From Verrucomicrobiota bacterium (GTDB taxonomy: Bacteria > Verrucomicrobiota > Verrucomicrobiia > Chthoniobacterales > JAFAMB01), in assembly GCA_019239825.1 (NCBI GenBank), contig JAFAZK010000163.1, positions 1 through 55,611 on the forward strand: 55,611 bases of DNA, given 5' to 3'. The notes below the pieces were generated by a model that was given only the letters and a program-made list of their open reading frames with translations, made no database searches and was not told the DNA's origin. This document shows positions 1-55,611 of this stretch, one piece after another. The first letter of the stretch is position 1. Each line of letters opens with the position of its first letter. A program made the translations under genes and the position numbers.

Positions 1-1
1 C

Positions 2-301
2 AAACCGTGTTTGTTGGAACCGATACAGTTGCTCGAAATCCGAATTCCAAATGACTGTATGGGTAAAGTGATCGGCGACCTGTCGAGCCGCGGTGGCAAG
101 ATTCTCGGTATGGACACCGACGGCAATTTCCAGGTTGTCCGAGCGCATGTTCCGGCACGCGAGCTTTACCGATACTCGACGCAACTCCGATCTCTCACCG
201 GCGGCCGTGGCTTACACAGCGAAGAATTCAGCCATTACCAGGAGCTGCCCGCAGAGTTAGAACACAAGGTGGTCGAGTCAGCGAAGAAAGCTCGAAAGTA
301 A
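2..301 (+). CDS. EF-G-like translation factor, C-terminal fragment
   Basis: This is the C-terminal end of an elongation factor G-type GTPase. The reading frame is open to the left window edge, so the start lies outside. About 99 codons remain. They correspond to EF-G domain V: a first strand after LLEPIQLLEI, then MGKVIGDLSSRGG, GNFQVV and the late segment EEFSHYQELP followed by a charged tail. In the family this domain contacts the ribosome during translocation. The wording (GGRGLHSEEFSHYQ) resembles the second EF-G paralogue found in many bacteria more than canonical FusA, but the GTPase domain is not visible, so FusA versus FusA2 cannot be decided. It is followed, tail to tail, by the GH16 gene on the other strand. 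Confidence 0.85.
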   Translation, partial: KPCLLEPIQLLEIRIPNDCMGKVIGDLSSRGGKILGMDTDGNFQVVRAHVPARELYRYSTQLRSLTGGRGLHSEEFSHYQELPAELEHKVVESAKKARK

Positions 302-337
302 CATCTTTCGACATAGCGTTCTGCAAGCTGGTTGGAT

Positions 338-1249
338 TTAGTGAGGTGCCCAGCACCGGACATACTGACAGTCCAGTTCCTCCGGATCGCCAGTCGCTGG
401 GAACCCACGTCCACTCGCCATATCCAGGATCACGCTCTCAGGAACGTGAAAGGGGGCGGTAGCATTGAATCTTTCCACCTCAGCTCCATCCAGGTAGAAA
501 ATCACTTGCGCGTTCGGAAGGCTCGCCGGCTGTATCAGACAACCAAAAGTGTGCCATCCCCCAGGGGTCACTGCGAGATTGGAGATAGAGCCATCGCCTG
601 CGCTTTTGCCATTGTTTCCAAGCCCCCATAAGTGAGTATGGATCTCGTAATTTGACTTAGTCGATCCTGGTATCTGGTAGCCGAACTCCATGATATCAAC
701 TTCAGCGCAGACCTGAGTGTCTGAGAGATTCCCGGGGAATGCTTTAAGCCAAAATGCTGGCCAGTTTCCAGATCCCCCCGCTGGCAATCGCAGCTTAGCT
801 TCCCAATAGGCGTCCGCAACGGCAAATCCAGCGTCCCAAGCCGATCGAATAATGCCGCCCACCATCGTCCCTCGCGAGGAGAATGAATTAATGCTTAAGT
901 ATCCTTTATCAGTGGAAAATGGCAGCTTGTTTACGCCTATCCCGACAAACCTCGCGAAGTCGGGACAAACGCCTGGCGACGCGTACCACCTCGCGTGTGT
1001 GCCCGAGATACCTGTAGAATTCACTATCCCGGAGGTATTGATATTGGCGTAGTCCGGGCCAGTAAAGTCCTGATTCCAAACCAGCTTATAATTGTCGGGA
1101 AGAGTGACGCTGGGCTGAATTCCTTCTGCAGCAGTAGGCTTGGCCTCAGGGGTGTATTCGGTTGGGGTCGGCCCTTTTTGTTGGGCCAAAGTTGGCAAAA
1201 TAAAGCCGATTGAGAGCCCTATAACGGCAAGCACTAGGCGTGTCCTCAT
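338..1249 (-). CDS. Secreted glycoside hydrolase family 16 (beta-glucanase type)
   Basis: A 303-residue secreted enzyme of the GH16 concanavalin-like fold, which cleaves beta-1,3 or beta-1,4 linkages in glucans or galactans. Residues 1-22 look like a signal peptide (basic start, hydrophobic core, cleavage near LAQ). Residues 23-50 are a Pro/Thr-rich linker. The catalytic signature EVDIMEF carries the family's nucleophile E183, D185 and acid/base E188. The preceding segment AYWEAKLRLP and NWPAFWL are typical strands of the fold. The exact substrate cannot be told from the sequence. A purine-rich GGAGAA stretch lies just upstream of the ATG. The gene is alone, with no polysaccharide-utilisation neighbours. 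Confidence 0.9.
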   Translation of the reverse strand: MRTRLVLAVIGLSIGFILPTLAQQKGPTPTEYTPEAKPTAAEGIQPSVTLPDNYKLVWNQDFTGPDYANINTSGIVNSTGISGTHARWYASPGVCPDFARFVGIGVNKLPFSTDKGYLSINSFSSRGTMVGGIIRSAWDAGFAVADAYWEAKLRLPAGGSGNWPAFWLKAFPGNLSDTQVCAEVDIMEFGYQIPGSTKSNYEIHTHLWGLGNNGKSAGDGSISNLAVTPGGWHTFGCLIQPASLPNAQVIFYLDGAEVERFNATAPFHVPESVILDMASGRGFPATGDPEELDCQYVRCWAPH

Positions 1250-1601
1250 TCTCCATTTTCTCCGGAAAGACTAACTAGTTTAATACAAGTTTTTCCGCAA
1301 GCCACCCTGCTCCTGCTTGTCCAATCTACTGCTATGCCAGAAGCGCCTTTTGTGTGTAAATTGGGCCTACCCCTTTACATCCCCCTTCTGCTCGTCCAGC
1401 TGTATCCCAGGCCCGGTCTCACCTGTTTGTCTAAGATCCACTTGGTCGGAGGAGCTGGCGTTTGCTTTTGAAATATGATCCCGAAAGCATTCGACTATTG
1501 ATCCGTGTTTTCTTTGCGACTTTGCGTCTTTGCGTGAGATTTTCTTTGCTGGCATCTCGGACTTGTGGGGTTCGTAGTCACGTGCATCCTTTTTGTTGAA
1601 C
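1250..1601. repeat. Intergenic spacer with one family F arm
   Basis: About 350 bases without a convincing gene. Positions 1509-1550 hold one arm of the family F repeat, built on TTTGCGTCTTTGCGTGAGA, which recurs at 16167-16207 and as a facing pair at 44875-44996. The short open frame read backwards through this region overlaps the start of the XdhC gene and has no family resemblance, so it was not called. Confidence 0.6.
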
Positions 1602-2477
1602 ATGTTTGACGATGTTTTTGGAACTGCACACGAGCTGAAATCGCGCGGCGAGCCGTTTGCGATTGCGACCGTTATCAGCGTGCAAGGATCAGGATCGGCT
1701 AAGCCAGGATCGAAGGTTATTGTCGACACGGATGGCCACGTAGTGCTTGGATGGATTGGCGGCGGGTGCGCCGAAAGCACGGTCTGTCAAGAAGCCCTGG
1801 AAAGTATGAACGATGGCAAAGTCAGGGTCATTAATGTGGATCTTACCGATGAGGTTTTTGGAATGCCGTGCGGCGGTATGATGCAAGTGGCTATTGAACC
1901 GGTGTTGCCTAAACCGGATCTGCTAGTCGCCGGTCACGGCCGGATCGCTGAAACGTTAGCTCAGCTCGGGAATTTGCTGGGATTTTCTGTGACGGTAGCT
2001 GATCCGGGAGCGGTCCCTAATGCTTTTCCGACCGCTGATCATGTGTTTTCGACTGGGCTGAACTCGGCAGAAGTCGAAGTGAGGCCGGGATCTTATGTGG
2101 TGGTAGCAACGCATCACAAAGGCGATCATTTATCGCTTAAAAAAGCGATCGATAGCCAAGCCGGCTACGTGGCTTTGATCGCCAGCCGCAGCCGATCCCA
2201 ATTGATATTTGAATATCTTGAGGACGCGGGCATGCCGCGCGAGAACGTAGCCAAAATCCGTTCACCAGCGGGGTTGAGCCTCGGCGCGGAAACGCCGGAG
2301 GAAATCGCGCTCAGCATTATGAGCGAAGTGGTAGCGGTGCGCCGGGGCGGTTCGGGCCAGCCAATGGCTGAAAGCGCAGCGGTACGTCAACTCGAAGCGA
2401 ATCTCGATAAGCCGGCTCAAACGTTAGATGCACCCACGCTCCCGCCTGCCATCTCGAGTCAATCGAAAGGCCTCTGA
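1602..2477 (+). CDS. XdhC/CoxI-family molybdoenzyme maturation factor
   Basis: A 291-residue member of the XdhC/CoxI family. Members bind molybdenum cofactor, help its sulfuration and insert it into xanthine dehydrogenase-type enzymes. The N-terminal domain (about 1-100) has the family segments VQGSGSAKPG, GWIGGGCAE and GMPCGGMM, including conserved cysteines. The second half is Rossmann-like (LLVAGHGRIAETLA) and ends with the hallmark SPAGLSLGAETPEEIALSI. The tail after about residue 255 is low complexity. ATG at 1602 was preferred to the TTG three codons upstream. The stop overlaps the start of the next gene (TGATG), so the two are probably translated together. No xanthine dehydrogenase subunit is in the window, so the client enzyme is unknown. 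Confidence 0.88.
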   Translation: MFDDVFGTAHELKSRGEPFAIATVISVQGSGSAKPGSKVIVDTDGHVVLGWIGGGCAESTVCQEALESMNDGKVRVINVDLTDEVFGMPCGGMMQVAIEPVLPKPDLLVAGHGRIAETLAQLGNLLGFSVTVADPGAVPNAFPTADHVFSTGLNSAEVEVRPGSYVVVATHHKGDHLSLKKAIDSQAGYVALIASRSRSQLIFEYLEDAGMPRENVAKIRSPAGLSLGAETPEEIALSIMSEVVAVRRGGSGQPMAESAAVRQLEANLDKPAQTLDAPTLPPAISSQSKGL

Positions 2478-3097
2478 TGGTCTCTGCTGTTGTCCTGGCG
2501 GCCGGCATGTCGACCCGGATGGGTCGGAATAAATTGCTTCTGACCTTTCAGGACAGGCCACTGGTTGTCCACGCAATCGATACATTGTTGGCGTCGAAGG
2601 TCGGCGAGATCATTGTGGTTTTAGGTCACGAATCCGAGAAGGTCTGGGAACAACTTGAGGCTTACGCCATCCAGGTGTCCGACGGAGCTGCGACGAGTCG
2701 TGTCCGTCTGGTCAAGAATCCCGATTACCGTGAGGGGCTGAGCACCTCGGTTCGAACCGGCGTTCAGGCGGTCTGCCCTGAAGGCGCGGCTATTATGATT
2801 TATCTGGCAGATCAGCCGCTGATTGAACCCGGCGATGTGGACCGGATCATCGCGGCATTCGCTGCAGCGAAAGCGGAAAACAAGACGATCGTGGTTCCGT
2901 TTTTTAAAGGCGAACGGGGCAATCCGGTGATCCTGGATGCAACGTTGAGGGATTCAATCTTAGGGATTGTAGGAGATGTGGGCTGCAAGGGTGTGATCAA
3001 ACGTTACCCCGAACAGGTTTACGCAATCGAGATGGAAAACGATCACGTCGTGCGTGATGTGGACGACGTTCAGGCGTACGAACGGTTGGTAGGGTAG
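2477..3097 (+). CDS. MobA/MocA-like molybdopterin nucleotidyltransferase
   Basis: A 206-residue NTP transferase of the MobA-like fold. It most likely attaches CMP (MocA type) or GMP to molybdopterin. The N-terminal signature AVVLAAGMSTRMGRNKL, at residues 4-20, is the nucleotide-binding loop with its conserved Arg and Lys. The metal-binding region is represented by YLADQPLI, and GERGNPV is the usual loop near the active site. It starts inside the stop codon of the XdhC gene. The XdhC-MocA pairing is typical of operons that mature xanthine dehydrogenase or CO dehydrogenase-like enzymes. That favours the cytidylyltransferase reading, though the sequence alone does not separate CTP from GTP use. 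Confidence 0.87.
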   Translation: MVSAVVLAAGMSTRMGRNKLLLTFQDRPLVVHAIDTLLASKVGEIIVVLGHESEKVWEQLEAYAIQVSDGAATSRVRLVKNPDYREGLSTSVRTGVQAVCPEGAAIMIYLADQPLIEPGDVDRIIAAFAAAKAENKTIVVPFFKGERGNPVILDATLRDSILGIVGDVGCKGVIKRYPEQVYAIEMENDHVVRDVDDVQAYERLVG

Positions 3098-3100
3098 CCG

Positions 3101-3237
3101 CAATCGTACTCGTACTCGTCCTCGAAGGCTTTAGGCGTAGCTGCGGTCTCAAGCGTCGAGCTTCCAAGCCGCGGACCTCCGGCGATTCAATTGCTGCAGA
3201 ACGAAATCGAGGACGACGACGAGTACGAGTACGATTG
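3101..3237. repeat. Family C palindrome, copy C1
   Basis: The left arm at 3101-3125 (core TCGTACTCGTACTCGTCCTC) is complementary to the right arm at 3207-3237. The right arm carries an extra GACGAC. The 81-base centre has no coding signal. Related arms occur at 25331-25360, 37214-37243, 37600-37632, 48931-48946 and 49261-49286, where they enclose or adjoin other repeats. Confidence 0.8.
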
Positions 3238-3252
3238 GGCGTGGCAACACGG

Positions 3253-3360
3253 TAGGCCACGGCTCGGCGCGCTTTCGGGCCTAACAATATCGTTCATCCC
3301 GGTTCACTTTTCTGCTTCGTCACAGGCATATCGGCTTTCGGGAAGCCTCGCCCCACCAAC
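3253..3360. repeat. Family B repeat, right half only
   Basis: This stretch starts with CGGCTCGGCGCGCTTTCGGG, an inner right arm, and ends with GAAGCCTCGCCCCACCAA, an outer right arm, compared with the complete copy at 9296-9539. No left half is visible, because the family C palindrome occupies the expected place. It looks like a truncated copy. Confidence 0.65.
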
Positions 3361-3370
3361 CTCGGCTGCC

Positions 3371-4798
3371 TTACCGAACCGCCCCGCACTCCAACCCGAA
3401 ATACGCCTTCGCGTTCTCGAAACAGATTCCTCTCACTAAACTACCTAACAAACCTTCATCATTGGGAAGCTCACCTCGCTCGACTTCGCGGCCAAGAACA
3501 TCACAAAGCACTCGCCGGAAATACTCATGCCGCGGATAGGACATGAAGCTACGAGAGTCGGTCAGCATACCGACAAAATGCGTGAGCAGGCCGCAATTCG
3601 ATAACGCATTCAATTGCCACTCGATGGCTTCTTTCTGATCCAGAAACCACCAGCCGGTGCCGAACTGGAGTTTTCCCGGAGTCGGACCGCTCTGGAAATT
3701 GCCGACCATTGTCGCCAATACATAATTATCATTGGGGTTAAGATTGTAGAGGATCATTCGGGGCAATTTCCCCGCCGACTCCAATTGATCTAAATATCTG
3801 ACTAAAGGCTCCGCTTGTGACCAATCTCCGATGGAGTCGAACCCGGTGTCGGGGCCAAGTTGTTTAAAAGCGCGACTATTCGTATTCCTAAGCCCGCCCA
3901 GGTGGAGCTGCTTGGTCCAATCCGCTTCTGCGTCCAGTTCGCCAAAAAACCGTAAGAGGTAGCTTCTGAACTTAAGCGTTTCGTCATCTCCCGGCGCGGC
4001 TCCTGATCGCACTTTTCCGTAGATGGCACGCGCTTCAGATTCATCGCACGTCGCGGAATAACAATACGGGATACCGTGATCGGACAACTTCGCGCCGTGG
4101 TCGTCGAAGAACCGATGCCGGCTCCGCAACGCGTCCAAGAATTCTGTAAGATCGCGACAAGCGGAGCCGCTGATTTTTGCCAGCCGATCAGTCCATTGGT
4201 TAAACGATTCTATCTGATCGACGGCAAATGCTTTGTCAGGACGAAAGGCGGGATAAACCATCGTTGATAAACCGCTCTTTCGGATCGTTTGATGGTGCTC
4301 CAAATCATCCGTTGGATCATCGGTGGTACAGATCACCGAAACCTTGAATTTTTCGATGATTCGCTGGGCGGTGAGATCTTGAAGGCGCTCGTTAGCCTGT
4401 TCCCAAATCCGGGGAGCAGAAGCCTCGTCAAGAAGCTCACTGATATCGAAATACCGTTGCAACTCGAGATGAGTCCAATGATAGAGCGGGTTGCGGATAG
4501 CAGCGGGAACGGTCTTAGCGTAGGCGAGGAACTTGTCGTAATCGCTGGCCTCACCGGTGATATAGCGTTCGGGCACACCATGGGCGCGCATCGCTCTCCA
4601 TTTGTAATGATCGCCGTACCTACCGTCGTTTAGCCAGATCCTGGTCAGATTTTCGAACCGCCGGTTCTGGGCGATTTCTGCGGGCGGGATGTGGCAATGG
4701 TAGTCGAAGATGGGAAGATCTTGGGCAAATTCGAAATACAGTTTTTCGCTCGTCGGCGTAGATAAGAGGAAGTTCCGGGAGAGAAATTGGTCCTTCAT
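3371..4798 (-). CDS. uxaC: Glucuronate isomerase
   Basis: Uronate isomerase converts D-glucuronate to D-fructuronate and D-galacturonate to D-tagaturonate, the first cytoplasmic step of hexuronate breakdown. The protein from the ATG at 4798 has 475 residues, close to the usual 470. Family landmarks are LPIFDYHCHIPP with metal ligands H34 and H36, ENLTRIWLNDGRYGDHYKWR, ITGEASDYDKFLAYA, NPLYHWTHLELQRYF, VICTTDDPTDDLEHH and the C-terminal SYPRHEYFRR. A TTG seven codons upstream would add MPAYILP. The ATG was preferred because UxaC proteins begin with the sequence seen here. It is divergent from the ExuT-like transporter gene, 75 bases away, so the pair probably shares a control region. Confidence 0.95.
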   Translation of the reverse strand: MKDQFLSRNFLLSTPTSEKLYFEFAQDLPIFDYHCHIPPAEIAQNRRFENLTRIWLNDGRYGDHYKWRAMRAHGVPERYITGEASDYDKFLAYAKTVPAAIRNPLYHWTHLELQRYFDISELLDEASAPRIWEQANERLQDLTAQRIIEKFKVSVICTTDDPTDDLEHHQTIRKSGLSTMVYPAFRPDKAFAVDQIESFNQWTDRLAKISGSACRDLTEFLDALRSRHRFFDDHGAKLSDHGIPYCYSATCDESEARAIYGKVRSGAAPGDDETLKFRSYLLRFFGELDAEADWTKQLHLGGLRNTNSRAFKQLGPDTGFDSIGDWSQAEPLVRYLDQLESAGKLPRMILYNLNPNDNYVLATMVGNFQSGPTPGKLQFGTGWWFLDQKEAIEWQLNALSNCGLLTHFVGMLTDSRSFMSYPRHEYFRRVLCDVLGREVERGELPNDEGLLGSLVRGICFENAKAYFGLECGAVR

Positions 4799-4873
4799 AG
4801 GTAAAATATAGGCTGGCAATCGAGTGCGAGATAAAAGAGCCTGTGTACTAACCGATCCGGCTCAAGCGCTGCT

Positions 4874-6151
4874 ATGAAGAAAATCCCAGGACTGCGCTGG
4901 TGGATTATCGGGCTAATCTGCCTTGGCACAATCATAAATTATCTAGCGCGTAACTCGCTAGCGGTATTGGCGCCTGAACTCGAGAAGCGGTTACAATTCT
5001 CCGATCAACAATATTCGTACATCGTCTTAGCATTTCAGCTTGGCTACACTGTGATGCAGTCGGTTTGCGGTTTCATCCTCGATTTTCTCGGACTCCAGCT
5101 CGGGTTTGCTTTGTTCGCTTTGGCTTGGTCTCTTTTTAATGTACTGCACTCATTTGCCGGAGGCTGGGCTTCGCTGGCTTTCTTTCGCGGGCTACTAGGT
5201 CTGAGCGAAGCTTCGGCGATCCCTGCCGGCATCAAGGCGATCTCGGAATGGTTTCCTGCTAAAGAACGCTCGGTCGCAGTCGGCTATTTCAACGCTGGGA
5301 CTTCGCTCGGCGCTTTGCTAGCGCCACCACTAGTGGTTTGGGTCTTAGTACAGTCCGGCTGGCAAATGGCGTTTGTGGTGACGGGCAGCCTCGGCTTTAT
5401 CTGGGCGGCCCTATGGTGGTTTTTTTACCGATCGCCTAGCAAACACCGGTTGCTGGGTGAGAACGAGCGTTCCTACATCATCAAGGGTCAAGAACGGGAT
5501 AAAGTCGTAACGACCGAAGAAAGGAAACCTCCTTCCATCCGCAAGATTTTGTCCTCCTCCCGATTCTGGGGTATCGCACTCCCTCGTTTTTTAGCCGAGC
5601 CTGCCTGGCAAACCTTCAACTTTTGGATTCCGCTCTATCTGGCCAAGGAACGCCATATGGACCTTAAAGAGATCGCGGTATTCGCGTGGTTACCGTTCCT
5701 GGCTGCTGACCTTGGCGGAATCTTCGGCGGTTATTTGTCCCCGTTATTGATGAAGTTTTTCCGGATCAAACTGATCGATTCCAGAATTGCCGGCATTGTG
5801 TTAGGTGCAATCCTCATGATTGGGCCGGGATCGATCGGCTTAGCCGCCAGCCCTTATGTTGCGATCGCCCTTTTTTGCATCGGCGGGTTTGCCCACCAAA
5901 TGATCTCAGCCCTGCTAAATACTTTGAGTGCTGATGTGTTCGACGCGCATGAAGTCGCGACAGCGAATGGTTTTACCGGTACTGCAGCTTGGACGGGCGG
6001 CTTGCTATTCACGTTGGTGGTTGGCGCCCTGGTCAGCACTATCGGCTACGGGCCACTGTTCGCTTGCCTGGCAATATTTGACTTGGTCGGAGCAACTATC
6101 GTGATCGTGTTACTGCGCGGGCGAGGCCGAGGCGCTCAGACCGCAACCTGA
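4874..6151 (+). CDS. exuT: Hexuronate transporter, ExuT-like MFS carrier
   Basis: A 425-residue major facilitator protein of the anion:cation symporter type with about 12 membrane segments. The first helix carries GTIINYLARNSLAVLAPEL, which matches the ExuT/GudP group. The second and third helices follow the usual spacing, with FFRGLLGLSEA and a central charged loop around residues 190-225 (KGQERDKVVTTEERK). Known relatives take up glucuronate, galacturonate or related acids with protons or sodium. The gene sits back to back with uxaC, and a KDG kinase gene lies at 34.4 kb, which supports hexuronate as substrate. The precise sugar acid is inferred from context. Confidence 0.85.
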   Translation: MKKIPGLRWWIIGLICLGTIINYLARNSLAVLAPELEKRLQFSDQQYSYIVLAFQLGYTVMQSVCGFILDFLGLQLGFALFALAWSLFNVLHSFAGGWASLAFFRGLLGLSEASAIPAGIKAISEWFPAKERSVAVGYFNAGTSLGALLAPPLVVWVLVQSGWQMAFVVTGSLGFIWAALWWFFYRSPSKHRLLGENERSYIIKGQERDKVVTTEERKPPSIRKILSSSRFWGIALPRFLAEPAWQTFNFWIPLYLAKERHMDLKEIAVFAWLPFLAADLGGIFGGYLSPLLMKFFRIKLIDSRIAGIVLGAILMIGPGSIGLAASPYVAIALFCIGGFAHQMISALLNTLSADVFDAHEVATANGFTGTAAWTGGLLFTLVVGALVSTIGYGPLFACLAIFDLVGATIVIVLLRGRGRGAQTAT

Positions 6152-6152
6152 T

Positions 6153-6340
6153 AATTTCACCGCAAAGACAGAGAGAGCACAGAGAGATTTTCATCACAAA
6201 GACACAAAGTACAACAAGGTTTGAAGTTACACGTTTGTCGGGTCCGACAAGACCACGTCGCAAGAAAGACAAGGTCCCAAAACCGATAGTTTTCTCTCTG
6301 TATCCAATCTTGGTGTCCTTTGTGTCTCTGTGGTGAACCA
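6153..6340. repeat. Family E inverted repeat, copy E1
   Basis: Degenerate arms facing each other: AATTTCACCGCAAAGACAGA and a following CACAGAGAG on the left, and CTTTGTGTCTCTGTGGTGAA on the right. The element fills the gap between the ExuT-like gene and the GH31 gene. Better preserved relatives are at 33040-33255 and 34162-34379. Confidence 0.65.
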
Positions 6341-6351
6341 TTTCTTTTCCT

Positions 6352-8757
6352 ATGTCACTCGCTACTATCCCGTTGTTTCGTATCACCGAGCACGCTGGCG
6401 CCCGCATTACCCTCGAAAGTGATGAGGGTCACGTAGTCCATCTTTTCATTCTGGAGGAAGACATTGTGCGCTTGATGGTGTTGCCCGCTGGTGTGCTCAG
6501 TTTCCCCCGCACCTGGGCCATAGCGCCTGGTCTGGAGGACGTGCCACTCGAAGGGCGGGACCGATTTGATCTTGGGGGTTTCTCCTTTCCGCTCTACCAA
6601 CTCGAGCAAAACCCGAACAAGGTTCAAATTAGGACTAACCGGGTTCGTCTAACCATCCAGTTAAAGGGACTTTATTGCCGGTGGGAAATATTCCAGGATG
6701 GGGTCTGGCGATTTGCTGCGTCCGATCGGGCTACGCAGAATTATAACTTCGGTTGGTGGGATCACCGAGTTTATCACTATCTGAAACGTGAGCCGGATGA
6801 AATGTATTTCGGCTTGGGCGAACGAGCCGGCGTGACTAACCGGGCTGGCCAAAGCTACCGGCTGACTAATCTGGACGCGATGGGATATAACGCCCGAACC
6901 ACTGATCCTTTATACAAACACATTCCTTACTACCTGACTTGGAAAAGTCAGACCAAGGTGGCTTACGGCCTCTTTTACGATACGGTAGCTGATTGCGCCT
7001 TCGATCTAGGGCGCGAACTGGATAACTACCATGGTCACTATCGTTATTTCGTCGCTGACCACGGAGACTTAGATTATTATTTTATCGCCGGTGTTACCTT
7101 GGCGGATGTTGTTCGACGTTACACCTGGTTAACCGGCCGGCCCGCACTCGCCCCAAAATGGAGTCTGGGTTATTCAGGTTCAACGATGTCCTATACGGAC
7201 GCCGATAATGCGCAAGAGCGAATGGATGAATTTCTATTGCGCTGTCAGGAGCACGATATCCTTTGCGACTCGTTTCATCTCTCTTCCGGTTACACCTCGA
7301 TCCAGGGTAAACGCTATGTATTCAATTGGGACCGCAGCAAGTTCCCGGATCCCGAAGCGTTTGTTCGGCGATATTTGGATCACGGAGTGCATCTTTGCCC
7401 CAACATCAAACCCTGCTTATTGCGCGACCATCCTCTTTTTAGTGAAGTCGAGGCCGAAGGACTTTTCATCCGGGATCAAGACGGAAAACCGACCATGGTG
7501 CAATTCTGGGATGAAGTCGGCGCCTATCTCGACTTTACCAATCCAAAGACAGTCGCTTGGTGGAAATCGCGAGTCACCGAATCATTGTTAAAATACGGAG
7601 TCACCGCCACCTGGAATGACAATAACGAATTTGAGATATGGACTGAACAGGCGCAGATCCAGGGTTTTGGAAAACCGCGACGAGCTGTAGAATGCAAGCC
7701 GCTGCAAACGCTTCTTATGATGCGCGCCTCTCGGGATGCGCAGCGCGAATTTGCGCCCGAGAAACGGCCCTTCCTGGTAACTCGTTCCGGCGCGGCTGGC
7801 ATGCAGCGCTATGTTCAGACTTGGTCCGGTGACAACTACACTTCTTGGGAGACACTGCGTTACAATATCAAGATGGGGATCGGGCTTGCGCTTTCTGGGA
7901 TATCCAACCTCGGACATGATATCGGTGGTTTTTCTGGTCCTGCTCCCGAGCCCGAACTGCTCTTACGTTGGGTTCAATTCGGCATCTTCTTGCCGCGGTT
8001 CAGCATCCATTCATGGAACGACGATCAAACCGCAAACGAACCCTGGATGTATCCGGAAATCACGCCTTATATCCGGGAACTGATCAAGTTTCGGTATCGT
8101 TTGATCCCCTATTTGTATGACCTGCTCTGGCATGCGCATCGTGATTATGAGCCGATCATTCGGCCAACTTTCTACGATTTCCCAGCAGACGATCGCTGCT
8201 ACCTCGAAAATGATGAGATGTTGCTCGGGTCCAATCTCCTAGTTGCGGCGGTGGTCGAACCCGGTCAGCGTGCCCGGCCTGTTTACCTGCCAGCCGGGAG
8301 TGCCTGGTACGACTTCTGGGCTGGTGATTATTATCCCGGCGGCCAGCAGGTCGTTTTGCCTGCTCCTTGGGATCGTCCACCACTATTAGCTAAAGCCGGC
8401 AGCGTGATTCCTCTCAATCTGGCGGATCAGCATTTCTCGAAACCCGCCGACCATCGCGGATTTTTCATTTTTCCGCTTCGCGATGAAGGCCAATTCGGGT
8501 GCCAGTGCTTTGAGGACGATGGCGTCAGTGAGTCTTACCGAGATGGCAAATACTGGAACTGGCGATTGCAGATCTCAGCTTCTCGTTCAAATCTTTCCGT
8601 GAAAATCGAACGAGGTGGCGAAGCCGACCCGAAAGTCAAAGAGACGATTCTTTTACTACCTCGTCAGGAGATGCGACAAATCGATCTTCAAGGCGCCTGG
8701 TTGCTCTCTGATGATTCATTCGGAAGCCACCGCGATCTTAAAGTGGTCTTGGATTGA
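6352..8757 (+). CDS. Glycoside hydrolase family 31 (alpha-glucosidase type)
   Basis: An 801-residue retaining alpha-glycosidase of GH31. Residues 1-250 form the beta-sandwich N-terminal domain. Residues 260-600 form the TIM barrel, starting with PALAPKWSLGY. The catalytic nucleophile is D423 in TWNDNNEFEIW, and the acid/base is D494 in TWSGDNYTSWE, followed by GISNLGHDIGGF. The remainder is the beta-domain with the usual ARPVYLPAGSAWYDFW. The family cleaves terminal alpha-glucose or alpha-xylose residues. There is no signal peptide, so it probably acts in the cytoplasm on imported oligosaccharides. The substrate is not settled by the sequence. It stands alone, preceded by a family E repeat. 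Confidence 0.93.
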   Translation: MSLATIPLFRITEHAGARITLESDEGHVVHLFILEEDIVRLMVLPAGVLSFPRTWAIAPGLEDVPLEGRDRFDLGGFSFPLYQLEQNPNKVQIRTNRVRLTIQLKGLYCRWEIFQDGVWRFAASDRATQNYNFGWWDHRVYHYLKREPDEMYFGLGERAGVTNRAGQSYRLTNLDAMGYNARTTDPLYKHIPYYLTWKSQTKVAYGLFYDTVADCAFDLGRELDNYHGHYRYFVADHGDLDYYFIAGVTLADVVRRYTWLTGRPALAPKWSLGYSGSTMSYTDADNAQERMDEFLLRCQEHDILCDSFHLSSGYTSIQGKRYVFNWDRSKFPDPEAFVRRYLDHGVHLCPNIKPCLLRDHPLFSEVEAEGLFIRDQDGKPTMVQFWDEVGAYLDFTNPKTVAWWKSRVTESLLKYGVTATWNDNNEFEIWTEQAQIQGFGKPRRAVECKPLQTLLMMRASRDAQREFAPEKRPFLVTRSGAAGMQRYVQTWSGDNYTSWETLRYNIKMGIGLALSGISNLGHDIGGFSGPAPEPELLLRWVQFGIFLPRFSIHSWNDDQTANEPWMYPEITPYIRELIKFRYRLIPYLYDLLWHAHRDYEPIIRPTFYDFPADDRCYLENDEMLLGSNLLVAAVVEPGQRARPVYLPAGSAWYDFWAGDYYPGGQQVVLPAPWDRPPLLAKAGSVIPLNLADQHFSKPADHRGFFIFPLRDEGQFGCQCFEDDGVSESYRDGKYWNWRLQISASRSNLSVKIERGGEADPKVKETILLLPRQEMRQIDLQGAWLLSDDSFGSHRDLKVVLD

Positions 8758-8931
8758 CGGGATAGCGTCCTACGGGAGGGGGTACGCCTTGGCCGGGACA
8801 CCATTCTTCGCTCTCCGACGCGGAATGCCTGTCAATATCCTCATCTTCGGTTTTCTCCTCGCGGCGGGCTACAATCGAGAAGAGTTGTATCCAAAATTCC
8901 TTTTCGTCGAATTCAACAAGAGCGTTCATAA

Positions 8932-9195
8932 TCAATTTCCGGGTGAAGGTGAGGCTTGGTTGAAATGGCTGACGCCCAGATTATGGAAAGCGTCGGAAAT
9001 CGGCTGCAAAGGGGATGACAGGCCAGCAACGACAGTGTCGAAATACCAGTCATAGATAAGTACTCCGGCTACAGAACTACCTAAGGCGATAGCGGCAGCG
9101 ATTAGGACGATATGGAGCCAATTCGCTCCGCCAGCCCTACGATTCTGCGGTTGATCCGCTGGTACAACGCTGGAAGCCGCTTGCCGTGGTCTCAT
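8932..9195 (-). CDS. Possible small single-span membrane protein
   Basis: An 87-codon frame that I do not recognise. From the ATG at 9195 it has a basic N-terminus (MRPRQ, then QNRRAGG) and one clear hydrophobic segment (WLHIVLIAAAIALGSSVAGV, residues 26-45), followed by an aromatic DWYF and a polar tail. This fits a small inner-membrane protein with the positive end inside. No strong ribosome-binding site is visible and no relative comes to mind. A further short frame on the same strand (8738-8929) begins just after its stop but ends in low-complexity sequence overlapping the GH31 gene, so it was not called. Confidence 0.4.
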   Translation of the reverse strand: MRPRQAASSVVPADQPQNRRAGGANWLHIVLIAAAIALGSSVAGVLIYDWYFDTVVAGLSSPLQPISDAFHNLGVSHFNQASPSPGN

Positions 9196-9295
9196 AGCCG
9201 ACAATGAAAGACGTCGGCTCTATCGAAACCAGAGATTCAGGACCGGCGCGGAAAAAAAGAGGATGAGTGACGAGGTTAGGGCGCCGGACGCGACG

Positions 9296-9539
9296 TTTTG
9301 GTGGCGAGGCTCCCGGAAGACCTAAAGATTGGACCAGGGTTTCAGGTGTATCGGCGCCACGGTGCGCCAGTAGGCCGAAAAAAGCGCCGAGCCGTTCGTT
9401 GATCGCGGCCTCGACCTAGAGCAGCACATCTGGGGAACCGGCTCGGCGCGCTCTCCGGCCTAATGACCCTTCGGGCATCGAATTGACCTTTCCCTCCGTT
9501 GATAGGCTTAGGTCTTTCGGGAGCCTCGCCCCACCAAAA
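9296..9539. repeat. Family B palindromic element, complete copy B2
   Basis: The element has two nested pairs of arms. The outer left arm, 9296-9325 (core GGCGAGGCTCCCGGAAGACC), pairs with 9508-9539 (core TTTCGGGAGCCTCGCCCCAC). The inner left arm, 9371-9394 (GGCCGAAAAAAGCGCCGAGC), pairs with 9439-9462 (CGGCTCGGCGCGCTCTCCGG). No open frame of substance lies inside. Half copies are at 3253-3360 and 14091-14195. A diverged complete copy is at 48951-49253. Confidence 0.8.
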
Positions 9540-9859
9540 TTGAGCCGCTCGATTCCCCTGCCGCGCTCACCAACTCGCTGCCCGCGCTCGATATGCCCAA
9601 CTCCGCGTTCGCTCCGTATCGATTGATGCTGACGGGCCGGGTCTTACGCTCTGCTTTACCACGCTCCTATGAAAAACAAAAAAGTCCCTCGGGAACGAAA
9701 TCCGTTCCTTCTTTCTGGCAAACGCCGGTGGCGGCCATTTCGCTGGATTCGTGCCCAAACTCGCCGGGACGGCGCCGCAAATAATTTATTGAGCCAGTGC
9801 GCTAGACCAGCCTAATTGTTTGCCCAGTAGATACCGGCGGACCGATCGGAACCACGTTG
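9540..9859. other. Intergenic spacer before the LytS-like gene
   Basis: About 320 bases between the family B repeat and the histidine kinase. A 48-codon basic frame starts at 9671 (MKNKKVPRERN) but has no ribosome-binding site or recognised relative. I see no clear promoter, RNA structure or repeat. Confidence 0.4.
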
Positions 9860-11848
9860 ATGACGTTTCAGCACCTCTTATTTCTCGCTCTCGCATTAGA
9901 CAATGATCCAAACACGATACCGAAATGCTTCAATTTCGGGGTCGGTGCGACACTCGCGACGCTTCTGTTGATCCTGGCGCTGCGTTCAGGCGAAAAGCAA
10001 CGGGCTGTTCGTCTTGGTTTCGCGCTATGTACACTGACCTTTACGGTGAGCGCTTGCATTGCGCTGGTCGGGTATAGCGTCAGTCAGTCATTTCAATCAC
10101 CCGTAGTCGTTCTAGCCAAAGATTTTGCTTTCTTCGCCGCGGTAGCCTGGCCTGTGACGATTCTTGGGCTTTGGGCCCAAGGCCCTTTTTCTTCTCACTG
10201 GAGGCACATTCTGGGGCGGACGGTGATTGGATTGGCAACCTTATCTGCCGTGATCTTGAGCATCGCTCATGTCGCCGGGTTGCTTCCAACACCCACCGAA
10301 TTTAGGATGGCGAGCCCATTGGATTCGCTCCTACCGGCAGAGTACAACGGGCTTGTATTCTTTTGGGTTGGCGCCTTTGTCTTCTTGCCGGGCCGGCTAC
10401 GAGGATGGCTTTCCTGGATTTCAGTGGCGGCGCTCCTGACGGGCATGTCCTTATCGACAGTCCACACTTTGGAAGAGAACTTTGGTGATGCGCCACTCTG
10501 GCTTCACTCGGTGGTTGACTTCGCAAAACCGTTCAACGTTGTCTTGATGGTTGCCGGCGGATTATTTGGGTTATCCCGCTTCCGTTTCAGCGACATTTTC
10601 GCGCAGCGAGGTTTACGGATCCTACTTGGTGCACTGATCGCACTCGCCATCGCCTCGCTCGCTCGATTGATGTTCGGGCCGGCCATTCGCGAGGAGCCGG
10701 CTTCGATGAAACTGGCAGTGCTCTCCTTCGCCATCATCATTTGGGTCGCGATTGTCCTGTACGCCAAGATCACTGCAGTCAGCGATTGGCTAGTCGACCG
10801 TCAAATTTTCCGCCAAACCGATTATCGTCACGCTTTAAAGTCATTTCGGGAATCCATATCCAGCGAATCAGACGCCGGCGCCATCTTCGAAACCGGGAGA
10901 GTGCTGGCAAAAAAAACTTTGCGAATTGCTGACGCTCTTATTCGCCCAGACGACAACGCAGAGGACTCCGCTGATACGGTCCGTTGCGACTGCGGCCATG
11001 AGTATGTCTTCCACATTTCAAAGGGAAGCGATCACTCAGGCGCCGCTTTGGTGATCACCACCGGTGCAGGCCGTCACATCCTGTTTAATGCTGAAATCGA
11101 TTTTCTGCGCGAAGTCTGTTTGACGATCGAACGACGTCTCGAAGCGATCGACCGGGAGAAAGAAAACATTGAACGAGCTCGGCGCGAGGCTCACCTGCTG
11201 AAGCAACTGGTGGAGGCGGAGTTGCGCGCTCTTCGTGCCCAAATCAATCCGCATTTTCTGTTCAACTCGCTCAACAGTATCGCCGCTCTGATCACAGCGG
11301 AACCGGAAACGGCCGAGGAAATGATCATTCGACTGGCGAAGATCTTTCGACATGTGCTGACTTACCACGATCGTCCATTTAGCTCGGTCAACGAAGAGAT
11401 CTCTTTTCTCCAGACTTACTTAGAGATCGAAAAAGTCCGGTTTGGGGATCGGCTGCGAGTGAACTTCGACATTGAGGCGGCGGCCTCACAACTCGCGATT
11501 CCGACTTTCATTCTTCAACCTTTGGTAGAAAACTCGCTCAAACATGGGTTAGGACCAAAGGTGGGTGAGAACCGCCTGACCATCCGAGCCCGGCAACTGA
11601 GCCAGCATCTCGAGCTCACGGTCGAGGACAATGGTGTTGGCGCGACCGTCATTAAGAAGGTTCTTGGCCGGGACCGCACCGGGCTAGGGCTTCGAAATGT
11701 GGAAGAAAGATTGCAGACTGTCTACCGCGGCGATGCGCAATTCAGCTTTGAAAGTGTGCCTCGCATGGGATCACGCGCACAAATCCTGATTCCGATTGCT
11801 AGGAAGAACCAGTTTCGAGAGGACGCAGCGGAGGTAGTGCGGATTTAG
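9860..11848 (+). CDS. LytS-type membrane sensor histidine kinase
   Basis: A 662-residue sensor kinase. The first 320 residues hold about eight hydrophobic segments forming a membrane sensor. Then come a GAF-like linker and a coiled coil (IERARREAHLLKQLVEAELR). The His_kinase domain has the phospho-acceptor H465 in LRAQINPHFLFNSLNS. The HATPase domain shows FILQPLVENSLKHG (N box), VEDNGVG (G1) and TGLGLRNVEERL (G2). This is the LytS/YehU architecture, whose kinases pair with LytTR response regulators. ATG at 9860 was preferred over the TTG immediately before. The LytTR regulator gene follows after 24 bases, so the pair is almost certainly one operon. The signal is unknown. Confidence 0.92.
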   Translation: MTFQHLLFLALALDNDPNTIPKCFNFGVGATLATLLLILALRSGEKQRAVRLGFALCTLTFTVSACIALVGYSVSQSFQSPVVVLAKDFAFFAAVAWPVTILGLWAQGPFSSHWRHILGRTVIGLATLSAVILSIAHVAGLLPTPTEFRMASPLDSLLPAEYNGLVFFWVGAFVFLPGRLRGWLSWISVAALLTGMSLSTVHTLEENFGDAPLWLHSVVDFAKPFNVVLMVAGGLFGLSRFRFSDIFAQRGLRILLGALIALAIASLARLMFGPAIREEPASMKLAVLSFAIIIWVAIVLYAKITAVSDWLVDRQIFRQTDYRHALKSFRESISSESDAGAIFETGRVLAKKTLRIADALIRPDDNAEDSADTVRCDCGHEYVFHISKGSDHSGAALVITTGAGRHILFNAEIDFLREVCLTIERRLEAIDREKENIERARREAHLLKQLVEAELRALRAQINPHFLFNSLNSIAALITAEPETAEEMIIRLAKIFRHVLTYHDRPFSSVNEEISFLQTYLEIEKVRFGDRLRVNFDIEAAASQLAIPTFILQPLVENSLKHGLGPKVGENRLTIRARQLSQHLELTVEDNGVGATVIKKVLGRDRTGLGLRNVEERLQTVYRGDAQFSFESVPRMGSRAQILIPIARKNQFREDAAEVVRI

Positions 11849-11872
11849 CGTTGGTGCACCGTCTCCCATAGA

Positions 11873-12646
11873 ATGATGACACCGTTGCGCTCATTGCTTA
11901 TTGACGACGAACCAAATGCTCGGCTGCGACTACGCAGGCTGCTGCAGGACGAAGAGCACGTCGAGGTTGTCGGTGAAGCCAAAGATGGTCTTGAGGCGGT
12001 GGCCGAGATTCAGCGGTTGCAGCCGGATTTGGTGTTTTTGGATGTACAGATGCCGGGGCTAGACGGGTTCGAAACCCTCAAAGCGTTGCCGACTGATTTG
12101 GCGCTACCACTAATTATTTTCGTCACAGGTTTTCATGAACACGCCCTGGCGGCATTCGACGCCAACGCGATCGCCTATTTGTTGAAACCGATCGAATCGG
12201 AACGCCTTCAGGAGATGGTGGAGCGGGCCTGGCGATTACATCAATTTGCAGAGGACCGCGCGCAAGTGGCCGATCAAATCCATCGATTAAGCGCCGGCGT
12301 TCCCCGAAACTTTCACCAGATCGTTGCTCGAAAACTCGACCGGTTCCTACTTCTGGATCCCACCGATGTCCTCTATTTCTACATCGATCATGGGATCGTG
12401 CGAGCACGCACTAACAACGACACCGTTTGGGTAAACTATCAAATTAGCGATCTGGAACAGGGCTTAACCGAGCTCAATTTCTTTCGGGCGCATCGCTCAT
12501 CTTTGGTGAACTTACGCCGAGTAAAAGAAATCCGGCCGGCGGCGCGCAGCGCCTTCATGCTGATTATGGATGATCCCACCAACACCCAAATCGAGGTGAG
12601 CGAACGCCAGGCTCGGGTGCTGCGAAGCATCATACCTGGACTGTAG
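11873..12646 (+). CDS. LytTR-family response regulator
   Basis: A 257-residue response regulator. The receiver domain (1-120) has the acidic pair DDE at 11-13, the phospho-acceptor D57 in FLDVQMPG, the T in VTGF and K107 in YLLKP. A short linker leads to a LytTR DNA-binding domain (about 150-255), with typical segments DVLYFYIDHGIVRA, LEQGLTELNFFRAHRSSLVN and ERQARVLRSI. LytTR proteins bind direct repeats upstream of targets, often cell-envelope or autolysis genes. It is cotranscribed with the upstream LytS-like kinase. The next gene, a lysozyme-fold exoprotein on the opposite strand, may be a target, but that is only suggested by position. Confidence 0.93.
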   Translation: MMTPLRSLLIDDEPNARLRLRRLLQDEEHVEVVGEAKDGLEAVAEIQRLQPDLVFLDVQMPGLDGFETLKALPTDLALPLIIFVTGFHEHALAAFDANAIAYLLKPIESERLQEMVERAWRLHQFAEDRAQVADQIHRLSAGVPRNFHQIVARKLDRFLLLDPTDVLYFYIDHGIVRARTNNDTVWVNYQISDLEQGLTELNFFRAHRSSLVNLRRVKEIRPAARSAFMLIMDDPTNTQIEVSERQARVLRSIIPGL

Positions 12647-12773
12647 CACAGCCAATAGCCGATGGTCGTCCGAACACCCGGACTCGGCATCTTTGGTTCA
12701 CCATCTCTGCACAGGATCACGTTGATCCGCCGCATTTGCTATTGGCTATTGGCTATTGGATATGCGCGCAGCG

Positions 12774-13229
12774 CTACCTACTGCCAACTAATCGTCTTTC
12801 CCATTGGAGCACGCACAGTCTCCAGTAGCTGGGATTGGTAGCGCAGTAGATCGATGCAAGCTCGCTGAGGGTATTATGGCCCTTGAATGGTCGACGGTTC
12901 AGAAGCTCAGCTGCGTAAAAGATCGATTGCTCCGAGCTGGCAAATCGCCTGGTGCCGCACCGGGTCATTAAGCCCATCCAATTATTTTTGTGACGGGCCG
13001 CTGCGCTCTTCCACGCACCTGACTCATGGGCCGAGATCGCAGCTAAAAGAATTGGATCAATATTGTTTGCGCGAGCGGCCTCAATAAAAATCTTGCCGTA
13101 TCCAGCCGGCACCTTCCTTTCTAGCTTGATAGGGTCGACCGGACGAAAGATGCGAAAGCTCTCTTCCGAGGCGTGCATCACTGCCGGTAGACCAAAAGCT
13201 AACAGACCACAGACGACCCAACTCTTCAT
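12774..13229 (-). CDS. Exported lysozyme-fold protein (lytic transglycosylase/glucosaminidase-like)
   Basis: A 151-residue exported protein. Residues 1-20 are a signal peptide ending MHA. The rest matches the small lysozyme-like fold: ILLAAISAHESGAWKSAA contains the probable catalytic E69 in the ES motif, and NNWMGLM is the following glycine-rich strand. Relatives cleave peptidoglycan between MurNAc and GlcNAc. Only about 130 residues follow the signal peptide, which is minimal for the fold, so it could be a specialised muramidase or an inactive binding protein. It converges with the LytTR regulator gene. Confidence 0.7.
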   Translation of the reverse strand: MKSWVVCGLLAFGLPAVMHASEESFRIFRPVDPIKLERKVPAGYGKIFIEAARANNIDPILLAAISAHESGAWKSAAARHKNNWMGLMTRCGTRRFASSEQSIFYAAELLNRRPFKGHNTLSELASIYCATNPSYWRLCVLQWERRLVGSR

Positions 13230-13371
13230 GGAACCGCCCTTGTTTCATAATAATGCGGATCGCGCAACTGATTTTTTGACGGTAACAAGACAAAAACTCA
13301 GCCACGAATGCCAAATTCGGTCAAAAAAAGGCCGCAAATGGACTCAAATTGACAAGGGTAAGACAAAGATT

Positions 13372-13585
13372 TGAACCGCGAATGAACCCGCTTTCGCCAA
13401 CCTTTACGGCGCAGCAAACTACGAATAAAAAAAGTAATCAGTAACCAGTAAGCCAGTAATCAGTATCTGAATATTCGGAACGGCTGCAGCCGCTCTTTAC
13501 TGATTACTGAGACACTGCTTACTGATTTCGTGTCCGTTCGCGGTCTCTTAAATCTGCGTATATCTGCGTTAATCTGTGGTTAGGC
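13372..13585. repeat. Mixed D/G palindrome
   Basis: A weak D-type left arm (AACCGCGAATGAACCCGC) faces TTTCGTGTCCGTTCGCGGTC and TCTGCGTATATCTGCGTTAA on the right. In the centre lie family G arms, GTAATCAGTAACCAGTAAG against TTTACTGATTACTGA. The copy at 19508-19727 has the same layer order with better conservation. Confidence 0.6.
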
Positions 13586-13633
13586 TCTCTTAATTCGCGG
13601 TTGCTTTTGGCTCGCTTCTCCTTTGCTTGAGTT

Positions 13634-13990
13634 ATGGCAACATTGACTACCGAGAAATGTACTGCTTGCCGTCGAGATTCCCTTCCAGCGACCGAAGCCG
13701 AGATCGCAGAGCTCAGACCACAAATTCCGGAATGGACGATGTTGGAGCGCGAAGGGATCCCGAGGCTAGAGCGAGTTTTTCGCTTCGGGAATTTTGCCGA
13801 AGCTTTGCGCTTCAGCAATCGGGTGGGCGACCTGGCAGAAGAGGAAGGTCATCATCCGGCGATTCTTACCGAGTGGGGCCGCGTCACAATAACGCTGTGG
13901 ACCCACAAGATTCGCGGACTGCATCGAAATGATTTTGTGATGGCCGCGAAAGTGGATGAGCTATACGGCGCGGGAGTGGGGAGTAGCTAG
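13634..13990 (+). CDS. Pterin-4a-carbinolamine dehydratase
   Basis: A 118-residue PCD/DCoH family protein. The family dehydrates 4a-hydroxytetrahydropterin during aromatic amino acid hydroxylation, or has a role in molybdopterin or folate metabolism. The active-site signature is present: EEEGHHPAI (H73, H74) and TITLWTH (H91), after the helix FAEALRFSNRV. The N-terminal 20 residues include CTAC, also seen in many bacterial members. No phenylalanine hydroxylase gene is nearby, so the physiological pterin partner is unknown. The ATG is the first in frame, and a D/G repeat lies upstream. Confidence 0.93.
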   Translation: MATLTTEKCTACRRDSLPATEAEIAELRPQIPEWTMLEREGIPRLERVFRFGNFAEALRFSNRVGDLAEEEGHHPAILTEWGRVTITLWTHKIRGLHRNDFVMAAKVDELYGAGVGSS

Positions 13991-14090
13991 GAGCCCTCTT
14001 GTCAGGCACGGCTTCCGAACGGCTCTGTAATTCTAACGAAGCCGCAGCAAACCGTTTGTTGAGAATCTAGAGATCAGCGACACAGCAGAC

Positions 14091-14195
14091 CCGCGGCTCG
14101 GCACACGCATCGGTCTAGCGCAGCGTTGAGATTCATCAAGACCAGCAGCTTCGTTAAAAAGGCTCAAGCCATTCAGGAGCCTCGCCCCACCAAAA
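14091..14195. repeat. Family B repeat, right half only (B3)
   Basis: It begins with CCGCGGCTCGGC, similar to the inner right arm of the complete copy, and ends with AGGAGCCTCGCCCCACCAAA, its outer right arm. No left half is seen. It lies between the PCD gene and the end of the CLC gene. Confidence 0.6.
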
Positions 14196-14209
14196 ATGAG
14201 TACCCTCTC

Positions 14210-16000
14210 CTAGCTCCTCTGCCGCTGCTTTCCGGACAAATAGAGCATGATGTCCGTCTTCGAGATACTGCCGATCAAGCGGCAAGAATCCAGGTCGTCC
14301 ACTACTGGCAATCGCTCGGAGCGAACTTCAGAGAATCTCTCGAAAGCGTCGCCCATGCCTTGGAAAGGTGAGATCCGAGGAAAATCTTCGTTCATGAGGT
14401 CAGTCGCGATGAACATCGTGGCCAGCTCAGGCCGATCCAGGTATTCCTTGATATCGTGCAAAGACACAGCGCCGAGAAACCGATTATTTTCTCCAACGAT
14501 GTAGATGTGCTGAAATGGATGCTGGACAAACGTCTGAGCAATCTCAGCAAAAGTGGCTTTCGCGGGGAGTGTGATCGGATCGAGCTGTATAAGATCCGCA
14601 ATTTTGGCCTCAGCGAGTTGTTGATTGAAAAACGACGCACCCTTGCGTTCGAGAGACTCGCCATAGATAAATCGCTTTTCAAAGATGCTGCTGCAGTAGT
14701 ATCCGATAACGCAAGTCACCATAAGCAACGGTGCTAACGTGTAATCAAGGGTGAGTTCAAACCCCATCAGAATCGACATCAGCGGTGCACCAGTAGTAGC
14801 GGCAATAAATGAGCCCATCCCAACAATCCCGTACATACCGGGATCCAGGTGAAAACTAGGAAAGAGCACAAGCAAGCATCGGCCATACAACATTCCCAAG
14901 GCGGCGCCTATGAAAAGCGTAGGGGTGAACACCCCGCCGACTGCGCCGGAGCCGAAGGTTGCCGCCGTCGCCACCACCTTCAACAGCAGAATCGCGAGAA
15001 TTTCGTTGGAGAACCAATTTTCGCGAAACAGGGTATCAAGCAATCCCTGACCGTTGCCGCAAACGTCAGGACTGACCATGGCTAACAAGCCAACGATGGC
15101 CCCGCCGAGCGCGAGCTTTGCGGGCGGACCAAGCGATATTTTCGAGAAGAGCCGCTCGATGCCTCGTAAAAAATGAAGGTAAACCGGAGCTAACAGTCCC
15201 GATATCAGCCCCATAAGAGACAGAAAAATGATCTCCCAATAGCTGTGCAAAGCGAACCCTGGAGATTTGTAGATGGGTCCACCGCCGTGCAAAAGCTGCG
15301 CCGTGAACGTTGCGACCACGGCCGATATAATGAGCGGCCCCAGCGATTCGACGGCGACCGTTCCTAAAATGATTTCCGCTACGAAAAAAGAGCCAGCAAT
15401 CGGTGCGTTGTAGGCACTAGCAATACCGGCGGCTGCCCCGCATGCTACTAAATGGCGCCGTTGGGCAACTGGAAAACTGCGGGCCCGGCCCACCAGTGAG
15501 GCAACTAACGAAGACATCTGAACCAAGGGGCCTTCCCGTCCAATTGAGGCTCCGGTACTGATGGAAAAAAGAGCGGAGACACTCTTCACCAAGCTGGCTG
15601 GCACGGAGATGTTGCCATTGCCTACCACGATTGCTTCCATGTAATCCGTGGTGGTTTTTTGGCGCAACCGCATCGTGAAACGGTTGCCAAGCCAGAGAGT
15701 CAACCCTGCCAAAAATCCGCCAACCACTGGGACAGCTAGCTTTTGCCAAAGCGGCAGCTGCGAAAATGAGGAGATGATTTCCATCTGGCTCCCGGTTGCC
15801 AGAAAGTGCACGAGTTCGGTTGCGCGCCGGAAACATTCAGACGCAACTGCGCCGAGCAGGCCGATTAACGCCGCCCACAACAACATGAGCTGCCGTTCGC
15901 GAACGTGGAAGCGGTCAGCGAACCAGACCTTTAATTTCAGTAGCAGCTGAACGAAAGGCGATGGGTACCGTGGGTTTGTATTTGGCCGGTCTTGATCCAT
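14210..16000 (-). CDS. CLC-family chloride channel/transporter with CBS pair
   Basis: A 596-residue CLC protein. The membrane part (about 35-440) contains GASIGREGPLVQ with the gating glutamate and GSGAVGGVFTPTLFIGAALG, the second anion-binding motif. The usual first motif GSGIP is replaced by GNGNIS. The C-terminal 130 residues are two CBS domains (ITLPAKATFAEIAQTF, then ATDLMNEDFPRISPFQGM), which usually sense adenine nucleotides. In the helix after the gate the sequence reads FFVAEIILG. By my alignment to the E. coli exchanger the internal proton-transfer glutamate is Ile here, which would favour a channel over a proton antiporter. The ATG at 16000 was preferred to a TTG three codons upstream. 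Confidence 0.9.
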   Translation of the reverse strand: MDQDRPNTNPRYPSPFVQLLLKLKVWFADRFHVRERQLMLLWAALIGLLGAVASECFRRATELVHFLATGSQMEIISSFSQLPLWQKLAVPVVGGFLAGLTLWLGNRFTMRLRQKTTTDYMEAIVVGNGNISVPASLVKSVSALFSISTGASIGREGPLVQMSSLVASLVGRARSFPVAQRRHLVACGAAAGIASAYNAPIAGSFFVAEIILGTVAVESLGPLIISAVVATFTAQLLHGGGPIYKSPGFALHSYWEIIFLSLMGLISGLLAPVYLHFLRGIERLFSKISLGPPAKLALGGAIVGLLAMVSPDVCGNGQGLLDTLFRENWFSNEILAILLLKVVATAATFGSGAVGGVFTPTLFIGAALGMLYGRCLLVLFPSFHLDPGMYGIVGMGSFIAATTGAPLMSILMGFELTLDYTLAPLLMVTCVIGYYCSSIFEKRFIYGESLERKGASFFNQQLAEAKIADLIQLDPITLPAKATFAEIAQTFVQHPFQHIYIVGENNRFLGAVSLHDIKEYLDRPELATMFIATDLMNEDFPRISPFQGMGDAFERFSEVRSERLPVVDDLDSCRLIGSISKTDIMLYLSGKQRQRS

Positions 16001-16038
16001 ACCAGGCAATGGAAAGACAGATTTAAACAGGAACTAAG

Positions 16039-16165
16039 GGAGGGAATTCACAATACACAAAGATCGCAAAGGACACGAAGACTCAGCGAAACTAAAGGCT
16101 ATGCTTTTGATTCACTCGTCCGTCTCTGTGTCTGAAGTGATCTTTGTCTATTGTGAATTCCCTCC
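16039..16165. repeat. 27-bp inverted repeat, 73-base loop
   Basis: The left arm at 16039-16065 (GGAGGGAATTCACAATACAC and seven more bases) is matched by the right arm at 16139-16165, with one mismatch in 27. The loop carries degenerate E/F-like sequence. The element lies upstream of both the CLC gene (minus strand) and the binding-protein gene (plus strand). Confidence 0.85.
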
Positions 16166-16166
16166 G

Positions 16167-16207
16167 TCTTTTCTTTGCGTCTTTGCGTCTTTGCGTGAGA
16201 TTTTCTA
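16167..16207. repeat. Family F arm
   Basis: Tandem TTTGCGTC units ending in TTTGCGTGAGATTTTC, the same as at 1509-1550 and the right arm at 44966-44996. It ends 31 bases before the start of the binding-protein gene. Confidence 0.6.
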
Positions 16208-16237
16208 TTCGGTTGCGCCTGCACGCGCGTTGTCTGC

Positions 16238-17188
16238 ATGATCACTTCGAAGCTCGCACCTTGGCTTTTTCTAGCAGTAACTTGGCTTATTCCTTTTACG
16301 GGACTGGCTCAGAAGAAGCCCAGAATCGTTTTTGTAACGCACGCTCAAACCGGTGACCCTTTTTGGGACGTTGTTCGCAAAGGCGCGGAGACCGCAGCTC
16401 GGGAGACCGATGTCGACGTTCAATATGAATCCCCGGGGAAATTCGATTTGCTGGCGATGTCTCACATAATTGATGACGCGACCGCAGCGAGACCCGATGG
16501 TCTGATCGTTTCTATTCCGGATGCTAACGTTTTGGGGAAGTCAATTCAGGCCGCGGTGGCTGCAAAGATTCCGGTTATTTCGGTGAATTCGGGGCTAAGC
16601 GTGTCTCATCAGCTTGGATGTCTGATGCACATTGGACAGGAAGAGGAATCTGCCGGGAGGATGGCAGGTGAAAGGATGAAGGACATCGGTGCAAAAGAGG
16701 TGGTGGTTCTCAATCAAGAGGCCGGTAACGTCGGTCTCGACCAAAGAGTCAAAGGGTTTAAAGATGGTTTTGAAGGCCCTTTTCATCACGTGCATGTAGT
16801 TCCGGTGAGAATCGACTTTTGGGCATGCTACAACACGGTCGTTGCCTACTTGCAACAACATCAGGAGATTGACGGGATTTTGGCTTTGGGTCCCGTAGCG
16901 GCTACGCCGGCTCTTAAAGCAGCTATCGACATGGACGAACTGGGCAAAATCAAGCTCTGCACGTTCGATATTTCACAAGAAGTAGTCGAAGCATTGTCAA
17001 AGAAACAAATGAGTTTTGCCGTCGACCAGCAACAATGGTTGCAAGGATATCTACCGGTTGTTTTCTTAGCCAACTACGCAAAACACGGCGCCTTGCCAAA
17101 AAACGATCTAATCCTAACCGGGCCAAGCTTCGTGACCCCAGAGAACGTTGACAGAGTTGCGAATTTGATCAGCAAAGGTTCCCCGTAA
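16238..17188 (+). CDS. Solitary periplasmic sugar-binding protein (RbsB type)
   Basis: A 316-residue exported solute-binding protein of the ribose/galactose-binding fold (Peripla_BP_4). Residues 1-24 are a signal peptide ending GLAQ. The mature part begins KKPRIVFVTHAQTGDPFWDVVRKGAE, typical for the family's first strand and binding loop. DGLIVSIPDANVLGKSIQAA and IPVISVNSG mark the hinge region, and WLQGYLPV lies near the end. Members hand sugars to an ABC transporter or to a chemoreceptor or sensor kinase. No permease or ATPase gene is adjacent, so the partner lies elsewhere. A perfect 44-base palindrome begins two bases after the stop codon. Confidence 0.85.
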   Translation: MITSKLAPWLFLAVTWLIPFTGLAQKKPRIVFVTHAQTGDPFWDVVRKGAETAARETDVDVQYESPGKFDLLAMSHIIDDATAARPDGLIVSIPDANVLGKSIQAAVAAKIPVISVNSGLSVSHQLGCLMHIGQEEESAGRMAGERMKDIGAKEVVVLNQEAGNVGLDQRVKGFKDGFEGPFHHVHVVPVRIDFWACYNTVVAYLQQHQEIDGILALGPVAATPALKAAIDMDELGKIKLCTFDISQEVVEALSKKQMSFAVDQQQWLQGYLPVVFLANYAKHGALPKNDLILTGPSFVTPENVDRVANLISKGSP

Positions 17189-17190
17189 AA

Positions 17191-17234
17191 GTGGAGCGCT
17201 GCCTTCCCGCGGCCGCGGGAAGGCAGCGCTCCAC
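17191..17234. repeat. Perfect 44-base palindrome
   Basis: Each half is 22 bases with no spacer. The left half begins GTGGAGCGCTGCCTTCCCGC and its exact reverse complement follows. There is no T-tract, so a simple intrinsic terminator is doubtful. It could end transcription or be another mobile palindromic unit. Confidence 0.9.
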
Positions 17235-17305
17235 GGTTCCACCCAGGAAAATCGCCCCGCCGGGCAAACTAAGCACCGGTCCAGGCACGATCTTTTGTGG
17301 TAGAT

Positions 17306-19477
17306 ATGGCTAACACACTAATCAACGTCTCTAATCGGCTACCGGTGGCGATCCAAAACGGCGAGTTGATCAAGTCCTCCGGAGGTCTGGTAGCCGCATT
17401 GGAAGGGCTCCCGAAAGGAGATTACGAACAGAAATGGATCGGCTGGCCGGGCGCAGAAATCACAGACCAGAAAGAACAAAAGCAAATCGGACGGAAACTC
17501 GCTAACGAACACGGCTGCATTCCGGTTTTCCTAGGCAAAGAAGAAGCAGCCGGGTTTTACGAGGGGTTTTCCAATTCCAGCGTCTGGCCGTTGCTGCATT
17601 ATTTACCTAACTATCTGCGGTACGAACCTGAGTGGTGGGAGGACTATCAAAAGGTTAATCAGACTTTTGCCGATAAGGTGCTGGAGGTCGCGAAGGATGG
17701 CGACTTGGTCTGGGTGCATGACTATCAATTGATGCTGCTCCCCGCTCTGTTACGTGCGGAGGCGCCACATCTCAGGATCGGTTTCTTCCTGCACACGCCG
17801 TTTCCAGCTCCACAGGTTTTCCGATTCCATCCTCGCTGTCGCGAGTTAGTTGCGGGGATGCTCGGCGCCAATCGCATCGGCTTTCACGCTTTCAACTATC
17901 TCAGACACTTCAGCGGTGCCGCTCGGCGGTTACTGCGCATCGAGACTGAGCTGACCCAGGTTTCGAGAGATGGGCACACCACCGCGCTAGGTGTTTATCC
18001 AATCGGCATCAACGCTTCGAAGTTTGAGCAAACCATGGATTCGAAAGAATTCAGGGAGCGTCGCGACGAATTCCGCCAGGCTCATGAAGGGAAACGTCTG
18101 GTTATCTCCGTCGAGCGGATGGATTACACGAAAGGAATTCTTCATCGACTGGAGGCAATTGATGACTTCCTAGCGAAATGGAAACAAATCGATAACATCC
18201 GTTTTATCTTTGTCAGCGTCCCATCGCGCGAAGGCATCGAGGAGTATCAACATCTGCTTGAGGAAGTCGAATCGAGGATCGGCCAGCTGAATGGGAAGTA
18301 TGCCACCCTGTTGAACAGCCCAATCCATTTCATTCATGGTTCGATTCCGTTCGTCGATCTTTGCGCCTTGTACGCTTTAGCAGATGTGGCCTTGGTCACC
18401 CCGCTGATCGACGGGATGAATCTGGTCGCCAAAGAGTTTATTGCTTGCCAGCGCGAAAACGCTGGGCTCTTGATCTTGAGCGAATTTGCCGGCGCCGCTG
18501 AAGAGCTTTTCAACGCGCTCTTTGTTAATCCCTACGACTCTGACGGCGTAGCAGCGACCCTAGCCGATGCTTTAGGTACCCCAATCGAGCAAAGACGAAG
18601 AGGAATTCAGGCGATGCGAGAACGCGTAATCCGCTATGACGCTCAGCATTGGGCACGGTCTTTTATCGAGGACCTGGCGTCGGATTCGGCGGACTTCGCG
18701 GCCGAAAAGAGCAATATCAAAGAAGCAAAAAATCAGATTAAGCGGGCGATCGAAAGCGAGGAGAAGATTGCCCTCTTCTTAGATTACGACGGCACCTTAC
18801 GCGAAATCGAGGTAGAGCCGAGCGCAGCAACGCCAAATCTCGCGATCGAAACCTTGCTTCGCCAGCTCGAACAACGGCCAAATTTGGACATCACCATTTT
18901 GAGTGGACGATCGGAGAGCGATTTGGCGGCGTTTTTCGGCAGCTTTTCTTTTCGACTTATCGCCGAACACGGAGCTAGTTGGCGTCAGCCCGGAAAGAAG
19001 TCCTGGGAAAGACCGCACAGCAATTTGAAGTATACTTGGAAGGATAAACTCCTCCCAATTTTACGGGTCTACGAACAAACGACCCCCGGAAGCATGGTCG
19101 AGGAAAAACCGTCCGCCATCGTGTGGCACTATCGCAAGGCGGACGAAGAATTCGGGGAATGGAAGGCGAATCGTCTAACCCAAGAACTCTCAGCGCTAGC
19201 TGCGAATCAACCAATTAAAGTACGGCCCGGTAAGAAGATGGTCGAAGTCAACGCGGCCGAGATCAACAAAGGCGCCGCCGTTGCCAGAGTGCTTGAAAAA
19301 TTGCCTGACTACGGAATTGCGATTTGTGCCGGCGATGACCTCACCGATGAAGGGATGTTCGAGCTCACGCTCCCGCGTCTGCTAACGATCAAAGTAGGCC
19401 CCGGTGCAACTCAGGCCCGTTTCAGAATCGCCGATCCGGCGGCATTCCGGCAGTTTTTGGGCGATCTATTCAAATAG
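17306..19477 (+). CDS. Trehalose-6-phosphate synthase/phosphatase fusion (OtsA-OtsB)
   Basis: A 723-residue bifunctional enzyme. The first 460 residues are a GT20 trehalose-6-phosphate synthase: LINVSNRLPV, WIGWPG, DLVWVHDYQLMLLP, VYPIGINASKF and VERMDYTKGI are family landmarks for glucose-6-phosphate and UDP-glucose binding, and PLIDGMNLVAKEFIA is the C-terminal nucleotide site. From about 480 a HAD phosphatase follows: IALFLDYDGTLREIE holds the nucleophile D493, then LSGRSESDL and CAGDDLTDEGMFE. Both activities in one chain make trehalose from UDP-glucose and glucose-6-phosphate, usually for osmotic or desiccation protection. ATG at 17306 was chosen over the GTG three codons upstream. It appears monocistronic. 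Confidence 0.94.
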   Translation: MANTLINVSNRLPVAIQNGELIKSSGGLVAALEGLPKGDYEQKWIGWPGAEITDQKEQKQIGRKLANEHGCIPVFLGKEEAAGFYEGFSNSSVWPLLHYLPNYLRYEPEWWEDYQKVNQTFADKVLEVAKDGDLVWVHDYQLMLLPALLRAEAPHLRIGFFLHTPFPAPQVFRFHPRCRELVAGMLGANRIGFHAFNYLRHFSGAARRLLRIETELTQVSRDGHTTALGVYPIGINASKFEQTMDSKEFRERRDEFRQAHEGKRLVISVERMDYTKGILHRLEAIDDFLAKWKQIDNIRFIFVSVPSREGIEEYQHLLEEVESRIGQLNGKYATLLNSPIHFIHGSIPFVDLCALYALADVALVTPLIDGMNLVAKEFIACQRENAGLLILSEFAGAAEELFNALFVNPYDSDGVAATLADALGTPIEQRRRGIQAMRERVIRYDAQHWARSFIEDLASDSADFAAEKSNIKEAKNQIKRAIESEEKIALFLDYDGTLREIEVEPSAATPNLAIETLLRQLEQRPNLDITILSGRSESDLAAFFGSFSFRLIAEHGASWRQPGKKSWERPHSNLKYTWKDKLLPILRVYEQTTPGSMVEEKPSAIVWHYRKADEEFGEWKANRLTQELSALAANQPIKVRPGKKMVEVNAAEINKGAAVARVLEKLPDYGIAICAGDDLTDEGMFELTLPRLLTIKVGPGATQARFRIADPAAFRQFLGDLFK

Positions 19478-19507
19478 ACCACGAATGCGGAAGAAGAGAA
19501 ACACCTC

Positions 19508-19727
19508 AACCGCAGATGGACGCGGATTTACGCAGATGAAGAGTTAACCGCGAAGGGACACGAATGGACGCGAATGAAGAAAGTGATCAGTAAGAGTCAG
19601 TAATCAGTATTCATATCCTGGACGACTAGTACCGCTTTACTGATTACCGATTGCTTTTATTCGCATCGATTCGTGTCCATTCGCGGTTTAGCTCTTCATC
19701 TGCGTATATCTGTGTTCATCTGCGGTT
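19508..19727. repeat. Three-layer nested palindrome (D outer, D middle, G inner)
   Basis: Layer 1: 19508-19543 (CCGCAGATGGACGCGGATTT core) against 19692-19727. Layer 2: 19546-19575 (GACACGAATGGACGCGAAT) against 19659-19688, 3 mismatches in 30. Layer 3: CAGTAATCAGTA near 19597 against TACTGATTAC near 19638. The element lies between the convergent trehalose fusion and hydroxypyruvate-isomerase-like genes. Confidence 0.85.
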
Positions 19728-19745
19728 AGGGCGTTTGTTTTGGGT

Positions 19746-20507
19746 TTAGAGGTAGGGTGCGGATTCTTTGAAGACCGTGCGCAGTGCTGCAACTGGATCT
19801 GCTTTGGGAATGAACTCGTGAGCGATGTAGCCGGTGTAACCGGTCTCTTTGATCGCTTTCAGGATGGCTGGGTAGTTGAGCTCTTGAGTGTCGTCCAAAT
19901 CGTTTCGACCTGGGTTACCTGCGGTGTGATAAAAGCTGATGAGCGGATGAAACGTTCGGATGGTCCGGATCACGTCCCCTTCCATAATCTGCATGTGGTA
20001 GATATCGTAAAGCAGCTTGACCCTGGGTGAGCCAACCGCCTGACAAACTTGAGCACCCCAGGCCGTACGATCCGCTTGATAATCGGGGTGGTCGACTTTG
20101 CTGTTTAGCAATTCGAGCACCAGAGTAACCCCAGCCTCTTCCGCAAAAGGTGCCAGTTTGCGCAGCGCCATGACGGTCACCTCCATCCCCTTGGCATCAT
20201 CCAGCCCTTCCCGGTTCCCACTGAAGCAAAGGACGTTGGGAATTTTGAGCCGTTGGGCGTTGGTAATCGCGGCTCGGACCTCTTGTTCGATCCTTTCATG
20301 CTGATCCACTCTATTAAGACCAATCTCCAACGGTAGATGGCCTTGGATCGAGGAGATGGCCAATCCGTGATCAGTAACCAGAGACCAATACTCCGGCGGC
20401 ACCAGATCGAGCGCGGTAAAACCCGCTTCGGCAGCAGAACTCACAAACTGTTCGGGTGTGAGCTTTTGGGGAACGAAACACCACCAACCAATGGACTGAG
20501 AGATCAT
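19746..20507 (-). CDS. Hydroxypyruvate isomerase-like TIM-barrel protein
   Basis: A 253-residue protein of the xylose isomerase-like (AP endonuclease 2) TIM-barrel superfamily, closest in wording to hydroxypyruvate isomerase Hyi. The strand ends carry probable metal and substrate residues: E in [10 protein letters not shown] and H in [15 protein letters not shown] in [13 protein letters not shown], and the terminal E in [15 protein letters not shown] is typical for this subgroup. The reaction would be hydroxypyruvate to tartronate semialdehyde, but other sugar isomerases share the motifs. It is preceded (20508-20545) by a lone family D arm. No glyoxylate-pathway genes are nearby. Confidence 0.8.
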
Positions 20508-20578
20508 AACCGCGAATGGACACGAATTGACGCGAATGGAAAGCTTTCAACCGCAGATTGAGCAAACTCTTTTTGTAC

Positions 20579-21070
20579 TCATTGAGCCGACGCGCTTGCT
20601 GCGGGCACAGGAGGAAGCGAAGAAGTTCTTGGGGCCAGAAATAGGAGCCAGGCTCCAACGAACGCAGCCGCGATACTGGCAAACCAAAGCCACACCCCGA
20701 TTTCCGGAGGTCGTAAAACCGCTCGCCCAACACCGCCTTCGTCGGCCGGAATATTAGCCGACAAAATAGGGAAAAAGTCCAGGCCTAGGAGAATGGTCAC
20801 CGCACTGGAAACAAGGGTTGCCCAACGGAGGCCACACACGAGAAAAACTAGGGTCAATCCAAGGACGAAGTTCGCCAGCCAAGCGACTGATCCCACTGCG
20901 ATGCCAAGCCATCCAAGCAATAGTGCTGTCCACCCGAACCAGGTGTCGGTGGATTGAGGGGCACTATTGCCGCCATAGTAATTGTCGAACGTTAGCGCAG
21001 GACAACAACACGCCACCACGTAGATAAGAACGATCACGGCGGCCACGGCCGATCGCTGATAAATTGTCAT
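20579..21070 (-). CDS. Four-span membrane protein of unknown function
   Basis: I do not recognise this 163-residue protein. Four hydrophobic segments are visible: residues 8-27 (AVAAVIVLIYVVACCCPALT), 46-65, 68-97 and 127-147. A soluble loop with NYYGGNSAPQSTDTW lies between the first two. The segment before the last span (PADEGGVGRAVLRPPEIGVW) is probably outside, and the tail is Ala/Pro/Ser-rich. Three consecutive cysteines sit in the first span. It lies alone on the minus strand, 70 bases from the hydroxypyruvate-isomerase-like gene and read in the same direction. Confidence 0.65.
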   Translation of the reverse strand: MTIYQRSAVAAVIVLIYVVACCCPALTFDNYYGGNSAPQSTDTWFGWTALLLGWLGIAVGSVAWLANFVLGLTLVFLVCGLRWATLVSSAVTILLGLDFFPILSANIPADEGGVGRAVLRPPEIGVWLWFASIAAAFVGAWLLFLAPRTSSLPPVPAASASAQ

Positions 21071-21328
21071 GATAGTTTTGTTCTAGAGAGAATTGGCGGT
21101 ACCCATCGTCACGATCAAGTTCGCAGTTTGCCGTTGGCGGCGGAGCAGCCGCTATTAGTCAGCGGTTGTCTCACTCACTAGGCGCTCGCTCGGGAGTCTC
21201 CTATCTGCGCTCAATTAGTTCGATCCTTCATTAGCGAAAGCGGATCCACCTCTGGTTCGGCTTCTTATTCGTGTGCATTCCCGGTTGGATTTCCTTTCGC
21301 GGGGCAAATCTTTCGCTCTATTTGAGGC
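21071..21328. other. Intergenic spacer upstream of cysK
   Basis: Upstream region shared by the divergent membrane-protein and cysK genes. GGCGGCGGAGCAGCCGCT near 21135 can form a short hairpin. I see no known riboswitch or regulator site. Confidence 0.4.
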
Positions 21329-22372
21329 ATGCTCAAGTTTGATTCCTCCAGACCCGCGCCTTTCGGGTTTGTTACCGAAGGATTTTGCGAAACCATTGGT
21401 CGCACTCCGCTCCTTCGATTGCGCAAACTATCGGAAGCGACCGGTTGCGAAATCTGGGGGAAAGCAGAGTTCTTGAACCCGGGCGGCTCGGTGAAGGATC
21501 GCGCCGCTTTGGGAATCGTGCTCGATGCTGAAGCTTCTGGGGCGCTCGAGCCTGGTGGAACTATCGTAGAGGGCACCGCAGGGAACACCGGTATTGGGTT
21601 GGCGCTGGTCGGAAACGCGCGCGGGTATCGGACGTTGATTATCATTCCCGAGACCCAATCCCAAGAAAAAATCGAAGGCTTGCGCGCCATGGGCGCCGAG
21701 GTCAGAACCGTACCCGAAAAGCCTTATAAAGATCCCGACAATTACATTCGCATCTCCGGACGTGTCGCCGCGCAGACACCAAAAGGCTTTTGGGCGAATC
21801 AATTCGATAATGTGGCCAACCGTCTGGCCCACTACCAGTCGACCGGGCCAGAGATCTGGGAACAGACCAAACATCAGCTCACGGGTTTTGTGGCCTCGGT
21901 CGGTACCGGTGGCACACTCGCTGGAATCGCTCTTTTTCTTAAGGAACAAAATCCCAACGTGCAGATTGTAGCGGCAGACCCGTACGGAGCCGCCATCTGG
22001 TCCTGGGTGAAGCACGGGCATACCGAAATCAACGACGGCGATTCCGTAGCCGAAGGGATTGGACAAGGCCGCGTCACCAAGAATCTAGAGGGCGTCAAAA
22101 TCGATCAAGCGTACCGAATCAAAGACGATGTGGCCGTGGAGATGCTTTATCATTTGCTGCATGCGGAAGGTCTTTTCCTGAGCCTCTCCTCAGCCATCAA
22201 CGTATGCGGTGCGGTCAAGCTGGCGAAAGAAGGTGGCAGCGGCCAAGTAATCGCGACGATCTTGTGCGACGCCGGTTCGCGTTACGTTTCGCGATTGTAC
22301 AATCCGGAGTGGCTTGCCCAGAAAAAACTCACACCCAAAGCAAAGGGTCTCGAGTTTTTGGAGCGGTTGTAG
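21329..22372 (+). CDS. cysK: Cysteine synthase (PLP-dependent)
   Basis: A 347-residue fold-type II PLP enzyme of the O-acetylserine sulfhydrylase group, which makes cysteine from O-acetylserine and sulfide. The PLP lysine is K56 in NPGGSVKDRAA. The substrate loop is EGTAGNTGIGLA, and the phosphate-binding loop is VGTGGTLAGIA. The ending is longer than CysK of E. coli (about 320) and carries LYNPEWLAQKKL, seen in a branch of bacterial cysteine synthases. GEGIGQGRV-like wording (AEGIGQGRV) also fits that branch. No serine acetyltransferase gene is adjacent. A cystathionine beta-synthase-type activity cannot be excluded by reading alone. Confidence 0.88.
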   Translation: MLKFDSSRPAPFGFVTEGFCETIGRTPLLRLRKLSEATGCEIWGKAEFLNPGGSVKDRAALGIVLDAEASGALEPGGTIVEGTAGNTGIGLALVGNARGYRTLIIIPETQSQEKIEGLRAMGAEVRTVPEKPYKDPDNYIRISGRVAAQTPKGFWANQFDNVANRLAHYQSTGPEIWEQTKHQLTGFVASVGTGGTLAGIALFLKEQNPNVQIVAADPYGAAIWSWVKHGHTEINDGDSVAEGIGQGRVTKNLEGVKIDQAYRIKDDVAVEMLYHLLHAEGLFLSLSSAINVCGAVKLAKEGGSGQVIATILCDAGSRYVSRLYNPEWLAQKKLTPKAKGLEFLERL

Positions 22373-22390
22373 CGGCGAAGAGAACACCTT

Positions 22391-22801
22391 AACCGCGAAT
22401 GGACACAAATAGACGCGAATAAAATCGCAACAAAGTAGCAGCGCGCCCATCGGCTGGAGGGGAGCCGCTTTGGCCTGTGACGGTTCGACCTCCTATATTT
22501 GTCCAAGACGCGCCTATGGCCTCGACGTGGGTTAAACAAGCGGCTCCCGCGAATTACCCACGGTGACCTTTTCACACAGCGATTCGGTTCGAACGATTCC
22601 ACGTGAAGACCGATCGGAATGCGAAACGCCGGATACGTTCGCGGAAGCCGCCCGTTTAACATCATGTCCGGCCAAACACGCACCGGGATAAAACACGCGA
22701 GGCCCAATCTATCACGCTCCAAAGCAGCTCCCCTGCTATGGAGATCGGTGTGCATCTCCTTTGTCGCAAATTCTTCGCGTCCATTCGTGTCCATTCGCGG
22801 T
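22391..22801. repeat. Family D arms enclosing family A element
   Basis: The left D arm at 22391-22420 (ACCGCGAATGGACAC core) and the right D arm at 22770-22801 (GTGTCCATTCGCGGT core) face each other across a complete family A element (22454-22737). Element A therefore sits inside the loop of a D palindrome. Confidence 0.8.
22454..22737. repeat. Family A palindromic element, copy A1
   Basis: The outer arms are CTGGAGGGGAGCCGCTTTGG at 22454 and CTCCAAAGCAGCTCCCC ending near 22733. The inner arms are GTTAAACAAGCGGCTCCCGC at 22541 and GCGGAAGCCGCCCGTTTAAC at 22641. The core GGAGCCGCTT thus occurs four times in alternating orientation. No coding frame was accepted inside. Confidence 0.8.
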
Positions 22802-22838
22802 CAAGTTTGTCTGATTCGTGGTCCGTTTTTTCTTCGGC

Positions 22839-22902
22839 CTATTAAAGAATTAGTTGACGCTCAAAACTCTTTCTGCAAAGAGTCTATTAATTCTTTAATA
22901 GA
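22839..22902. promoter_or_regulatory. Probable BlaI-family operator pair
   Basis: A 14-base sequence at 22839-22852 (CTATTAAAGAATTA) is repeated in exact inverted form at 22888-22901. The proximal site is itself a dyad, TCTATTAATTCTTTAATAGA (22883-22902), with 8-base arms. It ends one base before the BlaI ATG at 22904. The position and symmetry fit autorepression by the winged-helix dimer encoded next. Confidence 0.75.
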
Positions 22903-22903
22903 A

Positions 22904-23287
22904 ATGGCTCGGAGACCGTCCCCTACTTTGACCGACGCTGAGTTGCGGCCCATGGAAGTGCTTTGGGAGCGCGGCCCATCAACCGTATCCGATGTTGTTA
23001 GCGCTCTCCCCCAAGAACTGGGATTGAGCTACAGCACGGTGTTGACCACGCTCAGGATCCTTGAACAGAAAGGGTACGTCAGGCACACCAAAGAAGGCCA
23101 AGCTTACGTTTATCACGCGGTCATCGACCAGAACCAGGCTCAGAATAAAGTTCTCAAACATATTCTTAGCCGCTTTTTCGATAACTCACCCGAGCTCCTC
23201 GTCTTGCGGGTATTGGAAACAGAGAAGCTGGATGCAGAAGATCTTCAACGAATTCGCGAACTCATCAAAAGAGGAGACAATTCATGA
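22904..23287 (+). CDS. BlaI/MecI-family transcriptional repressor
   Basis: A 127-residue winged-helix repressor of the Penicillinase_R family. Residues 1-75 form the DNA-binding domain: LTDAELRPMEVLWERGPSTVSDVV, then SYSTVLTTLRILEQKGYV as the recognition helix and wing, and GQAYVYHAV. The rest is the helical dimerisation part (LRVLETEKLDAEDLQRIREL). In the family the repressor is inactivated by proteolysis started by a membrane M56 peptidase. That peptidase is encoded next, with a 4-base overlap (ATGA). The ATG at 22904 was chosen because family members begin there and the operator dyad lies directly upstream. The frame upstream of it is repeat DNA. Confidence 0.93.
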   Translation: MARRPSPTLTDAELRPMEVLWERGPSTVSDVVSALPQELGLSYSTVLTTLRILEQKGYVRHTKEGQAYVYHAVIDQNQAQNKVLKHILSRFFDNSPELLVLRVLETEKLDAEDLQRIRELIKRGDNS

Positions 23288-25227
23288 GTATCCCTCCGCT
23301 CACGGAATTTGCCGATCTACTGGCGGAACAGCTTTTAAACGGGCTGGTTCTATCGGCCGGGATCTTCGTGGGAGCCGTTATTCTGTTACCCTTGTGTTTT
23401 CGCGCTGATCGATGGAGCGCAGCGACCCGGCATTGGGTCTCGCTATTAACTTTCGTGCTTCTAGCCAGCACCCCGTTGCTAGTCGCACTCAAACCTGCTC
23501 AACCCAGTCCTGTTGTCCACAACGCTTCCGTAGTAAAAAGCGATGCCGCGGCGACCAAGACTTCGTCCTCGCCGCTCATGGGTCGTCTAATTCGTGAACC
23601 GATCAGCTTGGAGCGAAAAGCGCCTCCGGTCGTAAGCCAAGGCTGGCTCCAGAAGGTAGACTGGTTGCTCGTTCTTTTTGCCGGCTGGGCGTTAGTCAGT
23701 TTCGTGTGCGGGCTGCGTTTGCTGGCTGCCCTCTATCGACTGCGCGTCCTCCACCGCAGCGCGCAGCCAGTCGTGTTAGACGAACAGTTGCCTAGTTCCC
23801 GACAGATTACCATCGCCGAGTCATCGCTGGTATCTTCTCCGGTCGCGGTTGGTCTTTGGTCACCGAAGGTGCTGTTGCCCGTGGGGTTTCAATCTCAGTT
23901 TTCTGCGCTGGAACGCCGGAACGTACTGCTGCATGAAACCGCCCATCTCGAACGGCTTGACGATTGGTCCACGTTTTTTCAGCAAGTACTGCTCGCTGTT
24001 TTCCCGATTAACCCTTTTCTCTGGGCTACTAACCGGATACTGCACCTGCACCAAGAGGCAGCTTGTGACGACCGGGTGTTAATCGATACTCACCAAGCAA
24101 AGAGCTACGCCCACCTCCTTGCTCGCCTCGCAGACGGGAACGTAGAACGGTCTCTGTTGGCATCGGGTGTAAGCCGACAAGGGAAGCAATTGTATCAGCG
24201 GTTGACGCGAATTCTGGACGGGACGCGTAACCGAAACATTCAACCGTCGGCGCGCAACGTTTTAGCGGCCGCGATAGCTCTGATAGGTGCAAGCGCTGCC
24301 GGACTGGTTTGGTTGCCGGCAATCGTGTTGACCCCAAGCGCCTTGGCGAACGAACCCGAAAATGTAGTACTAGGTCCCAACGGTCCGGAAGTAACTCGAC
24401 CGCTGGATCCGGAGATCGTTTCACTCTTAACCAGCTCCGCATTGAATGACCCTGATCCTAGTGTGCGCCAAGAGGCGACGCTTGCCCTGAGCGAACATGG
24501 AGGTAGCGATGTCACGGCCGCATTACTGGCGCTGTTTAATCAAAGCAAAGACGAACAAACCAGGCTAACTATTTTGCGGGAGATGACACCGTGGCGGGCA
24601 GGCGATCCTCGAGTTAAGGAGAAACTGAACGACCTGGCCCTGCACGAGACCTCAATCCCGATCCGGACTGCCGCTATTGAGTTATTATCAAGAAATCTGG
24701 ATGAGGCGGCCATCAATCAGTTAATCACGATTTATCGCACCGCGGACAGCTTAGTAATTAAAACAACCTGTTTGCGTGGGTTGGGTGTAACCGATTCAAA
24801 GACAGCCAAAGAATTCTTGATCTCGATCGCCAAAGCGGATCCGGATCCACAATTACGGCGCGTAGCGCTACGGGCAATCGCAGGCGGCATGGGAGAGGTA
24901 CAGCGATTCGTTATGAACGGGAGGCATATGGCGGTTCCTCCGGACGGACTCCAACCGCCCACCGAGATTTTTAGGAAAAACATCGGCGGTATCGACAGGC
25001 TACGGGACGAGGCTGGCGTCATAGTCTCACACCGATTGCCTGAGCCTGGAGATTTACCTCCAGAAGATCGACTCTTCTTTTTCGCGCCGCAGTTCAAAGA
25101 CAGCTTTGGTCCTCACCCGCCGTGGCCGGCTTCGCCCAAACAGTTTCCGGACGGACCTAAAGAACAATTTCCTGGAGAACCCAAAGTAGACCCATCGCCT
25201 AAACCTTCGCCGAGCGTGAATGAGTGA
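23284..25227 (+). CDS. BlaR1-like M56 membrane peptidase with HEAT repeats
   Basis: A 647-residue membrane metalloprotease. Two N-terminal spans (about 18-40 and 48-65), a loop, and a span near 125-150 precede the zinc site HETAH (H217, E218, H221), with E258 in EAACDD as the probable third ligand. A further span is near 325-345. From about 370 to 540 the protein carries HEAT-like repeats (DPDPSVRQEATLALSEHG; DPDPQLRRVALRAIAG). The tail is rich in Pro and Gly. Classical BlaR1 has a beta-lactam-binding domain at this place. Its absence suggests a different signal. Start and BlaI stop overlap, so the two are coexpressed. Confidence 0.88.
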   Translation: MSIPPLTEFADLLAEQLLNGLVLSAGIFVGAVILLPLCFRADRWSAATRHWVSLLTFVLLASTPLLVALKPAQPSPVVHNASVVKSDAAATKTSSSPLMGRLIREPISLERKAPPVVSQGWLQKVDWLLVLFAGWALVSFVCGLRLLAALYRLRVLHRSAQPVVLDEQLPSSRQITIAESSLVSSPVAVGLWSPKVLLPVGFQSQFSALERRNVLLHETAHLERLDDWSTFFQQVLLAVFPINPFLWATNRILHLHQEAACDDRVLIDTHQAKSYAHLLARLADGNVERSLLASGVSRQGKQLYQRLTRILDGTRNRNIQPSARNVLAAAIALIGASAAGLVWLPAIVLTPSALANEPENVVLGPNGPEVTRPLDPEIVSLLTSSALNDPDPSVRQEATLALSEHGGSDVTAALLALFNQSKDEQTRLTILREMTPWRAGDPRVKEKLNDLALHETSIPIRTAAIELLSRNLDEAAINQLITIYRTADSLVIKTTCLRGLGVTDSKTAKEFLISIAKADPDPQLRRVALRAIAGGMGEVQRFVMNGRHMAVPPDGLQPPTEIFRKNIGGIDRLRDEAGVIVSHRLPEPGDLPPEDRLFFFAPQFKDSFGPHPPWPASPKQFPDGPKEQFPGEPKVDPSPKPSPSVNE

Positions 25228-25267
25228 GCGCGCCCGGTGGTTCTGACGATGCAGCTGAGAGCAGCCG

Positions 25268-25306
25268 GCACCAACCTCAAGGAGGGGGGTTGGTGCTGTG
25301 CTGTTT
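25268..25306 (+). terminator. Probable intrinsic terminator after BlaI-M56 operon
   Basis: A 9-base stem, GCACCAACC (25268-25276) with GGTTGGTGC (25288-25296), is followed by TGTGCTGTTTTT. It begins 40 bases after the stop codon of the M56 gene. Confidence 0.65.
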
Positions 25307-25330
25307 TTGGGACGGTCGACGGCCAAAGTA

Positions 25331-25360
25331 AATCGTCTCCGTACTCGTCGTCGTCCTCCC
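25331..25360. repeat. Family C left arm
   Basis: AATCGTCTCCGTACTCGTCG and following bases match the C arm family. It precedes the family A element at 25451. The matching right arm is not clear. CGAGTAAGAGGACGATTGG near 25770 may be its remnant. Confidence 0.5.
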
Positions 25361-25450
25361 TACTTCGCCTCGTCGTTTAGACTCCGGAGGCTTCGTAGGG
25401 CAAGCGGTCCTCGAAGGGTGGCAAGTTGAGGCGATGTGTAAACGCGTGCC

Positions 25451-25731
25451 GCCTGGAGGGGGGCCGCTTTGGCACGTCTGCCGCCACTCTCGCAACTTTC
25501 ACTCCATCACTAGTCCGGCCGAAATGTATGAAAACAGGCGACTCCCGGGAACGTCTCATCGTTTCGCAGCTTTACGGTCCGGGTGTAAACGAATCGAAAG
25601 CCATGGGCGAATGCATCGCGCTGGGCAATTCGCGGAAGCCGCCCGTTACAACATTCTTTGACCGGATGAAGTGCGTGAACGAATATTGCGAGGTCGTTCG
25701 ATTTCGCGCCAAAGCGGCTCCCCTCCAGGCG
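25451..25731. repeat. Family A palindromic element, copy A2
   Basis: The best-conserved outer arms: GCCTGGAGGGGGGCCGCTTT at 25451 and AAAGCGGCTCCCCTCCAGGC ending at 25730, about one mismatch over 23 positions. The inner arms are AACAGGCGACTCCCGGGAAC near 25533 and TTCGCGGAAGCCGCCCGTTA near 25629. Confidence 0.85.
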
Positions 25732-25831
25732 ATGGGCATTTATACATCGCGTCAACTCGCCACCGTTTCGAGTAAGAGGACGATTGGCAATTCGCCTTGA
25801 CGGTCGTCTGCAAGGCTCGACCGTTTTCAAT

Positions 25832-26866
25832 ATGCCGACCGCGCAGGTCTCCAGCAGCATGTTCGCGATGGTGTTAACCAAGCCCGGAACACCATTAATT
25901 CCGGTTCAAGTTCCAGTACCCAAGCCCGGGCCCGGCGAGATACTGGTTAAAGTAGAGGCTTGTGCGGTGTGCCGAACCGATCTGCATGTGGTAGACGGAG
26001 AACTACCTGAACCGAAACTGCCGTTAGTCCCCGGGCACGAGGTTGTCGGAACAATCAGCCAGTGTGAGTCCGGCCGGTTCGAGGCCGGACAGCGAGTCGG
26101 GATTGCCTGGCTGGGTTGGACCTGCGGTCATTGCCGGTTTTGTCTGGCGGATAAGGAAAACCTTTGTGAGAACGCTCTTTTCACGGGGTACACCCGAGAT
26201 GGCGGTTATGCTGAATACGCAGTCGCCGACGAACGGTTCTGTTTCAAAATCCCGGATTATTACAGCGATCCCGCGGTCGCCGCTCCATTACTGTGCGCGG
26301 GGTTAATCGGTTACCGCTCGCTCGTTCTTGCTGGACCGGCCGACCAAGTCGGAAAGCTTGGCATTTACGGATTCGGGGCGGCAGCGCATTTAGTAACGCA
26401 GGCGGCAGTTTACCAACGTCGGAAAATATTTGCTTTTACCCGTCCTGGAGACGTGCGGGGTCAGCTCTTTGCAAAAGAGTTAGGCGCAACCTGGTCAGGC
26501 GGTTCCGATGAATTACCGCCGGAACCACTCGACGCTGCGATCATCTTCGCTCCAGCCGGGCCATTGGTTCCACAAGCATTGCAAGCAGTCGATAAAGGAG
26601 GCCGGGTTGTCTGCGGCGGAATTCATATGAGCGATATCCCTTCGTTCCCTTACTCCTGGCTTTGGGGAGAACGCACGATCTGTTCTGTTGCTAATTTGAC
26701 TCGGCACGATGGCCAAGAATTTCTGCAGCTAGCACCCGCAGCCGGGATTCAACCCAGAGTCACCCCGTTCTCCCTTGCTCAGGCAAACGAGGCTTTGGAA
26801 GCAATCCGCAAAGGTCAGTTACAAGGGGCTGCCGTTTTAACGCCAGACTTCGCGGCGTGGTCTTAA
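25832..26866 (+). CDS. Zinc-dependent alcohol dehydrogenase (MDR)
   Basis: A 344-residue medium-chain alcohol dehydrogenase. Catalytic zinc ligands are C47 in VCRTD and H69 in PGHE. The structural zinc cluster is C98, C101, C104 and C112 (TCGHCRFC then LCEN). The wording CRTDLHVVDGEL and PLLCAGLIGYRSL matches the AdhP/AdhA-like group that oxidises ethanol and other short alcohols with NAD. The nucleotide loop reads GIYGFGAAAH, a little different from GxGxxG. The start at 25832 or at 25859 (MFAMVL) are both possible. The frame upstream of 25832 runs through repeat DNA. No aldehyde dehydrogenase gene lies nearby. Confidence 0.9.
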   Translation: MPTAQVSSSMFAMVLTKPGTPLIPVQVPVPKPGPGEILVKVEACAVCRTDLHVVDGELPEPKLPLVPGHEVVGTISQCESGRFEAGQRVGIAWLGWTCGHCRFCLADKENLCENALFTGYTRDGGYAEYAVADERFCFKIPDYYSDPAVAAPLLCAGLIGYRSLVLAGPADQVGKLGIYGFGAAAHLVTQAAVYQRRKIFAFTRPGDVRGQLFAKELGATWSGGSDELPPEPLDAAIIFAPAGPLVPQALQAVDKGGRVVCGGIHMSDIPSFPYSWLWGERTICSVANLTRHDGQEFLQLAPAAGIQPRVTPFSLAQANEALEAIRKGQLQGAAVLTPDFAAWS

Positions 26867-27019
26867 AGTCGTACCCGGCTTTAGCATTGTTTCCCCATCT
26901 CTTCCTTTACTGACGATGCTTTAGCTGCGGATCCCAACCTCTACGTAACGCTTCCGTAACTACGGCAGCGGGAACCTTTGTTGCCGGTGTTCAATAGGCA
27001 TGGTTCTATCAGATAGGCC

Positions 27020-27994
27020 ATGCCTGCAAAACAACGCTTAGCTTGGATTGAACGCACCGTCAAAGGCCTTAAAGGCTATCCACAAGGACGGGTCTATCTG
27101 GTTGGTGTGTCCGGCGGCGTAGATTCCCGAGTACTCTTACAGACCTTAATCGACACCGGGTTCACTAATCTGGTGATTTGCCATCTCGATCATCGGTTGC
27201 GAGGCCGCGATAGTGAACGAGAGAACCGATTAATTCGCCGGCTGGCAACCCGCTTGAAATTGCCGCTGGTCCAAGAACAAGTAGAGGGCTGGCCCCCAAA
27301 GATTTCTCTCGAAACCGCTGCCCGCCAAGCTCGCCAGCAGTTCTTTGCCCGAGCCGCTAAACAGTTCGGAGCTAGTCATGTCTTTCTCGGTCATCACGCG
27401 GATGACCAGGTAGAAACCTTTCTCTTCAATATCTTGCGCGGCGCCGGGTCTATCGGCCAAGCCGCTATGCGCACGGAGACACGAATCTCGGCGGGCGGGG
27501 TAGACCTCATTGTGGTGCGGCCGCTTCTCCACGTTTGGAAACAGGAAATTCGTGATTACGCCAGACAAAGGCGGCTTAAGTTTTCCGAGGATGCCACCAA
27601 CGCGGAGAACAAGTTTACCCGCAACCGGATCCGAAATCTCTTGGTACCCGAGATCGAGAGAATCCTGGGCCGGCCATTCAAATCAAATCTCTTGCGGCTA
27701 TGTGAGATTGCCGGCGATGAAGCGGAGCTGCTGCGCCAGTTAACACCCACCTGGTGGGAACTAGATGAATTACCGGTACGCGACCTAAGAACCTTACCGG
27801 TGGCGTTCCAACGCCGAGTTATTCACCAATGGTTAACCCGGAAACAGATCGATGATGTGAGTTTTGAAGATGTAGAACAAATCCGTTCTATGCTCAGTCA
27901 TCAAGAGATCGCGAAGGTCAATCTTTCAGCCGGCAACTCCTGCCGGCGCCGGGCAGGTAAACTCTTCAAAGCGCCACAACGCGACCCGGAATAG
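27020..27994 (+). CDS. tilS: tRNA(Ile)-lysidine synthase
   Basis: A 324-residue N-type ATP pyrophosphatase that changes C34 of the CAU-anticodon isoleucine tRNA to lysidine, so that it reads AUA. The PP-loop SGGVDS is at residues 31-36. CHLDHRLRG, FLGHHADDQVETFL and RPLLHVWKQEIRDYA are typical TilS segments, as is the ATNAENKFTRNRIRN region. The length fits the short form with a reduced C-terminal domain. The gene is essential in most bacteria. It stands alone, downstream of the alcohol dehydrogenase and upstream of a family D palindrome. Confidence 0.94.
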   Translation: MPAKQRLAWIERTVKGLKGYPQGRVYLVGVSGGVDSRVLLQTLIDTGFTNLVICHLDHRLRGRDSERENRLIRRLATRLKLPLVQEQVEGWPPKISLETAARQARQQFFARAAKQFGASHVFLGHHADDQVETFLFNILRGAGSIGQAAMRTETRISAGGVDLIVVRPLLHVWKQEIRDYARQRRLKFSEDATNAENKFTRNRIRNLLVPEIERILGRPFKSNLLRLCEIAGDEAELLRQLTPTWWELDELPVRDLRTLPVAFQRRVIHQWLTRKQIDDVSFEDVEQIRSMLSHQEIAKVNLSAGNSCRRRAGKLFKAPQRDPE

Positions 27995-28013
27995 ACCCAA
28001 GGAAGAAAACCTT

Positions 28014-28202
28014 AACCGCAGATGGACGCAGATTTACGCAGATATTGAGATCGGAGCCCAAAGAACCCAAAATCAACCGCGAATGGGCACGAATTACGCG
28101 AATTAAAGAACAATCTGCAGATTACAGAGAACTTGTGAAACCACTCCCTATTTGTGTCCATTCGTGATTTCTATCTCCGTAAACCTGCGTCCATCTGCGG
28201 TT
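28014..28202. repeat. Two-layer family D palindrome
   Basis: Outer arms: 28014-28043 (AACCGCAGATGGACGCAGAT core) against 28173-28202, two mismatches in 30. Inner arms: ACCGCGAATGGGCACGAAT near 28076 against TTTGTGTCCATTCGTG at 28151. It lies between tilS and the MFS exporter gene. Confidence 0.85.
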
Positions 28203-28281
28203 GAGCCTCTCCTTTACGTCCGTTCGCGGTACTTTCGCGGCTCGCCGTCATCGGTATAGTTGCCCGCACCGAAGGAGCTCT

Positions 28282-29529
28282 ATGTTACAACGTCGAAAGG
28301 CGGGTCTTCCCTTTATTCTCGCGACAGTGTTTCTCGATATGCTGGGGTTCGGTATCGTCATCCCGGTATTGCCGGCGCTCGTTGCTAGCATGACGGCCGA
28401 CAAAACCGCTCAAGCCTATTGGTACGGCGCATTGCTGGCTTCCTATGGAGTGGCTCAATTCTTCTCGGCTCCATTGTTAGGTGCGATCAGCGATCGGTTT
28501 GGCCGGCGTTCGGTTCTCCTCATCTCGATTTTTGGCCTCGCCCTCAATTTTTTCATTACGGCGATATCCCCGTGGGTTTGGCTTTTGTTGGTATCCCGTC
28601 TGATCGGGGGCGCGTCCGGAGCGAGTTATACGGTCGCCGGCGCCTACATTGCGGATGTCACTACCCCGGAAAATCGCAGCCGGAGCTTTGGGTTGATGGG
28701 AGCAGTGTTCGGGCTGGGCTTTATCTGCGGCCCGATCATCGGAGGTTTGTTAGCAGCCAATAACCTACGGTTGCCTTATTTCGCCGCAGCCGGTCTTGCT
28801 CTGTTAAATTGGCTGAACGGCTATTTCATATTGCCAGAGTCGCTGCCGAAGGATCGTCGGACCCCGATCGACTTTAAGAAGGTAAATCCGTTCTCGGCGA
28901 TCGCGGCGCTGACGCAGGTCCGTGGAATCGGCAGTTTGGTTGTGGTCTACATTTTCAGTGTATTTGGGCAGTTCATGCTCCAGATCAACTGGGTTCTTTA
29001 CACCACCTTTCGGTTCGGCTGGGGACCAAAAGAGAACGGGATATCGCTCTTTGTGGTTGGCATTGTCAGCACCATTGTCCAAGCGGGTTTGCTCGGTTTC
29101 CTCTTGAAGAAACTCGGTGACACTCGGACGGCATTGGCGGGAATGGCGTCTTCAACCCTCTCTTACATCCTCTATGGACTCGCTTCCCAAGGGTGGATGA
29201 TGTACGCCATCATTTTAGTGAACATGTTGGGTTTTGTGATCAACCCAGCCTTACAAGGAATCGTGTCGAAAGCGGTGGATCCACGGCACCAAGGGATTAC
29301 GCTCGGCTCGCTCAACTCGATTAGCAGCATTATGGGCGTCATCGCGCCTTTAGTGGGAACACCGTTGCTGGCCCACGTCTCCGGCCTTCCGGCCACAGAT
29401 TGGCGCGTGGGCATGGTTTTCTTCGTAGCCGCTCTCGCACAGGGAATCGCCTTTGTGCTGGCCTATTTTCATTTCCGGAAGGCAAGAGTGGGAGTCTCGG
29501 TGGCGGAGACACGCGTGACCGCGGATTGA
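28282..29529 (+). CDS. MFS drug exporter, TetA-like
   Basis: A 415-residue 12-span major facilitator of the drug:H+ antiporter-1 type. Motif A, GAISDRFGRRSVLL, lies between spans 2 and 3. The first span has FLDMLGFGIVIPVLPAL, as in TetA(B)-type tetracycline exporters, and span 4 has RLIGGASGASYTVAGAYIAD. Motif C (GLGFICGPIIGG) in span 5 marks it as an antiporter. The substrate cannot be assigned, since many such soil proteins are not tetracycline pumps. The ATG at 28282 has GGAG seven bases upstream, which decides the start. There is no TetR-type gene next to it. Confidence 0.88.
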   Translation: MLQRRKAGLPFILATVFLDMLGFGIVIPVLPALVASMTADKTAQAYWYGALLASYGVAQFFSAPLLGAISDRFGRRSVLLISIFGLALNFFITAISPWVWLLLVSRLIGGASGASYTVAGAYIADVTTPENRSRSFGLMGAVFGLGFICGPIIGGLLAANNLRLPYFAAAGLALLNWLNGYFILPESLPKDRRTPIDFKKVNPFSAIAALTQVRGIGSLVVVYIFSVFGQFMLQINWVLYTTFRFGWGPKENGISLFVVGIVSTIVQAGLLGFLLKKLGDTRTALAGMASSTLSYILYGLASQGWMMYAIILVNMLGFVINPALQGIVSKAVDPRHQGITLGSLNSISSIMGVIAPLVGTPLLAHVSGLPATDWRVGMVFFVAALAQGIAFVLAYFHFRKARVGVSVAETRVTAD

Positions 29530-29601
29530 GTTGGCCAAGTGGACAGCGTAGACTCAGTGGAGGGGTGTAGGATGCTCGCGGAGAAAGTCTGAAGCCGCTG
29601 G

Positions 29602-30627
29602 TCAGTCGATTATCAGAACAAGCTTGCCGAAATGTTTTCCGGCTTTGAGGGTGTGAAAACCCTCTGTAGTCTCGCTCCAGGGAAATACCGCATCCACAAC
29701 GGGATGAAGTTGGTGTTCTTGTAAGAAAATATTCATCTCCTCGAAGGATTGCCGGCTACCAACGGTTATTCCTTCTAATCGAGCGTTGCGGCGGAGGAAG
29801 TTGGGCACGTTGAGCTTACACTCCATGCCGGTCAGTAGACCAATCATCCCAATGAACCCGCCTGGCTTTAGCGCGTTTACGGATTGGTTCAGCGTATCCT
29901 GCCCGCCGACATCGACGACATGATCGACGCCAACCCCATCCGTCGCAGCCTTGATAGCTCGCCACCATTCCGGGTCGGTTTTGTAATTTATCATGACATC
30001 AGCGCCGAGCTTCTTCGCTCGTTTCAGTTTGTCATCGCTGCTGGAGGTAATGATGACGCGCGCTCCCAGCGCCTTAGCAAACTGAAGGGCGAAGATCGAG
30101 ACACCGCCGGTTCCCTGGACCAGCACTGTTTGACCTGCCTGCAATGATCCTAATCGAAGCGATTGCCAGGCAGTTAAAGCGGCGATCGGTAACGTGGCTG
30201 CTTCTTCGTCGTTCAAATAAGATGGCGTAGAGACGACCCCACGCTCGGGTAGCACCACGTATTCGCTCAATATCCCGGGTCGAGGACCGCCTAAGGCCGA
30301 GTCGAGATAATCCGCGCCAGCCGGGGTTTGGGAGAATGGACCATGCTCCCAATTTTGAATAAAATGCGTGGTGACACGATCGCCTGGCTTAAATCGAGTC
30401 ACTTCCGAACCGACCTGCTCAACCTGACCGGCCGCATCTGAAGCCGGCACAAAGGGGAACTTCAAATTTGGAAAGAACGTGCCATCGACAACCAACAGGT
30501 CCCGATAGTTTAGAGACGCTGCGTTAATTTTAACCAGAATCTCGCCAGGGCCTGGCGTCGGCCGCGGCTGGTCAACTAGGGCCAATGAGTCGATTCCGAA
30601 TGAGCCTTGCAGTTGAATAGCCTTCAT
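29602..30627 (-). CDS. NAD(P)H:quinone oxidoreductase-like MDR protein
   Basis: A 341-residue medium-chain dehydrogenase/reductase. The GroES-like domain has PGPGEILVKINAASLNYRD, FPFVPASDAAGQVEQVG and FKPGDRV. The nucleotide domain has VLVQGTGGVSIFALQFAKA and GVDHVVDVGG. The zinc-ligand cysteines of alcohol dehydrogenases are absent, so it belongs with the zinc-free quinone oxidoreductase/enoyl reductase group. Start at 30627 (MKAIQLQ) was preferred to the frame eight codons longer. It is divergent from a LysR regulator gene. Two dyads in the 130-base gap suggest that this regulator controls it. Confidence 0.88.
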   Translation of the reverse strand: MKAIQLQGSFGIDSLALVDQPRPTPGPGEILVKINAASLNYRDLLVVDGTFFPNLKFPFVPASDAAGQVEQVGSEVTRFKPGDRVTTHFIQNWEHGPFSQTPAGADYLDSALGGPRPGILSEYVVLPERGVVSTPSYLNDEEAATLPIAALTAWQSLRLGSLQAGQTVLVQGTGGVSIFALQFAKALGARVIITSSSDDKLKRAKKLGADVMINYKTDPEWWRAIKAATDGVGVDHVVDVGGQDTLNQSVNALKPGGFIGMIGLLTGMECKLNVPNFLRRNARLEGITVGSRQSFEEMNIFLQEHQLHPVVDAVFPWSETTEGFHTLKAGKHFGKLVLIID

Positions 30628-30686
30628 AGATACGTGCCAGATACGTCGCAAGATGGTTGTTAGCCAATAGCGAGTGGGAATGGTTC

Positions 30687-30738
30687 GATAACGTTATCTC
30701 GAAATCGAGGCTTGAATCTTGTTCGATTTTTATCGAAC
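30687..30738. promoter_or_regulatory. Candidate LysR operator dyads
   Basis: GATAACGTTATC at 30687-30698 is a perfect 12-base palindrome, flanked by TTC and GAA. GTTCGATTTTTATCGAAC at 30721-30738 has 7-base arms around four T. Both contain a TTCGAT or ATCGAA half-site. They lie between the divergent oxidoreductase and LysR genes. Confidence 0.6.
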
Positions 30739-30757
30739 ATCCTCCAGGACAGACGTT

Positions 30758-31675
30758 ATGGAATTGCGACAGTTGCGTTCGCTGTTGGTGTTGGCTGAAG
30801 AATTACACTTCGGTCGAGCTGCCGATCGATTGGGCATTGCCCAGCCGGCGCTGAGTCGTCAGATCCAACAGTTAGAAACCGAGTTGCAGTCGCCGCTATT
30901 CATCCGTTCTCCCCGAGCGGTCGCCCTTACGGACATGGGGCGCGAGTTTGTTGCGAGCATCAGCCCGGCAATTCAACAGCTGGAATCTGCTGCCGCGAAT
31001 AGTGTTGCATTTGCTCAAGCGAGCCGCGGACGGCTCCGGATTGGTGTCTGCAACAACTTATCCTATCGGTTCGCACCGGCTTTATTAGAGCGGCTTCATC
31101 AGGACGCGCCGGGACTTAGGATCGATGTTCGCGAACTATCCACCGCCGAGCAGGTACGAACGTTACACTCTTCAGAAATTGACATCGGCTTAGCGATTCT
31201 CCCGATCACCGATCCTTCGCTCATCATGCGGCGAATCTTTCGTGAACCGCTTGTGGCGGTGGTTAATGCGAAAAGCCGATTCGCCCGTCGAGCGTTCATC
31301 CGGCTGGGAGAGCTTGCCCATGAGGAGTTCATCGTCTGCCCCCGTTACCGGCAAAGCGGCTTTCACGAACTCACCATGGAGTTAGCGGGTAAAGCCGGCT
31401 TTCGACTTCGCGTCGCACGAGAGATAGATGCCAAAGAAACCGCACTCGCTCTGATTGAGCGCGGACTTGGTATATCATTGGCGCCTGAATCAGCATCCGT
31501 TCTTGGAAACGACCGGCTCCGGTATATTCCCATTGGCGACCCAGAGATCGTGATTGAAATCGGAATCGTTTGGAGACGAGAAAACATGTCTTCTCTAATT
31601 CGGCGATTTATCGACTCTGCAGTCCAGCTAGCGCTACAGACGGAGGCTGAGAGGTCGGCAAAGCTAGTGGCCTGA
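30758..31675 (+). CDS. LysR-family transcriptional regulator
   Basis: A 305-residue LysR regulator. The N-terminal winged helix is MELRQLRSLLVLAEELHFGR, then RLGIAQPALSRQIQQLE as recognition helix. The effector domain (about 90-295) contains LRIGVCNNLSYRFAP and the conserved ALALIERGLGISLAPESA. The effector is unknown. ATG at 30758 was chosen because LysR proteins start MELRQL. The frame upstream contains one of the operator dyads. It is divergently arranged with the quinone oxidoreductase gene, the usual layout for LysR regulators and their targets. Confidence 0.93.
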   Translation: MELRQLRSLLVLAEELHFGRAADRLGIAQPALSRQIQQLETELQSPLFIRSPRAVALTDMGREFVASISPAIQQLESAAANSVAFAQASRGRLRIGVCNNLSYRFAPALLERLHQDAPGLRIDVRELSTAEQVRTLHSSEIDIGLAILPITDPSLIMRRIFREPLVAVVNAKSRFARRAFIRLGELAHEEFIVCPRYRQSGFHELTMELAGKAGFRLRVAREIDAKETALALIERGLGISLAPESASVLGNDRLRYIPIGDPEIVIEIGIVWRRENMSSLIRRFIDSAVQLALQTEAERSAKLVA

Positions 31676-31677
31676 CA

Positions 31678-33030
31678 TTATCGAGCCGGTCGCAGGAACA
31701 GTCCTCGTATCGTCTCGGAAACACAGCCATCGGCATAAACCTGCCTACCGCGTACCCAAAGCTGCTTAACGACCGCGTCCAGGCGCCGGCCAAAATAAGG
31801 GGTAACTGGATGCCGATAGAGCAAATCTCCGACGGCCTGGTTCGCGCCTAGCTTAACCAGCACGAGATCTGCATCGTAGCCGGTTGCGATCTTCCCTTTT
31901 CTCTCGCCGATACCAAACCTTCGAGCGACATCCAAAGAAGTCGCGCGCACAAATTGCGAAAGGCCTGAACCCTTTGCCCGTTTTTCGGCCTCAGCGATCA
32001 GCAAAGGGAAAGCATGTTGGCAACCCGCAATCCCTCCCCAGATCTCAAAGAAATCAGGCGACATCTTCATGTCGGGAGGCGCCGGCGAATGATCCGAGCC
32101 GAGCGTATGGATTAGACCAGCAAGCCAACGTTGCCAAAGCGCTTCTTGGGTACTGGCACTCCGGAGCGGTGGAGCGCACTTCGCCGGCGCACCGATGGTC
32201 TCTAGGTCGTCATCCTTCAGTAGAAGGTAGTGAGGACAGGTTTCGGCCGTAACATCCACTCCTTGACGTTTGCCCTGGGCAATCAAGTCAACGCCTTCCG
32301 GGCAGCTCACGTGGACGACGTGGAGCGCGCAACCGGTCTCCCCTGCCAATTCGAGAGCGACACGAATTGCGGCCAGTTCAGCCTCGATCGGACGAGAATC
32401 CAGATAGTCCCGCCAATGCTTCCCCCCAGCAGCTCGCTTCTCCCGGACCAAAGAATCGATCATGGCGTTGTCTTCGGCGTGAACGCCAACCGGCAATCTC
32501 CATTTCGCCGCTATTTTCATCCCTTGCTTTAAGGTTGCGGCATCGGCACGCCTGAAATCGCTGGTCCCGGACTCGCTCATGAACGCTTTAAACCCGATGA
32601 CACCTGACTCGGCCAGCTCATCCATATGATCGAGATTCACTGGCGTTAGTCCGCCCCAAAGCCCGAAATCCAGAACGGATTTTTGTTCCGCGAGCGAACG
32701 TTTCTGGATAAAGCTTTCGCGGTTCAGCGTAGGCGGCGAAGCGTTCAACGGCATATCAAAAAAGACGGTTCCTCCGCCGGCAGCCAGCGCACGCGAACCC
32801 GTCGAGATCCCCTCCCAATGTTCACGTCCGGGTTCATTGAAATGAATATGAGCGTCGATTATCCCTGGAAAAAGAAAGGCATCAGCTGCATCCACCACCT
32901 GTTTGGCTGATCCAGCCAAATCGACCCCAACGGCCGCGATCTGTTCACCAATGACCCCGACGTCCGCCGTTCCCATATCATTCGCAGAAACCAGCTTGGC
33001 GCCCCGAAACAAGATATCCCAATCGCTCAT
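31678..33030 (-). CDS. allB: Allantoinase
   Basis: A 450-residue amidohydrolase that opens allantoin to allantoate in purine degradation. Metal ligands: H61 and H63 in IDAHIHFNEPG, carboxylated lysine K148 in GFKAFMS, H in VHAEDN and in LHVVHVSCPEG, and the D in LGSDHSPAP. The phrase FNEPGREHWEG and the C-terminal RHPVTPYFGRRL fit allantoinase rather than dihydroorotase or dihydropyrimidinase. No other ureide gene is adjacent. The XdhC-MocA pair at 1.6 kb could belong to the same purine pathway. The gene ends two bases from the LysR gene, tail to tail. Confidence 0.9.
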   Translation of the reverse strand: MSDWDILFRGAKLVSANDMGTADVGVIGEQIAAVGVDLAGSAKQVVDAADAFLFPGIIDAHIHFNEPGREHWEGISTGSRALAAGGGTVFFDMPLNASPPTLNRESFIQKRSLAEQKSVLDFGLWGGLTPVNLDHMDELAESGVIGFKAFMSESGTSDFRRADAATLKQGMKIAAKWRLPVGVHAEDNAMIDSLVREKRAAGGKHWRDYLDSRPIEAELAAIRVALELAGETGCALHVVHVSCPEGVDLIAQGKRQGVDVTAETCPHYLLLKDDDLETIGAPAKCAPPLRSASTQEALWQRWLAGLIHTLGSDHSPAPPDMKMSPDFFEIWGGIAGCQHAFPLLIAEAEKRAKGSGLSQFVRATSLDVARRFGIGERKGKIATGYDADLVLVKLGANQAVGDLLYRHPVTPYFGRRLDAVVKQLWVRGRQVYADGCVSETIRGLFLRPAR

Positions 33031-33039
33031 AACCAGACA

Positions 33040-33255
33040 ATTTCACCACAGTGACACGGAGAACATAGAGAAAATAATCCGCAGATTTCACAGATCACGG
33101 TTGTAAGGCCTATCTACGCCATCTGGTTGAACAAACCACCCGTGAATGGGCGACGTTGTGTCTCCTGTGACGATCGATCAACCTGAGATGAAATCTGCGT
33201 AATCTGTGAAATCGGCGGATTATTTCCTCTGTGTTCTCTGTGTCTCTGCGGTGAA
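33040..33255. repeat. Family E inverted repeat, copy E2
   Basis: The left arm from 33040 (TTTCACCACAGTGACACGGA, then AATAATCCGCAGATTTCACA) faces the right arm at 33191-33255 (TCTGTGAAATCGGCGGATTA, then TCTGTGTCTCTGCGGTGAA). It fills the gap between the divergent allB and epimerase genes. Confidence 0.85.
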
Positions 33256-33311
33256 TCCTGTTTCCTTGGCCGGACTTGCTATTTACCCGGGGCTGCGATT
33301 GAGTCCCATCC

Positions 33312-34160
33312 ATGATTGTGGTTACCGGAGGCAGCGGAAAGGCTGGGCGATTCTGTATTAGCGAACTCGCCGATCACGGCTACGAGCTATGCAACGTCGA
33401 TCAAGTTAGCGGCAGCGATCCAAGTATTCCCTTTAGCCAAGTTGATTTGACGGATTTCGGTCAGACCATGGCCGCTTTATCCGGGATCGATGAACGAGTT
33501 CGGAAAGTCACTGGAATCGTCCATCTAGCGGCTATTCCCGCTCCTGGGCGTGCACCTAATCACGTCACTTTCGAGACAAACACTATCAGCACTTACAACG
33601 TCTTCGAAGCTGCCAGACAGCTCCAAATCAAAAACATCGTTTGGGCCTCAAGCGAGACCGTCCTCGGCTTGCCGTTCGACATTCCACCTCCCTACGTCCC
33701 GGTCGACGAAGAATATCCGGCTCGGCCCGAGACAGCCTACTCGCTCTCCAAGCTGGTCGGAGAAGAGATGGCCAAACAATTTTGCCGCTGGGATCCCGAG
33801 CTGAAAATTATCGGGCTGCGACTCTCGAATGTGATGAGCCCGGAAGATTATGACCACTTTCCTGGTTTCCAGGATGACGCTCGTAAGCGGAAATGGAATG
33901 TGTGGAGTTATATCGATGCGCGGGATGCCGCCCAAGCATTCCGTCTCGCCCTGGAAGTGGATCTAAAAGGGGCCGAGGTTTTTATTATCGCGAACGCAGA
34001 CACCGTCATGCTCCGAGATAACAAAGGATTGCTGGCCGAAGTATTTCCCGGCGTCCCCCAAAAGAGTTCTTTCGGACCGAACGACTCACTGTTCTCGATT
34101 GAGAAAGCCAGGCGAGTCCTCAAATACGAGTCGAAATACAGTTGGCGTACGCAGCAATAA
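33312..34160 (+). CDS. NAD-dependent epimerase/dehydratase (extended SDR)
   Basis: A 282-residue extended short-chain dehydrogenase. MIVVTGGSGKAGRFCISEL is the Rossmann NAD loop (TGGSGKAG), and VHLAAIPAP is the next family strand. The catalytic pair is Y and K in AYSLSKLVGEE, with the preceding S in WASSET. WSYIDARDAAQAFRLAL is also typical. The group contains UDP-sugar epimerases and uronate dehydrogenases. Substrate is not fixed by the sequence. Uronate dehydrogenase is conceivable, since hexuronate genes are present, but proof is lacking. Family E palindromes lie on both sides of the gene. Confidence 0.82.
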   Translation: MIVVTGGSGKAGRFCISELADHGYELCNVDQVSGSDPSIPFSQVDLTDFGQTMAALSGIDERVRKVTGIVHLAAIPAPGRAPNHVTFETNTISTYNVFEAARQLQIKNIVWASSETVLGLPFDIPPPYVPVDEEYPARPETAYSLSKLVGEEMAKQFCRWDPELKIIGLRLSNVMSPEDYDHFPGFQDDARKRKWNVWSYIDARDAAQAFRLALEVDLKGAEVFIIANADTVMLRDNKGLLAEVFPGVPQKSSFGPNDSLFSIEKARRVLKYESKYSWRTQQ

Positions 34161-34161
34161 T

Positions 34162-34379
34162 AATTCACCACAGAGGCACAAAGAGCACAGAGAGGAAGAT
34201 CCGCAGATTTCGCCGATCACGCAGATTTCTTTTCGAGGAAACGCATCGCGATGCAACAAAACACAGCCATCACTTCACACGGGATTCCCTTAACTGAGCT
34301 GCGAACTAGCGCCTAGAACCGAAATCTGCGTAATCTGCGGATTATTTTCTCTGTGTTCTCAGTGCCTCTGTGGTGAAAT
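34162..34379. repeat. Family E inverted repeat, copy E3
   Basis: The left arm (AATTCACCACAGAGGCACAA, then CCGCAGATTTCGCCGATCAC) faces the right arm at 34321-34379 (GAAATCTGCGTAATCTGCGG, then CAGTGCCTCTGTGGTGAAAT). It starts just after the epimerase stop and ends 17 bases before the kdgK-like ATG. Confidence 0.85.
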
Positions 34380-34395
34380 TTTGATTCGTTGTCCC

Positions 34396-35364
34396 ATGCC
34401 TTCGTCTAATGTCGATCTCCTTACAATCGGTGAATCTATGCTTCGCTTCTCGGTTCCAGCGGGGAGGTTGCTAGCGGACGCGCCGGTGTTCGACGTTCAC
34501 GTCGCGGGAACCGAAAGCAACGTGGCCGTAGCCGTGGCACGCATGGGGTTTAAGTCACGCTGGCTTTCGCGGCTTCCCGATAACGTTCTCGGCCGCCGCA
34601 TCGCCGACACCATAGCGGCTCAGGGGGTCGATTGTTCCTATGTCAACTGGTCCGAGACCGAGCGGGCTGGAGTTTACTTTATAGAGTTCGGTGCGTCACC
34701 GCGTCCGACTAAAGTCTTGTATGACCGGGCTCCTAGCGCCGCGCGGAACATGGATGAGACCACCTTCGATTTATCGCTGGTTGGCAATGCCAAGATTATT
34801 CACCTCACCGGGATCACTGTCGCGCTTTCCGCAGGTTGCAGCCGGTTAGTCGAGACCATCGTGGCTCGGGCAAACGATCTAAAAATCCCGATCGTTTTCG
34901 ACGTTAATTATCGAGCCCTGTTATGGAGTCACAAAGAGTGCCGCAATAAGCTGGCGTCGTTATTATCCAAGGTTGATACCTTGATTGTGAGTAAACGCGA
35001 CCTTGAAGCGATTTTCGAGATCGCGGGTGATGCCGCGTTGGCCGCAAAAGAGTTACATCAGTTATTTGGGATGCCTCGGATAGCCGTAACGACCGGGGAC
35101 CAAGGTGCTGCCGGATTCGAAAACGGCAATACCGCTGTCGTTCCCGGCTACCCGGTGGAAATGGTGGACCGGATCGGGGCAGGAGACAGTTTCGCTGCCG
35201 GCGTCATCTCCGGGCTCTTGGAGGGGGATTTCGTTCGTGGACTACAATACGGCGTAGCAATGAGCGCGCTTCAATTGACGACGGAAGGCGACCTTTTCCG
35301 CCTTACCCGAAAGGACGTTCTCCAGCTTATGGCGTCTGAAAACATTGGCCAGTTGATCCGCTAA
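34396..35364 (+). CDS. kdgK: PfkB-family kinase, probable 2-keto-3-deoxygluconate kinase
   Basis: A 322-residue ribokinase-fold sugar kinase. The N-terminal LLTIGESMLRFSV and GTESNVAVAVARMG are the sugar-binding part. AGVYFIEFGASPRPTKVLYDRAPSAA resembles KdgK proteins, in which this loop contacts the keto acid. The signature DRIGAGDSFAAGVI contains the catalytic base D264. KdgK phosphorylates 2-keto-3-deoxygluconate, the product of fructuronate and tagaturonate breakdown, which agrees with uxaC and the ExuT-like gene at 3.4-6.1 kb. A generic ribokinase or fructokinase is the alternative. The ATG at 34396 was preferred to the TTG five codons earlier. It ends 4 bases into the convergent GrpB gene. 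Confidence 0.82.
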   Translation: MPSSNVDLLTIGESMLRFSVPAGRLLADAPVFDVHVAGTESNVAVAVARMGFKSRWLSRLPDNVLGRRIADTIAAQGVDCSYVNWSETERAGVYFIEFGASPRPTKVLYDRAPSAARNMDETTFDLSLVGNAKIIHLTGITVALSAGCSRLVETIVARANDLKIPIVFDVNYRALLWSHKECRNKLASLLSKVDTLIVSKRDLEAIFEIAGDAALAAKELHQLFGMPRIAVTTGDQGAAGFENGNTAVVPGYPVEMVDRIGAGDSFAAGVISGLLEGDFVRGLQYGVAMSALQLTTEGDLFRLTRKDVLQLMASENIGQLIR

Positions 35365-36014
35365 GCCTTTTTAAACAGCGAACTCTGTACTACCGAACGA
35401 ATGAACCCGGTTTTCGCGTCGGTATAGGCGTCACGATCCTGCCGATACTGGTCGGCAAGCGCCCGCTTTAGCACCGCATATTCTGATGCCAGCTCGGGAT
35501 CCTGCCGCAGAGCGTTCCTGAAACGCAGATGTTCGATCAATGGGCGGGCATCCATTTCAGACACATAAAGATGATGGAACGGCAGATCGATTACGCACCG
35601 AAAAACCTCGCGATCCGGAACACCGCATGGACCTCGGTGAATGTAGCCGAATCTCTCCAAACGCTCTTTGACAGCGGGAAATTGGTATGAGGAGGAGATC
35701 ACAACTTCGATATCGATGATCGGCTTGGCGGCAAGTCCGGGTACCGCTGTACTCCCTACGTGTTCAATAGCGAGCACTAACGGGCCAAGCTGCTGCCGCA
35801 GCTCGTGCTCGATACACGAAAAAAGATAAGGCCATTGGGTATCGTAGTTGGAGATTCGTACCTCCAACGCGGTCTTCGATTTCACCGCCACAATCGCATC
35901 CGAGAGGCGAATCCGAGTCGAGTCATCGAGCTTTTGCCAAAGGCGGCGGTCGATCGGTTTACCACTTAGGTACTCCTTCAACGTACTGGTCAATGGTGGA
36001 CCGAGCGTATCCAT
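35361..36014 (-). CDS. GrpB/UPF0157 nucleotidyltransferase-fold protein
   Basis: A 217-residue protein. The last 165 residues match GrpB (UPF0157): VLAIEHVGSTAVPGLAAKPIIDIEV carries the GS and DxE pattern of the nucleotidyltransferase fold, followed by RCVIDLPFHHLYVSE, HLRFRNALRQDPELASEYAVLK and DRDAYTDAKTGFI. The family's function is not established. Relatives are fused to CoaE-type domains in some bacteria. Here a 50-residue N-terminal extension (LKEYLSGKPIDRRLWQKLDD) of unknown role is present. ATG at 36014 was preferred to a TTG at 36050. It overlaps the kdgK-like gene tail to tail. Confidence 0.85.
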   Translation of the reverse strand: MDTLGPPLTSTLKEYLSGKPIDRRLWQKLDDSTRIRLSDAIVAVKSKTALEVRISNYDTQWPYLFSCIEHELRQQLGPLVLAIEHVGSTAVPGLAAKPIIDIEVVISSSYQFPAVKERLERFGYIHRGPCGVPDREVFRCVIDLPFHHLYVSEMDARPLIEHLRFRNALRQDPELASEYAVLKRALADQYRQDRDAYTDAKTGFIRSVVQSSLFKKA

Positions 36015-36081
36015 TGGTTCTTTGTACTTCGGCGACTTTACTTCTTTCAATTAATCCGGCAGCAAATTTGTTGCACCATCG

Positions 36082-37206
36082 ATGTCTGAACTGATTTCCA
36101 TTCTTATTATTCTTGGCTCGCTGGCTTGGCCATGCATTTTGCTCCTGCCATGGAAACCAGGGAGCACGCGAGAGCGGCTCGATAACGTCGATGCCTCTCC
36201 AGAGCGTGACCTGTCCGATGTGACCGTCTTGATCCCAGCTCGTAACGAAGCTGAGTCGATCAGCGGGACACTGAGGGGACTAGAACAGCAAGGTCAGAAT
36301 CTGGCCGTTGTCGTGATTGACGATCGGTCCTCAGATGGCACCGCCGACCTCGCTAAGAAAAGCTTTCGTGGCGACCTCCGGGTTCTTCGCGGCGAAGAAC
36401 TGCCGGCAGGTTGGGTGGGGAAACTCTGGGCTCTGGAACAAGGCCGGCAGGTGGTTACCACCGAATTGATCGTGTTGCTCGACGCCGATATTGAGCTCGC
36501 TTCCGGAACCATTGGCGCTCTCAAGTCGAAGCTGAAAACAGAGAACCTCGATCTCATCTCTTTGATGGCAGAGCTACGCATGCAAACACTTTGGGAAAAG
36601 GTTCTTTCCCCGGCATTTATTTTCTTCTTCAAGCTGCTTTATCCTTTTGCTGTGGGAAACGATCCGCGTTCTCGATTGGGTGTAGCTGCCGGGGGATGTA
36701 TTCTGATACGGGCGGACAAACTCGAGGCAATCGGAGGATTCGGCGCGTTAAGAACGAGCATTATCGACGATTGCGAACTGGCCAAGCGAGTGAAGCAAAT
36801 AGGCGGTAAGCCTTGGATCGGGTTGACCCACTCTGCCAAAAGCCAACGCCCATATCCCAGCTTGGGCAGCTTCTGGAATATGGTTGCCCGAACGGCGTTT
36901 ACTCAGCTGCAATACTCTGCGCTTCTGCTGTTGCTAACGACTCTGCTTATGGTTTTCGTTTTCTGGTGTCCGGTCCTGGGCCTTGCCCATCGCTCGATGA
37001 TAGTAAGAACGACCTCCTCGGTCGGGCTCGTTTCAATGTGGCTTGCTTACTTACCAGTGGTCCGATTTTATCGGCAGACTCCCTTTCTTGTGATCACGCT
37101 CCCGATTGTCGCCTCGCTTTACCTTTTGATGACTTGGTCCTCGGCCGTTCGCTATTGGCGCGGCCAGCGATCAATATGGAAAGGGCGAAGTTATGGGAGA
37201 GCGTAG
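36082..37206 (+). CDS. hpnB: HpnB-like family 2 glycosyltransferase
   Basis: A 374-residue membrane glycosyltransferase. Residues 1-25 form a membrane anchor. The GT-A domain begins VTVLIPARNEAESI, with VVVIDDRSSDGTADLA and LIVLLDADIELASG as the nucleotide and metal (DxD-like) sites. ELPAGWVGKLWALEQG, FFFKLLYPFAVGNDPRSR, AAGGCILIRADKLEAIGG and IIDDCELAKRVKQIGG follow HpnB of hopanoid gene clusters almost step for step. Three or four C-terminal spans follow. HpnB's exact reaction is not settled. No squalene-hopene cyclase gene is adjacent, so a link to hopanoids rests on similarity only. Confidence 0.82.
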   Translation: MSELISILIILGSLAWPCILLLPWKPGSTRERLDNVDASPERDLSDVTVLIPARNEAESISGTLRGLEQQGQNLAVVVIDDRSSDGTADLAKKSFRGDLRVLRGEELPAGWVGKLWALEQGRQVVTTELIVLLDADIELASGTIGALKSKLKTENLDLISLMAELRMQTLWEKVLSPAFIFFFKLLYPFAVGNDPRSRLGVAAGGCILIRADKLEAIGGFGALRTSIIDDCELAKRVKQIGGKPWIGLTHSAKSQRPYPSLGSFWNMVARTAFTQLQYSALLLLLTTLLMVFVFWCPVLGLAHRSMIVRTTSSVGLVSMWLAYLPVVRFYRQTPFLVITLPIVASLYLLMTWSSAVRYWRGQRSIWKGRSYGRA

Positions 37207-37213
37207 GATCCCA

Positions 37214-37632
37214 CAATCGTACTCGTCGTCGTTCTCGAAAGCGCTGGCCCGTTAACAAAACGTGTTGGTTTCTAACGCCTGGAGGGGAGCCGATTTGGAC
37301 CGTAGCAATACTCCTTACATGTCGGTGCGAAAAGTCATTGCACGACTCAACGTCGTGTAGGAGGCGGCCCCCGGAAACGTCTCCGCGCGTGAACTACATG
37401 AGCGATGTTTGATCGTTCGGATCAAACGGAGACTCTAAAGGTTGTGGCGACATCAGGGTACGTTTGCGGGAGTCGCCTGCCAGCACATGGTTACTACTGC
37501 CAAACACACTGTCCCAAAAAAGTGGGTTCAAATTCGGACGCGCCAAAGCGACTCCCCTCCAAGCGCTGGATCAGATCGCGCATCATATAAACGTGCCCGC
37601 TCTTTCGAGGACGAGGACGATTACGAGTACGA
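37214..37632. repeat. Family C arms enclosing family A element
   Basis: The left C arm at 37214-37243 (TCGTACTCGTCGTCGTTCTC) and the right C arm at 37600-37632 (CGAGGACGAGGACGATTACG) face each other across a complete family A element (37277-37565). This is the clearest case of one palindrome nested in another. Confidence 0.85.
37277..37565. repeat. Family A palindromic element, copy A3
   Basis: Outer arms: GCCTGGAGGGGAGCCGATTT at 37277 and CCAAAGCGACTCCCCTCC ending near 37560. The T in GATTT and the A in GCGACT are mutations relative to the other copies. Inner arms: GGAGGCGGCCCCCGGAAACG near 37360 and TTTGCGGGAGTCGCCTGCCA near 37463. Confidence 0.8.
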
Positions 37633-37638
37633 TGCTCT

Positions 37639-38487
37639 CTAAAGCTCCGAACTCGGAGGAGTCAGCAGAAAGGCGGAGCCGACGGCGATCGCGACCAAGG
37701 CGATGACACTGAGCATTCGGATCAGAAGCGACTTTGCTCGGGACGAAATTTTCGGGCGGTCCAAGCGTTGGCCGATCACGAGAGCCCAAGGAGCGATCCA
37801 AAGTAGAATCGCAGTGAGCCAAGGCAGTTGCGCGAAGAGGCAACCACTCAGAAGCAAGGAGCCAAAGATGAAAAGATAGACCAGCGGTAAAACTCTCCCC
37901 ACGGTTGCGTTAAAGAAAAACGCGAGAACCGCGATCACTCCCAGTATTGCCCCCATCGAACCGCTGACTTGGCCTAGCACAGCCGATCCTCCCAAGAAAA
38001 TGACGATTCCCCCGGCGCCCGCAGAAAAGGCAAGCCCGAGTGAGAGTTCGGCTCCAGAACAACGGTCTTCGATCAATTGTTGCAACAAGATGGTGCTGAC
38101 AAACAACACAATCGTCACCGCGATGACCCAGACCAAGGCCGGTGTGTTCCCGGAAATTTGCGACCAAAAGAAAATGAGAGCCGTACCTAGCGAAAGGACC
38201 AGATTGGAAACTTGGCGCACTAGTCGGTTGCCTTGAAGACAACCGACTAAGGCAACCGCGCCGGCTAGATAGGGAATCCATTGACCGGACTCCCGAGGCG
38301 GCAAGGCAAAACCGCCAAAGGCAAGCAGGTAGGCCCAGATAATTCCTCCAGAGAAGATCAACCCAATGCCAATTGCGAGAAGCCTGGGATGTTTCCGGAA
38401 GACGGCAAACCACACCGCACTCGCAATCAGCACTGCCAAGGACGGCAAACCGACCCCTTGGAGAGACTGGATAACCATCTGATTCAT
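37639..38487 (-). CDS. Polytopic membrane protein of unknown function
   Basis: I do not recognise this 282-residue protein. It has about eight or nine hydrophobic segments evenly spread from residue 12 to 275, with short loops. Small charged loops occur near RKHPR (31-35), EDRCSG (about 140) and QRLDRPKISSRAKS (about 245). The glycine-rich segment FSAGAGGIVIFLGGSAVLG lies mid-protein. There is no signature of a known transporter. It follows yceI on the same strand after 28 bases, so the two may form an operon. Its end adjoins a family C repeat. Confidence 0.65.
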   Translation of the reverse strand: MNQMVIQSLQGVGLPSLAVLIASAVWFAVFRKHPRLLAIGIGLIFSGGIIWAYLLAFGGFALPPRESGQWIPYLAGAVALVGCLQGNRLVRQVSNLVLSLGTALIFFWSQISGNTPALVWVIAVTIVLFVSTILLQQLIEDRCSGAELSLGLAFSAGAGGIVIFLGGSAVLGQVSGSMGAILGVIAVLAFFFNATVGRVLPLVYLFIFGSLLLSGCLFAQLPWLTAILLWIAPWALVIGQRLDRPKISSRAKSLLIRMLSVIALVAIAVGSAFLLTPPSSEL

Positions 38488-38515
38488 ATGGCCGGCTCTC
38501 TAGCAGCCCAAGTTC

Positions 38516-39088
38516 TTACTGCTTAATGCCTTCGACCGCGATGCGAAGCAATACTTCGTCGGTGACAGCAGGTAAGAAGGTTTTCACTTCGAAATCGCTT
38601 CTCTTCAAGGTGGCTGTTGCCTCCCAACCGGAACGAAACTCGCCTTTCGGGCCAGGTCCGCTCCCAATCGCTTGGACGTTCAAAGTCAAAGGTTTGGTAA
38701 CACCACGGAGTGTGAAATCTCCGGTTACTTCGTACGTTTTATCGTCGACTTTCTTTACCGAGGTGCTCTTGAAGGTCGCGCTAGGGAACTGAGCGGCGTT
38801 GAAGAAATCGGGGCTCTTAATGTGTTTATCGCGGTCGGGAAAATTGGTGTCGACGCTGTCGGTTTTTATCTCGACGCTGACTGTATCCTTCGATGCGTCA
38901 CTCTGATCGAGCGTAAAGGTACCACTAAAGGTATCGAATCGGCCGTAGATGTGACCGACCCCGAAATGTCCGATCTCAAATATGATTGCGGAATGGACTG
39001 GGTCGATCTTGAAGGTGTCCGCGGGGGCAAGCGTTGCCCCAGCGAAGGCGAGGAGACTCAATAGAATTGAGAGATGGTGCTTTTTCAT
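38516..39088 (-). CDS. YceI-family periplasmic protein
   Basis: A 190-residue exported lipocalin-like protein. Residues 1-23 are a signal peptide ending PADT. The mature part is one YceI barrel: FKIDPVHSAIIFEIGHFGVG, GRFDTFSGTFTLD, KHIKSPDFFNAAQFPSATFKS, GDFTLRGVTKPLTL and DEVLLRIAVEG. Family members bind polyprenoid chains such as ubiquinone precursors, and some respond to acid or osmotic stress. The ligand is not predictable here. It is followed by a membrane protein gene on the same strand, which is worth noting because many YceI genes pair with a cytochrome b561-like membrane protein. This neighbour does not look like one. Confidence 0.92.
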   Translation of the reverse strand: MKKHHLSILLSLLAFAGATLAPADTFKIDPVHSAIIFEIGHFGVGHIYGRFDTFSGTFTLDQSDASKDTVSVEIKTDSVDTNFPDRDKHIKSPDFFNAAQFPSATFKSTSVKKVDDKTYEVTGDFTLRGVTKPLTLNVQAIGSGPGPKGEFRSGWEATATLKRSDFEVKTFLPAVTDEVLLRIAVEGIKQ

Positions 39089-39786
39089 CGTTTTGTTGAA
39101 CTCAGCTCAATGGGTTTTGGGTTTGTCCTGGGGGATGAGGACGGTCTCAGGTGAAGGTAGTCAGACTAGAGACCGGAGAGAACGGATAGACAACCAAAAG
39201 GCAGGGAACTGATGCATTGTTTTGCAGACGATAGTTGCTTAAACAACGCATGTTGTCAAATCGGGCTTTTGGGCTCGATTCTGCCAGGTGTTTGGTGCGA
39301 TCGAGGCCCTGGTAACAAACGACAGGAAAGTCTAGGGCCAGCGAGAACTTGCCGCGCGAACGAGCCTTGAAGGACGTTTTCAAACGGTGGCTATTTGGGC
39401 ACATGCGGGTTCTAGATTAGCGTTTGACGCGGGGCGTTTTTTATGTTCCACTGCTGGTTCGCTTTTTCGAATGAAATTCTGGGGCAGCGAAAAAACTTTG
39501 AATCGTTTTCGGGTGCTGATGTGTATTACATTTGAAAGCTAGGCGACAAGAGTGCATTGCGACGAGCAACTGCGCTAGTGAGGCCATCGATGCCGGTCCG
39601 TTCGAAACATCGAGGCTTCAGATAAGTGCGAAAAAGAAGAAAGAAAACGTTGAACACCCGGCGGGGGTGCGTTGTCAAAGGACAGGTTATTCTTTAAGGA
39701 GGTTAAGCAATATCGTCGGCTAAAGGGGGGCGATATTTCTTTATTTAAAGGGTTGGCTACGAAATCATTGAACTAGTAAATCAAGT
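39089..39786. other. Long leader/spacer upstream of rpoD
   Basis: About 700 bases without a convincing gene. Visible structures: CGGTCTC/GAGACCG at 39142-39175; an 11-base stem with one mismatch, ATGCATTGTTT (39212) against AAACAACGCAT (39241-39251); and AATATCG/CGATATT around 39709-39741. A strong Shine-Dalgarno (AAGGAGG) occurs at 39698 without a start codon at normal distance. A 63-codon frame at 39532-39723 has no family likeness. No known riboswitch was seen. Confidence 0.4.
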
Positions 39787-40647
39787 ATGGCTGGCGAAGA
39801 TTCAGATACTGGCATTAAGATTTATCTCCGGGAAATCGGGCAAATCCCGTTGCTCACTCCCCAAGAAGAAATCGAGCTCGCTGCCCGTATCAAAAAAGGA
39901 GACAGAGAAGCGCGGGCTCTGATGATCAAGGCGAATTTGCGACTTGTTGTTAAGATCGCCCATGATTACGCGAATTTGGGACTTCCGTTGTTGGACCTTA
40001 TTTCCGAAGGAAATATCGGCCTGATGAAGGCCGTGGAACGTTTTGATCCCGCAAAGGGAGGTAAGCTTAGCACCTACGCTGCCTGGTGGATTAAGCAATC
40101 TATCAAGCGAGCGCTGGCAAATCAAAGTAAGACGATCCGGCTACCCGTTCATCTGGTCGATAAGATTTCCAAGATGCGACGAGTCTCGCTGCAAATGAGC
40201 GAGGAACTGGGCCGCGAACCGACCGACGAAGAGTTGGCTGAGGAAATCGGTATTTCGAGCGGTAAGGTGTCCCAGTTAAAGACGGTTTCAATTCGTCCAG
40301 CCTCACTGGATGCGCCTATCAGCGATGACGACTCCACCGAGTTTGGGGAAATCGTCGGTGACGAGGATGCACAGACTCCGTTCGAGCTCTTGCGAGACAA
40401 GAACTTGCGCGATGAGGTCAGTGAGCTCCTGGAAGTTTTAGACGACCGCGAACGGAAGATTATTTTCCAGCGATTCGGCCTCGATGGTGGAAAACCGAAG
40501 ACCCTCGAGGAAGTTGGCAAGAAATTCGGGGTTACCCGGGAAAGAATTCGGCAGCTCCAAAATATCGCTTTGGCGAAATTGCGGCGGGCGTTAAGCAAGA
40601 AAGAAAAGCCGATCGAAATCCCGCAGGAGATCTTCGAGTTCAACTAA
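39787..40647 (+). CDS. rpoD: RNA polymerase sigma factor, RpoD/SigA family
   Basis: A 286-residue sigma-70 protein lacking region 1.1. Region 1.2 is IKIYLREIGQIPLLTPQEE. Region 2 has LDLISEGNIGLMKAVERFDP and KLSTYAAWWIKQSIKRAL, the core-binding and -10 recognition helices. Region 3 is KISKMRRVSLQMSEELGREP. Region 4 has DDRERKIIFQRFGLDGG and TLEEVGKKFGVTRERIRQLQ for -35 recognition. The short form without 1.1 resembles the primary sigma of some deep bacterial lineages, but also group 2 factors, so primary status is likely, not proven. A strong terminator follows at 40721. Confidence 0.9.
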   Translation: MAGEDSDTGIKIYLREIGQIPLLTPQEEIELAARIKKGDREARALMIKANLRLVVKIAHDYANLGLPLLDLISEGNIGLMKAVERFDPAKGGKLSTYAAWWIKQSIKRALANQSKTIRLPVHLVDKISKMRRVSLQMSEELGREPTDEELAEEIGISSGKVSQLKTVSIRPASLDAPISDDDSTEFGEIVGDEDAQTPFELLRDKNLRDEVSELLEVLDDRERKIIFQRFGLDGGKPKTLEEVGKKFGVTRERIRQLQNIALAKLRRALSKKEKPIEIPQEIFEFN

Positions 40648-40720
40648 TCGGAGAAAGATTTAAACGGGAGCGAAAGGGTAGCGGAGGAGCTTTCTCCGTT
40701 TATCTTTCCTGAAGTCTTTT

Positions 40721-40762
40721 ATTAGGCCGGCCGGGATTTACCTGGCTGGCCTAATCGTTTTT
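40721..40762 (+). terminator. Intrinsic terminator after rpoD
   Basis: ATTAGGCCGGCC at 40721-40732 pairs with GGCTGGCCTAAT at 40744-40755 (one G-T pair). The loop is 11 bases and TCGTTTTT follows directly. Confidence 0.85.
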
Positions 40763-40771
40763 GAGGCAAGA

Positions 40772-41063
40772 GCCTGGAGGGGAGCCGCTTTGGATCGTGC
40801 CCCGAAGGACCCGTGATATTTGTCTCGGCGCGTGCCCGGCCGCAGATCTCTTTAAACAGGCGGCTCCCGAGAACGTTTCAACGCGTCGCAGGAGTTCGGC
40901 GGGTTGAACGAACCAAGAATCCCTGAGCGGCATGATGGGACAAAACACTGTGTGCGGTAATTCGCGGGAGCCGCTTGTTTAACACCTTATCTGGCCTTCG
41001 TCTCCCCCGAAAGGATATCGCCGGGCCTCCTGGGCAAGATCAAAAGCGGCTCCCCCCAGGTGG
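40772..41063. repeat. Family A palindromic element, copy A4
   Basis: Outer arms: GCCTGGAGGGGAGCCGCTTT at 40772 and AAAAGCGGCTCCCCCCAGGT ending near 41061. Inner arms: AAACAGGCGGCTCCCGAGAA near 40854 and TTCGCGGGAGCCGCTTGTTT near 40963. It starts 10 bases after the rpoD terminator and has no C or D arms around it. Confidence 0.85.
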
Positions 41064-41175
41064 ACGCCGCTCGCCGGCTTTTTACAATTATCTAAATTGT
41101 CTGATACGTCGGCTTGACATACAACAGCTTGTCCATTAGCTGTCTCCTCCCATTCAATTTCAGCCGGAGCTACGC

Positions 41176-41712
41176 ATGGCAGTCACTGAAGTTATTCTCA
41201 AAGAAAATATTCCTGGTCTCGGCGCCGAAGCCGACGTGGTCAAGGTACGCCGGGGATTCGCTCGCAACTTCCTGGTTCCTCAAGGTAAGGCCTACGAAGT
41301 GACCCCGGCCAACCTCAAGCGTCTGAACCTTTTAAAAGCCAAGCGGGCAGAGCGAGAAGCGCGTGAACTAAACGAAGCCGAAGAACTCGCTCGCAAGATC
41401 AATAAGGTTAAGCTCGACTTCACTCTGGAAACAGGTGAGACCGGAAAGGCCTTTGGCTCGGTCACAGCAAAAGACATTGAAGATAAGCTATTTGCAGAAG
41501 CCGATATCAAAATCGATCGCCATCGGATTCGGCTCGAGCGACCTATCAAAGAAAGCGGCGAGATCGAAGTGCCAATTCACCTGCACGCCGATGTTACCGC
41601 GGCTTTAAAAATCGAAGTTAAGGCCCAGACGCCTGCTCCGAAGGAACCAGAACCCGAAGCTAAGGACAGCAAGCTAAAGACCCGTAAGCGCACGAAGACG
41701 ACTGCGAGTTAA
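41176..41712 (+). CDS. rplI: 50S ribosomal protein L9
   Basis: A 178-residue L9, longer than the usual 150 through a charged C-terminal tail (about 155-178: EPEPEAKDSKLKTRKRTK). The N-terminal rRNA-binding domain has VILKENIPGLGAEADVVKVRRGFARNFLVP in two halves, the family's signature. A long helix follows (KRAEREARELNEAEELARK), then the C-terminal domain GKAFGSVTAKDIEDKL. L9 binds 23S rRNA near the L1 stalk and limits frameshifting. dnaB starts two bases after its stop codon. The rplI-dnaB order is common in bacteria and suggests one transcript. Confidence 0.95.
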   Translation: MAVTEVILKENIPGLGAEADVVKVRRGFARNFLVPQGKAYEVTPANLKRLNLLKAKRAEREARELNEAEELARKINKVKLDFTLETGETGKAFGSVTAKDIEDKLFAEADIKIDRHRIRLERPIKESGEIEVPIHLHADVTAALKIEVKAQTPAPKEPEPEAKDSKLKTRKRTKTTAS

Positions 41713-41714
41713 GA

Positions 41715-43199
41715 ATGCCGAAAGGTTCTCAAGGCTTGACCAAACCTCTTGAGAAGCCCTTGAGTGAACAGGGCGCGGCACGCAGGGACGGCGGGAAAAG
41801 TTATTCACAGATTCTTCACAGCGCATCCCCAAGCAAGGAAGCGCCACGGTCCCTGCCATTCAGCAGTGACGCTGAGAAAGGCGTGCTGTGCTCCATGTTG
41901 TTGTCCCCACGGGACGTTTGCGATCTTTGCGTCCTCCGTTTGCAGCCCCCGGCCTTCTACGCTCCTGCGCATCAGATCATTTACGAGTTGGTACTGGAGT
42001 TCACCGATAAAAGCAAGGCCATCGATTTTATCACCCTCAAGCAAACCTTACAGGACCGGGCACAGCTGGAAGAGGTCGGTGGTATTGAGTTCTTAAACGA
42101 ACTCTATGGCTTTGTCCCGACGGCGGCGAACGCCGCTTACTACATCGATATCGTTCGGGAGAAGTACCTGCTCAGACGACTGATTCTGACCTGCGACGGC
42201 CTTAGCGGCCGGTCATACGAGGAGCAGGAAAATGTCGAGCCACTATTGGATGACGCCGAACGCGAGATTCTCCAAATCCGAGGCGATTATATCAGAGTCG
42301 ATGTCGTCCCCACCAAAGAATTGGTGATTAAGGCCATCGAACAAATTGAGCATCTCTACGAGAATCGCGGGGCAGTGACCGGATTGCCGACTGGATTCAT
42401 CGAACTGGACCGGATGACCAGCGGATTGCATCCAGCCGAAATGATCGTGATTGCTGCGCGGCCCAGCATGGGGAAAACCGCGTTTGCCATGAACGTCGCC
42501 GAGCATGTCTCTTTGGATGTTGGCAAGCCTGTTGGGGTTTTCAGCCTGGAGATGAGCAGCCAGCAACTCGTTCAACGGTTGTTGTGTTCGCGGGCTAAGG
42601 TTGATCTCCAGAAAGTCAGGAACGGGTTCCTTTCCGAACGTGACTTTCCCAGCTTGACGACCGCGGCATCGCATTTGGCAGGTGCGAATCTGTTCATCGA
42701 CGATACCCCTGGTCTTTCCATCTCTGAGCTTCGAGCTAAGGCGCGCCGGTTAAAGGCAAATAACAAAATCGAGCTGCTGGTGATTGATTATCTTCAGCTG
42801 TTGCGGTCCACGACCCGACGCGCCCAAGACAATCGTCAGTTGGAAATCTCCGAGATCTCCGGCGGCATCAAAGCTTTGGCGAAAGAGCTCGAGATTCCCG
42901 TGATTGTGGTTGCGCAGTTAAACCGGCAACCTGACGCGCGAGCAAAGGGTGACGCCCCAGGCCGTCCACGTTTAAGCGATCTACGTGAGTCCGGATCCAT
43001 CGAACAAGATGCTGACGTTGTGGGCTTGTTGGTACGGCCCGAATACTACGCAATCGATGAGGAGGAAAAAGAGCGGAGTGCCGGGGAGGCAGAACTCATC
43101 ATCGCAAAACAACGAAACGGTCCGACCGGAGAGGTCCCCTTGACGTTCCGCAAGGAATACACTCGGTTCGAAAACCGCGCCAAAGAGCAGGCGGCGTAG
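41715..43199 (+). CDS. dnaB: Replicative DNA helicase DnaB
   Basis: A 494-residue hexameric 5'-3' helicase that opens the replication fork. An unusual 45-residue N-terminal extension (KPLEKPLSEQGAARRDGG) precedes the N domain, which begins LPFSSDAEKGVLCSMLL. The RecA-like core has the Walker A motif ARPSMGKTAFA with K254, the H1a-type GVFSLEMSSQQLVQRLL, Walker B LLVIDYLQLL and the DnaB motif SDLRESGSIEQDADVV with the glutamine finger region. The arginine-rich C-terminal part reads AKQRNGPTGEVPLTF. No intein is present. It lies directly behind rplI. A GC-rich hairpin-forming sequence (43204-43226) follows. Confidence 0.95.
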   Translation: MPKGSQGLTKPLEKPLSEQGAARRDGGKSYSQILHSASPSKEAPRSLPFSSDAEKGVLCSMLLSPRDVCDLCVLRLQPPAFYAPAHQIIYELVLEFTDKSKAIDFITLKQTLQDRAQLEEVGGIEFLNELYGFVPTAANAAYYIDIVREKYLLRRLILTCDGLSGRSYEEQENVEPLLDDAEREILQIRGDYIRVDVVPTKELVIKAIEQIEHLYENRGAVTGLPTGFIELDRMTSGLHPAEMIVIAARPSMGKTAFAMNVAEHVSLDVGKPVGVFSLEMSSQQLVQRLLCSRAKVDLQKVRNGFLSERDFPSLTTAASHLAGANLFIDDTPGLSISELRAKARRLKANNKIELLVIDYLQLLRSTTRRAQDNRQLEISEISGGIKALAKELEIPVIVVAQLNRQPDARAKGDAPGRPRLSDLRESGSIEQDADVVGLLVRPEYYAIDEEEKERSAGEAELIIAKQRNGPTGEVPLTFRKEYTRFENRAKEQAA

Positions 43200-43203
43200 G
43201 GTG

Positions 43204-43226
43204 TTTGGTGGGGTGAGGCCCCAACC
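43204..43226 (+). terminator. GC-rich hairpin after dnaB, also like a family B left arm
   Basis: GGTGGGG and CCCCAACC pair with one bulge around TGAGG, followed by TCAAAAATA. The sequence TTGGTGGGGTGAGGC also resembles the outer left arm of family B. There is no T-tract, so termination is uncertain. Confidence 0.4.
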
Positions 43227-43328
43227 TCAAAAATACTTCCACTGCAGGTCTGGCCGTAAGAGTCTGGCTCCCCGCTAGAGACCGGGCCGCTCGATCCCAC
43301 CACAACTGCGCTCGGACAGAGAGAAGTT

Positions 43329-44816
43329 TCATTCAGAGATAGCCACACCCGGAATCGATTGCCTTTCCATCTCCTCCTTCACAGCGGGAGGTACTGGAAA
43401 AACCAGCGTGACCGAAGTCCCTTTCCCGAGTTCGCTTTCAATCGTTACCGAGCCGCCGTGTAAATCCACAATGGATTTCACAATCGCTAAGCCCAAACCT
43501 GTGCCTGCTGTCGCCGCGGCGCGCGAGGCATCCACTCGATAGAAACGATCAAACAGCCGGGGAAGATGTTCCGGCGCAATACCCACCCCATCATCTTTGA
43601 TCAAAATTTTTACGGCGTCGTGTGCGGCAGCCACTTCGACAATGACGTTTCCGTCGCGAGGCGTGTGTTTGAGAGCATTGGAGACGACATTGCTGATCGC
43701 GCGCCGGAAAAGCGTGCTGTCCGCAAAGAGGCGGGCATCCCCAGAGAAACTCAGAGTAACTTCTGATTCTGTTGCTTGCAGCTCGTGAAACGAAAGGAGT
43801 TGGGCCAGTTCGTCCGCGACGCGGAACCAAGACTTTTGCAAAGATAGATCAGCGTTCTCTGCTCGAGCCAGAAACAGGAGGCTATCGATTAACTCAGCCA
43901 ACCGATGATATTCCTCGAGACTCGAGGCTATCACATTCGCATACTCTTTTGAGGTCCGTTCCCGGTTCAAGGCGACCTCGGCTTCTCCCATCAGATTATT
44001 AATCGGAGTGCGAAGTTCATGGGCGATGTCGGCTGAGAATTGAGAGAGCCGCTGAAAAGAATCTTCCAGACGCTGAAGCATGGCATCAAACTCCGCAGCC
44101 AAGCCGGCCAGCTCGCGCGGCCAAGCCATAGACCCGACTCTTTCCGCCAAGTCGCTGGCTGTAATTCGATGCGCGGCCGCAGAGATGTCTTTGATTGGCC
44201 GGATTCCTTGTCGAGCCACATAGGTGCCGGCGACGGCTGATACTACCGATCCCCCGATCAAAACCATTAACAGTTTATCCCGGTAATCGTGCAGAAAATT
44301 TTGTTCGCTGGTGGTGTCAAGAGCGACCGTGTAGATGAAACGCTGCGGTGCACTCAGCACGGGATTCTCGGCGCCGCTGGTTATCCAGGCACTGCCTATC
44401 AGAAGTGTTCTTCCCGGCCCTGAGTGAACTTCTTCAGTCTCACCAATGGACCGACTCTCGGCTGCAGGCGACGGGCATCGAGATAATTCAGGAATCAAGT
44501 CTTGAGCACCCGGTGATTGAATGACCAGCGCCCCATTGTCCCGAAGCAGTCTGCTATAGTAAACACTCTGGCGTCGAGCTGTGCTCTCCCATTGCACCTC
44601 TTCCTCCAAAGCCTCTTGATCATTCGGCCGTTCCCGTAGGATTTCACGCATCACCGAAATTTTATCGGCCAGCGTATTTCGAGCATTGATCTCGAGACTT
44701 TGTTTCAAGGACCAAAAAAGAAATGCGCCGAACAAAGACAGAACCACGATAGTGATAACCGCATACGAGGCCGAAAGACGGAACACCATCGACCAGGAAC
44801 GTCTCGGTCCAATCAT
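43329..44816 (-). CDS. CusS-like sensor histidine kinase
   Basis: A 495-residue membrane kinase. Spans at about 15-35 and 182-202 enclose a periplasmic sensor domain of 145 residues. A HAMP domain follows (GIRPIKDISAAAHRITASDL). The HisKA domain holds the phospho-acceptor H266 in SADIAHELRTPINNL. The HATPase has ISNVVSNALKHTP (N), IKDDGVGIAPEHLPRLFDRF (G1/F) and GTGLGLAIVKSIVDLHGG (G2). The wording follows heavy-metal sensors of the CusS type, but no metal ligands can be assigned. It is encoded 200 bases downstream of its probable partner regulator on the same strand, with a family F repeat between them. Confidence 0.9.
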   Translation of the reverse strand: MIGPRRSWSMVFRLSASYAVITIVVLSLFGAFLFWSLKQSLEINARNTLADKISVMREILRERPNDQEALEEEVQWESTARRQSVYYSRLLRDNGALVIQSPGAQDLIPELSRCPSPAAESRSIGETEEVHSGPGRTLLIGSAWITSGAENPVLSAPQRFIYTVALDTTSEQNFLHDYRDKLLMVLIGGSVVSAVAGTYVARQGIRPIKDISAAAHRITASDLAERVGSMAWPRELAGLAAEFDAMLQRLEDSFQRLSQFSADIAHELRTPINNLMGEAEVALNRERTSKEYANVIASSLEEYHRLAELIDSLLFLARAENADLSLQKSWFRVADELAQLLSFHELQATESEVTLSFSGDARLFADSTLFRRAISNVVSNALKHTPRDGNVIVEVAAAHDAVKILIKDDGVGIAPEHLPRLFDRFYRVDASRAAATAGTGLGLAIVKSIVDLHGGSVTIESELGKGTSVTLVFPVPPAVKEEMERQSIPGVAISE

Positions 44817-44874
44817 CTCATTATCTGAATCACCAGAAGGACACAGAACGGTATAGCCGCAACCATTGTCTAGA

Positions 44875-44996
44875 AAATCTCACGCAAAGACGCAAAGGCG
44901 CAAAGGTTAAGAAAAACAGCCCGATCCATCGCCTCGAGGTCGAAAACGGTCGCCCTGCATGGTCATAACCTTTGCGTCTTTGCGTCTTTGCGTGAG
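44875..44996. repeat. Family F inverted repeat, paired copy
   Basis: The left arm at 44875-44911 (TCTCACGCAAAGACGCAAAG) faces the right arm at 44966-44996 (CTTTGCGTCTTTGCGTGAG). It lies between the regulator gene and the kinase gene of a two-component system, so it is probably transcribed within that operon. Confidence 0.85.
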
Positions 44997-45016
44997 TTTA
45001 TTCTTCGTTTCCTCCC

Positions 45017-45697
45017 TCAGCGTTCTCCCAGCACATAGCCGACGCCGTACACTGAATGAATTAGAGGTTTGTCGAATGGGTAGTCGATTTTCCGGCGCAA
45101 TCGCCGAACGGCTACATCAACAACATTGGAATCGCTGGGAGAGTCCATGTTCCACACTTCCTTTGCAATTAGCTTGCGTCCAACTACTTCGTTCGGTGTC
45201 CGTGCCAGCAAGAGCAAAAGCGCGAACTCCTTTGGAGTAAGGTCAATAGGTTGGTTACGACGAACCACCCTGTGCCGAATCAGGTCCAATTCCAGGTCCG
45301 CGATCCGGAGACTAGTCGGAGTTGTATCCCGACCCCGCCGAAGGACCGTCCTGATCCGCGCCATTAACTCTGAAAACGCGAATGGCTTTACCAAGTAATC
45401 GTCAGCGCCCAGATCCAGACCTCTGATCCTTTCGCCCAAACTGTCGCGTGCTGTCAGAAAGATTACCGGCGTCGGTATGCCGTTGGCGCGCATCTGCCGA
45501 ATGATACTCCAGCCGTCGATCCCGGGAAGTAGAACATCCAAAAGGACGATGTCGTAGCGCTTTTCGTGCAAAAATCCCCAAGCGACCTTGCCGTCGTTTG
45601 CAATATCAACAGCCCATCCGTTCTCGGACAGTCCATTAGAAAGGAAAGTTGCGGCTTTCGATTCGTCTTCAACCACGAGGGCCTGCATACCATCCAT
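45017..45697 (-). CDS. OmpR-family response regulator, CusR-like
   Basis: A 226-residue response regulator. The receiver domain has the acidic pair in VVEDE, the phospho-acceptor D54 in VLLDVLLPG, T in FLTARD and K in YLVKPFAF. The C-terminal winged helix carries LTPKEFALLLLLARTPNEVV, SNVVDVAVRRLRRKID and HSVYGVGYVL. It matches the CusR/CopR type, which pairs with CusS-like kinases such as the one encoded next. Methionine 4 is an alternative start. Divergent from it, 285 bases away, is the large phosphoesterase gene. No copper efflux genes are present in the window. Confidence 0.92.
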   Translation of the reverse strand: MDGMQALVVEDESKAATFLSNGLSENGWAVDIANDGKVAWGFLHEKRYDIVLLDVLLPGIDGWSIIRQMRANGIPTPVIFLTARDSLGERIRGLDLGADDYLVKPFAFSELMARIRTVLRRGRDTTPTSLRIADLELDLIRHRVVRRNQPIDLTPKEFALLLLLARTPNEVVGRKLIAKEVWNMDSPSDSNVVDVAVRRLRRKIDYPFDKPLIHSVYGVGYVLGER

Positions 45698-45981
45698 GCG
45701 CTAGTAAAAGGAAATAGCAGAAGCACCGCAGGTTGTAAAACAGGGCAACCGAAGACTTGCTTATTTTAGCCGGGAACAGGGAGACAAAAGCATCTCCAAC
45801 TAAAGCTGACACACCTGTCATCTTTCCGAGCAGGTACGAACCTTTGTGACCGAAAAGTAACACATGTTCGCAGAACGCTCGGACCGATTCGGCTTAGTTC
45901 ATTTCCGCAGGCAATTGTCGCTCTCCAACCACTAACACTGGTCCGCCGACCGCTGCTTGTATCCCCTTAATCGGAAATAAT
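45698..45981. other. Divergent control region, regulator/phosphoesterase
   Basis: Region of 284 bases shared by the response-regulator and phosphoesterase genes. I see no clear dyad or promoter. No strong ribosome-binding site precedes the phosphoesterase ATG. Confidence 0.35.
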
Positions 45982-48819
45982 ATGGCTGCTAAATTCAGGA
46001 CTGGGCTCTCCCGCGCCGCCCTTATAGGCGCAATGTCGCTTTCATCACTTGCGATGATCGCGTCCTCCAATGTCCTTGCAAAACCCGGGACATTTCTACC
46101 ATCGGGACTATACGTCACGCCAACGGCCGTGCCGAACGCGAGTTACCTGGCGCTTAACCCAGGCTTGCCCGGCGACCTCAGCAATTTTATTGCAGGCGGC
46201 GCAGTGAGTACAGCGTTAAGTCCAGATGGAAAGACGCTGGCCGTTTTAACCTGTGGTTATAACAGTTGGACCGGGCCGAGCGGGTCGATCGACAACGAAT
46301 ACATCTTCATCTTCGATGTAAGCAGTGGCGCCCCTGTGCAAAAACAGGTGCTCACGATGCCTTCCACGTACGTCGGAATTATTTTCTCACCGGACGGCAC
46401 AACGCTCTATGTTGGCGGAGGTTCGGACGACTCGATTCATTGGTTCACACAGAAAGGCGGAGAATGGACTGAATCGCCAACGTCGATTTCGTTGGGTTAC
46501 ACAACCGCCAACGACCTTTTCCCGGGAGACTATCCACCGATGACCGGTGGGTTAGCCATCACCGCTGACGGATCGACGATGGTCGTTGCCAATTTCAGCA
46601 ACGATTCCGTCTCGTTCATCAACTTAGGTACCAAGGCCCTGATCGGCAATTTTGACCTGCGACCTGGCATCATCAACCCAAGCCAAAGCGGAGTACCGGG
46701 TGGTGAGTATCCTTTTTGGGTCAGCATAAAAGGAACCACCGCCTATGTTTCCTGCTCGCGTGACCGCGAGATTGATGTGGTAGATTTCACCACCCCAACA
46801 TCACCAAAACTGACAACCCGAATCAAGGTTGCCGGTAATCCGTTGAAAACCACACTGGATAGCACGCAGAGCTATCTCTACGTGGCAGAGGATAACAGTG
46901 ATTTGGTTGAGATTGTCAGTACCAAAACGAACACCCTTTTTCAGAGCATAGTCGCTAGCGGGCCGACCACAGCAACGTTTGCTGACGCTCTCAAATATAA
47001 AGGCAGCGCGCCGGTTAGCCCCGCGATTTCGCCTGACGGCTCGACGCTTTATGTCACACTGGGTGGAACCAACGCAGTATCGGTGATTACCGGCATCCCG
47101 TCCCATCCCGTGGTCGCTGGTTTGATCCCGACCGGATATCAGCCCGACGCCATCACGTTGAGCAAAGACGGCACGTGGGCCTATGTCGCCGATGCCAAGG
47201 GTGTGACCGGACCAAATCCAGGTGAGACCTACAACAACGGTAAACCAAACAGCTATGTTTATCAGCTGCAGAAATCGTATCTGCATAGCTTCCCGATTCC
47301 TAGTTCCAGCACCTTGGCTACGCTGACGGCACAAGTCGCGAAGAATAACTTCTACGGATCCAAGTTAACGCCGGCTGAGCAAAGCGAACTCGCGTTCCTG
47401 CAAGCGCACATCAAACATGTCATCTATTTGGTGAAGGAGAACCGGACCTATGACCAGATTCTCGGTGACCTCCCGATCGGCAATGGTGACCCCAGCTTGG
47501 TTGATTTCGGTTCAGCCATTACGCCGAACTATCACGCTATCGCGCAGCAGTTCGTCGACCTGGATAACTTCTATAACAGCGCTGACGTTAGCGGCGATGG
47601 CCACGCCTGGAGTTTTGCTGGTCGTGAGAACATTCTGACCTTCATCAACATCCCGGGTAACTACAGCGGTCGGGGACAGCCGTACGATACGGAAGGTCAA
47701 AACCGCGACATCAACATGGGCTTTGCCACCTCGGCCGAGCGCCAGTCCTATCTTCCGGAAAGCCCTTCAGATCCAAATATTCTTCCGGGCACACTTGATG
47801 TTGGCGCCGTGGACGGACCTGAGGCTGGAGAAGAGCAGCAGGGTTATATTTGGGACGTCGTACGCCGAGCAGGATTGACTTTCCGTAACTACGGTTATCA
47901 TTGCGACCAGGCCGAGTATTCAGCGACTCCGCCTACGCCGCTTTTGCTAAATCCACGAGCGGCCCACGTCCGGGTAGCTTTCCCCTCTAGGACCACCCTG
48001 ATGGCGACGACCGATCCATACTTCCGCAGCTTCGATAATAACTTCCCCGATTTCTATCGGGAAAAAGAATGGGAGTTTGAGTTTGATAAATACGTCAAGC
48101 ACAAGAATCTGCCGGCCTTATCCATGGTGCGCTTAATGCACGACCATATGGGCAGCTTTGGCACCGCTATCGAAGGGGTTAATACTCCTGAAATTCAACA
48201 GGCTGACAACGACTACTCAGTCGCGAAGTTGATCGAAAAAGTTGCCAAGAGCCCTTACGCTTCGTCCACGCTGATCTGCATCCTCGAAGATGATTCTCAG
48301 AATGGTGCGGACCACGTCGATGAACATCGGTCGACGGGCTACCTCGTCGGTGCGTACGTCAAGCAAGGGGCGGTGATCTCGACTGCCTATACCACCCAAA
48401 ACATGCTGGCCACTATCGAAGCGGTTCTCAGCCTCGACCATGAGGACATTCTGACCGCTTCGGAGGCGCCGATGCTCGATTGCTTCGACATCAATCAAGG
48501 TCACTGGACCTTCAAAGCGGTCCCGTCATCCTACCTCTACAACACCCAGTTGCCATTGCCGCCGCGCACCGCGAAGGCTGGTCCAGTTCCGAAGCCGACT
48601 CACGATGCTCAGTACTGGGCAGAGGTCACAAAGGGATTCGACTTCACCCGGGAAGACAACCTGAAAGATCCGAATAAGTTCAACCGGATCATTTGGGAAG
48701 GTCTGCACGGCAAGAGCGTTCCTTATCCGGTGGTTCGAAGCGGGCTCGATCTGCGCCAGAACCGGAGCGAGTTGCTGAAAAAAGCGGGCATTGTCTCGGA
48801 TCAAACGTCCAAGAACTAA
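45982..48819 (+). CDS. Secreted beta-propeller phosphoesterase (PF04185 type)
   Basis: A 945-residue exported protein. Residues 1-34 are a signal peptide ending VLA. Residues 60-440 are YVTN-type beta-propeller repeats (STALSPDGKTLAVLTCGY; GIIFSPDGTTLYVGGGSDD; SPAISPDGSTLYVTLGG). From about 480 a phosphoesterase domain begins: HVIYLVKENRTYDQILGDL with the probable metal ligands E486 and N487, then GDGHAWSFAG, and LEDDSQNGADHVDEHRS with D770, D771 and later D/H residues. This alkaline-phosphatase-like family includes acid phosphatases and phospholipases C. The substrate is unknown. It is divergent from the two-component genes, and a strong terminator follows. Confidence 0.88.
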   Translation: MAAKFRTGLSRAALIGAMSLSSLAMIASSNVLAKPGTFLPSGLYVTPTAVPNASYLALNPGLPGDLSNFIAGGAVSTALSPDGKTLAVLTCGYNSWTGPSGSIDNEYIFIFDVSSGAPVQKQVLTMPSTYVGIIFSPDGTTLYVGGGSDDSIHWFTQKGGEWTESPTSISLGYTTANDLFPGDYPPMTGGLAITADGSTMVVANFSNDSVSFINLGTKALIGNFDLRPGIINPSQSGVPGGEYPFWVSIKGTTAYVSCSRDREIDVVDFTTPTSPKLTTRIKVAGNPLKTTLDSTQSYLYVAEDNSDLVEIVSTKTNTLFQSIVASGPTTATFADALKYKGSAPVSPAISPDGSTLYVTLGGTNAVSVITGIPSHPVVAGLIPTGYQPDAITLSKDGTWAYVADAKGVTGPNPGETYNNGKPNSYVYQLQKSYLHSFPIPSSSTLATLTAQVAKNNFYGSKLTPAEQSELAFLQAHIKHVIYLVKENRTYDQILGDLPIGNGDPSLVDFGSAITPNYHAIAQQFVDLDNFYNSADVSGDGHAWSFAGRENILTFINIPGNYSGRGQPYDTEGQNRDINMGFATSAERQSYLPESPSDPNILPGTLDVGAVDGPEAGEEQQGYIWDVVRRAGLTFRNYGYHCDQAEYSATPPTPLLLNPRAAHVRVAFPSRTTLMATTDPYFRSFDNNFPDFYREKEWEFEFDKYVKHKNLPALSMVRLMHDHMGSFGTAIEGVNTPEIQQADNDYSVAKLIEKVAKSPYASSTLICILEDDSQNGADHVDEHRSTGYLVGAYVKQGAVISTAYTTQNMLATIEAVLSLDHEDILTASEAPMLDCFDINQGHWTFKAVPSSYLYNTQLPLPPRTAKAGPVPKPTHDAQYWAEVTKGFDFTREDNLKDPNKFNRIIWEGLHGKSVPYPVVRSGLDLRQNRSELLKKAGIVSDQTSKN

Positions 48820-48847
48820 GCTAGCAGTTCAGTACGCATAAATTTGC

Positions 48848-48881
48848 AATGCAGGGCGGTTTCGGCCGTCCTGCATTTTTT
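48848..48881 (+). terminator. Intrinsic terminator after the phosphoesterase gene
   Basis: AATGCAGGGCGG pairs with CCGTCCTGCATT (one G-T pair) around TTTCGG, followed by a run of T. It starts 29 bases after the stop codon. Confidence 0.9.
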
Positions 48882-48930
48882 GCGTATGACTGTAGAGAAA
48901 CGATGAAGGAAGCGAGGAGCGACGATAGCC

Positions 48931-49286
48931 TTCCTTCGTCCTCGAAGGTCTGGTGGGGCGAGGCTCCGAAAACGTAACAAGCCACCGATATGTTTGCGGT
49001 TAGTAGCTGGTCCAGCCGAATCGGTTAAGCAGCATGGCCGAGCCGGGGGCGGGAACGGCAAGCAGGATAGACTTAATTTTTCCTCCGAGGCTGGCTTGGC
49101 TTCTGCCCCGCGGAACAAAGGCTCTATTCAAGTTTACGAGACGAAAACCCACCCAACCCCCAGCTCGGCCATGTTGCTTCACGTATTAGCCAAGCCGACC
49201 GCCGAAATAAAATATGCCGGCGGTTGGTTGCATCTTGGAGCCTTGCCCCACCAAGGCACTCGAGGAACGAGGACGAGGACGAAGGA
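48931..49286. repeat. Family C arms enclosing a complete family B element
   Basis: C arms: TTCCTTCGTCCTCGAAGG from 48931 and CGAGGAACGAGGACGAGGAC from 49261. Inside, outer B arms TGGTGGGGCGAGGCTCC (48951-48967) and GGAGCCTTGCCCCACCA (49237-49253) differ by one base. The inner B arms (49027-49049 and 49157-49179, core GCATGGCCGAGC) differ at two of 23 positions. Confidence 0.85.
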
Positions 49287-49393
49287 CCGCCATCGAGCAT
49301 CTCTTACCTCCGGATTTATTGCTCGTGGCTCCTACCTTCAACGAGCCTGCGCTCGTCAATAGAAACTTTTGTTGTATTTTTGTCATTCCCCAC

Positions 49394-49409
49394 CCACTAT
49401 ATGTTGTGG
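49394..49409. promoter_or_regulatory. Candidate NrdR box upstream of nrdR
   Basis: CCACTATATGTTGTGG is a 16-base dyad close to the published NrdR-box pattern (ACACTATATATTGTGT type). It ends 19 bases before the nrdR ATG, suggesting autoregulation. No convincing second box was found at the usual distance. Confidence 0.6.
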
Positions 49410-49428
49410 TCTCAGGTGACCGGTTTAT

Positions 49429-49920
49429 ATGCGCTGTCCGAAGTGCGGCAATCTGGAAGACAAAGTAATCGATTCTCGCTCCGCTAAGTCCGGAGCTGCC
49501 ATTCGCCGCCGCCGGGAATGTCTGGCCTGCCAACACCGCTTCACTACCTACGAAGAAATAGAGAGAAGAGACTTGCGAGTTACAAAAAGAGACGGCCGCA
49601 CGGAACCATTTGATCGGCAGAAACTGCTAAGTGGAATGATCAAAGCCTGCGAGAAGCGCCCAGTCAACTACGACGCTCTCGAGCGCGCAGCAGAAGAGGT
49701 CATTCACGAACTAGAGCAAAATTTCGACCACGAGGTTCCTAGCAAGGAAATCGGGGTTCGGGTTATGGAACGGCTGCACTCGCTGGACGAAGTCGCCTAT
49801 ATCCGTTACGCCTCGGTTTACCGCCAATTCCAAGACATCGGCGAATTTATTAACGAGATCGAATCACTCGGCAAAAAATCAAAACGTAACGCTCAGCAAC
49901 CTGAGCTTTTCATACCGTGA
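49429..49920 (+). CDS. nrdR: Transcriptional repressor NrdR
   Basis: A 163-residue repressor of ribonucleotide reductase genes. The zinc ribbon uses C3, C6, C31 and C34 (MRCPKCG and CLACQHRF). The arginine-rich DNA contact is AIRRRRE. The ATP-cone (about 49-139) begins LRVTKRDGRTEPFDRQKLLSGMIKACEKRP and ends AYIRYASVYRQF, sensing ATP and dATP. The protein is of normal length. Its stop overlaps the start of the next gene (GTGA). A box-like dyad lies upstream. No nrd structural gene is in the window. Confidence 0.95.
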   Translation: MRCPKCGNLEDKVIDSRSAKSGAAIRRRRECLACQHRFTTYEEIERRDLRVTKRDGRTEPFDRQKLLSGMIKACEKRPVNYDALERAAEEVIHELEQNFDHEVPSKEIGVRVMERLHSLDEVAYIRYASVYRQFQDIGEFINEIESLGKKSKRNAQQPELFIP

Positions 49921-50471
49921 TCGCACTCCGCGACTCAATACCCGTACTTCGGCTGGACGACGGATCAATCGAGATAATCCGCCGTGATTGGTTGTGTGGA
50001 TGTTTAAGCAGGGCCGCTGTAAAGGCCGGCTACACACAGTGGTGGCTTGCGGAACATGTTACCGAAAGCATTCTCTGTTTTCTCAGATGTTGCTACGATC
50101 AGCCTGCTATCACCATGCCTGAACTAAACGAGGTGATCCGCTCGGCCTTGCAAGCGATCGGTCACGGGGAGATCGCGCTAAAATACGAGACCCTCGAGCC
50201 TCCATGCGTGATCTCGCTACCCGATTTGGCGACGGAAGCCGGTCCTGGCTACGAACTGGCGTTCTTCCAACTTCTAAAAGAAAGAATGCAGCCAATCCTT
50301 TCGCGACGAGCACCAAACATTAATGTCTTGGGCCTGCAAAACTGTGTCCGCTTTCTTCAATCGGTAAAAACGTGGAGTCGCGGTTGTTCCGAGCTGCGAA
50401 CAGAAATCGTCGATTTTCTGCGCGCGCAGCTTGAAAAGGATAAATCTGAGGTCCTGTTAACGATCAGATGA
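49917..50471 (+). CDS. Unknown protein, possibly a diverged ATP-cone
   Basis: A 184-residue protein I do not recognise as a named family. It starts with GTG inside the nrdR stop codon and its own stop overlaps the HIT gene start (ATGA), so the three are translationally coupled. Residues 9-100 follow the layout of an ATP-cone: a short strand pair [20 protein letters not shown], helices, [24 protein letters not shown] at the place where NrdR has its last cone helix and AYIRYASVY. The C-terminal half ([34 protein letters not shown]) is helical. A nucleotide-sensing partner of NrdR is a guess from position and pattern. Confidence 0.7.
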
Positions 50472-50806
50472 CCTTATTCGAAAAAGTCGTTGCTCGAGAA
50501 ATCCCGGCGAAGATCGTCTTCGAAGATGACGAGATTTTGGCGTTCCACGATATCAATCCACAAGCGCCGGTTCACGTATTGGTGGTTCCGAAAAGAGTAA
50601 TCCCACGAATTGCGGAAGCCCAACCGAGTGACGGCGCGTTGCTCGGCCGCCTCTTATTAACCGGGAAGCAAATTGCTGCAGATCTCGGCCTCAGCGAAAC
50701 CGGTTTCAGATTGGTCATCAATAGCGGTCGGAACGGCGGAGAGACCGTTCCGCATCTCCACCTCCATGTATTAGGCGGCCGCCCCATGAACTGGCCGCCG
50801 GGGTAG
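50468..50806 (+). CDS. HIT-family nucleotide-binding protein (HinT-like)
   Basis: A 112-residue histidine triad protein of the HinT/PKCI branch. The triad is H96, H98 and H100 in [20 protein letters not shown]-like wording is present as [17 protein letters not shown], and [15 protein letters not shown] is the usual phosphate loop. Members hydrolyse AMP-lysine or adenosine phosphoramidates. In bacteria the physiological substrate is uncertain. It is the third gene of the nrdR operon, overlapping its neighbour by four bases. Confidence 0.94.
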
Positions 50807-50958
50807 CAAGCGTTTGGCGTTTGGCGTTCGGCGTTCGACGTTTGGGGGGTTCCGCTCGCAGCTTTAGTCGACGCTCCATGAGCCGACCATAAGTCCTATC
50901 AGTCCAATAGGTCCCATCAGTTCACAGCGTCGTAGTGAAGATAGCGCCAAACGTCAGG
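50807..50958. repeat. Short tandem GCGTTTGG units
   Basis: Four to five units of GCGTTTGG or GCGTTCGG from 50812, with an inverted trace (GCGCCAAACGTC) at 50943. The region separates the HIT gene from the convergent M50 peptidase gene. Confidence 0.5.
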
Positions 50959-51645
50959 CTACCTTAGCGTCGACTCCATCCAAAACCAAATAGGACGGTA
51001 GATTCGAGGAAAAACCTGCCAAGCGACCAAAAGCCCAAGCATCGCCAGACCGCCGCGGGCAATCCTTTGGTAAGCTAGGGCAGCGCTTCCAGGGAGGACT
51101 AAGAGCGGCAACGCACTGCCATCCAACGGAGGTACCGGAAGCAAATTGAAAACTCCTAGGAGCAGATTCAAGGAAAACCCTAAGCTCAGGAGGACCGCTG
51201 CCAAATGCGGTAGGCCTGATTGTACCGCGACCACCGTTTCCGAAAAGAGTCCTGTATCGCCGGGGGCAAAAATGCCAGCGGACAATCCAAACTTGAGTCC
51301 ACACCAACACACGAATGAAATAACAAAGTTCGCGGCCGGTCCAGCCAATGCCATCACCGCTGCCCGGCGCGGATATTGGGCCGCCCAGGCTGCGTTGTAA
51401 GGAGCGCTAGCCCAACCGATCATCCAGCCCGACGCCAGGTAGGAAATAATCGGCAAAAGCAACATGCCAAATGGCTCTCGGCGGATGTGCGGAATAGGAT
51501 CAAGGGTGACCTGTCCCCCCAAATACGCCGTTGGATCGCCGAGCACTTTCGCAGTGTAGGCGTGAGATGCTTCGTGTGCGCTCATCGAGAGCAAGAACAC
51601 GACAAGCCAACAGCCAAAATCGAAAAGCGAGAAAGAAGATAACAT
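50959..51645 (-). CDS. Site-2 protease-type M50 membrane peptidase
   Basis: A 228-residue intramembrane metalloprotease of the short M50 (YwhC/rhomboid-free S2P) type. The zinc motif is HEASH (H24, E25, H28) in the first span. The third ligand is D175 in NLLPVPPLDGSAL. LAGPAANFVISFV is a typical span. About five or six spans and no PDZ or CBS domain are present. Substrate is unknown. Such short proteins are common and probably act on membrane anchors of regulators. No anti-sigma factor gene is adjacent. Confidence 0.9.
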   Translation of the reverse strand: MLSSFSLFDFGCWLVVFLLSMSAHEASHAYTAKVLGDPTAYLGGQVTLDPIPHIRREPFGMLLLPIISYLASGWMIGWASAPYNAAWAAQYPRRAAVMALAGPAANFVISFVCWCGLKFGLSAGIFAPGDTGLFSETVVAVQSGLPHLAAVLLSLGFSLNLLLGVFNLLPVPPLDGSALPLLVLPGSAALAYQRIARGGLAMLGLLVAWQVFPRIYRPIWFWMESTLR

Positions 51646-51737
51646 AATTCAAAAGTAGTTATCCAAAGGTAATCGCTGCCCAGAAGGGCGCCCTGGTTTT
51701 CCGCCAACACGCGCTACCTTTAGATGAGCACTAATAC

Positions 51738-52688
51738 TCAGTCTTGGCTTGGAGGTCTTCTTAGAAAAGGGTCCGACGGAGCCGTATCAGATAGAGACTC
51801 CGGCTTGGGTTTCCTGAACTTTCGATAGAGTCTCACAAAAAAGCCTCCAGCCGCGATCGCAGCAAGAATGATGAACTTCTTGCCCGCAAATATCAGTGCG
51901 ATCAATCCCTTGAAGAGCCCGGCTTTGGCTGCCACACCACCCAGAACCAGCGCAGCCAAACCGTAGGCGGCAACCTTATCGTTACCTTGCTGGTAATCTG
52001 CGTAACGATTACCGGGCAGAAAATTGACCATCGAAATGATTTCCGGCATCCGCTCCTGGATTTCGGTCAATTGACTCATTGAGGCGACCGCATTGATCGC
52101 AAGCACCCCCTTCCTGCCCAAGACACGTACGTCGTAGTTAAGCGTGTGAACAGACCCGCTGCCGAAATCGAACTCCTTAGCCCAGTAGAGCTTGTGCGTC
52201 TGTTGATCGTATCGAGGAGCCGCTGCCCAGCCCACTAGCTCTACCTTAGAAAAATTTTGTTTAACCCGCGTTTCGTTCTCTTGCTGGACCGCCTCCTGCA
52301 TCTGCTTCAACAGATCGTCGTAATTGATCTTTGCTGCGTCATCGTCCTTGACGTAGCCGTCCGGTTTATAGGTAAGGACGACGGCCCAGCCATCGGCCTG
52401 AGCCGGCTCAACGTCAGCGGGGAAAATCATGCCCAAAGTGTCTCCCCGGGAGGGCGGATTGCCCCAGATATCGATGATAACCTTGCGCGCGTCCTCAGGC
52501 CCGAGATACCGGTAACTAGAAGCGAGATTGACCTCGGCCAAGTTGTTGCCTAGAACAACGCGGCCGGTAGTCCACTTGAGTCCCGCCTCGATCTTCTCGA
52601 TCTCCTGTGCCCGGCTCGCCTCTTGAGAGAAAGACGACTGACATGCCCACGCCAGGCTTAGCCAGAGAAAGAACAGTTTCATTTTCAT
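51738..52688 (-). CDS. DUF2167 membrane-anchored protein
   Basis: A 316-residue exported protein. A signal peptide covers about residues 1-23 from the ATG at 52688. The DUF2167 domain (about 40-250) shows GWAVVLTYKPDGYVKDDDAAKI, LVGWAAAPRYDQQTHKLYWAKE and NFLPGNRYADYQQGNDKVAAYGLAAL in overlapping family blocks. The C-terminal quarter has one or two spans (ALIFAGKKFIILAAIAAGGF) and a basic tail (YRKFRKPK). The family's role is unknown. The nine codons upstream of 52688 lack a strong start, hence the choice. It is divergent from the fluoride locus. Confidence 0.88.
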   Translation of the reverse strand: MKMKLFFLWLSLAWACQSSFSQEASRAQEIEKIEAGLKWTTGRVVLGNNLAEVNLASSYRYLGPEDARKVIIDIWGNPPSRGDTLGMIFPADVEPAQADGWAVVLTYKPDGYVKDDDAAKINYDDLLKQMQEAVQQENETRVKQNFSKVELVGWAAAPRYDQQTHKLYWAKEFDFGSGSVHTLNYDVRVLGRKGVLAINAVASMSQLTEIQERMPEIISMVNFLPGNRYADYQQGNDKVAAYGLAALVLGGVAAKAGLFKGLIALIFAGKKFIILAAIAAGGFFVRLYRKFRKPKPESLSDTAPSDPFLRRPPSQD

Positions 52689-52861
52689 AAGATCGGATAA
52701 ACGACGGTCCTCCACAATTGAGTGATAGATCTCTACCAGACCCGGCGAGGTTAAACGAGTTCAAGCACCGAAGTCTATCAAGATCCAGGCAACACTGGGG
52801 GCTCAACAAAAGCGCGTCGGCCCCACTTGTGTTTGGCCGAGACTTGATTAAATAAACAATC

Positions 52862-52925
52862 GCGGCAATGGAGTTTGCCTGCCGATATCTCGGCCAACCG
52901 CCCTTCGGGCTGATGACTCCTACCA
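52862..52925 (+). ncRNA. Fluoride riboswitch (crcB motif)
   Basis: The segment has the order of conserved blocks of the crcB RNA: GGCAATGGAGTTTGCC at 52864, a variable hairpin, CAACCGCCC, then GGGCTGATGACTCCTACC at 52908-52924. GGCTGATGACTCCTAC is a near-exact match to the 3' signature of the motif, and GGCAATGGAGTTTGCC to its 5' stem. It lies 80 bases before crcB1 in the same orientation. A GC-rich stem (ACACGCC at 52958, GGCGTGT at 52976) between riboswitch and start may be part of the switch. Confidence 0.93.
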
Positions 52926-53005
52926 AAGAAATAGATTTGGCCAGGTAGTTTAATCAGACACGCCATATTCACGGCGGCGTGTTGTTGAGTCCGAAATAAG
53001 TTGGA

Positions 53006-53431
53006 ATGAGAAAATACAGTCTGGTGGCGTTAGGGGGCGGACTAGGATCCGTCTTACGATTTGGCATTACTCAATGGATGGCTCCCCTGCCTGTATGGCC
53101 GTTTGCCGCCGTTCTTTTCATTAATATCAGCGGCTGTTTTCTTATCTCATTCTTGAATTTTCTCTCCGATCCGGCGGGAGAAATTTATCTGGGTCCGAAC
53201 AGCCGGGTTTTCTTGCTGGTGGGAATCTGCGGTGGCTACACCACATTCAGCACGTTCAGTTTGATCTCGTTCAACGCCGCCCGACACGGCGCGTTCTTGG
53301 AGCTTTGTTTGAATATCGGGTTGTCTCATCTCCTGTGTCTTCTGGCTGTATGGTTAGGAGCAACGGTAGCAGCCCCTTTCCCGCGGATGGTCGTGCGTTT
53401 GATCCGATGGTTGCGGAACCTAGAGGTGTAG
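53006..53431 (+). CDS. crcB: Fluoride channel CrcB, first copy
   Basis: A 141-residue four-span CrcB/Fluc fluoride channel subunit. Family landmarks: LGGGLGSVLRFGI in the first span, FINISGCFLISF in the second, and the ion-path motif GGYTTFSTFSLISF in the third. Fluc channels are dual-topology dimers that expel fluoride. The C-terminal tail after residue 125 (PRMVVRLIRWLRNLEV) is basic. It is the first gene after a fluoride riboswitch and is followed by a second crcB after six bases. The pair may form a heterodimer with opposite topology. Confidence 0.95.
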   Translation: MRKYSLVALGGGLGSVLRFGITQWMAPLPVWPFAAVLFINISGCFLISFLNFLSDPAGEIYLGPNSRVFLLVGICGGYTTFSTFSLISFNAARHGAFLELCLNIGLSHLLCLLAVWLGATVAAPFPRMVVRLIRWLRNLEV

Positions 53432-53437
53432 ATCGCG

Positions 53438-53815
53438 ATGTTAGCAACGGTTCTTGTTTTTATTGGAGGCATGCTAGGAAGTGTCTGGCGTTTCTGGTTA
53501 TCCGGTCTGATCGCCCGGCGCTTCGGCGAAATATTTCCTTTCGGAACGTTTACGGTTAATATCACCGCCTCCATTTTGCTCGGCTTGGTCTCCGGGTTTC
53601 TTGCTCACCTGGCCGATCGGCAACTGGCAACCGCTCTACAACAACTCGTGGCGGTCGGTGTTTGTGGTGGGCTTAGCACGTTTTCCTCTTTCAGTTTGCA
53701 AACCTGGAACCTCCTACTGGAGCGAAGATGGCTGGTCGCAATTCTTAATATGTTGGTTTCGACCGCTCTCTGTTATGCAGGTGTTGTGCTAGGCTGGCAA
53801 ATCACCGGATCGTAA
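53438..53815 (+). CDS. crcB: Fluoride channel CrcB, second copy
   Basis: A 125-residue CrcB/Fluc subunit with four spans: FIGGMLGSVWRFWLSG, GTFTVNITASILLG, GGLSTFSSFSLQTWNLL and the last span VSTALCYAGVVLG. The N in VNIT and the STFSSFS stretch are family residues. It differs clearly from the first copy, so the two look like an old duplication and probably assemble with each other. Adjacent paired crcB genes are known in other bacteria to give antiparallel heterodimers. The DUF190 gene follows after one base, so all three are one transcript. Confidence 0.95.
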   Translation: MLATVLVFIGGMLGSVWRFWLSGLIARRFGEIFPFGTFTVNITASILLGLVSGFLAHLADRQLATALQQLVAVGVCGGLSTFSSFSLQTWNLLLERRWLVAILNMLVSTALCYAGVVLGWQITGS

Positions 53816-53816
53816 T

Positions 53817-54161
53817 ATGGAGCTTCCCAGAGACGCGGTTCTGCTTAGGATTTTTATTGGGGAACATGACCTCTTTGAGGGCGAACCACTGTTCAAGGTG
53901 ATCGTGCTGAGAGCTCGTGAACAGCATTTAGCAGGAGCGACCGTATTCCGCGGACCGATGGGATTCGGAAAATCCAGCCACGTCGACAAGAATGCCGCTC
54001 TACGCTTGTCGTTCGATGCTCCGATCGTGATCGAGATGGTTGATACCGAGGAAAACATCCGGAGCTTTTTGCCGACCGTTGAAAACACTATAGGCCCGGG
54101 CTTAGTAACCATGGAGCGCGTTGATGCGATTTTCTACAAAGGGAAGGACGATCAAGCCTGA
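53817..54161 (+). CDS. DUF190 protein, copy 1 (PII-like fold)
   Basis: A 114-residue DUF190/UPF0166 protein. Typical segments: DAVLLRIFIGEHDLFEGEPLFKVIVLRARE in two pieces, HLAGATVFRGPMGFGKSS, LRLSFDAPIVIEMVDTEENI and GLVTMERVDAIFY. The family has a ferredoxin-like fold related to PII signal proteins. Its function is unknown, but it is often linked to crcB. It is the third gene of the riboswitch-led operon and ends overlapping the next DUF190 gene, which is read the other way. Confidence 0.92.
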   Translation: MELPRDAVLLRIFIGEHDLFEGEPLFKVIVLRAREQHLAGATVFRGPMGFGKSSHVDKNAALRLSFDAPIVIEMVDTEENIRSFLPTVENTIGPGLVTMERVDAIFYKGKDDQA

Positions 54162-54538
54162 TACCGAATGATTTCCGCTCGCTCGGTCGTGATCAATCCA
54201 TTGCGCATCATCTTTTTGAGCTCAGGTAAAAAAGCTTCGATTTTTTCGGGCGTGTCCACGATTTCCAAGACCATAGGAAGATCGAAGGAAAGCCTGAGGA
54301 TGCTTGCGTTATGCAGTTGATTGGACCGGCCAAATCCCATTCGTCCGCGAAGTAACGTCGCTCCAGCCAGGCGAAGTTCACGGGCTCTTAGTACAATCAC
54401 CTTGTAAAGTGGCCGATGATTGTATTCGTCCCCTTCTCCTAAAAAGATCCGAAGCAGCATGCATTCCTGCGGTAAATCGCGGCTCGGAGAAACGTTAGTT
54501 CCCGATGATGACTTGCCAGTTTCGGGATTGGTTGCCAT
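54152..54538 (-). CDS. DUF190 protein, copy 2
   Basis: A 128-residue DUF190 protein with a 25-residue polar N-terminal extension. Core segments: CMLLRIFLGEGDEYNHRPLY, LAGATLLRGRMGFGRSNQ, LRLSFDLPMVLEIVDTPEKI and GLITTERAEIIRY. The GFGRS loop differs from the GFGKS of copies 1 and 3. It is encoded convergently with copy 1, overlapping it by 10 bases, and on the same strand as copy 3. The N-terminal extension could be shorter if an internal ATG is used. Confidence 0.9.
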   Translation of the reverse strand: MATNPETGKSSSGTNVSPSRDLPQECMLLRIFLGEGDEYNHRPLYKVIVLRARELRLAGATLLRGRMGFGRSNQLHNASILRLSFDLPMVLEIVDTPEKIEAFLPELKKMMRNGLITTERAEIIRYQA

Positions 54539-54866
54539 ACCGAGATCGGGGCTGGGTATCTGTGGGAACTGAGTTAGCTTAAACGCTTATGCCGAGGGTT
54601 CAAGCGTCACGGTCATGAATACACCTAACGATTATTTAGCTGCTGGCTCCGATCAAAGCCAGAAACACGAGTCAATGCCTGTTGCTAACAGGCCCGGTAT
54701 TGGAATTATCGAGCAAACCCATGGGTACCTTGCCTTAGAACCATGAACGCTTGGGGGAGACTTTACCGAACCAGGGTTAGTTGTAGGAACCAACCCAGCC
54801 TTTCCTCTGAGTCTGCAGCTCAACAAAGTGAAGCCTAACCCGGCGGGGGTTAACGCACCGGCCCCA
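54539..54866. other. Hairpin-rich spacer between DUF190 copies 2 and 3
   Basis: About 330 bases with no gene. Hairpins: CTGGCT/AGCCAG at 54643-54662, GCCTGTTGCTAACAGGC at 54677-54693 (7-base perfect stem), GGGTTAGTT/AACCAACCC near 54774-54796 and TAACCC/GGGTTA at 54836-54852. No fluoride riboswitch signature is visible on either strand. It could hold a terminator for copy 3 and the leader of copy 2. Confidence 0.4.
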
Positions 54867-55187
54867 TCACTTAACTACGTGCGCTTTTTCCATCGTGACT
54901 AAACCGCTAGACATCATCTGATCGAGGATAGGCAGGAATGCTTCGATTTTGTCTGCTCGATCCACAATCTCGACCACAACCGGTAGATCGGACGAGAGAA
55001 TGAGCGGACTACTGTGATGCAGACGGCTGGATTTACCGAAGCCAAGGATGCCATGCAAAACCGTAGCGCCGGCTAGATGGGCCTCACGGGCCTTCAGGAC
55101 AATGGCCTCGAATAATGGAAGACGCTGATAATGGTGGTTTTCGCCGGTAAAAATTCGCAGCAGGACGGAGTCTTCCGGAGGGGGCAT
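54867..55187 (-). CDS. DUF190 protein, copy 3
   Basis: A DUF190 protein of 106 residues from the ATG at 55187. The core segments are SVLLRIFTGENHHYQRLPLF, HLAGATVLHGILGFGKSS, SSDLPVVVEIVDRADKI and GLVTMEKAHVV. An alternative GTG start at 55268 would add 27 residues (SHKSPPLQPTRSALERRPS) without likeness to the family, so the shorter form is preferred. It lies between copy 2 and the four-helix-suffix gene, all on the minus strand. The third copy in one locus is unusual. Confidence 0.85.
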   Translation of the reverse strand: MPPPEDSVLLRIFTGENHHYQRLPLFEAIVLKAREAHLAGATVLHGILGFGKSSRLHHSSPLILSSDLPVVVEIVDRADKIEAFLPILDQMMSSGLVTMEKAHVVK

Positions 55188-55312
55188 CTGGGGGAGACGG
55201 TAGGCGCAGGACGGACGGCGTTCAAGAGCGGACCTTGTCGGCTGCAACGGAGGGGACTTATGGGACACATGCGACTAATGAGTGGCCGGCTCAGTCGTTT
55301 GAGTGATAGGTG

Positions 55313-55611
55313 CTAACGCGCGTCTACGTTTTTGCGAGGGCCAGCCAGGCGCTGCTGGATACGGACTTGTGCCATGCGCTCTCTGATACCGCCCTCGTTG
55401 ATAAAATCGCGCTCCAGGCGACGGATCTGCCGGTCGAGGAGATAGTTGGCTTGGTGGATGAGGCAGATGGCGATGTTCGCCACTACTTCGGCGGGACGTG
55501 TCTCACAGAATTCTCTGAAATCGTCGTATGTCGGCTGAGGTGTGGCCGCAAGTCGACGCACGAACGAGGCTTCTCGACTGTTCTTCTCCCATAGCCGATG
55601 TCTCCGCGCTC
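55313..55611 (-). CDS. Four-helix-bundle suffix domain protein, partial
   Basis: The frame is open to the right edge, so only the C-terminal 98 codons are visible. FCETRPAEVVANIAICLIHQ and ANYLLDRQIRRLERDFINEG, followed by GIRERM, match the 'four helix bundle suffix' domain, which in complete proteins follows a four-helix bundle of the S23 type. LWEKNSREASFVRRLA upstream is the usual linker. The function of the family is not known. The next gene on this strand is a DUF190 copy about 125 bases away. Confidence 0.75.
   Translation of the reverse strand, partial: ARRHRLWEKNSREASFVRRLAATPQPTYDDFREFCETRPAEVVANIAICLIHQANYLLDRQIRRLERDFINEGGIRERMAQVRIQQRLAGPRKNVDAR

What the first reader, a model, noticed from the sequence alone, without database searches (positions are those of the whole stretch)
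37214..37632. Nested palindromes: family A element inside family C arms
The C arms at 37214-37243 and 37600-37632 pair with each other and enclose a complete family A element that has its own outer and inner arms. The same nesting occurs as A in D (22391-22801), B in C (48931-49286) and G in D (19508-19727). One reading is that new palindromes insert into the loop of existing ones, for example at extruded hairpins. I know of no described element family that behaves this way.
Basis: partly seen in the sequence, partly recalled or inferred. Interest (0 to 1): 0.75.

Follow-up and report, generated by a model that had tools for sequence, protein, structure and literature searches.

The report
Palindromes nested at older palindromes' centres
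Between the genes of a Verrucomicrobiota bacterium, mirror-image DNA repeats sit inside one another like shells, and at several sites three related genomes share outer shells while their centres differ, so new repeats likely enter at the tip of the hairpin that an older repeat would form.

Summary
The nest is real: C arms (37215-37238, 37605-37633) enclose a complete ~285-bp A element, and the other three nestings exist too. At 37214 the "A in C" is one of many composite C-M-A-M-C units (M is a shared spacer arm) and G002 has it at the same site, so this locus shows no insertion event. Elsewhere the nesting idea holds. Of A copies without M flanks, 17 of 55 in three genomes lie inside a flanking palindrome, against 7.8% of random intergenic points, a median 1 nt off its axis against 35 nt; a later extra 739 kb alone gave only 3 of 24. 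Orthologous sites show shared outer arms with different cores: C vs C{A}, C vs C{B}, B vs B{A}, J{A}/J{B}/J{K}, J{C} vs J{C{B}}. No target duplication was seen; flanks match as inverted repeats. I infer that older palindromes are targets at their hairpin tips and that the newcomer replaces the tip. The enzymology (template switching, hairpin-targeted transposition, conversion between palindromes with like arms) is open. Nested palindromes are described in Volvox organelles and IS elements target REPs; layered nesting at the axis in a bacterial chromosome looks like a new variant.

The parts
37215..37238 (+). C family, left outer arm
37239..37278 (+). M spacer arm (left), of the type shared by many A-in-C copies
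   Evidence: G002 ortholog; G002 copies
37279..37562 (.). A element (outer arms 37279-37298 and 37543-37562; inner arms 37359-37377 and 37463-37481)
37563..37604 (-). M spacer arm (right)
37605..37633 (-). C family, right outer arm
22392..22801 (.). A element (22454-22738) inside D arms; A also present at the G002 ortholog
25340..25790 (.). A element (25453-25728) inside C-type arms; C-type outer arms read in G002 and G003 with other inner content
48931..49286 (.). B element (48951-49253) inside C arms; G003 has C arms without B at this site
19509..19726 (.). D arms inside G arms, with a third pair inside; G002 and G003 carry F arms with different cores at this site
3105..3235 (.). C palindrome without an insert (empty state); G003 also empty, G002 holds C-M-A-M-C here
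40774..41060 (.). A element just after a terminator-like hairpin (40721-40755); present in G002, absent in G003

Best explanation
These are layered mobile palindromes in which the outer arms are, at the sites that relatives let me order, the older layer and the newer palindrome sits on the axis of the older one, likely because the tip of the hairpin that the older repeat would form is the target. Shown: A sits on the axis of many unrelated palindromes; at several orthologous sites the outer arms are shared while the core differs; no flanking direct repeat is seen. Inferred: the old palindrome extrudes or folds back on single-stranded DNA, its tip is lost, and another palindrome is copied or joined in at the break, so that both host arms are trimmed about equally. 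Once formed, a nest such as C-M-A-M-C can spread as one unit; I take the cited locus to be such a unit. I think it most likely that the step happens during replication, by template switching between hairpins that share short arm stretches, and would be tolerated because no clear SbcD was found; this step is untested.
For: Axis position: among A copies without the M flank, 8/24 (G000), 6/22 (G002), 3/9 (G003) have pairing flanks, vs 627/7991 random intergenic points; offset from the axis median 1 nt (n=17) vs 35 nt (n=627), MWU p 1.1e-9. Re-pairing the flanks of different non-M copies gave 9 of 1086. On 1.50 Mb of G000, which includes the first 762 kb: 17/59 of all A copies, 11/48 without M, vs 552/7991; offset median 4 nt (n=11, without M) vs 34. 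Several hosts: D, F, J, B, H and N-type arms and one-off palindromes. Shared outer arms, different core: window 3098 (C; C; C{MAM}), 48931 (C; C{B}), 25335, 19494; G000 C134:2600 (B; B{MAM}), C348:9640 (J with A, K or B), C348:8240 (J with A or B); C348:~940-1150 (J{C}, J{C{B}}, J{K}), C70/L285 (C; C{MAM}) (place of the first). G003 is the more distant genome (anchor identity 84.8 and 86.7 vs 89.3 between G000 and G002), so C alone is the older state at 3098. Where A or B is absent, the orthologous interval still holds a palindrome in 27 of 37 comparisons (23 sites by my count), or 17 of 26 when intervals that hold the other of A/B are left out, vs 120 of 416 intergenic stretches without A/B. 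Flanks match inverted; direct matching at the ends was not found. SbcD: no match over the cut-off in 4 of 4 genomes of the genus, 1 of 11 genomes overall.
Against: At 37214 the nest is shared by G000 and G002 and belongs to a composite family, so it is no insertion event. The 739 kb added contribute only 3 of 24 non-M copies (5 of 26 of all A), not above chance on their own. The 55 non-M copies are not all independent: window 22454 and L297 are one orthologous site. An automatic test found host arms conserved on both sides (score >= 12, a threshold chosen by eye without its own null) in only 7 of 37 element-absent comparisons (5 sites); the other cases rest on reading. 10 of those 37 intervals held no palindrome of score >= 18. 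B is not significant by count (4/27, p 0.16; 5/43, p 0.17). 38 of 55 A copies without M show no detectable host palindrome. A few nt next to A are conserved and palindromic. 6 of 14 control genomes also miss the SbcD cut-off, so a miss does not prove absence. The replication step has no direct evidence; A's fixed ends also suit a transposase.
Confidence: 0.55

Rival explanations
1. Composite units: C-M-A-M-C is one element whose ends are C, copied as a whole or exchanged by gene conversion between palindromes with like outer arms; no insertion into loops takes place.
For: M-type flanks in 9 of 33 (G000), 26 of 48 (G002), 12 of 21 (G003) A copies; the same C-M-A order in many G002 copies; the C loop is lost at 3098 in G002; at two shared sites the flanking arms agree within a copy (0.86, 0.89) more than between orthologs (0.62, 0.67).
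Against: A also lies at the axis of F, D, N, J, H, B and one-off palindromes; one J palindrome holds A, K or B in three genomes. Shared arms of ~20-30 nt are thin homology for conversion (general knowledge).
Confidence: 0.3
2. A transposase, not yet found, moves A (and others) and prefers hairpin tips, as IS elements that target REPs do. This shares the target of the best explanation and differs in the enzyme.
For: A has fixed architecture and sharp terminal repeats; in a scan that scored up to 5 candidates per genome it was found in 4 of 147 genomes of the order, three of them of this genus; IS elements that insert into REPs are described (PMC1525189).
Against: No direct repeat at the ends; the three Y1 transposase genes found in G000 lie beside other palindromes, with no A to G or J arm in the 2.3-3.3 kb fetched around each; C, K and others also appear as cores, which one transposase would not explain. 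Other transposase families were not searched.
Confidence: 0.3
3. Outer arms are younger: after A lands, fold-back copying at its hairpin duplicates one flank onto the other side and makes the flanks palindromic.
For: Pairing often runs right up to the A ends (offset 0); one-off flanking palindromes exist (L280).
Against: The same outer arms occur in relatives without A: C at 3098, J at C348:9640, B at C134:2600, and C at 48931 without B; outer arms belong to families found alone elsewhere.
Confidence: 0.08
4. Chance: intergenic spaces are short and full of palindromes, so elements land in each other.
For: 120 of 416 control intergenic stretches hold a palindrome; B is not enriched by count.
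Against: Axis offset and rate of A both exceed random intergenic points from the same sequence.
Confidence: 0.04

Closest known systems
Short palindromic repeats of Volvox carteri mitochondrial and plastid DNA (PMC2670323; passages and one section read)
   Same: Several palindrome families; a palindrome is often found inserted within another, giving larger composite repeats, some present at several places
   Different: Organelle DNA; single units 11-79 nt with loops of usually 3-5 nt; the parts read give no axis test and no empty/filled site comparison
Yeast mitochondrial GC clusters (PMC4478555; passages and one section read)
   Same: Mobile palindromes that merge and shuffle
   Different: Mitochondrial, with an AG target; nesting at the axis of other clusters was not in the passages read
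IS elements that target REPs: IS1397, IS621, ISKpn1, ISPpu9/10 (PMC1525189; abstract and passages read)
   Same: A palindrome is the preferred landing site
   Different: The incomer is an insertion sequence, not another palindrome; one layer
REPs and RAYT-moved REPINs (PMC3733652 passages; PMC3116915 search listing only)
   Same: Intergenic, high copy, hairpin-forming
   Different: A and B arms were not found beside the three RAYT genes of this genome
Prokaryotic MITEs (PMC10969869; passages read)
   Same: Short, terminal inverted repeats, intergenic
   Different: No target duplication detected; no parent IS found (only Y1 transposases sought); nesting at the axis of other palindromes

Membership tests
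MITE | terminal inverted repeats on a short element | tested here: met
   A ~285 bp with a ~20-nt terminal repeat, B ~214 or ~285 bp
MITE | target site duplication | tested here: not met
   135 distinct A and 55 distinct B copies: no direct-repeat signal at the A ends (best signals, z up to 4.8, lie at odd offsets and are small); for B the best z is 2.7 among many offsets tried. Old copies could have lost a short duplication
MITE | parent IS with the same ends | tested here: inconclusive
   only Y1 transposases were looked for; other families not searched
MITE | no transposase gene inside | not tested
   no homology search was run on reading frames inside A or B
REP/REPIN moved by a RAYT | same palindrome beside the RAYT gene | tested here: not met
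   3 RAYT-type genes found in G000, none with A to G or J arms in the fetched DNA around them
IS-type targeting of REPs | lies repeatedly inside palindromes, beyond chance | tested here: met
   A; B not by count
IS-type targeting of REPs | codes a transposase | not tested
   A is ~285 bp; its frames were not searched
Volvox-type nested palindromes | palindromes of one family found inside those of another | tested here: met
Volvox-type nested palindromes | shared mechanism or ancestry | not testable with these tools
   mechanism unknown here and not given in the parts of the paper read

The most novel reading that the evidence does not exclude
Palindromes in this genus grow inward in layers by hairpin-tip exchange: during replication a polymerase leaves the arm of one folded palindrome, copies another palindrome whole, and returns to the opposite arm, with no transposase. 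Intergenic spaces would then carry a readable stratigraphy, oldest outside and youngest at the axis, made possible by the lack of SbcCD.
Probability: 0.3. Interest if true: 0.85.

Novelty: new variant of a known kind. Interest (0 to 1): 0.6.

Why it matters
If centres of palindromes are insertion targets, intergenic DNA of these bacteria records a relative order of events at each site. That would make the question of how REP-like repeats spread, and whether hairpins on single-stranded DNA are their landing sites, open to direct test by comparing closer relatives. It may also tie the abundance of long palindromes to the apparent lack of a clear SbcD in four draft genomes of the genus.

Tried and rejected
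Arm search with a best-match regular expression lost hits and was replaced by a full mismatch scan. Rfam at gathering scores found only a fluoride riboswitch in the window; no tRNA. RAYTs were considered as movers of A and B and set aside. Arm homogenisation within a copy was tested on 13 comparisons of shared, palindrome-flanked A sites: within-copy 0.69, ortholog 0.66, cross 0.64; two comparisons stand out, the mean does not. Target duplications: none seen at the ends. A promoter/terminator scan of 36000-41300 gave no clear regulatory reading beyond a terminator-like hairpin at 40721-40755. Paper searches (open-access library only) listed no bacterial case like this in the titles and abstract starts shown; most hits were not opened. 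No structure prediction and no protein homology search was run.

Of 43 element-absent comparisons, 4 repeats under a second contig name and 2 with spans over 1000 nt were dropped, leaving 37. Genome searches scored 40 candidates each and are not used as counts. The re-paired control with M copies included is much higher in G002 (18.6% at score 18) and G003 (9.1%) than in G000 (1.4%), because M arms are shared; hence the test without M. The identification of G002 with JAFAHI and of G003 with JAFAIO rests on matching contig lengths and A positions. Mended on checking: the J{C{B}} site lies at C348 ~940-1150, and confidence was lowered from 0.60 to 0.55 because the added 739 kb alone show little enrichment.

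Full report
Observation. The window (G000:C222, a contig of a 6.67-Mb draft genome in 349 contigs) holds the described nest. C arms at 37215-37238 and 37605-37633 pair; between them lie a spacer arm (M) on each side and one A element, 37279-37562, with outer and inner arms.

Anatomy of the parts. In 762 kb of G000, most A copies follow one plan: outer arm, inner arm at about +80, inner arm at about +185, outer arm at about +265. Conservation falls off just outside CTGGAGGGG. B has two main size classes, about 214 and 285 bp, with ends TTTGGTGGGGCGAGGCTCC. The 1.50-Mb sample holds 59 A and 43 B copies with full flanks, and about 15% of it is intergenic by a simple ORF mask. At E <= 1e-6, with up to 5 candidates scored per genome, A was found in 4 of 147 genomes of the order: G000, G002, G003 and, weakly, G010 of the same family; G001 of the same genus gave none.

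The cited locus is a composite. Among flanks of 82 A ends, single linkage gives a cluster of 21, many of which share the M spacer next to A and C-type arms further out; the next clusters have 15 and three times 2 members, and 40 are singletons. M-type flanks occur in 9 of 33 (G000), 26 of 48 (G002) and 12 of 21 (G003) A copies. G002 carries an A-in-C nest at the orthologous gap between two convergent genes; the G003 contig ends inside the site and shows the half of A next to the shared gene. So 37214-37632 is best read as one copy of a C-M-A-M-C unit formed before G000 and G002 parted (or renewed there in each), and shows no insertion event by itself.

Nesting at the axis is general for A. For A copies without M flanks, 8 of 24, 6 of 22 and 3 of 9 (G000, G002, G003) have flanks that pair at score >= 18, against 627 of 7991 random intergenic points of G000; the offset of A from the axis of the flanking palindrome has median 1 nt (n=17), against 35 nt for random points inside palindromes (n=627). 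Flanks re-paired between different non-M copies reach that score in 2 of 552, 7 of 462 and 0 of 72. On the larger G000 sample, which includes the first: 17 of 59 A copies, 11 of 48 without M (offset median 4 nt against 34), 5 of 43 B copies, 552 of 7991 random points. The added 739 kb alone give 3 of 24 without M, which is weak. B is not enriched by this count, but base-by-base inverted matching of the flanks exceeds the highest of 2000 re-pairings for B in all three stretches tested (nt 4-15: 0.368 vs mean 0.272) and for A without M in two of three (0.368 vs 0.291 at nt 4-15; at nt 16-35 0.307 does not exceed the highest re-pairing, 0.313). Hosts include D, F, J, B, H and N-type arms and one-off palindromes, besides C.

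Filled and empty sites. (i) Window 3098: C alone in G000 and G003, C-M-A-M-C in G002. (ii) Window 48931: C alone in G003, B in C in G000, another small palindrome in G002. (iii) Window 25335: C-type arms outside in all three, three different cores. (iv) Window 19494: F arms with different cores in G002 and G003, G{D} in G000. (v) C134:2600: B alone in G003, B around M-A-M in G002, a decayed form in G000. (vi) C348:9640: J arms in all three; core A in G000, a GTGGAC-word palindrome (K) in G002, B in G003. (vii) C348:8240: J with A in G000 (left arm decayed), J with B in G003, another palindrome in G002. (viii) C348 ~940-1150: J{K} in G000, J{C} in G003, J{C{B}} in G002, a step series. (ix) C70 / L285: C alone in G000, C-M-A-M-C in G002. 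(x) Window 40774: A in G000 and G002, none in G003, beside a terminator-like hairpin. Other element-absent sites show unrelated palindromes or none. Anchor identities are 89.3 (G000-G002), 84.8 (G000-G003) and 86.7 (G002-G003), so G003 is the outer genome. An automatic test found both host arms conserved in 7 of 37 element-absent comparisons (5 sites: i, ii, vi, viii, ix); the remaining cases are my reading. The interval without the element still held a palindrome (score >= 18) in 27 of 37 comparisons, or 17 of 26 without intervals that hold the other of A and B, against 120 of 416 control intergenic stretches; the comparisons are not independent (23 sites by my count).

Mechanism. Shown: position at the axis, shared outer arms with changing cores at several sites, inverted but not direct matching at the ends. 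At 3098 and C134:2600 the old interior is gone and both host arms are kept to similar lengths (about 24 and 26 nt of B in G002; reading). Inferred: the hairpin tip of the older palindrome is the target and is replaced. Which process does it is open; I favour template switching between hairpins because several unrelated families serve as cores and as hosts, no target duplication is seen and no matching transposase was found (only Y1 transposases were sought). Long palindromes would be tolerated if SbcCD is absent: no match over the SbcD cut-off in 4 of 4 genomes of the genus, all drafts, and 1 of 11 overall; but 6 of 14 well-known control genomes miss that cut-off too.

Known relatives. Nested palindromes are stated for Volvox organelle DNA (PMC2670323). 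Merger and shuffling of palindromic GC clusters is stated for yeast mitochondria (PMC4478555). REPs as IS targets are in PMC1525189. I therefore call this a new variant of a known kind. That I know of no bacterial case in print is limited to searches in an open-access library, whose hits were mostly seen as listings.

Noticed in passing
window 52855-52929 (+): Fluoride riboswitch (Rfam RF01734, 54.2 bits).
   Followed up: no
L111, L112, L113 (G000 C143, C207, C118): Three Y1 (RAYT-type) transposase genes, each beside its own palindrome words (AGCTCCGTAGGAGCGGCAT; CCCAGGGCTTTAGCCCTGGG; CCTGGGGTTTCAACCCCAGG). A word like the first also forms the core inside C-type arms in G002 at the site orthologous to window 25335.
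   Followed up: partly
window 33039-33256 and 34159-34382: Two E-family palindromes flank an epimerase-like gene (33312-34160) on both sides.
   Followed up: no
several sites, e.g. L183 (C348) and window 16039-16207, 44876-44999: Many outer families have arms made of 6-12 nt words in loose tandem (GGAGCTA, GTGAGAG, GGTTCTA, CAGTAAT, GTGGACA, GCAAAGAC). Origin unexplained; from memory, similar words occur in other phyla.
   Followed up: no
window 17191-17234: A 44-bp perfect palindrome without a loop (GTGGAGCGCTGCCTTCCCGCGG and its complement); G003 has similar left-arm sequence followed by B at this site.
   Followed up: partly
G000, G001, G002, G003: No SbcD match over the curated cut-off in any of the four genus genomes; one of seven other relatives has one.
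   Followed up: partly
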